35,475 nt of DNA. It comes from Eggerthellales bacterium. GTDB taxonomy: Bacteria > Actinomycetota > Coriobacteriia > Coriobacteriales > Eggerthellaceae. The notes beneath the pieces were generated by a model. That model saw only the letters and a program-made list of their open reading frames with translations. It searched no databases and had not been told where the DNA came from. This document shows positions 1 to 35,475 of this stretch, one piece after another. Each line of letters opens with the position of its first letter. The stretch's first letter is position 1. Both the position numbers and the translations under genes were made by a program. The stretch lies in NCBI GenBank assembly GCA_029225085.1, contig JAQXVU010000086.1, forward strand, positions 1-35,475. The letters are read 5' to 3'.

Positions 1-1
1 C

Positions 2-550
2 CCTTTCCTGGCAGACGCCTACGATAATTCTCTGGAAGGATTCCTCTTCCCTAAGACCTACGGCGTCACCTCTGAGACCACTGCGGATTCCCTGATTCGC
101 ATGATGCTCGATCAGTACCAGGCCGAGGTCACCGCCCTCGACTACTCCTACGCTAAGGACAAGGGCCTTAGCGAGTATGACGTGTTGGTGCTTGCTTCTA
201 TCATCGAGCGTGAGGCTACTGACGGAAACCGTGAGACGGTGTCCTCCGTCTTCTACAACCGCCTCGATGAGGGCATGCCCCTGCAGTCTGATGCTACGGT
301 GGCTTATCTCATCGGCGATGACCCCACCCCCGATGATCTGAAGATCGACAGCCCCTACAACACCTATCTGAACCAGGGCCTCACCCCTGGCCCTATCTGC
401 TGCCCTGGCTTGGCCAGCCTGCAGGCTGCTTGCAGCCCCGAGGAGACGGACTATCTGTACTTCTACTTCGCCACCGACGACAAGGGCGAGATGCAGTACT
501 ACTTTAGCAAGACCTATGAAGAGCATATGAGGGCCATCGAAGAGGGCTAG
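2..550 (+). CDS. mltG: Endolytic transglycosylase MltG, C-terminal part (cut by window start)
   Basis: The frame is open from base 2 and encodes about 182 residues ending at TAG 548-550; the N-terminal part, including the membrane anchor expected for the family, lies outside the window. The visible part starts with LEGFLFPKTY, the MltG/YceG signature that reads LEGYLFPDTY in many homologs. It then has LASIIEREA, which contains the catalytic glutamate of this family, followed by VFYNRL, LQSDATV and PYNTYLNQGLTPGPI, all typical of the YceG domain. MltG cleaves nascent peptidoglycan at the outer face of the membrane and helps set glycan chain length. A strong terminator follows directly, so this is the end of its transcription unit. 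Identification is secure; the true start cannot be seen. Confidence 0.95.
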   Translation, partial: PFLADAYDNSLEGFLFPKTYGVTSETTADSLIRMMLDQYQAEVTALDYSYAKDKGLSEYDVLVLASIIEREATDGNRETVSSVFYNRLDEGMPLQSDATVAYLIGDDPTPDDLKIDSPYNTYLNQGLTPGPICCPGLASLQAACSPEETDYLYFYFATDDKGEMQYYFSKTYEEHMRAIEEG

Positions 551-583
551 GTTCCCTGGGAGCTTCGGTAATCGTTTTTGATG

Positions 584-622
584 GTTCGGCATCGCGACAG
601 TACACGCGGTGCCGAACTTTTT
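584..622 (+). terminator. Intrinsic terminator after mltG, abutting the yqeG Shine-Dalgarno
   Basis: A 13-bp stem (584-596 with 605-617, one T.G pair) closes an 8-nt loop and is followed by five T residues (618-622). The Shine-Dalgarno of the next gene starts at 623, so the terminator and the translation signal touch. It ends mltG transcription and may limit readthrough into yqeG and the aro genes. Confidence 0.85.
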
Positions 623-635
623 AGGAGGTATGTGC

Positions 636-1283
636 ATGTCTGTTTTGAAACCGGAGAAGTACTTTCGTCGCGTGTCGGACGTTGATATCAGCGCCGATCT
701 GCTCGACAAGGGCATTCGGGCCGTCTTGCTAGACATCGACAACACCATCAGGTCCCGCGAGACCCATTTGGTGCCCGAGGATGTTGCCGCCTGGATGACC
801 GAGGCCCAACAGCGGGGCCTGAAGCTGTGCTTGCTGTCGAACAACTGGCATGCCAATGCCTATGAGCTGGGGAAGGAGCTGGGCGTTCCCGTGGTGGCCA
901 AGGCCTGCAAGCCGCTGCCCTTCGGCTACATTGCCGCCCTTGCCAAGCTGGGCGCCAAGGCTCGGGAGACGGTGTTGATAGGAGACATTCTGTTCACTGA
1001 CGTGTTGGGCGCCAACTTGGCGGGTCTGCGGGGTTATCTGGTAGAGCCTCTGGCGACGAAGGACCTGAGCCACACGCTCGCATTGCGCGAGGTGCAGAAG
1101 GTCATTTTGGGCGACCTGCAGCCTCAGGGCGCTGCGGGTTCTCCTGCTGCTGAGGTGCCTGTGGAAGATGACGCGCCGGCAACCGATCTGCAGCCTGAGA
1201 ACGAGGTCTCTCCTTCCGATTCCCAACTTCAGGACGAGGGCTCGTGTTCGAACCCCCGGGCTCAGGAAAGGGATCGCGCATGA
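636..1283 (+). CDS. yqeG: YqeG-family HAD phosphatase with an acidic C-terminal tail
   Basis: A 215-residue protein of the YqeG family (HAD superfamily, subclass IIIA). Motif I is LLDIDNT with the nucleophile/acid aspartates D33 and D35. Motif II is LLSNN, a lysine lies in the ACKPLPFGY segment, and the second acidic motif is LIGDILFTD. The family's physiological substrate is not well established. The start at 636 is chosen because AGGAGG at 623-628 sits 7 nt upstream; a GTG at 609 lies inside the terminator hairpin and is unlikely. Residues from about 168 on form a low-complexity tail rich in Asp, Glu, Gln, Pro and Ser with repeated DLQP/SQLQ-like units, outside the HAD fold. The stop overlaps the next start as ATGA, so translation of the AroE-like gene is probably coupled. 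Confidence 0.9.
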   Translation: MSVLKPEKYFRRVSDVDISADLLDKGIRAVLLDIDNTIRSRETHLVPEDVAAWMTEAQQRGLKLCLLSNNWHANAYELGKELGVPVVAKACKPLPFGYIAALAKLGAKARETVLIGDILFTDVLGANLAGLRGYLVEPLATKDLSHTLALREVQKVILGDLQPQGAAGSPAAEVPVEDDAPATDLQPENEVSPSDSQLQDEGSCSNPRAQERDRA

Positions 1284-2188
1284 GGATGCTGCTGTGCGGC
1301 GAGGAGGCTCTGGGCTTGAAAGGCGCCTACGAAGCTGCTCTTGCAGCGGCGGGGGTGCCGGGGGAGCTGCAGGTGGTTTCCTCGTGGGACGAGGTCTGCG
1401 ATCAGCTGCAGGGTCAGGATGGCTTTGCCATGCTTTCCGGTGGGGCCAGCCTTGCCGCCTATGAGGAAATCGCGGCTCTTGGGGCCAGCTCTCGGCTTTC
1501 CGGCGGCGTCTCCCTGGCTCTTTCGGTGCAGGGGCGTCTTCTGGGATTGAACCTGTTCGGGGAGGCCGTGGCGGCGGCACTCGCGGAGACGGCTTCTGCA
1601 GAGATTCTTTCCGGAGCGCGGGTGGTGCTTGTGGGCACCGACTGTCGATCATGCAGCTGCGTATCCGCCCTTGCCATGGCGGGAGCTGACGACGTAATCA
1701 TGGTGTCCGAGGACAAGGAGCGGGCAGCCCAGGTCATGACCAAGCTTCTCGAGGCCTATAGCCAGCTGGCCCAGTCCGTGGCGGGCATCCCCTCGGGAAC
1801 CCCGGGACAGCGCAGTTTCGCTGAGGCCTACGCAAAGGCGACCTTCCGCTATGCGGGCCTGGGCTCTCTAGGTGCTCTTTCCGCTGAGGCGGTTGCCACG
1901 ATCGACCTTCGGGGAGGAGGCTGCAGCATCGTGCTGGGCGGTTCCCAAGCGCCAGAGGTCGCTCTGTCGGAGCCTGACTCCTCTTCAGAGGCCTTCTTGT
2001 CGGCGACCGGTTCTGCCGCGGAGGCATCCGATGGCCCCCTGGCGGTACCCGACGCCACGCTTTCCGTCGCGGCCCATTTCGTGGCTCGCCAGGTGCAGAG
2101 CGCGTTGGGAATTGTGGGGGAGATGAGGGATTTGGGCCCTGATGACCTTGTGGGACCCGCCCGCGATGCCCTTATCGTCCGCCGTTAG
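1280..2188 (+). CDS. Degenerate shikimate dehydrogenase-like (AroE-fold) protein
   Basis: A 302-residue protein lying where aroE would be expected, between yqeG and aroC. The segment at residues 49-101 can be laid on the AroE stretch that runs from the VTxPxK loop through GAVNT to the NTDG motif. Here the loop reads MLSGGAS, with no catalytic lysine, and NTDG reads NLFG (91-94), with the aspartate lost. The following Rossmann segment (SGARVVLVGTDCRSCS, about 112-126, then ALAMAGADDVIMVSEDKERA) keeps the pattern of the NADP-binding beta-alpha-beta unit, but the glycine loop GAGGAAR is replaced by GTDCRSC. I infer an AroE paralog that has lost dehydrogenase activity, not a working AroE. The start ATG at 1280 overlaps the yqeG stop and has AGGAAAGG at 1264-1271. 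The reading frame is intact, which argues against simple decay. The family assignment rests on eye alignment. Confidence 0.6.
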   Translation: MRMLLCGEEALGLKGAYEAALAAAGVPGELQVVSSWDEVCDQLQGQDGFAMLSGGASLAAYEEIAALGASSRLSGGVSLALSVQGRLLGLNLFGEAVAAALAETASAEILSGARVVLVGTDCRSCSCVSALAMAGADDVIMVSEDKERAAQVMTKLLEAYSQLAQSVAGIPSGTPGQRSFAEAYAKATFRYAGLGSLGALSAEAVATIDLRGGGCSIVLGGSQAPEVALSEPDSSSEAFLSATGSAAEASDGPLAVPDATLSVAAHFVARQVQSALGIVGEMRDLGPDDLVGPARDALIVRR

Positions 2189-2202
2189 GGGCGAGTTTTC
2201 GC

Positions 2203-2229
2203 TTGAAATATCGCTTTAGCCGCTAATAG
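2203..2229 (+). promoter_or_regulatory. Possible aroC promoter
   Basis: TTGAAA (2203-2208) and TAATAG (2224-2229) are separated by 15 nt in the short gap after the AroE-like gene. The spacer is shorter than ideal. A start near 2237 would give an almost leaderless transcript for the longer ATG. This is weak evidence. Confidence 0.3.
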
Positions 2230-2278
2230 TGGTAGTATGACCAATCATTATTTTTCGAAAGGGAGAATCGGGTTAGCT

Positions 2279-3448
2279 ATGGAATTTGTAACCGCAGGCG
2301 AGAGCCACGGCCCTTGTCTTACCGCGATCGTGTCCGGCGTTCCTGCTGGGCTTTCCATCTCTGAGCGCCAGATTAACAGCGATCTTGCGCGTAGGCAGAG
2401 CGGCTATGGCCGCGGAGGTCGTCAGAATATCGAGACGGATACCGTGAACGTGCTGTCTGGCGTCCGCTTTGGCAAGACCCTTGGATCCCCTATCACCCTG
2501 CAGGTGGTGAACCGTGATTGGAAGAACTGGACGGAGCGCATGAGCGTCTTCGGCCCCGCTCCCGATGATCTGGTTCGCGAGGTCACCCCTCGTCCCGGTC
2601 ATGCTGACCTGGTGGGCGTTCTGAAGCGCAACTCCGACGATTGCCGCGACATCCTCGAGCGCTCGAGCGCCCGTGAGACTGCTGCCCGTGTTGCAGCAGC
2701 AGGCATCGCCCGTGAGTTCCTGGCCGAGTTGGGCGTCGACGTGTTCTCCTACGTCACCCGCGTTGGCTCCGTGGCCATGCACGAGGATGACCCCATGGCT
2801 CAGGCTGCCACCTATCGTCAGCTCGACATCGAGACCTCTTCCATGCGTTGCCCCGATCCCGATGCCACCCTCGAGATGGAGGGCGAGGTTGACGACGCCA
2901 AGGAGGCAGGAGAGAGCCTGGGCGGTCAGTTCCGCGTCGTGGTCACCGGTCTCGTTCCTGGTCTGGGTGACTACTCGGCAGGCCCCCGTCGCCTTACCTC
3001 TAAGCTTGGCGCCGCCATGTTCGCCATTCCCGCCATTAAGGGTGTGGAATTCGGCCTTGGCTTCGAGGCTTCCCGCCGCGTGGGCTCCCAGGTACATGAC
3101 CCCATCACCCTGGGCAAGGATGGCTACACCCGTTCCTCTAACAATGCCGGTGGTCTGGAAGGCGGCATGACCTCTGGTCAGCCCCTGATCATCACCGCCG
3201 CTATGAAGCCTATCCCCACCCTTACTAAGCCCCTGAACACCATCAACATCGATACTCTGAAGCCGGAGCTGGCAAGCAAGGAGCGCTCCGACACCTGTGC
3301 TGTTCCCGCAGCGGCGGTTGTCGCCGAGTCCGAGGTTGCCTTCGTCCTGGCCAATGCCTATATGGAGATGTTCGGCAGCAGCAACATGACCGACATCAAA
3401 GCCGCAATGGACGCATACAAGCAGCGTCTTAAGACCATGTCACGGTAG
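2279..3448 (+). CDS. aroC: Chorismate synthase
   Basis: A 389-residue enzyme that converts 5-enolpyruvylshikimate 3-phosphate to chorismate, the last step of the shikimate pathway, using reduced FMN. The N-terminus MEFVTAGESHGP is the family signature. RRQSGYGRGGRQNIETD, the RPGHADL segment, the SSARETAARV region and the C-terminal RSDTCAVPAAAVVAE are all present. The ATG at 2279 fits where homologs begin and has AAAGGGAG about 13 nt upstream. An in-frame ATG at 2237 would add 14 residues not expected in the family and has no Shine-Dalgarno, although a leaderless start there is conceivable. aroK follows 14 nt downstream, so the two are co-transcribed. Confidence 0.96.
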   Translation: MEFVTAGESHGPCLTAIVSGVPAGLSISERQINSDLARRQSGYGRGGRQNIETDTVNVLSGVRFGKTLGSPITLQVVNRDWKNWTERMSVFGPAPDDLVREVTPRPGHADLVGVLKRNSDDCRDILERSSARETAARVAAAGIAREFLAELGVDVFSYVTRVGSVAMHEDDPMAQAATYRQLDIETSSMRCPDPDATLEMEGEVDDAKEAGESLGGQFRVVVTGLVPGLGDYSAGPRRLTSKLGAAMFAIPAIKGVEFGLGFEASRRVGSQVHDPITLGKDGYTRSSNNAGGLEGGMTSGQPLIITAAMKPIPTLTKPLNTINIDTLKPELASKERSDTCAVPAAAVVAESEVAFVLANAYMEMFGSSNMTDIKAAMDAYKQRLKTMSR

Positions 3449-3462
3449 GAGAAAGCGAGATT

Positions 3463-4092
3463 ATGTCAGAACAGCGCGACAGCCTTCTTAAAGCCATCGT
3501 CGAGGAGACTGGCGACCGTATCTTTATCCAGCCCGATAAGAACGATATGGTCCTGTACCGCCTTAAGGCCCCCGTCTTCTTTATTGGCTTTATGGGCGCT
3601 GGCAAGACCACGATTTCTCGACGTCTTGCCCGCGTATGTCGCCTGGCCTGCATCGATCTCGACGGCTATATCGAGCGTCGCGAGGGAATGACCTGCTCGC
3701 AGATCTTCGCCGATTGCGGTGAGCCTCGCTTCAGGGAGATCGAGACCGACGTTCTGCGGGAGTTCGCCTACGAGGGCGATCCTATGATCGTGTCCTGTGG
3801 CGGCGGTGTCATTAAGACCAAGGAGAGCCGTGAGATCCTGAAGGATGCCGGCTTTGTGGTGTACCTGCAGGTAGATGCCGATGAGGCAAAGGAGCGGATC
3901 GGTGATACCTCCTCTCGCCCCCTCTTCCAGAACATCATGAACGCCCGTCGCACCAACGAGGAGCGCAAGCCCCTGTATCTGGAATGCGCCGATGCCTGGA
4001 TCGCCACTAACGGCAAGTCCGTCTGGCAGATCACCAACGAGGTGCAGGATACCCTCATTAAGGCAGGTGTGCTGTGCCCTGTAACCGAGTAA
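3463..4092 (+). CDS. aroK: Shikimate kinase
   Basis: A 209-residue P-loop kinase that phosphorylates shikimate with ATP. Walker A is GFMGAGKT at residues 42-49. DLDGYIE follows with shikimate-contacting aspartates, then EPRFREIE with a substrate-binding arginine, then SCGGGV and the lid-region SRPLF. About 40 residues precede the usual start of the fold (KAIVEETGDRIFIQPDKNDM and flanks), giving an N-terminal extension relative to the roughly 170-residue family norm; its role is unknown. The start has GGAGAAAG upstream. The end overlaps aroB by 19 nt, which suggests translational coupling of the last genes of the block. Confidence 0.93.
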   Translation: MSEQRDSLLKAIVEETGDRIFIQPDKNDMVLYRLKAPVFFIGFMGAGKTTISRRLARVCRLACIDLDGYIERREGMTCSQIFADCGEPRFREIETDVLREFAYEGDPMIVSCGGGVIKTKESREILKDAGFVVYLQVDADEAKERIGDTSSRPLFQNIMNARRTNEERKPLYLECADAWIATNGKSVWQITNEVQDTLIKAGVLCPVTE

Positions 4093-5183
4093 GGGTTGCG
4101 GTTCCTGGCTCCGCTGCCTATGACGTGGTCATAGGGAAGGGGCTCATCTCCCAGCTGTCCCTTTTGTTGCAGCAGGCGGTGCCCGAGGCTTCGTCCTTCA
4201 TCGTCATTACTGACTCCCAGGTTGCTCCTTTGTATCTGAACCAGGTGAAGGAGCAGGCTGGGGCTTTGGGACGTCCTGTGTCCGATATCGTGGTGCCCTC
4301 CGGCGAGGATGCTAAGTCTCTGGAATGTGTCTGCGAGGTATGGCGCGCTCTCGGTGATATGGGCGTGACTCGCGATGCCTGCGTTGTCGCCCTCGGCGGT
4401 GGCGTTGTGGGAGACCTGGCAGGATTCGTGGCCGCTACCTACATGCGCGGCATCAGCTTCGTACAGGTGCCTACCACGCTGCTTTCTATGGTCGATTCCT
4501 CGGTGGGAGGCAAGACCGCGGTGAATCTTCCCGCCGGCAAGAACCTGGTAGGCTCCTTCAAGCAGCCTGCGCTGGTGCTGGCTGACACTGCGACTCTTTC
4601 CACCTTGCCTGAGCGAGAGTGGCGCTGTGGCTTGGCCGAAGCTGCCAAGTCCTCGGTGATCTGCTCCGATGATTTCTTCTTCTGGATGTCTGCCTCTGCT
4701 GCGGCCCTCATGGCTCGTGAGCCCGAGGTCGTTGCCGAGATGATTGGGCGCTGCGTCTCCTTCAAGGCTGGCGTGGTGGTTGCCGACGAGTGCGAGGTCT
4801 CCGGTGTCAGGGAGTGCCTGAACTATGGCCACACCTTCGGTCATGCGGTAGAGGCCTTGGCGGGCTATGGGCATTACTCCCATGGCCATGCCGTAGCCGA
4901 AGGCATGCGTTTTGCCGCTCGTCTCAGCGCTGCGCTTACGGGAGCCTCCGTCGATTTCGTTCGCGCACAGGACGAGCTTCTCGATGCTCTGGGCCTTTCG
5001 GTGCTCAGCGACTTTTGCCCTGAAGCTGACGAGGTGCTTGCCGCGATGCATAGGGATAAGAAGGCCCGCGGTGGCAAGGTCCGTTTTGTTTTGTCATCAG
5101 ATGTGGGAGAATGGGAAAGCGTCGTCGTGTCTGACGATGTGCTGCGAGAGCACGTTCGGGCTCGCTCTGCGAGTCTTCGCTAG
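4074..5183 (+). CDS. aroB: 3-Dehydroquinate synthase
   Basis: A 369-residue NAD- and metal-dependent enzyme that cyclises DAHP to 3-dehydroquinate, the second step of the shikimate pathway. Key segments are PSGEDAKSLE, the NAD-binding GGGVVGDLAGFVAATYMRGI, the PTTLLSMVDSSVGGKTAVN block with its catalytic lysine, GLAEAAK (metal-ligand glutamate), and NYGHTFGHAVE with HGHAVAEGM (metal-ligand histidines). The start is a GTG at 4074 inside the end of aroK, with AGGCAGG just upstream. No aroQ or efp follows, although these accompany aroB in many actinobacteria; the next gene is relQ after 146 nt. Confidence 0.95.
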   Translation: MPCNRVRVAVPGSAAYDVVIGKGLISQLSLLLQQAVPEASSFIVITDSQVAPLYLNQVKEQAGALGRPVSDIVVPSGEDAKSLECVCEVWRALGDMGVTRDACVVALGGGVVGDLAGFVAATYMRGISFVQVPTTLLSMVDSSVGGKTAVNLPAGKNLVGSFKQPALVLADTATLSTLPEREWRCGLAEAAKSSVICSDDFFFWMSASAAALMAREPEVVAEMIGRCVSFKAGVVVADECEVSGVRECLNYGHTFGHAVEALAGYGHYSHGHAVAEGMRFAARLSAALTGASVDFVRAQDELLDALGLSVLSDFCPEADEVLAAMHRDKKARGGKVRFVLSSDVGEWESVVVSDDVLREHVRARSASLR

Positions 5184-5329
5184 CTTCGCAGCGGAAAGGT
5201 CGGTAGTCGGTTTGGCGATGTGCATCGCCTGAGTCTTCCCGGGTTGGGCTCTTCGGGGCTTCGTGAGACCTTGGGGAGGCAGATGGGGTAGGGGACCCCG
5301 TTTCCGACGAAGCGCAAGGCGGGTATTCC

Positions 5330-6079
5330 ATGAGTGAACAGACAATGCAGCAGCTCGAGGAACTGAGGCAGGTAGAGGATATCAAGGAGCTCCAGGAGGG
5401 GGCTCGTCGACTCTTTAAGCGCTATCAGGCTGCCATGAGCGAGGTGCAGGTTCGTCTGCAGATCCTCAACGACGACCTTGAGTTCCGTCTGAACCGCAAT
5501 CCCATCCACCACTTCGAGTCCCGTCTAAAGAAGCCGGCCAGCGCCTTCGAGAAGCTGCAGCGCTATGGCCTTCCACTGACTCTGGAGTCCCTCGAGCAGA
5601 ACCTCTACGACATCGCCGGCATTCGCGTTATCTGCTCCTACACCGATGACGTATATAAGATCGTGAACATGATCAGCCTTCAGGATGATATGGAAATCAT
5701 CAAGGTGAAGGACTACATCTCTCACCCTAAGCCCAACGGCTATCGCAGCCTGCACATCGTGGTGAAGGTCCCCGTGTACTTCATGGATGTGAAGGAGTAC
5801 GTACCGGTAGAGATTCAGTTCCGCACCATCGCTATGGATCTCTGGGCATCTTTAGAGCACTCCCTGAAGTACAAGCAGGCCAAGCAGCTCACCGGCATCG
5901 ATATGGTAGACGAGCTGAAGAACTGCTCCGACATCATCGAGGACGTCGAGAACCGCATGCAGATCCTCATGCGCGCCATCGAGACCAACAACGGTGGGGA
6001 AGAAGACGCCGCTTGGCTTCGTGCCCATCTCGAGGAGATCAAGGAAGACGTGGCCCGTCGCCAGCAGGAGAACCAGTAG
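5330..6079 (+). CDS. relQ: Small alarmone synthetase, RelQ/YjbM type
   Basis: A 249-residue (p)ppGpp synthetase with only the synthetase domain, lacking the hydrolase, TGS and ACT domains of long RelA/SpoT proteins. Diagnostic segments are NPIHHFESRLKKP, DIAGIRVICSYTDDVYKI, KDYISHPKPNGYRSLHIVV and VEIQFRTIAMDLWASLEHSLKYK, matching the SAS1 (YjbM/RelQ) pattern, including the catalytic glutamate in the VEIQFRT strand. N-terminal (about 1-30) and C-terminal (about 215-249) helices are Gln/Glu-rich and longer than in the 211-residue Bacillus protein; such tails mediate tetramer formation in the family. The gap upstream (5184-5329) holds a GTGC-loop hairpin at 5214-5229 and no clear promoter. The gene lies directly before the ribosomal protein operon. 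Confidence 0.9.
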   Translation: MSEQTMQQLEELRQVEDIKELQEGARRLFKRYQAAMSEVQVRLQILNDDLEFRLNRNPIHHFESRLKKPASAFEKLQRYGLPLTLESLEQNLYDIAGIRVICSYTDDVYKIVNMISLQDDMEIIKVKDYISHPKPNGYRSLHIVVKVPVYFMDVKEYVPVEIQFRTIAMDLWASLEHSLKYKQAKQLTGIDMVDELKNCSDIIEDVENRMQILMRAIETNNGGEEDAAWLRAHLEEIKEDVARRQQENQ

Positions 6080-6176
6080 CGAAGCTTCACCCATTTGGCC
6101 GGCGTGATTTGGCCTACTGCCGTGCTCTTGGCCGCGCAATGCGGTTGACTGCCCGGCCCGCACGCCGTGCGCTGCG

Positions 6177-6207
6177 AAAACCTCTTAAGCTTTCGCTATA
6201 GGTTTTT
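6177..6207 (+). terminator. Probable intrinsic terminator after relQ
   Basis: AAAACCT (6177-6183) pairs with AGGTTTT (6200-6206), with an inner AGC/GCT helix, followed by T residues. A second small AT-rich hairpin with a T tail (AGATTC/GAATCT, about 6210-6225) follows. Together they separate relQ from the ribosomal operon promoter. Confidence 0.55.
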
Positions 6208-6245
6208 CGAGATTCTATGAATCTTTTCAATTCCAAACAAAATTA

Positions 6246-6274
6246 TTGCGAAGAAAACTCCCGGTACCTATAAT
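6246..6274 (+). promoter_or_regulatory. Strong promoter of the rplB operon
   Basis: TTGCGA (6246-6251) and a perfect TATAAT (6269-6274) are separated by exactly 17 nt. This is one of the best sigma-70-type promoters in the window. Transcription would start near 6281, leaving an untranslated leader of about 165 nt before rplB. It shows that transcription of this ribosomal cluster can begin at rplB, not only upstream at rpsJ. Confidence 0.8.
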
Positions 6275-6280
6275 TCCAAC

Positions 6281-6447
6281 TTGCGTCTGTATGTGTACGT
6301 GTACGCGCACGATGGATACACCCGGACGCGTGGACGCTTTCGGAATCGAAAGCAGACCGTTCTCCCAGACGGCTGCTAAGCGGTGATCGGAGGCGCCACA
6401 GGAAGGTGAATGCCTCAATGGGGAGGCACTCAAAAGAAAGGTTTGAA
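6281..6447 (+). promoter_or_regulatory. Structured 5' leader of the rplB operon
   Basis: No gene is seen between relQ and rplB (6080-6447). The transcribed part is GC-rich, has a GTAC-rich repeat near 6294-6312 and ends with a perfect hairpin TGCCTC/GAGGCA (6411-6416 with 6423-6428) a few bases before the rplB Shine-Dalgarno AAGAAAGG (6434-6441). Autoregulation by a ribosomal protein is possible but is inference. Confidence 0.4.
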
Positions 6448-7278
6448 ATGGGAGTAAAGCAGTACAAGCCAACTTCCCCTGGACGTCGTTTCCAGATGGT
6501 TTCGGACTTCTCCGAGATCACTACGACCAAGCCAGAGAAGTCTCTGTTGGAGCCATTGCCTAAGAAGGCTGGCCGCAACAACTACGGTCGCATCACCACT
6601 CGTCATCAGGGTGGCGGTAACAAGCGTCGTTACCGTAAGATCGACTTCAAGCGTAACAAGGATGGCGTACCAGCAAAGGTTGCCACCATTGAATACGATC
6701 CTAACCGCAGCGCACGCATCGCTCTTCTGCACTATGTAGACGGCGAGAAGCGCTACATCCTTCACCCTCGTGGTCTGAAGGTTGGCGACATCGTTGAGTC
6801 CGGCGTTCAGGCTGACATCAAGCCCGGCAACGCTATGCCACTGTCCGCCATCCCTGTTGGTACCCTGATTCACGCAGTCGAGCTGCAGCCTGGCAAGGGC
6901 GCTGCTCTGGCTCGTTCCGCAGGCACCAGCATCCAGCTGATGGGCAAGGAGGGCAAGTACGCTATCCTGCGTATGCCTTCTTCCGAGATGCGCCGCGTTC
7001 TCATCACCTGCCGCGCAACCATCGGCGAGGTCGGCAACGCTGAGCACTCCAACATCAAGCTCGGCAAGGCAGGCCGCAAGCGCTGGATGGGCGTTCGTCC
7101 TACCGTCCGTGGTACTGTTATGAACCCTGTCGATCACCCACATGGTGGTGGTGAGGGCAAGAACAAGTCCGCAGGTCGTCACCCAGTTTCCCCATGGGGT
7201 CAGCCAGCTAAGGGTCACCGTACGCGTAATCCTAAGAAGGCTTCCAGCCGCCTGATCATCCGTCGTCGTAAGAAGTAA
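6448..7278 (+). CDS. rplB: 50S ribosomal protein L2
   Basis: A 276-residue L2, the large-subunit protein at the peptidyl transferase centre that binds 23S rRNA. The C-terminal signature [22 protein letters not shown] is present, with the conserved histidine in that loop, as is the N-terminal [17 protein letters not shown]. The start ATG at 6448 ([14 protein letters not shown]) matches the family N-terminus; upstream in-frame ATGs lie in the leader. It is the first gene of the operon, which is unusual because rpsJ-rplC-rplD-rplW normally precede it. Confidence 0.98.
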
Positions 7279-7294
7279 GCGTTAAGGAGATAAC

Positions 7295-7564
7295 GTGAGC
7301 AGAAGTTTGAAAAAGGGTCCATTCGTAGAGCCACGCTTGCTTTCTCGCATCGAGGCCATGAATGCGGCCGGTGAAAAGGACGTCATCAAGACTTGGTCTC
7401 GTTCTAGCACCATCTTCCCTGAGATGGTTGGTCACACCATCGGTGTTCATGACGGCCGTAAGCACGTCCCCGTGTACATCACTGAGTCCATGGTAGGTCA
7501 CAAGCTGGGCGAGTTCGCCTCTACCCGTACCTTCCGTTCTCACACCGAGCGTGGTAAGAAGTAA
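7295..7564 (+). CDS. rpsS: 30S ribosomal protein S19
   Basis: An 89-residue S19, a small-subunit head protein close to the A-site finger and S13. It opens with [18 protein letters not shown] and ends with [20 protein letters not shown], both diagnostic. The start is a GTG at 7295 with AAGGAG upstream (7285-7290). It lies 16 nt after rplB and 13 nt before rplV in the standard order. Confidence 0.98.
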
Positions 7565-7577
7565 GGAGGCCTAGACA

Positions 7578-7919
7578 ATGGAAGCAAAAGCAGTAACTCG
7601 CTACGTACACGTATCCCCTATTAAGGCTCGTTCCGTCCTGGATACCATCCGCGGCAAGAACGTTGTAGCAGCTCAGGAGATCCTGCTCTACACCGACCGC
7701 GCTGTAGCTGAAATCATCTACAAGACCCTGAACTCCGCTGTTGCTAACTTGCAGCAGAAGGAGAACGTAAAGGTCGAGAACCTCGTTGTTAAGGCTTGCT
7801 ATGCCGACGAGGGTCCTGTGTGGAAGCGCATTCGTCCCCGTGCAAAGGGCTCTGCATCCCGCATCCGTAAGCGCACCAGCCACATCACCGTAATCGTATC
7901 TACCCGAGAGGAGGCATAG
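7578..7919 (+). CDS. rplV: 50S ribosomal protein L22
   Basis: A 113-residue L22, which lines the nascent-peptide exit tunnel with an extended beta-hairpin. [16 protein letters not shown] at the N-terminus and [23 protein letters not shown] in the loop and C-terminal strand identify it. The Shine-Dalgarno is AAGGAGG at 7563-7569. Macrolide-resistance changes in this family map to the tunnel loop; I see no obvious deletion there. Confidence 0.98.
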
Positions 7920-7920
7920 T

Positions 7921-8634
7921 ATGGGTCAGAAAGTATCTCCTACCGGCTTCCGTCTTGGTGTAACCGAGGACTGGCGCAGCCGCTGGTATGCAGACAAGAA
8001 CTATGCGGAGACCCTGCAGAATGACATCGCCATCCGCGAGTTCCTGAAGAAGCAGCTTGCCCACGCAGCAGTTTCCAAGATCGAGATCGAGCGCGCTGGC
8101 GACAAGATCAAGGTCATCATCACCACCGCCCGTCCTGGCATCGTCATCGGCAAGAAGGGCGCAGAGATCGATAACCTCCGCAAGAAGCTGTCCACCGTTG
8201 CTAACGGCAAGGTTTCCATCGAGGTAGTCGAGGTTAAGCGTCCTGAGCTCGACGCTAACCTGATCGCTCAGTCCATCGCTGAGCAGCTGGAGGGCCGCGT
8301 TGCCTTCCGTCGCGCCATGCGCAAGGCAGTTCAGTCTGCTCGCAAGTCCGGCGCTAAGGGCATCCGTATTCAGTGCGCTGGCCGTCTGGGTGGCGCTGAG
8401 ATGTCCCGTCGCGAGTGGTACGGTGAGGGCCGCGTTCCTCGTCACACCCTCCGCGCAAAGATTGACTACGGCTTCGCTACTGCAGCAACCACCATGGGTT
8501 CCATCGGTATCCAGGTTTGGGTTTACTACGGTGAGGTTCTGCCAGGCCAGAAGGCTCCCCAGCCTGCTCTCGAGGGCAGCTCCCGTCCTGCACGTCGCCG
8601 CAACGACCGCAAGAACGATAGGGGGGACAAGTAA
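7921..8634 (+). CDS. rpsC: 30S ribosomal protein S3
   Basis: A 237-residue S3 at the mRNA entry channel. The N-terminal [18 protein letters not shown], the KH-domain GXXG segment [16 protein letters not shown], and the C-terminal domain [20 protein letters not shown] are all present. The C-terminal tail after about residue 210 is basic and polar ([18 protein letters not shown]), as in many actinobacteria. Only one base separates it from the rplV stop, and rplP starts directly after its own stop, so translation is tightly coupled. Confidence 0.98.
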
Positions 8635-9057
8635 ATGCTAGTACCTAAGCGCGTTAAGCACCGTAAGGTGCAGCGTGGCTCTATGAAGGGCAACGCTAAG
8701 GGTGGCACCAAGCTGTCTCATGGCGATTACGGCATCCAGGCTCTCGATCGCGCATGGATCACCAACCGCCAGATTGAGGCTTGCCGTATTGCTATCACCC
8801 GTCACATGAAGCGTGGTGGTAACGTTTGGATCACCATCTTCCCTGACAAGCCCATCACCAAGAAGCCCGCTGAGACTCGAATGGGTAAGGGTAAGGGCGC
8901 TCCTGAGGCATGGGTAGCCGTGGTTAAGCCTGGCCGAATCATGTTCGAGATCGCCGGCGTCGACGACGCTACCGCTCGTGAGGCACTCCGCCTCGGCATC
9001 AACAAGCTGCCAATCAAGTGCAAGATCGTTACGAAGGAAACGGAAGGGCAGGAGTAA
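8635..9057 (+). CDS. rplP: 50S ribosomal protein L16
   Basis: A 140-residue L16 that helps shape the A-site and tRNA corridor of the large subunit. [24 protein letters not shown] and the central [38 protein letters not shown] are diagnostic. The arginine conserved next to MGKGKG, a known hydroxylation target in some bacteria, is present. It starts immediately after the rpsC stop and its own stop overlaps the rpmC start as TAATG. Confidence 0.98.
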
Positions 9058-9263
9058 TGAAGTACGCTGAGATCCGCGAGCTTTCTTCTGACGATTTGCA
9101 GGCAAAGCTCAAAGAGGCCCGCGCAGAGCTCTTTAATCTGCGTTTCCAGATGGCAACGAGCCAGTTGGACAACACCGCTCGTGTCAAGCTGGTGAAGAAG
9201 GACATCGCACGTATCCAGACTGAGATCCGTGCCCGTGAGATCAACGCTGTCAAGGCGAACTAA
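9057..9263 (+). CDS. rpmC: 50S ribosomal protein L29
   Basis: A 68-residue L29 that lies near the tunnel exit, where it helps form the docking site for trigger factor and [24 protein letters not shown] and [15 protein letters not shown] followed by IARIQTEIR fit the family's two-helix hairpin. The start is the ATG at 9057 that shares a base with the rplP stop. A longer frame beginning at 9018 would lie inside rplP and is not used. Confidence 0.97.
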
Positions 9264-9276
9264 AGGAAGGTGAACT

Positions 9277-9537
9277 ATGAGCGAAGTACGCAACTCCCGT
9301 AAGGTTCGTCAGGGCATCGTCGTCAGCGACGCAAACGATAAGACCATCGTTGTGCAGATCCGCGAGCGCAAGCCACATCCTGTCTATGGCAAGATGATGA
9401 CCACCACCAAGAAGTTCCATGCTCATGATGAGAACAACGAGGCTGGTGTAGGCGACACCGTTCAGATTATGGAGACTCGTCCTCTGTCCAAGAAGAAGAA
9501 CTGGCGTCTCCTGAAGATTGTTGAGAAGGCGAAATAG
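9277..9537 (+). CDS. rpsQ: 30S ribosomal protein S17
   Basis: An 86-residue OB-fold S17, an early-assembly protein that binds the 5' domain of 16S rRNA. Diagnostic features are [21 protein letters not shown], the [19 protein letters not shown] loop, and [24 protein letters not shown] at the C-terminus. The Shine-Dalgarno AAGGAAGG at 9263-9270 overlaps the rpmC stop. Confidence 0.98.
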
Positions 9538-9576
9538 TCTTATTGACTATCTTCGGTTATCGAAAGGGATAAGCAA

Positions 9577-9945
9577 ATGATTCAGATGCAGACCATGCTT
9601 GCTGTTGCCGATAACTCCGGCGCACGCAAGGTGCAGTGCATCAAGGTTCTGGGCGGTTCTAAGCGCCGCTATGCAGGCCTTGGTGACGTGATCATCTGCA
9701 GCGTCAAGGAAGCTAGCCCCAATGGCGCTGTAAAGAAGGGCGACGTCGTCCGCTGCGTTGTTGTTCGCGTGAAGAAGGAAGTTCGTCGCGCTGACGGCAG
9801 CTACATCAAGTTCGATCAGAATGCTGCCGTGCTCATTGACAACAATGGCGCACCTCGCGGCACTCGTATCTTTGGCCCAGTAGCTCGCGAGCTTCGTGAC
9901 AAGAAGTACATGAAGATCGTTTCTCTGGCCCCTGAGACGCTGTAG
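9577..9945 (+). CDS. rplN: 50S ribosomal protein L14
   Basis: A 122-residue L14 at the subunit interface, which contacts 16S rRNA in an intersubunit bridge and is the docking site of Rsf[28 protein letters not shown] and the C-terminal [33 protein letters not shown] are classical signatures. The length is the family norm. A 39-nt gap separates it from rpsQ; the Shine-Dalgarno is AAAGGGA. Confidence 0.98.
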
Positions 9946-9959
9946 GAAGAGGCTGAACA

Positions 9960-10277
9960 ATGGCAAAAATGAACATCAAGAAGGGCGACAAGGTCCTCGT
10001 CTTGGCCGGCAAGGACAAGGGTGCTCAGGGTGAGGTCATCCGCGCTCTGCCTGCTAAGGGCCGCGTCGTTGTCGAGAAGGTCAACATGGTGACCAAGGCC
10101 GTTCGCCCATCTGCTGCTAACCAGGAGGGCGGTCTGGTTCACGTCGAGGCTCCTATCGACGTTTCCAACGTTGCTCTTATCTGCCCCTCCTGCGGTAAGG
10201 CTACCCGCGTTGCCCACAAGTTCGAGGGTGACAAGAAGGTTCGTTGCTGCAAGAAGTGCGGCGCAACCATCGCTTAG
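9960..10277 (+). CDS. rplX: 50S ribosomal protein L24
   Basis: A 105-residue L24, an early large-subunit assembly protein with a KOW motif (KKGDKVLVLAGKDKGAQGEVIRALP). The C-terminal part carries two CXXC pairs (CPSCGKATRV and CCKKCGA), giving a zinc-ribbon-like version of L24. The gene is followed by a 101-nt gap with strong hairpins before rplE, an interruption in an otherwise tightly packed operon. Confidence 0.97.
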   Translation: MAKMNIKKGDKVLVLAGKDKGAQGEVIRALPAKGRVVVEKVNMVTKAVRPSAANQEGGLVHVEAPIDVSNVALICPSCGKATRVAHKFEGDKKVRCCKKCGATIA

Positions 10278-10352
10278 TAACTAACTAAGCTACGACTTAG
10301 TAATCATGACCCTCCCCGCAAGGGGAGGGACGCCGGGTCGGAAATCCGGCGT
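10272..10352 (+). promoter_or_regulatory. Three consecutive hairpins between rplX and rplE
   Basis: GCTTAG/CTAAGC (10272-10277 with 10285-10290) overlaps the rplX stop. Next is a perfect 8-bp stem CCCTCCCC/GGGGAGGG (10310-10317 with 10322-10329) closed by a GCAA tetraloop. Third is ACGCCGG/CCGGCGT (10330-10336 with 10346-10352), directly stacked on the second. No T-run follows, so these are not ordinary terminators. In E. coli the start of rplE is where S8 represses the spc operon; a regulatory or mRNA-processing role here is inference. Confidence 0.6.
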
Positions 10353-10378
10353 TCAAATCATCGGAAAGGTGTTTTCAC

Positions 10379-10921
10379 ATGGCTCCTCGTTTGAAGGAAA
10401 AGTACGTAAACGAAATCGCTCCCGCTCTGAAGGACGAGCTCGGTCTGGGCAACGTTAATCAGGTTCCCCGCCTCGAGAAGATCGTTGTCAACATGGGTGT
10501 TGGCGCTGCCGCTGGCGACGCAAAGCTCATGAACGGTGCTGTTGAGGATCTGCGCAAGATCACCGGTCAGCAGCCTCGCATCAACCGCGCTAAGAAGTCC
10601 ATCGCTGCCTTCCACCTGCGTGAGGGTCAGGCAATCGGCGCTAAGGTTACCCTCCGCGGCGACCGTATGTGGGAGTTCCTGGACCGTCTGCTGTCCATCG
10701 CTCTGCCTCGTGTTCGCGACTTCCGCGGTATCAACCCTGATTCCTTCGACGGTCGCGGCAACTACTCCCTCGGTCTTCAGGAGCAGCTGATCTTCCCTGA
10801 GATCGAGTACGACCAGATCGATCGCACTCGCGGTATGGACATCACCTTTGTCACCACTGCTGAAAATGATGAGGCTGCTCGACTTCTTTTCAATAAGTTG
10901 GGCTTCCCCTTCAAGAATTAA
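10379..10921 (+). CDS. rplE: 50S ribosomal protein L5
   Basis: A 180-residue L5 of the central protuberance, which binds 5S rRNA and contacts the P-site tRNA. Diagnostic segments are [28 protein letters not shown], the [22 protein letters not shown] block, [10 protein letters not shown] and [27 protein letters not shown]. The start ATG at 10379 has GGAAAGG upstream and follows the hairpin cluster. Confidence 0.98.
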
Positions 10922-10968
10922 GCTACAATACTAGACTGTTGTTTTAAGAACAGGAAAGAAGGACCTGC

Positions 10969-11154
10969 ATGGCAAAGAAATCGATGATCGCCAAAGCAAA
11001 GCGTGAGCCGAAGTTCTCGACCCGCCAGCACAACCGTTGCCAGCGTTGTGGCCGTCCACGCGCCTACTATCGCAAGTTTGGTCTGTGCCGCGTTTGTCTC
11101 CGTGAACTGGCTAACAAAGGCGAACTGCCCGGCGTGACCAAGTCTTCTTGGTAA
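10969..11154 (+). CDS. rpsN: 30S ribosomal protein S14, zinc-binding type Z
   Basis: A 61-residue short S14. The four cysteines in [25 protein letters not shown] form the CXXC...CXXC zinc site of the type Z (uS14 C+) form, and the C-terminal [11 protein letters not shown] is conserved. The start [16 protein letters not shown] follows AAGAAAGAAGG. It lies in the usual L5-S14-S8 order. Confidence 0.97.
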
Positions 11155-11183
11155 ATCACCAACACTGATCATGTCGCGGTGGG

Positions 11184-11233
11184 CTATCGGTAAAGGCGCA
11201 ATTGCTATGGGTGATTGCGAACCGACGCGATAG
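11184..11233 (+). promoter_or_regulatory. Structured leader between rpsN and rpsH
   Basis: In the 106-nt gap an outer helix CTATCG/CGATAG (11184-11189 with 11228-11233) encloses an inner helix CGCAAT/ATTGCG (11197-11202 with 11214-11219), with possible further GGT/ACC pairing. It lies directly upstream of the rpsH Shine-Dalgarno AGGAGA. A role in S8-linked feedback is a guess. Confidence 0.45.
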
Positions 11234-11260
11234 TTCATCATGAATTAAGGAGAAACATTA

Positions 11261-11659
11261 ATGAGCATGACTGACCCAATTGCAGATATGCTTACGCGCG
11301 TGCGTAACGCTAACTCTGCAGGCAAGGACAACGTGTCCATGCCTTCCAGCAAGAAGCTTGTTGAGATTGCCCGCATCATGAAGGAAGAGGGCTATATCGC
11401 AGGCTACGAGGTTGAAGAGGCAGAGCCTCGCAACATCCTCGTGATCACCCTGAAGTACGGCGAGAAGAGGGCTCGCGTTATCCGCGGCATCAAGCGCATC
11501 TCCAAGCCTGGTCTGCGCATCTATGCTGGCAAGGACGATCTGCCCCGCGTACTTGGCGGCCTGGGCACCGCCATCATCTCTACTAGCCACGGCGTTATGA
11601 CCGATCGCGATGCTCGCAAGAAGGGCATCGGCGGCGAGGTCATGGCTTATATTTGGTAG
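11261..11659 (+). CDS. rpsH: 30S ribosomal protein S8
   Basis: A 132-residue S8, a primary 16S rRNA binder and the known translational repressor of the spc operon in E. coli. [16 protein letters not shown] at the start and [33 protein letters not shown] at the end are signatures, including the STSHG RNA-binding loop. The start at 11261 is preferred over the ATG two codons later because AGGAGA ends 7 nt upstream. Confidence 0.98.
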
Positions 11660-11675
11660 GAAGGAAGGTTAACGT

Positions 11676-12218
11676 ATGTCTCGTATTGGTAAGCAGCCAG
11701 TAACCGTTCCTGCCGGTGTAGAGGTAGCTATCGACGGTACCACCGTTACTGTTAAGGGTCCTAAGGGCGAGCTCACCCGTGAGTTTGCTTCTATCATGAC
11801 CATCAAGCAGGAGGGCGATCAGGTCATCGTTGAGCGTCCTGACGACTCTCGTGAGGCCAAGAGCCTCCACGGCCTGACCCGTACCCTTATTCACAACATG
11901 GTTGTCGGCGTCTCCGAGGGCTATTCCAAGAAGCTCGTTATGGTAGGCGTTGGTTATCGTGCCGCTCTCAAGGGCAAGGACCTCGAGATGCAGCTCGGCT
12001 ATTCCCACCCTGTAGTAGTCACCCCTGTTGACGGCATCGAGTTTGAGGTTCCTTCTCAGACCGAGATCATCGTCAAGGGCATCAGCAAGGAAGTTGTCGG
12101 CCAGGTTGCCGCTGACATCCGCAGCTGGCGCAAGCCTGAGCCTTACAAGGGCAAGGGCATTCGCTACGAGGGCGAGTTCGTACGTCGCAAGCTTGGCAAG
12201 GCCGCTAAGAGCGACTAA
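11676..12218 (+). CDS. rplF: 50S ribosomal protein L6
   Basis: A 180-residue L6 near the factor-binding site of the large subunit. It has two related domains; [21 protein letters not shown] opens the first, and the C-terminal [30 protein letters not shown] is the conserved signature. The Shine-Dalgarno is AGGAAGG at 11659-11665, overlapping the rpsH stop. Confidence 0.98.
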
Positions 12219-12251
12219 GACGCAACCAGTTAGAATGCGAAGGGAATTGCA

Positions 12252-12620
12252 ATGAATAAATTGAAAGCAAAGCAGGCAGGCTTGCGTCGTCGCCACACTC
12301 GTGTTCGTGGCAAGATCTCTGGTACGCAGCAGCGCCCACGTTTGTGCGTAACTCGCTCAAACTCCAACATCTATGTACAGCTCGTCGACGATGTAGCTGG
12401 TAAGACCCTGATCGGCGTTTCCACTCTTGGCCCTGACTTCAAGGCAACCGGTAAGAGCGGCGCTAACGTCGAGGGTGCAGCAGCCATCGGCGAGATCATC
12501 GGCAAGAAGGCTGTTGAAGCTGGAATTACTGAAGTTGTATTCGACCGCGGTGGCCACCTCTATCATGGTCGCATCCAGGCTCTCGCTGACGGTGCACGTG
12601 CTGCCGGTCTCAAGTTCTAA
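12252..12620 (+). CDS. rplR: 50S ribosomal protein L18
   Basis: A 122-residue L18, which with L5 and L25 binds 5S rRNA in the central protuberance. [36 protein letters not shown] and the C-terminal [27 protein letters not shown] are diagnostic. It starts after AGGGAATTGCA and ends 14 nt before rpsE. Confidence 0.98.
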
Positions 12621-12634
12621 GAGAGGGTATGTAC

Positions 12635-13159
12635 ATGGCTCGTAAGCAGGAAAAGAACAACGAAGCCCCCGAGCTTCAGGAGCGCGTCGTTTACATCAAC
12701 CGCGTTTCTAAGGTTGTAAAGGGCGGCCGTCGCTTCGGTCTCACCGCTCTCGTTGTTGTCGGCGACGGCAATGGTCGAGTAGGCGTTGGCATGGGCAAGT
12801 CCCAGGAGGTCCCTGTGGCTATCCGCAAGGGCGTCGAGGATGCTAAGAAGAACATGTTCACCGTGCCTCTGACCGATGAGAAGACCCTCCCACATGAGAT
12901 CACTGGTGAGTTCGGTGCAGGTCGCGTTCTGATTATGCCCGCTGCTCCTGGTACCGGCGTTATCGCCGGCGGCGCAGCTCGTGCAGTTCTGGAGCTGGCT
13001 GGCGTCACCGATTGCTTCGCTAAGTCTCTTGGCACCGACAACGTGATGAACGTTGTTAAGGCTACCGCAGCTGGTCTTCAGCAGATGGAGTCTCCTGAGC
13101 AGGTTGCTGAGCGTCGTGGCATTTCCGTATCTCAGATTTATTGCGGTAAGGAGAACTAA
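12635..13159 (+). CDS. rpsE: 30S ribosomal protein S5
   Basis: A 174-residue S5, involved in decoding fidelity and mRNA unwinding at the entry channel. It has the double-stranded-RNA-binding-like N-domain with [43 protein letters not shown] and the C-domain with [31 protein letters not shown]. The ATG at 12635 is preferred to the one at 12629 because GAGAGGG ends at 12627, giving 7 nt of spacing. Confidence 0.98.
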
Positions 13160-13161
13160 TA

Positions 13162-13353
13162 ATGGCAGACGCAAAGAAGACTCTTCACGTAAAGCAGGTT
13201 CGCAGCTCCATCGGTTGCCCTGCTGACCAGGGCAAGACCCTGAAGGCTCTCGGTCTCGGCAAGATTGGCCGTACCGTAGACCAGGTGGACAACCCATCCG
13301 TTCGCGGCATGATCTTCAAGGTTAAGCACCTTGTCGAGGTTACCGAGGACTAA
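13162..13353 (+). CDS. rpmD: 50S ribosomal protein L30
   Basis: A 63-residue L30 with the family pattern [51 protein letters not shown]. It starts two bases after the rpsE stop; the Shine-Dalgarno lies in the last codons of rpsE (AAGGAG). An 86-nt gap with a strong hairpin follows before rplO. Confidence 0.97.
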
Positions 13354-13397
13354 TCACTTTTCAAAAGACTAAAGCTAGCTGGCAGCGAGTTGCGAGC

Positions 13398-13419
13398 ACT
13401 GGGGGCGCAAGCCCCCAGT
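13398..13419 (+). promoter_or_regulatory. Nine-bp hairpin with GCAA tetraloop upstream of rplO
   Basis: ACTGGGGGC (13398-13406) pairs perfectly with GCCCCCAGT (13411-13419) around a GCAA loop. No T-run follows, so it does not look like a terminator. It stands about 10 nt before the rplO Shine-Dalgarno AAGGAG. Its form resembles the rplX-rplE hairpin. Confidence 0.6.
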
Positions 13420-13439
13420 AGGCGATTAAGGAGTATTTC

Positions 13440-13889
13440 ATGGAACTTAAGGATTTGAAACCAGCTGAGGGCTCTCGCCACTCTAAGAAGCGCGTTGGCC
13501 GCGGTGGCGGTTCTGGCCTGGGCAAGACCTCCGGTCGTGGTATGAACGGTCAGAAGTCCCGTGCTGGTGGCGGTAAGGGCAAGGGCTTCGAGGGTGGTCA
13601 GACCCCACTTGCTCGTCGTCTTCCAAAGCTCCCTGGCTTCAAGAACATCAACCATGTTGAGTATCTGCCAGTGAACGTTTCTCGTCTCGAGGAGAAGTTT
13701 GAGGCAGGCGAGGAGGTAACCAACGCCACCCTCGCTGCTAAGGGCATCATCAAGCACGAGTCCGATCTGGTTAAGGTTCTCGGCGATGGCGACATCACCA
13801 AGGCACTGACCGTTAAGGTTGATAAGATCTCTGCTTCTGCTAAGGCTAAGATTGAAGCAGCTGGAGGAAAGGTTGAAGAGCCTTGCTAA
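13440..13889 (+). CDS. rplO: 50S ribosomal protein L15
   Basis: A 149-residue L15, an assembly hub of the large subunit. [62 protein letters not shown] is the Gly/Arg-rich extended N-terminus typical of the family, followed by a compact alpha/beta domain with [12 protein letters not shown] near the end. Its stop overlaps the TTG start of secY by several bases, so secY translation is probably coupled. Confidence 0.98.
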
Positions 13890-15166
13890 GCTCTCTCGTC
13901 AACGCATTCAAGATCCCAGAGCTGAGGAATAAGATTCTCTTCACTCTGGCGATCTTGGCCTTGTACCGTTTCGGTGCGTTCGTCCCCGTGCCTGGCATTC
14001 CATTCCACGCATTTGCTGATGCGATGCAGAATTCCGGCGGCGTAGCCATGACCATGCTCGACTTGTTCACTGGTGGCGCTCTGTCGAACTTCTCCGTATT
14101 CGCACTGGGCATCATGCCTTACATCACCGCATCCATTATCATGCAGCTGATGCAGGGCGTTATCCCCGCAGTGAACCAGTGGAACAGGGAAGGCGAAGCC
14201 GGCCAACGTAAGATCACCCAGGTCACTCGTTGGATTACCCTGGTTCTCGGCCTGATCAACGCTGTTGGTTACTTGTTCCTCTTCAAGTCCGCAGCTTACG
14301 GCGTTGTGTTCAGCACTGAGGTCCCCGAGATCCTCACTGACATCCTGGTGGTCTTCACCCTGGTGGCAGGTACCGCATTCATCATGTGGATGGGCGAGCT
14401 CATCACTCAGCACGGTATCGGCAATGGCATGTCCCTGATCATCTTCACCAGTATCGTCGCTCAGGTTCCTTCCGCTATCTTTAGCTCCCTGACCTCTAGC
14501 GCCGATTCTGCTTGGGGCATTGCCATTACGGTGATCATCATTGCGGTAATCATCGCTTGCATCCCTCTGATCGTCTTCATCGAGCGTGCTCAGCGTCGTA
14601 TCCCCGTTTCCTATGCGAAGCGTGTTCAGGGTAGGCGTGTTATGGGCGGTCAGACCACCTATCTTCCTCTGAAGGTGAACGCTGCTGGCGTTATCGCAAT
14701 CATCTTCGCAAGCTGCCTGATCTACTTCCCAGCTCAGCTAGCTGCTCTGTTTAACGTTGGTTGGTTGAATGTGGTTGCCAACGCTTTGTCCAGCGGCCCT
14801 GTGAACTGGATCCTCACTGCAATTCTCATCGTGTTCTTCTGCTACTTCTACACCAACATGGTGTTCAACCCAGAGGAGACCGCTGAGAACCTGCAGCAGA
14901 ACGGCGGCTTCATCCCTGGTATCCGTCCTGGTGCCAACACGGTTGACTACATCCGCAGCTCCATTAAGCACATCACCCTTCCCGGTGGTCTGTACGTTGC
15001 AGCGGTTGCCGTTATTCCATCCATCCTGTTCTTCTTCAGCGGCAATCAGCTGATTCAGGCATTCGGCGGCACGTCCATTCTGATTATGATCGGCGTAGCC
15101 CTCGACACCATGTCTAAGGTTGAGTCTCAGCTGAAGATGTACAACTACGACGGCTTCTTCAAGTAA
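13883..15166 (+). CDS. secY: Preprotein translocase subunit SecY
   Basis: A 427-residue polytopic membrane protein with about ten transmembrane segments that forms the Sec channel with SecE, encoded at 31.5 kb in this window. Diagnostic parts are the N-terminal [14 protein letters not shown], the plug-region [44 protein letters not shown] in a cytosolic loop, and the C-terminal [32 protein letters not shown]. The start is TTG at 13883, read from the strong GGAGGAAAGG at 13863-13872 and overlapping rplO; no ATG is available nearby. It is the last gene of the ribosomal operon, closed by a clear terminator. Confidence 0.97.
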
Positions 15167-15198
15167 GATGCTTTCGTAGCGCGGTTTACCCGTATAAG

Positions 15199-15235
15199 AG
15201 CCCTCGTCGCCTTATTGGTCTGACGAGGGCTTTTT
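15199..15235 (+). terminator. Intrinsic terminator after secY
   Basis: AGCCCTCGTC (15199-15208) pairs with GACGAGGGCT (15222-15231), followed by a T-run to 15235. It separates the ribosomal operon from adk. Confidence 0.9.
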
Positions 15236-15248
15236 CACTTGTTACAAT
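15220..15248 (+). promoter_or_regulatory. Probable adk promoter
   Basis: CTGACG (15220-15225, inside the terminator's 3' arm) and TACAAT (15243-15248) are 17 nt apart. Transcription would start about 20 nt before the adk ATG, leaving room for the Shine-Dalgarno GGAAAGGA (15262-15269). Confidence 0.5.
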
Positions 15249-15275
15249 GGGAATACCCTATGGAAAGGACTACCT

Positions 15276-15902
15276 ATGAACATCGTACTGTTGGGAGCTC
15301 CTGGTGCTGGCAAGGGCACCCAGGCCTCCATGCTCGTAGAGAAGTACGGAATGTGCCACATTTCTACCGGTGACATTCTCCGTGCAGCCGTAAAGAATCA
15401 GACTCCTCTGGGAGTGAAGGCCAAGGCATTCATGGATGCTGGCGATCTGGTTCCTGATGAGCTCATCATCGACCTCATGAAGGAGCGCATGCAGGAGCCC
15501 GACACCGAGAAGGGCGTTCTGCTCGATGGCTTCCCTCGCACCACCGCTCAGGCTGAGGCTCTCGATACCATGTTGGCTGGTCTGGAGCGTCCTCTCGATG
15601 CAGCTCTGCTCATCGATGTCGACTTCGATGTCATCATTAAGCGCCTCACCAGCCGTCGTATGTGCCGTGAGTGCGGCTACATTGGCACCGCTGCAGACGA
15701 GAAGTGCCCCAAGTGCGCAGGCGAGATGTACCAGCGTGACGACGACAACGAGGCAACCGTTCGCAACCGCCTCGATGTCTACGAGAAGAGCACCGCTCCT
15801 CTCATCGGCTACTACAAGGATGCCGACAAGCTGATCACCATCGATGGCGATCGCGATCCTCAGGTTGTTCTCGCTGACGTCGAGAAGGCTCTGAACCTGT
15901 AA
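15276..15902 (+). CDS. adk: Adenylate kinase
   Basis: A 208-residue kinase that interconverts ATP, ADP and AMP. The N-terminal MNIVLLGAPGAGKGTQA holds the P-loop GAPGAGKGT, HISTGDILR binds AMP, and LLDGFPRT is the conserved LDGFPR segment. The LID carries four cysteines (CRECGY and CPKC), the zinc-binding form found in many Gram-positive bacteria. It follows secY, as in most spc operons, but here stands as its own transcription unit with terminators on both sides. map and infA, its usual downstream partners, are absent. Confidence 0.97.
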   Translation: MNIVLLGAPGAGKGTQASMLVEKYGMCHISTGDILRAAVKNQTPLGVKAKAFMDAGDLVPDELIIDLMKERMQEPDTEKGVLLDGFPRTTAQAEALDTMLAGLERPLDAALLIDVDFDVIIKRLTSRRMCRECGYIGTAADEKCPKCAGEMYQRDDDNEATVRNRLDVYEKSTAPLIGYYKDADKLITIDGDRDPQVVLADVEKALNL

Positions 15903-15924
15903 TTCGCCTGAGAATGCGAAGATG

Positions 15925-15959
15925 AAGGGCGAGGGAGGTTGTTCTCCCTCGCCCTTTTT
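15925..15959 (+). terminator. Intrinsic terminator after adk
   Basis: A perfect 13-bp stem (AAGGGCGAGGGAG, 15925-15937, with 15944-15956) around GTTGTT is followed by TTTTT. It ends the adk transcript. Confidence 0.93.
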
Positions 15960-16036
15960 CGTGTCACGCTACTGCCCCATTCGTTCATCGTTTCCCTATA
16001 AGGCCCTGAAGTACGTTTTGCTGCCGCGTAACTGGC

Positions 16037-16042
16037 TATAAT
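16037..16042 (+). promoter_or_regulatory. Minus-10 element placing the start of transcription at the ATG
   Basis: A perfect TATAAT ends 6 nt before the ATG at 16049. Transcription would begin at or next to the start codon, giving a leaderless mRNA; no usable Shine-Dalgarno is present. No good -35 is seen at 17 nt. Confidence 0.55.
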
Positions 16043-16048
16043 GCAGGA

Positions 16049-18232
16049 ATGCGCGAATTACTTCATGAAATAGTTTCAGATGCAGCGAAGCTGCTTTCCA
16101 CGTATAAGCAGGCCATCTTGCATGTTGTCAGGCCTCTTCTGGTCTTTCTTCTCATCGCCCTCGCGGTAGAAGTGTTTGTCTTCAACTGCAACTACTTCGC
16201 CACTAAGTCCTACGACCCCATCGATCTCTCCTCCCAGCTTTCCGAGCAGCTCGAGCAGAACGAGGACGGGGATTATCTGCTGACGACCACTGACCACACC
16301 GTCACCTTCCATGATCTGAATTGCAGGGTGAACAACTTTAAGCTCACCTTTAACCCCGATCAGGAGGGGCAGGTTATCTCGGTGAACATCCATTTCACTG
16401 ATGACGGCCACGGCACGTACTTCGACACTAATGAATACTCCGTTGGCGTACCTGATGCTCAGGTTGCCACCAATAACCAGGAAAGCCAGTACGTGAAGGT
16501 GAAAGCCGCTGGCTACGTGCAGGAGCTGCGCCTCGATTTCGCTGGTGATGACATCAGCTATCCCATAGCCCTTTCCTCGGTGCAGGTTAATGCTCCGTGC
16601 CCTTTCAGCTTCCAGCCAGTTCGCTTCATTCTTCTGGTGTTGGTGTTGGGTCTGCTCTGGTTCTTCCGCCCTCGTTCCCGCATTTACCGGGTGTTCATTC
16701 ATGAGCGTCCGCGCCTCTGCAAAGTGGTCATTGGCTCCTTTGTCGCGGTCGAGCTGGTAATCATGTGCTGCTTCACCCTCTTCAACTCTGCGGCGGTGGG
16801 AATAGCTACCCCTTCCTACAATACGGGCTCATGGGATGGCAAGAACATCGTCAACACCTTCGAGGTGGGCGGCGACAACGCGCAGCAATATGCGGAGTTG
16901 GCGAAATCTTTCACCAGGGGAGAGCTGTATCTGGAAGAGCAGCCTCCTGAGTGGCTTACGGAAATGGACGACCCCTACGACACCGGTCTTCGCGATGAAC
17001 TGGTGAAGGAGACGGGGGAGGGCTACCTCTGGGATGTGGCCTACTACGACAACCATTACTACGTGTATTTCGGTGTGGTGCCTGTCCTGGTGTTCTATTT
17101 GCCCTTCTATCTGCTGACGGGGGCCAACTTCCCCTCGGCTCTCGGTGTGCTCATAAGCTGCATGGCGTTTGTCGTAGGCCTCGTCATGCTCTTAGGGCGC
17201 TTCGCCCAATACCATTTCAAACGGGTGAGCTTGGGTCTGTTCCTGCTGCTGCAGGCGCCCATGGTGCTTTGCTCGGGAGTCCTGTACCTGTTGAAGTCGC
17301 CCACCTTCTATGCGGTGCCCATCATGTTGGGCTTGGCGCTGTCGGTGTGGGGCCTGTACTTCTGGATGCGCGGTCGTAGTTCGAAACGGCCGGAGCTCTT
17401 CTATTTGGCGGGATCGCTGTGCATGGGCCTCGTCTTGGGTTGTCGCCCTCAGCTCTGCGTCCTGTCTTTGGTGGCGTTCCCCCTGTTCTGGCGCATGTTC
17501 ATCACGGAAGGTCATATTCGCACGAAGGCGGGGTTGCAACAGTTCTGCTGCCTTATCGCTCCGTATCTGGCGGTGTTCGTCTTCATTGGCTGGTACAACG
17601 CGGCTCGGTTCGGCTCGCCCCTGAACTTCGGCGCTAACTACAACCTCACCATGAACGACATGACCAAGCGCGGCTTCGATGTGGGCCGTCTGGCACCGGC
17701 GCTGTTCGCCTACTTCCTGCAGACGCCTGCAACCACCGGCGTGTTCCCGTATCTGCAGCCTGTCACCTTCGACACCACCTATATGGGTCAGACCATTCGC
17801 GAGGTGACCTATGGCGGTATCTTCGCATGCCTGCCTGTGCTGTGGCTGCTCATCTTCGCCAAGCGCGCCCTTGCCATGCGCAATGAATCTCGCAGCACGC
17901 GCACCGTCTCGGGCGTCGTGGGAGTGCTCGTGGCCTCAGGCTTCATCGTGGCCATCGCTGATGCGCAGATGGCGGGCATTCTGCAGCGCTACTACGCCGA
18001 TTTCTCCTTCATGTTCCTGGCGGCGGTGGTGCTGGTGATCTTCGCCTTCAACGAGACGCTGTCTCAGGGAAGCGAGGTGTGGAAGATCGCCCTGCGGGTG
18101 CTCATCGTCTTGGTGGCTCTCAGCGTGCTGTACAGCGTGCTCACCTGCCTTGTTGCCGAAACCGGCTGGATCTCCGACTCCTATGCCTGGGCCTATCAGG
18201 GCCTGCTAGAGACCTTCCAGTTCTGGAAGTAG
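16049..18232 (+). CDS. Large multi-spanning membrane protein with an extracytoplasmic domain (unknown function)
   Basis: A 727-residue protein I cannot assign to a named family. A first transmembrane segment at about residues 26-46 is followed by a soluble domain of roughly 140 residues rich in beta-prone stretches (YDPIDLSSQLSEQL, TTTDHTVTFHDLN), then TM segments near 192-206 and 225-246. A second soluble loop (about 255-335) ends in YLWDVAYYDNHYYVYFGVVPVLVFYLPFYLLTG, a motif I associate with conserved uncharacterised Gram-positive membrane proteins. Many further hydrophobic segments continue to the C-terminus. The layout resembles GT-C-type or YfhO-like glycan-handling membrane proteins, but no catalytic motif is evident, so that remains a guess. 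It stands alone between the adk terminator and the por operon and is probably read from a leaderless mRNA. Confidence 0.75.
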   Translation: MRELLHEIVSDAAKLLSTYKQAILHVVRPLLVFLLIALAVEVFVFNCNYFATKSYDPIDLSSQLSEQLEQNEDGDYLLTTTDHTVTFHDLNCRVNNFKLTFNPDQEGQVISVNIHFTDDGHGTYFDTNEYSVGVPDAQVATNNQESQYVKVKAAGYVQELRLDFAGDDISYPIALSSVQVNAPCPFSFQPVRFILLVLVLGLLWFFRPRSRIYRVFIHERPRLCKVVIGSFVAVELVIMCCFTLFNSAAVGIATPSYNTGSWDGKNIVNTFEVGGDNAQQYAELAKSFTRGELYLEEQPPEWLTEMDDPYDTGLRDELVKETGEGYLWDVAYYDNHYYVYFGVVPVLVFYLPFYLLTGANFPSALGVLISCMAFVVGLVMLLGRFAQYHFKRVSLGLFLLLQAPMVLCSGVLYLLKSPTFYAVPIMLGLALSVWGLYFWMRGRSSKRPELFYLAGSLCMGLVLGCRPQLCVLSLVAFPLFWRMFITEGHIRTKAGLQQFCCLIAPYLAVFVFIGWYNAARFGSPLNFGANYNLTMNDMTKRGFDVGRLAPALFAYFLQTPATTGVFPYLQPVTFDTTYMGQTIREVTYGGIFACLPVLWLLIFAKRALAMRNESRSTRTVSGVVGVLVASGFIVAIADAQMAGILQRYYADFSFMFLAAVVLVIFAFNETLSQGSEVWKIALRVLIVLVALSVLYSVLTCLVAETGWISDSYAWAYQGLLETFQFWK

Positions 18233-18555
18233 GGGATACATGGGGCGCTTGCCTTAATGAGTTGCCCCCTCCTTATTCTGACGGGATAGATTTTGGATCA
18301 TACGCCCTGATTGGTCGAGATATCTGCTCCTTACGCCATGACCGATCGGCCTTTCTGGGCCTCATTGTCCCATAGTCGGAGGGTGAGCGGCGGTGCTGGG
18401 GGCCTGTTCGGTTCGACGAATTAGGACTCTGACCCGTTTACCGAACCTCGGAACCCGCTAAAAATGCAGATTCCTCTTTGGGTTTTGCCCGAAATCTCAA
18501 ATGCTTATTATTGAATGGCTGCTAAAGCAAGGATTCAGCAATCGAGAGGAGAGGT
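18233..18555 (+). promoter_or_regulatory. Gene-free stretch and probable promoter before porG
   Basis: No coding region is supported in these 323 bases. Possible pairings are GGGGC/GCCCC just after the membrane protein gene (no T-run) and GTTCGGT/ACCGAAC (about 18408-18446) across a 27-nt loop. A candidate promoter is TTGCCC (18485-18490) with TATTAT (18506-18511) at a short 15-nt spacing. The Shine-Dalgarno of porG is AGGAG at 18547-18551. I recognise no known riboswitch. Confidence 0.4.
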
Positions 18556-19128
18556 ATGTCTCAGCTGACAGAGATTCGCTGGCACGCACGTGCTGGTCAA
18601 GGTGCTGTGACTGCAGCAAAGTTGGTAGCCGACACCGCTTTGCTTGACGACGCCTACATTCAGGCAATGCCCGAGTACGGCCCAGAGCGCACTGGCGCCC
18701 CACTGAAGGCCTACACCCGTATTTCCCAGGAGCCTATCGAGGTTCACAACAATATCACCAACCCTGGTATCGTCATCATCATGGACGACACCCTGCTTGA
18801 TGATATTGAGCCACTGGAGGGCATGCCCGCCGACGGCGTTGTCATCATGAACACCGAGATGTCCGCAGCTGAGGCTCGCAAGGTTCTTGGCGCTCCAGAT
18901 TCCATGCGCGTTGCCGTTGTAGACGCAACCGGCATTGCCATGGCAACCATCAAGAAGGATATGCCTAACACCCCAATCGTTGGTGCTCTGTCTAAGGTCA
19001 CCGGCGTTGTGCCTGTTGAGCGCGTTAAGGAGCGTCTGGTAATTACCTTCGGCAAGAAGTTCTCTCAGGAAATGATCGATGCGAACCTGGCTTCCGTCGA
19101 TCGCGCATATGCGGAGGTGAGCGAATAA
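18556..19128 (+). CDS. porG: Pyruvate:ferredoxin oxidoreductase-type gamma subunit
   Basis: A 190-residue gamma subunit of the four-subunit 2-oxoacid:ferredoxin oxidoreductases. ITEIRWHARAGQGAVTAAKLVADTALLDD and AMPEYGPERTGAPLKAYTRIS match the family, which contributes to CoA binding and shapes the complex. The complex decarboxylates pyruvate to acetyl-CoA and CO2 and reduces ferredoxin, or runs in reverse. The next start shares a base with this stop, consistent with stoichiometric translation. Pyruvate is the likeliest substrate from the overall pattern; a ketoisovalerate-specific enzyme cannot be excluded by eye. Confidence 0.9.
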   Translation: MSQLTEIRWHARAGQGAVTAAKLVADTALLDDAYIQAMPEYGPERTGAPLKAYTRISQEPIEVHNNITNPGIVIIMDDTLLDDIEPLEGMPADGVVIMNTEMSAAEARKVLGAPDSMRVAVVDATGIAMATIKKDMPNTPIVGALSKVTGVVPVERVKERLVITFGKKFSQEMIDANLASVDRAYAEVSE

Positions 19129-19472
19129 TGGCAGAGAAGATCTACGCTGCTGATTTCGATCCAAAGCAGGAGAACAGCTGGAAGCCTCAGGATCTTCCCG
19201 CTGGCCTGGTTTGCCCAGCTGGTGGCAACTCTCGTGAGTACATCACCGGCTCTTGGCGTTCTATGCGCCCCATCTGGGACAAGGAGACCTGCAACAACTG
19301 CATGATGTGCTGGGTCTACTGCCCTGATTCCTCCATCATCGTCAAGGACGGCGAGATGATCGGCATCGACCTCGATCACTGCAAGGGCTGCGGCGTTTGC
19401 GTGTCCGAGTGCCGCTTCAACTGCCTCGAGATGATCACCGAGTCCGAAGCTAAGGAAAGGGAGGCTGAATAA
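19128..19472 (+). CDS. porD: Pyruvate:ferredoxin oxidoreductase-type delta (ferredoxin) subunit
   Basis: A 114-residue electron-transfer subunit with two 4Fe-4S sites. The first set of ligands is C55, C58, C61 and C65 (CNNCMMCWVYC) and the second is C85, C88, C91 and C95 (CKGCGVCVSEC). The N-terminal half, with SWKPQDLPAG and ITGSWRSMRPIWD, is the segment usual in PorD. It passes electrons from the beta-subunit cluster to external ferredoxin. It overlaps porG and porA by one base on each side (TAATG). Confidence 0.93.
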   Translation: MAEKIYAADFDPKQENSWKPQDLPAGLVCPAGGNSREYITGSWRSMRPIWDKETCNNCMMCWVYCPDSSIIVKDGEMIGIDLDHCKGCGVCVSECRFNCLEMITESEAKEREAE

Positions 19473-20656
19473 TGACTAGCCAGCACTTCTCCGCCAACGG
19501 CAACGGCATGATCGCCGACGCCATGCGTCAGGTCGATCCTGACGTAATGGCTGCTTATCCTATTACCCCTCAGACCACCATCGTCGAGGCTTACGCTAAG
19601 TTCGTAGCCGACGGTAAGGTTCACACCGAGTATGTTCCCGTAGAGTCCGAGCACTCCGCTTTGTCTGCCTGCATTGGCGCTTCCGCTGCTGGCGCTCGCG
19701 TTGCTACTGCAACCAGCTCCCAGGGTCTTGCCTACATGTGGGAGGAGCTGCCCATCGCAGCTGGTATGCGTTGCCCCATCGTTATGGCGAACGCAAACCG
19801 CGCAATCTCCGCTCCTATTAACATTCACGGTGACCACTCCGACTCCATGTCCGCTCGCGACACCGGTTGGCTCATGTTCTACGCCGAGACCGCTCAGGAG
19901 GCTTACGACAACACCATCATCGCCTTCAAGTGCGCTGAGGATGAGAACATCCTGCTGCCTGCCATGGTCTGCCTGGACGGCTTCGTAACCACTCACGCTA
20001 TGGAGCGCTGCGTTCTCGAAGACGATTCCACCGTTAAGTACTACGTAGGCGAGTACGAGCCTCTGTATCCTCTGCTGGACACCGAGCACCCCGTATCTCA
20101 CGGCATGTACGCCAACATCGGCGACATGTACATGCGTCATCACCTGACCACCCGCCGCGTTCTCGAGGGCGCTGCCCCAATCATCGAGAAGCACGGCAAG
20201 GAGTGGGAGAAGCTTACCGGTCGCCCCTTCGAGCTGGTTGACGCTTGGGGTTGCGAGGATGCTGACCACATCATCGTCGTGGTTGGCTCTGCCGCTGGTA
20301 ACGCCCGTCACGCTGCTCGCATCCTTCGCGAGCAGGGTCGCAAGGTCGGCGTCGTTCGTCCTCGCGTTTATCGTCCTTTCCCTGCTCAGCAGGTTGTTGA
20401 CGCATGCAAGGGCGCAAAGGCAGTTGCCGTTCTTAACCGTTCCGACGCTCCTGGTGCTCAGCATGGCCCAGTCTGCGAGGACGTTATGAGCGCCTTCTAC
20501 ACTGCTGGTCTGAACATCCCTGTGAACGACTACATCGTTGGTCTGGGCGGCGCAGACATCTCCCTTGATCTCATGGTTCAGGTGTACGACGAGCTCGAGC
20601 AGCGCGTTGCCGGCGAGTACACCACCGACATCGCCTACCTGGGCATCGAAGAGTAA
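19472..20656 (+). CDS. porA: Pyruvate:ferredoxin oxidoreductase-type alpha subunit
   Basis: A 394-residue alpha subunit carrying the pyrimidine-binding side of the thiamine diphosphate site. NGNGMIADAMRQVDPDVMAAYPITPQTTIVEAYAKFVADG is the family opening, and EYVPVESEHSALSACIGASAAGARVATATSSQGLAYMWEELPIAAGMRCPIVMANANRA includes the conserved glutamate that activates the cofactor. The C-terminal transketolase-like domain contains VVGSAAGNARHAARILREQGRKVGVVRPRVYRPFP. The length suits the separate-subunit form, not the fused single-chain enzyme. Confidence 0.94.
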   Translation: MTSQHFSANGNGMIADAMRQVDPDVMAAYPITPQTTIVEAYAKFVADGKVHTEYVPVESEHSALSACIGASAAGARVATATSSQGLAYMWEELPIAAGMRCPIVMANANRAISAPINIHGDHSDSMSARDTGWLMFYAETAQEAYDNTIIAFKCAEDENILLPAMVCLDGFVTTHAMERCVLEDDSTVKYYVGEYEPLYPLLDTEHPVSHGMYANIGDMYMRHHLTTRRVLEGAAPIIEKHGKEWEKLTGRPFELVDAWGCEDADHIIVVVGSAAGNARHAARILREQGRKVGVVRPRVYRPFPAQQVVDACKGAKAVAVLNRSDAPGAQHGPVCEDVMSAFYTAGLNIPVNDYIVGLGGADISLDLMVQVYDELEQRVAGEYTTDIAYLGIEE

Positions 20657-20668
20657 AGAGGCAATCAC

Positions 20669-21619
20669 ATGGCTAACATCAAAGAACTTTCCTCTCGTCC
20701 CGAAAGCCTTGCTCCTGGTCATCGTCTCTGCGGCGGTTGCGGTGCTTCCATCGCTGTTCGCCAGGTGCTCATGGCTGCCGATCGCGACAAGTACGACGTA
20801 GTCGCTTCCAACGCTACTGGCTGTCTGGAAGTTTCCACCAGTATCTTCCCTTACACCGCTTGGGAGATCCCCTGGATTCACAACGCATTCGCTAATGCTG
20901 GTGCAACCTGCTCCGGCATCGAGGCTGCCTACAAGGGTCTGAAGCGTGCTGGTAAGATTCCTGCCGACAAGAAGATTAAGTTCGTTGCCTTCGGCGGCGA
21001 CGGCGGCACCTACGATATCGGCCTGCAGTCCTTGTCCGGCGCTATGGAGCGCGGTCACGACATGGTGTATGTCTGCTACGACAACGGCGCATACATGAAC
21101 ACTGGTATTCAGCGTTCCTCCGCTACTCCTAAGGGCGCTTGGGCTACCACCTCTGAGGTTGGTAAGGTCGGCAAGGGCAAGCCTGAGGTTCGCAAGGACC
21201 TGACCTCTATCATGGCTGCCCACGGCATTAAGTACGTTGCTCAGTCTACCGTTGGTCACTGGCGCGACCTGACCATGAAGGCCGAGAAGGCTTTCAACGT
21301 TGACGGTCCTGCTTTCCTGAACGTTCTGGCTCCTTGCCCACGCGGTTGGCGTATCCCTTCCGATATGACCACCGAGATCTGCCGCATGGCAGTGAACTCC
21401 AAGTTCTGGCCTCTCTTCGAGGTTGAGGACGGCGTGTGGCACGTCACCCCAGTCCGCGAGAAGAACGCCATCTCCCTCGAGGAGTTCCTGAAGCCTCAGG
21501 GTCGCTTCAAGCACCTCTTCAAGCCTGGTGCTGAGGATCTGCTGCAGGAGATGAAGGACGACGTGGATGCTTACTGGGCATACCTCATGGGCCGCGTAGA
21601 GGGCTCTAAGAACCTGTAG
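20669..21619 (+). CDS. porB: Pyruvate:ferredoxin oxidoreductase-type beta subunit
   Basis: A 316-residue beta subunit that binds the diphosphate end of thiamine diphosphate and a 4Fe-4S cluster. Cluster ligands are expected at C21 and C24 (LCGGCG), the cysteine in ATGCLEV and the cysteine in LAPCPRGW. GGDGGTYDIGLQSLSGAMERGHDMVYVCYDNGAYMNTGIQRSSATPKGAWATT carries the GDG...NN-type cofactor motif and the MNTGIQRSSATP signature of pyruvate-type enzymes. Twelve bases separate it from porA; a terminator follows, ending the operon. Confidence 0.94.
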   Translation: MANIKELSSRPESLAPGHRLCGGCGASIAVRQVLMAADRDKYDVVASNATGCLEVSTSIFPYTAWEIPWIHNAFANAGATCSGIEAAYKGLKRAGKIPADKKIKFVAFGGDGGTYDIGLQSLSGAMERGHDMVYVCYDNGAYMNTGIQRSSATPKGAWATTSEVGKVGKGKPEVRKDLTSIMAAHGIKYVAQSTVGHWRDLTMKAEKAFNVDGPAFLNVLAPCPRGWRIPSDMTTEICRMAVNSKFWPLFEVEDGVWHVTPVREKNAISLEEFLKPQGRFKHLFKPGAEDLLQEMKDDVDAYWAYLMGRVEGSKNL

Positions 21620-21666
21620 GATTCCCCAAATTCGGAGCTCATAGCTCACTTGTTGCTGAATGACGA

Positions 21667-21701
21667 AGAGGTCGGATGCGAAAGCGTCCGGCCTCTTTTT
21701 T
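21667..21701 (+). terminator. Intrinsic terminator of the por operon
   Basis: AGAGGTCGGATGC (21667-21679) pairs with GCGTCCGGCCTCT (21684-21696) around a GAAA tetraloop, with wobble pairs, followed by TTTTTT. Confidence 0.92.
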
Positions 21702-21715
21702 ATGCGTGCGCAGAT

Positions 21716-21842
21716 CCGGGGCTTAGCGGACAAAATGTGTGTCCGATTTCAGGCGTTGACCCAGGTCAGCGCCTGCTTTTTCGCCAAAAAGTCGATTGGA
21801 ACGACTTTTCTGGACGGACAAAAATGTGTCCGCTAACCCCGG
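21716..21842. repeat. Hairpin-rich 127-bp repeat, complete copy
   Basis: The ends are inverted repeats: CCGGGGCTTAGCGGACA on the left and TGTCCGCTAACCCCGG on the right. Inside are four hairpins: CGGACA/TGTCCG (21727-21745), an 11-bp stem AGGCGTTGACC/GGTCAGCGCCT (21751-21774) followed by a T-run, AAAAGTCG/CGACTTTT (21787-21809), and CGGACA/TGTCCG again (21815-21832). Bases 21719-21813 match 34009-34103 with two differences. It lies between the convergent porB and ydcF-like genes. It could be a MITE or a REP-like structured repeat; there is no coding capacity. Confidence 0.85.
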
Positions 21843-21862
21843 GTTGTGAAGTCGGCAAGCTG

Positions 21863-22882
21863 CTAGAAGGCACCCTTCAACCAGTACACCCACCAGGCGG
21901 GAATCTCTCGCCAGAGGGCGACAGACGTGCCGTTGTTGGTGATGTCGCCAATGGTGGGAACGGTGGCAACGTTACACCCTTCCTGCCAGAACAACATCTT
22001 TATGCGGGGGAGGTGGTAGAAGCTCGACGTAACCAGCAAGGTGTCGAAACCTTTTTGTTCTGCGATGCGCAAGGTGTTCTGCATGGTCTTTTCAGTGGAA
22101 TCGCCCTTGCTGTCCCGGAGGATTGCGCTGGCGGGCACACCTTTGCTCTGAGCATATGCGCTCATGACCTGGGATTCGTCGACGCCGTTTGCTCCGATGC
22201 CGCCGCTGACGATGAGATAGGGGGCATATCCGTCCTTATAGAGCTCTACAGCGGTGTCCATGCGCTCGGCTAAGGCAACGGAAGGGGTGCCATCGTCGTG
22301 GGCCTCTGCTCCAAGGACGATGACCGCATCAGCCTGCTTGCGATAGTCGGTGGTGCCGAAGAAGCCGATCTGCAGCAAGGGGAAGATGAGGGCGACAACC
22401 AAAGCGAAGCACGTAATTCGCAGGAGATTCTTTTGCTCCGGGAAGGCTTTGATGGCATGAATGCGCTGGGCTATGGCAACGAGAGCGATGCAGATGATAA
22501 GGCTAAGAGGGACAGGAGATGCCTCATATAGGCCTCCTTGGCTCAGGAGCTGCCAATAGGTGATGGCATTGCAGAGCGCTATGAGGGCAAGAGCGGCCAC
22601 CGAAATCTCAGTGAGCACTCTTCGGGGAAGGGATGCCCTGGGCTTTATGGCCCAGAGGATAAGCAGGAGTGCGGCGATAAGCTCGAGGTACCTGCCTAGG
22701 GGGATGAACCTGCCGCCTAGAGGGATTCCCAAAAACGTTGAGTCTATCCACCAGAGGTTCATGGTGACGGATGTGGGGTGCAGGAAATGGGAAAGGACGT
22801 TCAGAAGGCTGAATACGCCCAGGAACAGGCATACTCCGCGGAGCAAGGCATGGGGACGTTCTGCGTTACCCTTTGCTGACAT
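21863..22882 (-). CDS. YdcF/SanA-type DUF218 membrane protein
   Basis: A 339-residue protein with five or six hydrophobic segments in the first half (for example about residues 14-34, 66-78, 92-108, 125-138 and 155-175) and a C-terminal DUF218 domain from about 184. The domain shows ADAVIVLGAEAHDDGTPSVALAERMDTAVELYKDGYAPYLIVSGG, then ESQVMSAYAQSKGVPASAIL, DSTEKTMQNT and LLVTSSFYHLPR, which match the family core. Such proteins (SanA, ElyC, YdcF) are linked to envelope integrity; the reaction is not established. The start at 22882 follows GAAGGGAG; an upstream extension of the open frame has no homology or ribosome site. The structured repeat lies just beyond its stop and may help end its transcript. 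Confidence 0.87.
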   Translation of the reverse strand: MSAKGNAERPHALLRGVCLFLGVFSLLNVLSHFLHPTSVTMNLWWIDSTFLGIPLGGRFIPLGRYLELIAALLLILWAIKPRASLPRRVLTEISVAALALIALCNAITYWQLLSQGGLYEASPVPLSLIICIALVAIAQRIHAIKAFPEQKNLLRITCFALVVALIFPLLQIGFFGTTDYRKQADAVIVLGAEAHDDGTPSVALAERMDTAVELYKDGYAPYLIVSGGIGANGVDESQVMSAYAQSKGVPASAILRDSKGDSTEKTMQNTLRIAEQKGFDTLLVTSSFYHLPRIKMLFWQEGCNVATVPTIGDITNNGTSVALWREIPAWWVYWLKGAF

Positions 22883-22977
22883 GGCGCTCCCTTCACTAAG
22901 CGATTTTGGTTTTGTTTTTGCTTTTGGGACCGGCATTGGCTGAACGGCCGGATTCCTTAGTCTTGTTCTTATGGAAA

Positions 22978-23002
22978 GGCTCCCGAAGAATCTTCGGGAG
23001 CC
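22978..23002 (-). terminator. Hairpin after the lipoprotein gene
   Basis: A perfect 11-bp inverted repeat, GGCTCCCGAAG/CTTCGGGAGCC, with a 3-nt loop lies 11 nt past the stop of the minus-strand lipoprotein gene and is followed on that strand by TTTCC. The T tract is short, so termination may be partial and the YdcF-like gene could be partly co-transcribed. Confidence 0.65.
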
Positions 23003-23012
23003 ACAGTGGCTG

Positions 23013-23561
23013 TTAGATATCGTAGCAGGAGGGGAGGAGGACGGTAATCGACTCGAAACCTTCTTCCTCGAGAAGACGAAGAATCTCGTCATTTTGTTCT
23101 TCGTTTTCAAGGATGTCGAAGAGGCAGATCATTTCCATGTAATCATCTCTTGATTCGTTGAACCAGGGAGGGCAATCTTTTCTCTCCGACTCCTCATAGA
23201 GGGCATTTTGATACTCGTGCCAGTTGCTGAGAGAAATCGGCTCGAGATCAAACGACTTTTGTAAAAGGTCGAGGATAGCGGCGCAGTCACTGGAAACCGT
23301 GTTTAGGGCATCGTCAGTGTCATCGAAGGTGGGATAAAGCCTGTACTTTTCATCTTTGTATACTATTGCGGTTTTATACGAAACGGGGGAGATTTCATTT
23401 GCGTCGTGGTTTTGGCTAAATGGTTCCGAAATGGCGACAATCTCGGCTTGCGGGTCTTCGTTTTCGCAGGCAGTAAGCGGTGTCGTCCAAACTAAAATGC
23501 AAGCAGCCATTAATAGGAGTGCGATAGTTCGATGTTGTCTTTTCGTCATAGTTGCAGACAT
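23013..23561 (-). CDS. Putative lipoprotein of unknown function
   Basis: A 182-residue protein with a basic N-terminus (MTKRQHR), a hydrophobic segment IALLLMAACILVWTTP and a lipobox-like LTAC with cysteine 32, so it is probably lipid-anchored outside the membrane. The mature part is acidic, with many Asp, Glu and Asn residues, and ends in helical segments (DDYMEMICLFDILENEEQNDEILRLLEEEG shape). I recognise no domain. The start at 23561 has GGGTGA upstream; a second ATG at 23549 is also possible and would still keep the signal peptide. It is divergent from the small HTH gene with only 65 nt between them, too little for two well-separated promoters. Confidence 0.65.
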   Translation of the reverse strand: MSATMTKRQHRTIALLLMAACILVWTTPLTACENEDPQAEIVAISEPFSQNHDANEISPVSYKTAIVYKDEKYRLYPTFDDTDDALNTVSSDCAAILDLLQKSFDLEPISLSNWHEYQNALYEESERKDCPPWFNESRDDYMEMICLFDILENEEQNDEILRLLEEEGFESITVLLPSCYDI

Positions 23562-23626
23562 TTCTGGTCACCCTGTGTTGCAAGGGACACTCGTGCATGA
23601 TGGCGTAGCTTGTTGTTCATTACTTA

Positions 23627-23830
23627 ATGGCTAGGGGCTTATCTGATCGAGAGTCTGAGGTCGTTGCGCTTATTTCTGAGGGCTTTACCGGTTCTCAGAT
23701 CGCCGTGAAGATGCATTATTCTCTCGGGTCGGTAAATGCCATGCGTCTTGCTGGCTATCGAATTTTGGGGATTCATTTGAAGTCCGAACTCGATTCTCTT
23801 CTTAAAGAGAGTGTTGGCATTGAGAGATGA
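23627..23830 (+). CDS. Stand-alone LuxR-type HTH mini-protein
   Basis: A 67-residue protein consisting almost entirely of a LuxR C-terminal-like helix-turn-helix: LSDRESEVVALISEGFTGSQIAVKMHYSLGSVNAM aligns with the LTxREREVLxLxAxGxSNKEIAxxLxISxxTV pattern. The recognition helix then diverges, with RLAGYRILGIHLKSEL in place of HxxxIxxKLGVxxRxEL. No receiver or sensor domain is attached, and an in-frame stop at 23606 shows there is no upstream part in this frame. No clear Shine-Dalgarno is seen. The stop overlaps the start of the DUF1287 gene as ATGA, so the two are co-expressed. It may regulate this small locus; that is inference. A sigma region 4-like fold is an alternative reading. Confidence 0.65.
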   Translation: MARGLSDRESEVVALISEGFTGSQIAVKMHYSLGSVNAMRLAGYRILGIHLKSELDSLLKESVGIER

Positions 23831-24486
23831 GGCGTTGCGTAAAGAGATTTGGGTTAGGTGCAGGTACGTTGCTTTGCGTAGCTTCAATTTTCTGTGTGTA
23901 CTTGTATGTGTTTGGCCCGTCTATCGAACGTCCTTGCGATTATTCAGTTGAAGTCGATGAGGGAGTAAATGATTATGGTGACGCAGATGGGGATGGCGTT
24001 CCCGATGGCGCAGACATTTTGAATAGCGCATTGACGTATATCGCTGAGAGGCCGATGTATGAAAGTCGCTATTATTCAAAAGGCTATCCAGATGATGGGT
24101 TTGGGGTGTGTACGGACGTTGTCGCTTTTGGCTGCTTGGGGGCCGGCTTCGACCTTCGGGAGCTTGTTTCGGATGACATTAAGTGCGCACCTGAAGAATA
24201 TTCGGTTTTTACCCCCGATAAGAATATCGATTTTCGCAGGGTGCGTGTGCTCGAGACGTTCTTTGAAAGGAACGCTTTATCGCTGTCGTGCGAATTGGAA
24301 GATGAGGGTCAATGGCAAGGCGGCGATATCGTTGTTTTTGAGAACCATATTGGGATTGTCTCCGACCGAAGGAACGCGCAGGGCATTCCGTATCTGATTC
24401 ATCATGCGAGTAGGCTTCAGCTTGCATATGAGGAGGATGCTCTGGGTCGCTCTGGAACAATAGTGGGTCACTATCGAATGACGTAG
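23827..24486 (+). CDS. DUF1287-family exported or membrane-anchored protein
   Basis: A 219-residue protein. Residues about 9-29 form a hydrophobic signal or anchor, with cysteines at 17 and 23. From about 64 the DUF1287 pattern is clear: YYSKGYPDDGFGVCTDVVAFGCLGAGFDLRELV (Cys95 and Asp97), NIDFRRVRVLETFF, GQWQGGDIVVFENHIGIVSD (His174) and a final GHYRMT. The family is uncharacterised; a Cys/His NlpC/P60-like amidase fold is plausible from these positions but is inference. Residues 52-63 (DADGDGVPDGAD) resemble a calcium-binding thrombospondin type 3/EF-hand loop placed before the domain. It is translationally coupled to the HTH gene. The gene is visibly more AT-rich than its neighbours, which may indicate transfer. 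Confidence 0.8.
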   Translation: MRRCVKRFGLGAGTLLCVASIFCVYLYVFGPSIERPCDYSVEVDEGVNDYGDADGDGVPDGADILNSALTYIAERPMYESRYYSKGYPDDGFGVCTDVVAFGCLGAGFDLRELVSDDIKCAPEEYSVFTPDKNIDFRRVRVLETFFERNALSLSCELEDEGQWQGGDIVVFENHIGIVSDRRNAQGIPYLIHHASRLQLAYEEDALGRSGTIVGHYRMT

Positions 24487-24586
24487 CGGCATGCTTGGAT
24501 TTTGGAAAGTGACTGAACGGAGCATTTTGATTTGAAGTGAAGTCTTTTTGTCCGCTAATCCTAACTTTATCTTCCTTTTTTTGAAA

Positions 24587-24628
24587 AAACGAGTGCCCCA
24601 TTGCAAAGCCGCAATGGGGCACTCGTTT
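24587..24628. terminator. Bidirectional terminator between convergent genes
   Basis: A 16-bp perfect stem, ACGAGTGCCCCATTGC with GCAATGGGGCACTCGT (24589-24604 with 24611-24626), has an A-run on the left and T residues on the right. It can therefore end both the plus-strand DUF1287 transcript and the minus-strand aminotransferase transcript. Confidence 0.9.
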
Positions 24629-24708
24629 CGTTGACGCTACTAATATATATCGGATCGAAAAACGCTCGTTGAAACAGCGTCGATCGAAGTTTTGGTGGGC
24701 GCTTGCCT

Positions 24709-25992
24709 TTACTTTGCCAGAAGCATTTCGACAGTAGCCAGCTTGTTGCAGCAAACGAACACTTCCATAGCCTGCTGCAACTCGTGCAGAGGGGGCAGGG
24801 TAGGGGCGATGCGGATGTTGCGATCCTCGGGGTCCTTCTTGTAGGGATAAGTGGCACCAGCACCGGTCATGGTAACGCCGGCAGCCTTTGCCAGCTCTAC
24901 CGTACGCTTTGCCGTGCCAGGAGCGCCCATGAAGGAGATGAAGTAGCCGCCGCGAGGCTCGGACCAGGAGCATTCGCCAACCTCGGACAGACCATCCTTC
25001 AGCGCGTTTTGCACCAGCTGGAACTTAGGACGCAGAATCTTGGCATGCTTCTGCATATGGGCAGCGATGCCGTCGGCATCCTTCAGGAACTTAACGTGAC
25101 GCAGCTGGTTCAGCTTGTCGTGGCCGATGGTGCCGACCGACATGGCCGCCTTGGTCTCGGCGACGTTGGCGGGGCTCGCTGCGAAGCCAGAGAGACCGGC
25201 GCCAGGGAAGGTCACCTTGCTGGTAGAGGCGAACTTGAAGTAGCGGTCGGGGTTTCCTGCCGCCACGCAGGCCTCGCCGACGTCCTTCAGGGTGTCCTGC
25301 ATGTCCTCTTCGGCATACAGGTAGTGCACGCAGTAGGCGTTGTCCCAAAAGATGCGGAAGTCTTCAGCGGCAGTCTTCATGCTTGCCAGACGCTCGACGG
25401 TCTCGTCGGAGTACACCTCACCGCCGGGGTTGGAATACTTGGGAACACACCAGATGCCCTTGATGGTGGGATCGTTTGCCACCAGTTCTTCCACCACGTT
25501 CATGTCAGGACCATCGGGGGTCATGGGAACGGTGATGAGCTCATAGCCGAAGTGCTCGGTGAGGCCGAAGTGGCGATCGTAGCCAGGGGAAGGGCACAGC
25601 CACTTCACCTGGGGGAGCTTGCCCCAGGGGGTGTGACCCAGGGTACCGAACATGTGACAGCGGGCGATGGTGTCGTGCATGATGGAGAGGCTGGAGTTGC
25701 CGAAAACGATGACGTTTGCGGGATCGTCGTCGAGCATGGTGGCCATGAGGGCCTTGGCCTCAGGCAGGCCATCGACTACGCCGTAGTTGCGGCAATCGGT
25801 GCCGTCGTCGGCCAGGCAGTCTTCCATCTCGGTGACAGCGGTAAGCATGGGCATGCTCAGGTCGAGCTGGTCTGCACCGGGCTTGCCACGGGCCATGTTC
25901 AGGCTGAGCTTCTGCTCCTGATACCCTGTATACTCTTTATCAAGGGTAGCTTTTAATTCAGCTAGTTGAGTATCGGACAGGTCTCTATACAT
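24709..25992 (-). CDS. Aspartate aminotransferase-type, PLP fold type I (MocR-like aminotransferase family)
   Basis: A 427-residue cytosolic aminotransferase. LNMARGKPGADQLDLS near residue 31 is typical of the actinobacterial aspartate aminotransferase subgroup with a MocR-like aminotransferase domain (PF12897 type). PLP-site residues are visible as CPSPGYDRHF, PKYSNPGGEVYS with the substrate-contacting Asn188, FWDNAYCVHY (Asp217 near the PLP nitrogen) and FASTSKVTFPGAG with the Schiff-base Lys259. EPRGGYFISF and RIAPTLPP near the C-terminus supply the carboxylate-binding arginine region. It likely interconverts aspartate and oxaloacetate, but the exact substrate is not certain. No DNA-binding domain is fused. 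The Shine-Dalgarno is GAAAGGAAG; the gene is divergent from the putP-like gene. Confidence 0.88.
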   Translation of the reverse strand: MYRDLSDTQLAELKATLDKEYTGYQEQKLSLNMARGKPGADQLDLSMPMLTAVTEMEDCLADDGTDCRNYGVVDGLPEAKALMATMLDDDPANVIVFGNSSLSIMHDTIARCHMFGTLGHTPWGKLPQVKWLCPSPGYDRHFGLTEHFGYELITVPMTPDGPDMNVVEELVANDPTIKGIWCVPKYSNPGGEVYSDETVERLASMKTAAEDFRIFWDNAYCVHYLYAEEDMQDTLKDVGEACVAAGNPDRYFKFASTSKVTFPGAGLSGFAASPANVAETKAAMSVGTIGHDKLNQLRHVKFLKDADGIAAHMQKHAKILRPKFQLVQNALKDGLSEVGECSWSEPRGGYFISFMGAPGTAKRTVELAKAAGVTMTGAGATYPYKKDPEDRNIRIAPTLPPLHELQQAMEVFVCCNKLATVEMLLAK

Positions 25993-26110
25993 CAGTGCTT
26001 CCTTTCGCTTGGCGAATCGGCATCGTTTAACCGTCTGTAAATAAGCATTTTATAAGGCTGGGTTATACTCACGAAACGTTTTATTACATACATTATAGGA
26101 GAGCGTGTTA
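25993..26110. promoter_or_regulatory. Divergent promoter region between the aminotransferase and symporter genes
   Basis: Candidate -10 elements are TATACT (26064-26069) for the symporter and, on the minus strand, TATAAT (26093-26098) for the aminotransferase. Neither has a convincing -35; the minus-strand one has TTACTT at 17 nt. The 118-nt spacing could let one regulator act on both genes. Confidence 0.35.
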
Positions 26111-27697
26111 ATGGTAAGTAACGATTTCTGGGTATTGGTAGCAATGCTCCTGTATTTCGTGGTCGTGGTGACCATTGGCTTCATCTACGCCAAGAAGGCT
26201 AATTCAAGCGTGTCGAATTACTTCCTGGGCGGACGTGGCCTTGGTCCCTGGATCACCGCCTTGTCTGCCGAGGCATCCGACATGTCCGGCTGGCTGCTCA
26301 TGGGTCTGCCTGGCGTGGCCTACTTCACCGGCGCATCTGACGCCATGTGGACGGCCATCGGTTTGGCGATTGGTACCTATCTGAATTGGAAGTTCGTGGC
26401 GAAGCGCCTTCGTCTGTATTCCGAGAAGGCAGGCAACGCCATTACGATTCCTGAGTTCTTCTCGAATCGCTTCCACGATAGCAAGCACATCCTTTCTACG
26501 GTGGCAGCCCTCATCATCCTGGTGTTCTTCAGCATCTACGTGGGCTCCTGCTTCGTGACCTGCGGCAAGCTGTTCAGCACCCTGTTCGGTCTCGACTACG
26601 CCACCATGATGATGCTCGGCGCCATCATCGTGTTCCTCTACACCTTCGTAGGCGGCTACCTGTCCGTTTGCGCAACCGACCTGATGCAGGGCACTCTGAT
26701 GTTCTTCGCTCTGTTCATCGTCTTCGTTGGTTCCGTGACCTGGGCTGGCGGCGTCGACAACACCGTGGCCTTCCTGCAGAGCATCCCCGGCTTCCTGTCT
26801 GCAACCCAGACGGCAACGCCTGTCCTCGATGCCGACGGCTTACAGGTCGTGAAGGACGGTATGCCTGTGTTCGGCACTCCTGCCGAGTACGGCATCATCA
26901 CCATCGTTTCCGGTCTTGCTTGGGGTCTTGGCTATTTCGGTATGCCTCAGGTGCTGGTACGCTTCATGTCTATCCGCGATGCTAACGAGGTAAAGCAGTC
27001 CCGAATCATCGCCATGGTCTGGGTTACCATCTCCCTGGCTTCCGCAATTCTCATCGGCCTCATCGGCCGTGCCTGCATTCCTGTGGAATTCCTCACGCAG
27101 GCTTCCGCGGAGAACATCTTCATCGTGCTGTCCGAGATGATCCTGCCACCCTTTGTCTGCGGCTTGGTGGTATCCGGCATCTTCGCGGCATCTATGAGCT
27201 CTTCCTCTTCCTACCTGCTCATTTCCGGCTCCGCTGTGGCCGAGAACATCTATCGCGGCATCTTCAAGCGCGATGCAACCGATCGTCAGGTGATGATCGT
27301 CGCTCGTATTACGCTGCTGGTGGTATTCATGTTCGGCATCCTCATCGCCATGGATGAGAATTCTTCCATCTTCGGCGTGGTGTCCTACGCTTGGGCTGGC
27401 TTCGGCGCTGCCTTTGGTCCCCTGATGCTCATCAGCCTGTATTGGAAGCGCTGCAACCTGCAGGGTGCTCTGGCTGGCATGATCACCGGTACCGCTACGG
27501 TGCTGATCTGGCATAACTTCATTAAGCCTCTGGGCGGCATCTTCGCCGTGTACGAGCTGCTCCCCGCCTTCATCCTGGCAGCTATTGCCATCTTCGTGGT
27601 CTCCCTGCTCACCGAGAAGCCTTCTGCCGAGATTGAGGACGAGTTCGATCACTTCATGGATGAGAGGCCTGTGAAGAAGTACGCCGTCGAGAAGTAA
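26111..27697 (+). CDS. putP: Sodium/proline symporter-type transporter (PutP, SSS family)
   Basis: A 528-residue polytopic protein of the solute:sodium symporter family with about 13 transmembrane segments. NYFLGGRGLGPWITALSAEASDMSGWLLMGLPG is the PutP signature, including the serine and aspartate residues around the sodium and proline sites. YTFVGGYLSVCATDLMQG and FAASMSSSSSYLLISGSAVAENIYRGIFK, with the Ser-rich sodium-site segment of TM8, are also present. It probably imports L-proline with sodium. The ATG at 26111 is preferred over a GTG at 26105 because TAGGAGAG ends 7 nt upstream. A terminator follows. Confidence 0.92.
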   Translation: MVSNDFWVLVAMLLYFVVVVTIGFIYAKKANSSVSNYFLGGRGLGPWITALSAEASDMSGWLLMGLPGVAYFTGASDAMWTAIGLAIGTYLNWKFVAKRLRLYSEKAGNAITIPEFFSNRFHDSKHILSTVAALIILVFFSIYVGSCFVTCGKLFSTLFGLDYATMMMLGAIIVFLYTFVGGYLSVCATDLMQGTLMFFALFIVFVGSVTWAGGVDNTVAFLQSIPGFLSATQTATPVLDADGLQVVKDGMPVFGTPAEYGIITIVSGLAWGLGYFGMPQVLVRFMSIRDANEVKQSRIIAMVWVTISLASAILIGLIGRACIPVEFLTQASAENIFIVLSEMILPPFVCGLVVSGIFAASMSSSSSYLLISGSAVAENIYRGIFKRDATDRQVMIVARITLLVVFMFGILIAMDENSSIFGVVSYAWAGFGAAFGPLMLISLYWKRCNLQGALAGMITGTATVLIWHNFIKPLGGIFAVYELLPAFILAAIAIFVVSLLTEKPSAEIEDEFDHFMDERPVKKYAVEK

Positions 27698-27761
27698 TAT
27701 GCGCTGAGCATACGTGCTGTTTCGCGTGAGTGGCACGTACGGCGACTCCACATAAACCTGC

Positions 27762-27794
27762 AGCCCCCGTCAGGTCTTCCTGGCGGGGGCTTTT
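27762..27794 (+). terminator. Intrinsic terminator after putP
   Basis: AGCCCCCGTCAGG (27762-27774) pairs with CCTGGCGGGGGCT (27779-27791, one wobble) around TCTT, followed by T residues. Confidence 0.9.
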
Positions 27795-27806
27795 GTGTGG
27801 AAAAGA

Positions 27807-27830
27807 AAGAGCCCTCCGAAGAGGGCTCTT
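27807..27830 (-). terminator. Intrinsic terminator of the NlpC/P60 gene
   Basis: On the minus strand AAGAGCCCTC and GAGGGCTCTT form a 10-bp stem with a TTCG tetraloop, followed by a T-rich tract (TTTCTTTTCC). It lies 23 nt past the stop codon. Confidence 0.88.
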
Positions 27831-27853
27831 GCAATGGTTCGTTGTGAACGTTT

Positions 27854-28984
27854 CTAGTAGCGCAGGGAGGCAGTGAAGCCGGACCAGGCCAGGGAGTCGG
27901 TGTTGCGCACCTTGGCACCGAAGGTGGGGGCGTGCCAGTAGGTGGTGCCACCAGCGCAGGCGGCGATTCCTACATGGCCGTAGCGCCAGAGAACGTCACC
28001 GGTGCGAGCGGCAGAGACGCTGTTGACGGATGCGGCACAGGCGTACTGAGACTCGCTCTGGTGGGGCAGATAGACGCCGCACTGAGCGTAGCTCCACTTC
28101 ACGAGACCGGAGCAATCGAAGGCGTCAGGGCCCTCAGCGCCCCATACGTAGGGGCAGCCAGCGCGGGAAGCAGCGTAGGAGGCTGCGGCAGGGTAGCCAC
28201 CGCCGGAACCGCCGGTAGATCCGTGGCTTCCGCCAGAAGAGCCACCGGAGGAGCTGTTACCGGATCCGCCGCCATTATTGGTGGATTGCTGCTGCTGTTG
28301 TTGCCTCTGAGCCTCCTCGGCGCGCTTGGCAGCTGCTGCTGCGGCTGCGGCGGCCTGCTCCTCCTCGAGAAGCTTCTTGGCTTCCTTGTCGAGGGCGGCA
28401 ACGGTCTGCTCTGCTTCTGCGGCCTTAGCCTCGGCAGTGCGCTTAATCTCAGCAGCTTCAGCCTGCTTCTCAGCGGCGATCTTCTCCTGCTTAGAGAGTT
28501 CTGCCTTCTGCTCTTCAACCTCGGCTTTCAGATCCTTGGTCTCGGAAACAAGAGCGGCATCGCTTTCGTTCATGTCGTTAAGCAGGTCCCAATTGGTGGC
28601 GAACTCTTCGAAGGAGGTGGCGCCAAGAAGGAGGTCGAGGAAGCTCGATGCGCCGCCGTTGCGGTACATGCTGCGAGCACGGGTTCCGAGCTTGTCTTGA
28701 AGCTCGGCAATACGTGCCTGGGCCTCATCGATCTTCTTCTGGGCGGCGTCTACGGCCTTAGATGCCTTCTCGTGGGCATCGACAGCGGAATAATACTTAT
28801 CGGTAGCCTCTTCGAGGTCGGCCTGAAGATTAACGAGAGTCTCGCGGGCTGCATCTGCCTCGGCCTGCACCTCTGCAGAGGACTTGGCCATGGCCAGCTG
28901 CGGAGTGGCGACGGAGACGATGCCGAATGCTGCTGCGCCGCCGAGGAAGGATCGCCTGCTTATGCTATGAGTACGCTCTTCCAT
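27854..28984 (-). CDS. NlpC/P60 peptidoglycan hydrolase with coiled-coil domain and Tat-like signal
   Basis: A 376-residue exported cell-wall hydrolase. The N-terminus ISRRSFLGGAAAFG (R10, R11) fits the twin-arginine SRRxFL pattern, and AMA-K around residue 33 is a likely cleavage site. Residues about 35-235 are an Ala/Glu/Lys-rich coiled coil with one non-coil insert (GASSFLDLLLGATSFEEF), as in PcsB/CwlO/RipA-like proteins whose coils gate the enzyme. A Gln run and a Gly/Ser/His linker (about 240-272) lead to the NlpC/P60 domain, with catalytic Cys291 (DCSGLVKWSY), His337 (YGHVGIA) and His351 (WHAP). The domain usually cuts D-Glu-diamino acid peptide bonds. The ATG at 28984 has AAGGAGG; longer upstream starts lack one. 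Confidence 0.92.
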   Translation of the reverse strand: MEERTHSISRRSFLGGAAAFGIVSVATPQLAMAKSSAEVQAEADAARETLVNLQADLEEATDKYYSAVDAHEKASKAVDAAQKKIDEAQARIAELQDKLGTRARSMYRNGGASSFLDLLLGATSFEEFATNWDLLNDMNESDAALVSETKDLKAEVEEQKAELSKQEKIAAEKQAEAAEIKRTAEAKAAEAEQTVAALDKEAKKLLEEEQAAAAAAAAAKRAEEAQRQQQQQQSTNNGGGSGNSSSGGSSGGSHGSTGGSGGGYPAAASYAASRAGCPYVWGAEGPDAFDCSGLVKWSYAQCGVYLPHQSESQYACAASVNSVSAARTGDVLWRYGHVGIAACAGGTTYWHAPTFGAKVRNTDSLAWSGFTASLRY

Positions 28985-29177
28985 GAATACCTCCTTGGTT
29001 GAGCATGTAGTGTGACTATGCAATCGAACCTATACTATCAGAAGACCAGGGGAATCGCCTGGTTGCTTCACAGTATAAACGCATGAATAGGGCAGGGTTG
29101 CCGATCCCTGTAGGAAATCTGGGATAGAGGCTGATCGCCGCTAGGGTGTGCGGAGCCCGGCGGAGCGTTGCTTGTTT
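28985..29177 (-). promoter_or_regulatory. Long 5' leader of the NlpC/P60 gene
   Basis: From the promoter below, the minus-strand transcript would carry about 190 nt before the ATG. It includes a hairpin ACCAGG/CCTGGT (about 29045-29063), and possible secondary -10 elements (TATACT, TAGTAT) suggest alternative starts. I looked for the ydaO cyclic-di-AMP riboswitch, common before such genes in actinobacteria, and did not find its conserved GGACCC or GGGGUGAAUCC-like segments. The rest, 29212-29409, shows nothing I can name. Confidence 0.4.
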
Positions 29178-29182
29178 CTGGA

Positions 29183-29211
29183 ATTATAGGCCCAGAGGGC
29201 AGTCGTCGCAG
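29183..29211 (-). promoter_or_regulatory. Promoter for the NlpC/P60 gene
   Basis: On the minus strand CTGCGA (29206-29211) and TATAAT (29183-29188) are 17 nt apart. The -35 differs by one base from the TTGCGA of the rplB promoter, which has the same spacing. Confidence 0.6.
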
Positions 29212-29409
29212 GGGTTTGGGCGGGTCAGATGCCTAACGACAGAAATTAATTGGAAGAAATGCGAAATTGGGGGTAGCTTTCCTGGAAAGTAACGCTAGAA
29301 TAGTCACGCGCTTAATTTTGAGGCTGCGCATTTCGGAGGGATCCGGATGGATGAATCCACAAGGTTTTCGAAGAAAATGCGATGGATACGCCCGGGAGCG
29401 TGTCAAGGG

Positions 29410-29438
29410 TTGACACGATAAAACGCGGCGGGTATTAT
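29410..29438 (+). promoter_or_regulatory. Promoter of the tRNA-tuf cluster
   Basis: A consensus TTGACA (29410-29415) and TATTAT (29433-29438) with a 17-nt spacer stand about 75 nt before tRNA-Tyr. This is a strong promoter, as expected for stable RNA and EF-Tu. Confidence 0.85.
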
Positions 29439-29514
29439 TCACTTGCTTTCGCGTTCGAAAGAGCGAGAAAGCAGGCAGCTTGAAAAATACACAAGGTTAA
29501 GTGCACTGAGAATT

Positions 29515-29599
29515 GGGAGTGTACCAGAGCGGTCAAATGGGACGGACTGTAAATCCGTTGGCTACGCCTTCCTAGGTTCGAATCCTAGCACTCCCACCA
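29515..29599 (+). tRNA. tRNA-Tyr (anticodon GTA)
   Basis: The acceptor stem is GGGAGTG with CACTCCC, the anticodon loop is CTGTAAA (GTA), and the T arm is CCTAG GTTCGAA CTAGG-like. A long variable arm (about GGCTACGCC) makes it class II, as expected for bacterial tRNA-Tyr. CCA is encoded at 29597-29599. Confidence 0.96.
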
Positions 29600-29602
29600 C
29601 CT

Positions 29603-29678
29603 GCCCGTGTAGCTCAGATGGTAGAGCACTTCGTTGGTAACGAAGAGGTCACCGGTTCAAATCCGGTCGCGGGCTCCA
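29603..29678 (+). tRNA. tRNA-Thr (anticodon GGT)
   Basis: GCCCGTG pairs with CGCGGGC in the acceptor. The anticodon stem is CTTCG/CGAAG around TTGGTAA (GGT), and the T loop is GTTCAAA. CCA is encoded at 29676-29678. It lies three bases after tRNA-Tyr. Confidence 0.96.
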
Positions 29679-29730
29679 TTTTTCAAATGGCTCAGTTAGA
29701 TCTTATGGTTTAATTGAGTTCACATATCTT

Positions 29731-29807
29731 GGCGGTGTAGCTCAGTTGGTTAGAGCACACGGTTCATACCCGTGGCGTCACTGGTTCGAATCCAGTCACC
29801 GCTACCA
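29731..29807 (+). tRNA. tRNA-Met (anticodon CAT, elongator-like)
   Basis: The acceptor GGCGGTG/CACCGCT begins with a G.U pair, not the C1:A72 mismatch of initiator tRNA. The anticodon loop is TTCATAC (CAT). CCA is encoded at 29805-29807. A lysidine-type tRNA-Ile reading AUA cannot be fully excluded by eye. Confidence 0.9.
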
Positions 29808-29816
29808 TGCATGAAA

Positions 29817-29845
29817 AGCCACCTAGTTCCTAGAGCTAGGTGGCT
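29817..29845 (+). terminator. Hairpin between tRNA-Met and tuf
   Basis: AGCCACCTAG (29817-29826) pairs perfectly with CTAGGTGGCT (29836-29845). No T-run follows, so it may be a processing or attenuation hairpin between the tRNAs and tuf, not a full terminator. Confidence 0.5.
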
Positions 29846-29908
29846 GTATCATAACTACTGCAAGAAATCATCGTTCGCATCCGCGAACACTCTCTAAGGA
29901 GGATTGAA

Positions 29909-31099
29909 ATGGCTAAGGAGAAGTTCGAGCGCACCAAGCCTCATGTGAACATCGGTACCATCGGCCACGTAGACCACGGTAAGACTACTACTACCGCAGC
30001 TATCACCAAGGTTCTCTCTGAGACCGAGGGCTGCCACGCAGACTTCACCGCCTTCGAGGACATCGATAAGGCTCCTGAGGAGCGCGAGCGCGGCATTACC
30101 ATTTCCATTGCTCACGTTGAGTATGAGACTTGGGAGCGTCACTACGCACACGTTGACTGCCCAGGCCACGCTGACTACGTAAAGAACATGATCACCGGTG
30201 CTGCACAGATGGACGGTGCTATTCTGGTTATCGCTGCTACCGACGGCCCAATGGCTCAGACTCGTGAGCACATCCTGCTCGCTCGTCAGGTAGGCGTTCC
30301 TTACATCGTTGTATTCCTGAACAAGTGCGACATGGTTGACGACGAGGAGCTCATTGAGCTCGTTGAGATGGAGACTCGTGAGCTCCTGAACGAGTATGAG
30401 TTCCCCGGAGACGATCTGCCTGTTATCAAGGGTTCCGCTCTCGGCGCTCTGAATGGCGAGGAGAAGTGGGTTGAGTCCATCCGCGAGCTCATGCACGCTG
30501 TTGACGAGTACATCCCAACCCCAGCTCGTGACGTTGACAAGCCTTTCCTGATGGCTGTTGAGGACGTTATGACCATTACCGGTCGTGGCACCGTTGCTAC
30601 CGGCCGTGTTGAGCGTGGCGTTCTGCACCTCAACGATCCTCTGCAGGTTGTTGGTGTCCGTGAGACTCCTAACACCGTTTGCACCGGCATCGAGATGTTC
30701 CGCAAGCTCCTCGACGAGGCTCAGGCTGGCGATAACGTAGGCGTTCTGCTCCGCGGCATCAAGCGCGAGGAGATCGTTCGTGGCCAGGTTCTCTGCAAGC
30801 CAGGTTCCGTAACTCCTCACACTGAGTTCGAGGGCCAGGTTTACATCCTGACCAAGGAGGAGGGTGGCCGTCACACCCCATTCTTCGATGGCTATCGTCC
30901 TCAGTTCTACTTCCGCACCACCGACGTTACCGGCATCGCTCACCTGCCCGAGGGCACTGAGATGGTTATGCCTGGCGACAACGTGACCATCAAGGGCGAG
31001 CTGATCCACCCCATCGCTATGGAGGAGGGCCTGAAGTTCGCTATCCGTGAGGGTGGCCGTACCGTTGGTTCCGGCCGTGTAACCAAGATCATCAAGTAA
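29909..31099 (+). CDS. tuf: Translation elongation factor Tu
   Basis: A 396-residue GTPase that delivers aminoacyl-tRNA to the ribosome. G1 is GHVDHGKT (residues 19-26), the switch region is [18 protein letters not shown]3 is [25 protein letters not shown] and G4 is NKCD. Domains 2 and 3 follow, with [12 protein letters not shown] and the C-terminal [16 protein letters not shown]. The Shine-Dalgarno AAGGAGG is strong. It lies after three tRNA genes, an arrangement known from several bacteria, not in the str operon with rpsL, rpsG and fusA. Confidence 0.98.
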
Positions 31100-31126
31100 A
31101 TTACTTGAATCTTCGGTAGATTTCTC

Positions 31127-31156
31127 AGCGGGACGTGCTACAATGCACGTCCCGCT
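31127..31156 (+). terminator. Perfect 12-bp hairpin between tuf and rpmG
   Basis: AGCGGGACGTGC (31127-31138) pairs perfectly with GCACGTCCCGCT (31145-31156), loop TACAAT. No T-run follows. It may be a Rho-independent-like or processing hairpin; an operator with the TACAAT acting as a -10 is an alternative, but I see no -35. Confidence 0.5.
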
Positions 31157-31214
31157 ATGTGAAAACGCTTAACCGGGTGTAGTTCAAGCACGAGATAAAC
31201 TTAAAGGAGTATTC

Positions 31215-31364
31215 ATGCGTACATTGGTCACTCTGGCCTGCACTGAGTGCAAGCGCCGCAATTACACGACCAAAAAGAACAAGCAGAATAACCCCGATCG
31301 TATCGAGTTCAAGAAGTATTGTCGCTGGTGTGGTCATCACACCCTGCACAAGGAAACTCGCTAG
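31215..31364 (+). CDS. rpmG: 50S ribosomal protein L33
   Basis: A 49-residue L33 ([19 protein letters not shown]...) with two CXXC pairs, CTEC and CRWC, so it is the zinc-binding C+ form. [21 protein letters not shown] is the family C-terminus. The Shine-Dalgarno is AAAGGAG at 31204-31210. It lies upstream of tRNA-Trp and secE, the standard actinobacterial order. Confidence 0.96.
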
Positions 31365-31380
31365 TAGTCGATAAGGTCAC

Positions 31381-31456
31381 AGGCCAGTAGTTCAATTGGT
31401 AGAGCAGCGGTCTCCAAAACCGCAAGTTGTGGGTTCGAGTCCTACCTGGCCTGCCA
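31381..31456 (+). tRNA. tRNA-Trp (anticodon CCA)
   Basis: AGGCCAG pairs with CTGGCCT in the acceptor; the anticodon loop CTCCAAA gives CCA; the T loop is GTTCGAG. The discriminator is G and CCA is encoded at 31454-31456. It is placed between rpmG and secE. Confidence 0.96.
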
Positions 31457-31469
31457 GCTTGTTTCAGGT

Positions 31470-31496
31470 AAGCAGCTAGTATTAGCTGCTTGTTTT
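31470..31496 (+). terminator. Terminator-like hairpin after tRNA-Trp
   Basis: AAGCAGCTA (31470-31478) pairs with TAGCTGCTT (31483-31491) around GTAT, followed by GTTTT. A second small stem GCATC/GATGC lies at 31507-31521. Readthrough into secE is likely partial. Confidence 0.6.
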
Positions 31497-31540
31497 GGTG
31501 TAATGAGCATCTTTACGATGCATGTTAAAGAGGATATGTA

Positions 31541-32002
31541 ATGGCGAAGAAGTCTAAAACCCAACGCGCTAAGGCATCTGCTCGTCGTCAAGCTAGGGCT
31601 GAAGAAGCACGTCAGGCTGAGGCACGTGAGGTTGAGGTAGTAGAGGAGGAGGCTGCCGAATCCGGCAAGCTTGGTTCTCTGCTCAGCAAAACGCCTTTCA
31701 AATCCAAGAAGAATACCGAATCCGATGAGGATCGTCGCGCTCGTGAGCTTCATGAGAAGCAGGTAGCCGAGCGTGAGGCTAAGGAGAAGGAAAAGGAGAA
31801 GAAGGAGAAGAAAAAGAATCGCTTCCGCTTCTTCAAGGAGTGCGCTTCTGAGATGAAGCGCGTTACCTGGCCAAGCCGCACTGACGTGTTCCGCTGGAGC
31901 GGCGTTGTGGTTGTAGCCCTGATCTTCTTCGGCGCCTTTGTACTTGTTCTCGACAACCTCGTTGTCACTCCATTGCTCTATTTGATTTCCGGTCTGGGAT
32001 AA
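31541..32002 (+). CDS. secE: Preprotein translocase subunit SecE with a long charged N-terminal extension
   Basis: A 153-residue protein whose last 60 residues are a normal SecE: RFFKECASEMKRVTWPSRTDVFRWSGVVVVALIFFGAFVLVLDNLVVTPLLYLI, with the amphipathic helix, the conserved WPSR turn and a single transmembrane helix. SecE clamps SecY in the Sec channel. The first roughly 95 residues are highly charged and low in complexity (KAKASARRQARAEEARQAEAREVEVVEEEAAE, then a Lys/Glu run), probably a cytosolic coil. Single-TM SecE proteins are usually 60-90 residues, so this is a marked extension; its function is unknown. nusG follows 12 nt downstream. Confidence 0.95.
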   Translation: MAKKSKTQRAKASARRQARAEEARQAEAREVEVVEEEAAESGKLGSLLSKTPFKSKKNTESDEDRRARELHEKQVAEREAKEKEKEKKEKKKNRFRFFKECASEMKRVTWPSRTDVFRWSGVVVVALIFFGAFVLVLDNLVVTPLLYLISGLG

Positions 32003-32014
32003 GGGGGATAGCAC

Positions 32015-32545
32015 GTGGCTAAAAAATGGTACGTTCTGCACACCTATTCCGGCTATGAGAACAAAGTAAAGAGCAACATCGAGCTTCGAGTAGAGACCAT
32101 GGGTCTCGAGAACAATGTATTCGCCATCGAGATTCCTACCGAGGTTGTCACCGAGATTAAGGATGGCGGCCGTCGCGTTGATTCTGAGAAGAAGGTACTT
32201 CCTGGATATGTCCTGATTCGTATGGAACTAGATGATCGCAGCTGGTCTATTATTCGCAATACGCCAGGTGTCACTGGTTTCGTGGGCAGCGAGAGCAAGC
32301 CCGAGCCCCTCACTCGCGAAGAGTACAACAAGATCATGAAGCGTACTAATCGCGAGGCTCCTAAGAAGACTTCCACGAGTCTTGAGGTTGGCCAGAGCGT
32401 TAAGGTCGTTTCTGGTCCTCTGGCAGACTTCGATGGCGTTGTTTCTGAGGTTGCTCCTGAGGCTGGCAAGATTAAGGTTCTCGTTTCCATTTTCGGACGT
32501 GAGACCTCCGTTGAGCTCTCCTTCGATCAGGTGGCGAAGATTTAA
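32015..32545 (+). CDS. nusG: Transcription termination/antitermination factor NusG
   Basis: A 176-residue NusG. The NGN domain opens with [23 protein letters not shown] and includes [14 protein letters not shown] and TPGVTGFVG. The C-terminal KOW domain is [49 protein letters not shown]. It binds RNA polymerase and links it to Rho or the ribosome. The start is a GTG at 32015 preceded by AAGGGGG. The family's usual neighbours secE and rplK flank it. Confidence 0.97.
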
Positions 32546-32561
32546 ATTCGAATACACTAAT

Positions 32562-32607
32562 AGCTCGCATGCCCAGTGGACGGGGCTTCTCATGCGGGCT
32601 GTTTGTT
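32562..32607 (+). promoter_or_regulatory. Hairpin between nusG and rplK
   Basis: AGCTCGCATG (32562-32571) pairs with CATGCGGGCT (32591-32600, one T.G pair), with an inner CCC/GGG helix, then GTTTGTT. It could end the nusG transcript in part or form the leader of the rplK-rplA unit, which L1 autoregulates in other bacteria. Neither is proven here. Confidence 0.5.
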
Positions 32608-32652
32608 GATATTGGAAAACACATTTACCTATGGTGAAAGGAGCCATTTACC

Positions 32653-33144
32653 ATGGCTGAAAAGAAAGTTACCGGCTTTATCAAGCTGCAGATTCCAGCC
32701 GGCGCTGCGAACCCTGCACCTCCTGTAGGTCCTGCACTGGGTTCCCACGGCGTAAACATCATGCAGTTCTGCCAGGCATTCAATGCTGAGACTCAGGATA
32801 AGTCTGGCACCATCATCCCTGTTGAGATCACCGTTTACGAGGACAAGTCCTTCAGCTTCATCTGCAAGACTCCTCCTGCTGCTGTTCTCATCAAGGAGAA
32901 GCTGGGCATTCAGAGCGGTTCCGGCATCCCTCAGCTGAAGAAGGTTGGTACTCTGACCGACGCTCAGCTCACTGAGATCGCCGAGATCAAGCTCCCAGAT
33001 CTGAACGCTAACGATATCGATGCCGCTAAGGAGATCATTGCCGGCACCGCTCGTTCCATGGGCGTTGAGATCGAGGGTCGCGCTCCTAAGAAGAAGTACG
33101 AGGTTACCCGTAAGCTCGCTGCTCTTCTGGACGCTTCCAAGTAA
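32653..33144 (+). CDS. rplK: 50S ribosomal protein L11 with a C-terminal extension
   Basis: A 163-residue L11, the GTPase-centre protein that binds 23S rRNA and thiopeptides. [40 protein letters not shown] is the N-domain signature with its proline-rich stretch, and [48 protein letters not shown] is the RNA-binding domain. L11 normally ends here, near residue 142; about 21 more residues follow ([21 protein letters not shown]), basic and probably helical. The Shine-Dalgarno is AAAGGAG. Confidence 0.97.
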
Positions 33145-33213
33145 TTGTCTTTTTGCCCGTAAGGGCTTTGTTAGTGGCAGAGTTCAACTCGCTATGACCA
33201 CGAAAGGAATGAA

Positions 33214-33927
33214 ATGAAGAAACTCACTAAGAATCAGAAGTCTGTTGCAGAGAAGTTCGACAAGAACACTCTGTATGCTCCATACGAGGCTCTGAACCTG
33301 GTTAAGGAAGTTTCCACTGTTAAGTTTGACGAGACCGTTGAGGTTCACTTCCGTTTGGGCATCGACACCCGTCAGGCAGATCAGCAGCTCCGCGGCATGA
33401 TCAGCTTGCCAAATGGCTCCGGCAAGACCGTTCGCGTCGCTGTATTCGCCGAGGGCGAGGCTGCAGCAGCCGCTGAAGAGGCTGGCGCAGACATCGTAGG
33501 CTCCGACGATCTGGTTGCTGACATCCAGGCTGGCAACATCAACTTCGATGCTGCTGTTGCTACCCCTTCCATGATGGCTAAGGTTGGCCGTCTTGGTAAG
33601 ATCCTTGGTCCTCGTGGCCTTATGCCTAACCCCAAGCTGGGCACCGTTACCAACGATGTTGCTAAGGCAATCACCGAGCTGAAGGGCGGCAAGGTTGAGT
33701 ACCGCGCAGACCGCTACGGCATCGCTCACGTAATCCTCGGCAAGGTTTCCTTCCCTGTAGAGAAGCTGGCCGAGAACTACGGCGCTGTATACGACGAGAT
33801 CGTTCGTATGAAGCCTGCAGCTGCAAAGGGTCGCTACATCAAGTCGATTACCGTGACTTCCTCCATGGGCCCTGGCATCAAGGTTGACCCAAGCGTTAAC
33901 CGCAACTTCGCTCAGCCCACTGAGTAA
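33214..33927 (+). CDS. rplA: 50S ribosomal protein L1
   Basis: A 237-residue L1, the mobile-stalk protein that moves deacylated tRNA out of the E site. KFDETVEVHFRLGIDTRQADQQLRGMISLPNGSGKTVRVAVFAEG and FDAAVATPSMMAKVGRLGKILGPRGLMPNPKLGTVTNDVAKAI are diagnostic. It follows rplK by 69 nt; a small GCCC/GGGC hairpin with a GTAA loop lies in that gap. A perfect terminator ends the unit, so rplJ and rplL, if nearby, lie beyond the IS element. Confidence 0.98.
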   Translation: MKKLTKNQKSVAEKFDKNTLYAPYEALNLVKEVSTVKFDETVEVHFRLGIDTRQADQQLRGMISLPNGSGKTVRVAVFAEGEAAAAAEEAGADIVGSDDLVADIQAGNINFDAAVATPSMMAKVGRLGKILGPRGLMPNPKLGTVTNDVAKAITELKGGKVEYRADRYGIAHVILGKVSFPVEKLAENYGAVYDEIVRMKPAAAKGRYIKSITVTSSMGPGIKVDPSVNRNFAQPTE

Positions 33928-33947
33928 GTTCAAGGTTTCTTGCAGAG

Positions 33948-33976
33948 AAAATGCCCCGCTTCGGCGGGGCATTTTT
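33948..33976 (+). terminator. Intrinsic terminator after rplA
   Basis: A 12-bp perfect stem, AAAATGCCCCGC (33948-33959) with GCGGGGCATTTT (33964-33975), carries a TTCG tetraloop and ends in T residues. It is among the best terminators in the window. Confidence 0.95.
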
Positions 33977-34008
33977 CTTGTTCGGGACTCTTTATGCGGA
34001 GTCAATTT

Positions 34009-34103
34009 GGGCTTAGCGGACAAAATGTGTGTCCGATTTCAGGCGTTGACCCAGGTCAACGCCTGTTTTTTCGCCAAAAAGTCGATTGGAACGACTTTTC
34101 TGG
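34009..34103. repeat. Hairpin-rich repeat, second copy, interrupted on the right
   Basis: These 95 bases match 21719-21813 with two differences: G to A at 34059, which turns a G.T pair of the central hairpin into A-T, and C to T at 34066. The right-hand quarter, including the terminal inverted repeat, is missing. Similarity stops abruptly at CTTTTCTGG, where the IS element begins. The copy lies just after the rplA terminator, again in a 3' intergenic position. Confidence 0.85.
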
Positions 34104-35475
34104 GGTTATAGGAAAATAAATGTTGATGTAAATCAGCAAAACCCCAGGTAGAGCCCCTTGGTCAGGGGCTCTACAGTTGCCCGCCCCCAACTCGACACTC
34201 GGAAATATCGTGTTGATGGATTCCAGCATTTCCGCAGGTAAACCCCTTCAAAATCGTCCCGCAAGTTGTTTTTCGACGATTGGGGAGCGATGGGTGCTAG
34301 AAAGTGTCCTGTATGCGGAGGGTCCTTGGTGAGGAACGGGAAGACCACTTCGGGGAAGCAGCGGTGGTTGTGCAAGGCCTGCAGGACCTCTAGGACCAAC
34401 CGCATCAACAACGATGCCAAGCAGTTGAAGGTGTTCCTCGACTGGCTCTTCTCCAAGCAGCGCCAGCTCGACATGCCGAGTCAGGGAAGGACCTTCCGCA
34501 ATCACACCTCCAGATTCTGGAGCATCTGGCCGCTTCCTCCTGTAGTCGACGAGATCCATCGGGTGGTCCATGTAGACGGCATCCACATCGCCCGCAACGT
34601 CGTCGTCCTCATCGCCTGTTCCGAGAAATACGTCCTGGGCTGGTACCTTGCGCGTTCGGAGAACTCCAGGAGCTGGGCGGCGCTCCTCTCCAGGATCGCC
34701 CCTCCCCATATGGTGGTGACCGATGGAGGGAGCGGTTTCGAGAAGGCGCGTCGCCTCGTATGGCCCGAGACGGAGGTGCGGCGCTGCACCTTCCACGCCT
34801 TCTGCCAGGTGAGGCGCTACACGACCACCAGACCGAATCTGGAGGCCGGTGTGGAACTGTATGCGCTCGCGAAGCGCCTGCTGGACGTCAAGGAGGAGTC
34901 CGAAGCCTACATGTGGGTGGTGGAGTACCTGCAGTGGTGTGAGAGGTGGGACGGGTTCCTGAAGGAGAGGACGGTGGTGGATGGCAGGAGCCGGTTGACG
35001 CACGAGAGATTGGTCAAGGCCAAGCGCTCCGTCGACAGGCTCGTCAGCAAGGGGACTCTGTTCACCTTCCTCGACGACCTCCTCACCATAGGTGGACCCC
35101 TTCCCGCGATGAACAACCAGATCAAGGGTGGTGTGAACGCCCCTCTCCGTCAGATGCTGAGAGAGCACAGGGGCATGAGCACCATCCGACGCGTGAAAGC
35201 CGTCTTCTGGTGGTGCTATATGAACACCGAATGTCACCTGGGATATGCCGACATCCTGAAGGTGATGCCGACCGATGGGGATATAGAGGCCATCTACAGG
35301 CAGATGACCATGCCGGAGCAGCGCTTCGACACCATCCCGCAGTGGGGAGATGCCATCGTCTGGAGCGAGCTCCACAACGTAGATCCGTGGCACGATTCAT
35401 GGCGCCATGACTGGGACTGAGGACGCTGATTTCAGCGCTTCGCGCTAAGGGGCGGCAACGCCGCCCCCATCAACA
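34104..35475 (+). mobile_element. IS1249/IS256-like insertion sequence, right end cut by the window
   Basis: The left boundary is set at 34104 because the repeat match stops there. TGTTGATG at 34121-34128 is matched by the inverse CATCAACA at 35468-35475, the last bases of the window, so the right terminal inverted repeat seems to be entered and then lost. A perfect 11-bp hairpin GTAGAGCCCCT/AGGGGCTCTAC (34148-34174) and a GC-rich hairpin GGGGCGGC/GCCGCCCC (35449-35467) flank the transposase and may block outside transcription. A second TGTTGATG lies at 34211. No gene is seen between rplA and the transposase (33928-34289) apart from the terminator, the repeat and the IS end. Confidence 0.75.
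34290..35420 (+). CDS. IS1249-like (IS256 superfamily) DDE transposase, possibly inactive
   Basis: A 376-residue transposase. The N-terminus has a zinc ribbon, CPVCGGSLVRNGKTTSGKQRWLCKAC (C6, C9, C28, C31), as in IS1249-type proteins. The catalytic core shows D96 in VVHVDGIHI and D145 in VVTDGGSGF. The third acidic residue is expected as Glu in an NNxIEG segment, but here the segment reads NNQIKGG (275-281) with Lys279 (AAG at 35124-35126), one base from GAG. The tail REHRGMSTIRRVKAVFWWCYM is family-typical. The ATG at 34290 is preferred over a TTG at 34266, since homologs begin close to the zinc ribbon. If the Glu assignment is right, this copy is catalytically dead. Confidence 0.85.
   Translation: MGARKCPVCGGSLVRNGKTTSGKQRWLCKACRTSRTNRINNDAKQLKVFLDWLFSKQRQLDMPSQGRTFRNHTSRFWSIWPLPPVVDEIHRVVHVDGIHIARNVVVLIACSEKYVLGWYLARSENSRSWAALLSRIAPPHMVVTDGGSGFEKARRLVWPETEVRRCTFHAFCQVRRYTTTRPNLEAGVELYALAKRLLDVKEESEAYMWVVEYLQWCERWDGFLKERTVVDGRSRLTHERLVKAKRSVDRLVSKGTLFTFLDDLLTIGGPLPAMNNQIKGGVNAPLRQMLREHRGMSTIRRVKAVFWWCYMNTECHLGYADILKVMPTDGDIEAIYRQMTMPEQRFDTIPQWGDAIVWSELHNVDPWHDSWRHDWD

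Follow-up and report, generated by a model that had tools for sequence, protein, structure and literature searches.

The window, i.e. the whole 35,475-nt stretch of DNA analysed here, is contig C86 of a genome that was searched over 91 contigs (1.93 Mb). At 21.7 kb it carries a short structured repeat flanked by a 2-oxoacid:ferredoxin oxidoreductase operon on one side and a DUF218 gene, convergent with it, on the other, and a second copy of the repeat sits after rplA; a preliminary description of this DNA had located both copies correctly, and correctly placed both in 3′ intergenic sequence. The features discussed below, which include parts of insertion sequences (ISs) and their terminal inverted repeats (TIRs), are as follows.

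21720..21839, + strand: very probable internal-deletion derivative (MITE-like), made of the left ~108 bp and the last ~10-13 bp of an IS (alignment to a chimera of the IS ends)
21720..21745, + strand: outer left TIR GGCTTAGCGGACAAAATGTGTGTCCG, matching the left TIR of the IS on contig C5 and its relatives
21750..21775, + strand: predicted intrinsic-terminator hairpin with an 11-bp stem, CAGGCGTTGAC-CCAG-GTCAGCGCCTG, then CTTTTT (folding; covariation)
21784..21810, + strand: second hairpin, AAAAGTCG...CGACTTTT (folding; weaker covariation)
21813..21839, + strand: junction of the inner TIR-like repeat CGGACAAAAATG with the right terminus TGTCCGCTAACCC (best breakpoint within TGT(C) microhomology)
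34009..34103, + strand: second copy, left end only (of a full IS or of a deletion derivative), interrupted at 34103 (genome search)
34103..35475, + strand: a different IS1249-family IS with left TIR GGGTTATAGGAAAATAAATGTTGATG, its right tip lost at the contig end (C19 has another right end of this IS, with full TIR)
34290..35420, + strand: transposase of this interrupting IS, IS1249 family (NF033544 profile match, 457 bits, cut-off 300)

With the 127 bp at 21716-21842 as query, a search of the genome's contigs returned bases 4-98 of the query at 34009-34103 with 98% identity (93/95, E = 2.1e-41), in agreement with the value given before. The element proper covers 120 bp (21720-21839), and the wider boundaries add a few flanking bases which extend the inverted repeat by chance (CCGG/CCGG). 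The TIRs reported earlier were recovered within these limits as TTAGCGGACA at 21723 and its inverted copy at 21827-21836, and the strong structure was borne out by a folding energy of -68.8 kcal/mol for the element compared with a shuffled mean of -36.1 (z = -8.0). An Rfam search of the window returned tRNAs only and no match for the repeat, and no DNA match to the 127 bp was found in plasmid and phage collections. An isolated right-end-like sequence, GTCTTTTTGTCCGCTAATCC, was also observed at 24544-24566 of the window (- strand), with one mismatch to the 15-base TIR core; it may be a remnant or a chance match.

Besides the two copies in the window, the same search found left ends on C59 (97% identity), C5 (96%), C36 and C10 and a fragment on C34, while matches to the terminus only were found on C87, C28, C21 and at the right end of the C5 IS. 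Copies outside the window are mostly left ends of full-length or decayed ISs: C59 holds another left end with the same leader, C36 and C10 hold decayed left ends, C21 and C28 right ends, and C87 a 33-bp end-to-end fusion of both IS ends. On C5 the IS is complete (C5:94867-96197, 1,331 bp), with 24-bp TIRs GGGTTAGCGGACAAAATGTGTGTC, the right end CCAGACACACATTTTGTCCGCTAACCC and an open transposase frame of ~370 codons. Its left end contains the same hairpins as the 127-bp repeat; the first ~108 bp of the IS correspond to the repeat up to the repeat's right end, which in turn corresponds to the last ~10-13 bp of the IS. The octamer GCGTTTTT, an 8-bp target duplication, is common to the left flank on C5 and the right flank on C21, and because these flanking octamers are identical, the two contigs most likely belong to a single insertion, one on each side.

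A transposase with matching ends, which the preliminary description had suggested looking for, is thus that of the C5 IS, and it scores 471 bits against the NCBIfam NF033544 IS1249 model (cut-off 300), with weaker Pfam matches to Transposase_mut and MULE. Judged by this transposase model, by prototype-like TIRs and by the 8-bp target-site duplication, the C5 IS is a member of the IS1249 family (IS256/Mutator-type DDE transposases, with the prototype in Tn5432 together with erm(X)). The likeness extends to the TIR form GGGTTA....(T/A)CAAAA.GTGTGTC and to the GGG...CCC termini, and prototype-type IS1249 adjoining erm(X) in Cutibacterium has ends, GGGTTAAGGGTCAAAAAGTGTGTC, of the same type as those of the C5 IS. 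However, the C5-type transposase shares only ~35% protein identity with Corynebacterium/Cutibacterium IS1249, and the C5-type leader contains an inner TIR-like repeat that was not seen, by eye, in the Cutibacterium IS1249 leader. A survey of Mutator-type transposases (PMC3942029) does not mention IS1249.

Scanning of named genomes gave 31 relatives, mostly from Coriobacteriia (Enorma, Atopobium, Ellagibacter, Adlercreutzia, Slackia) and from Actinomyces/Schaalia; the organism to which the window belongs may be placed near these groups. The full-length relatives have TIRs of the type GGGTTA..GGACAAAA.GTGT, and 7 of 10 are bordered by a perfect 8-bp target duplication; across Coriobacteriia and Actinomycetes the same TIRs recur, the inner TIR-like repeat is present in most relatives and the leader hairpin is common to the close ones. 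In Collinsella aerofaciens, a 1,628-bp circular ‘plasmid 12’ (NZ_OY725723.1) is mostly composed of an IS1249-family element, whose left end coincides exactly with the start of the plasmid; the plasmid may be an assembly artefact or a circular form.

Taken together, the 127-bp repeat is very probably a miniature, transposase-less internal-deletion derivative of the 1.33-kb IS1249-family IS that is intact in the same genome. Aligned with a chimera of the left and right ends of the C5 IS, the 120-bp element differs by three substitutions and one inserted base. The best breakpoint falls in TGT/TGTC, a motif that the right end of the IS has in common with the inner TIR-like repeat at its left end; compared with a perfect chimera, the junction has one extra base and lacks one GT. 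The 33-bp fusion on C87 shows the same kind of junction, but with the outer left TIR. The junctions are observed in the alignment, and a microhomology-mediated mechanism is suggested by their sequences for both: a deletion from the inner TIR-like repeat to the right terminus would take out ~1.2 kb, including the transposase gene. Only ~13 of the 24 bp of the right TIR were kept. The flanks of 21720-21839, in which a target duplication was to be looked for according to the preliminary description, are AGATCCGG and CGGGTTGT, which match at 2 of 8 positions. Because there is no target duplication, we do not claim that the 21.7-kb copy transposed in its short form; besides deletion of an IS in place, IS copies may have recombined or the flanks may have decayed.

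The copy at 34009-34103 had been described as complete, which the genome search corrects: at 34103 it gives way to a different IS1249-family element, and it is a further left end of the C5-type IS that this insertion has broken. Its other half was not recovered beyond the interrupting IS, since the assembly contains only one further right end of that IS, on C19, and the flank there is unrelated. CTTTATGCGGAGTCAATTTG is located directly 5′ of the copy at 34009 (window 33989-34008) and a second time on C28 (C28:141-180), following the right end of the IS there together with a repeat of GCGGAGTCAATTTG(CTGG); these are possibly terminal repeats of another IS. The left end and a partial transposase of a third IS1249-family element are present at C87:17762-18396. 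A 30-bp sequence with a palindrome, GCATCTGCTTGCTAGGCTTAGCAGATATCG, directly adjoins two different IS1249-family elements (C19:160-189 and C87:17732-17761), and the genome has just two occurrences of its 24-base core.

The two copies in the window differ at two positions, a G/A site inside the 11-bp stem and a C/T site just past it. At the G/A site, the copy at 34009 has a T-A pair and the 21.7-kb copy a T.G pair, and this difference was earlier read as a change from G to A that improves pairing. A and T occupy the two sites in the parent IS, on C5 as well as on C59, and also in the decayed copies (C36, C10), so that the 21.7-kb copy is the derived, weaker form; A is the ancestral state, and the G reflects decay or drift in a remnant and no improvement of the stem.

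Selection on structure, for which that difference had been cited, is instead apparent in the leader of the parent IS. The hairpins between the two TIR-like sequences are the leader of its transposase gene. When leaders of this genome were aligned with those of others, the main hairpin, whose 11-bp stem leads into a T run, was located after the outer TIR and ahead of the transposase start. The covariation test proposed in the preliminary description gave 97.5% of cells paired and compensatory changes on both sides in 8 of 11 pairs, counted over 11 leaders of which several come from one genome, so that the counts are not all independent. This level was reached by 0 of 500 shuffles, slid controls did not come close, and the second hairpin covaries too, more weakly. 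The main leader hairpin is a predicted intrinsic terminator facing the transposase gene. Its T run, position and structure suggest that it most likely stops transcription coming from outside and would in this way limit transposase expression. Insertion sequences generally limit impinging transcription. In the remnant there is no transposase to regulate, and the hairpins probably survive passively, with the role, at most, of an additional terminator for the upstream operon. We also considered that the ISs may prefer terminators as insertion sites; a terminator-like hairpin was present within 80 bp in 1 of 11 insertions compared with 18 of 550 random positions, numbers too few for support.

The repeat had been proposed to be an undescribed MITE, and this holds in so far as the element is short, non-coding and carries both parental IS termini. 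It is nevertheless of a known kind, an IS deletion derivative, with a single complete copy, no multiple miniature copies and no target-site duplication; 21720-21839 is MITE-like in structure and is not an amplified MITE family. An active family that the genome's own IS1249-family transposase mobilises in trans could draw on the retained ends and on an intact-looking transposase, but we regard it as very unlikely, given the shortened right TIR, the unmatched flanks and the single short copy: a pattern search with exact core motifs for short elements with both ends, run over 396 genomes of the class, found only the 21.7-kb copy and none in the 395 others. IS-derived MITEs such as that of Cardinium, compared with ISCca4 (IS982 family) in PMC9769881, are likewise short non-coding elements whose ends are those of an IS present in their genome; in contrast, the present element is a single complete copy without target duplication or visible amplification, and belongs to a different IS family. 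Among the titles and abstracts of the listed papers no IS1249-derived MITE was found, nor was literature joining MITEs and Coriobacteriia.

A REP-like element, the other suggestion made earlier, would be a host palindrome in many intergenic copies and not an IS end. A REP/BIME-like sequence, or another host-derived regulatory RNA or terminator repeat, would share with 21720-21839 the palindromic form, the 3′ intergenic positions and the terminator hairpin, but the origin differs: the entire length matches the ends of the C5 IS, which refutes this reading, copies are located in front of transposase genes and the window has no Rfam match besides tRNAs, leaving it a negligible probability. Nor do we give practically any weight to host DNA having undergone a simple segmental duplication. 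It would fit the presence of two near-identical copies in the window, 12 kb apart, and the preliminary description had named it as the explanation to accept if only these two existed; it is refuted by at least seven left-end copies or fragments genome-wide in unrelated flanks, together with homologues in other genera. A more far-reaching proposal is that the miniature is mobilised in trans and amplified in other strains of the species, and that the covarying terminator between tandem TIR-like repeats is an undescribed conserved transcription-gating device of IS1249-family left ends; we consider this improbable.

With the internal-deletion reading, a structured repeat that seemed to be unknown becomes the relic of a mobile element already known, and the C5-type IS a new member of the IS1249 family. 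The window holds a deletion relic and a truncated end of this new IS, a finding that is real, well explained and ordinary. Moreover, the covarying leader terminator hairpin of IS1249-family elements in Coriobacteria and relatives is a clear candidate for a device that keeps read-through transcription out of the transposase gene.
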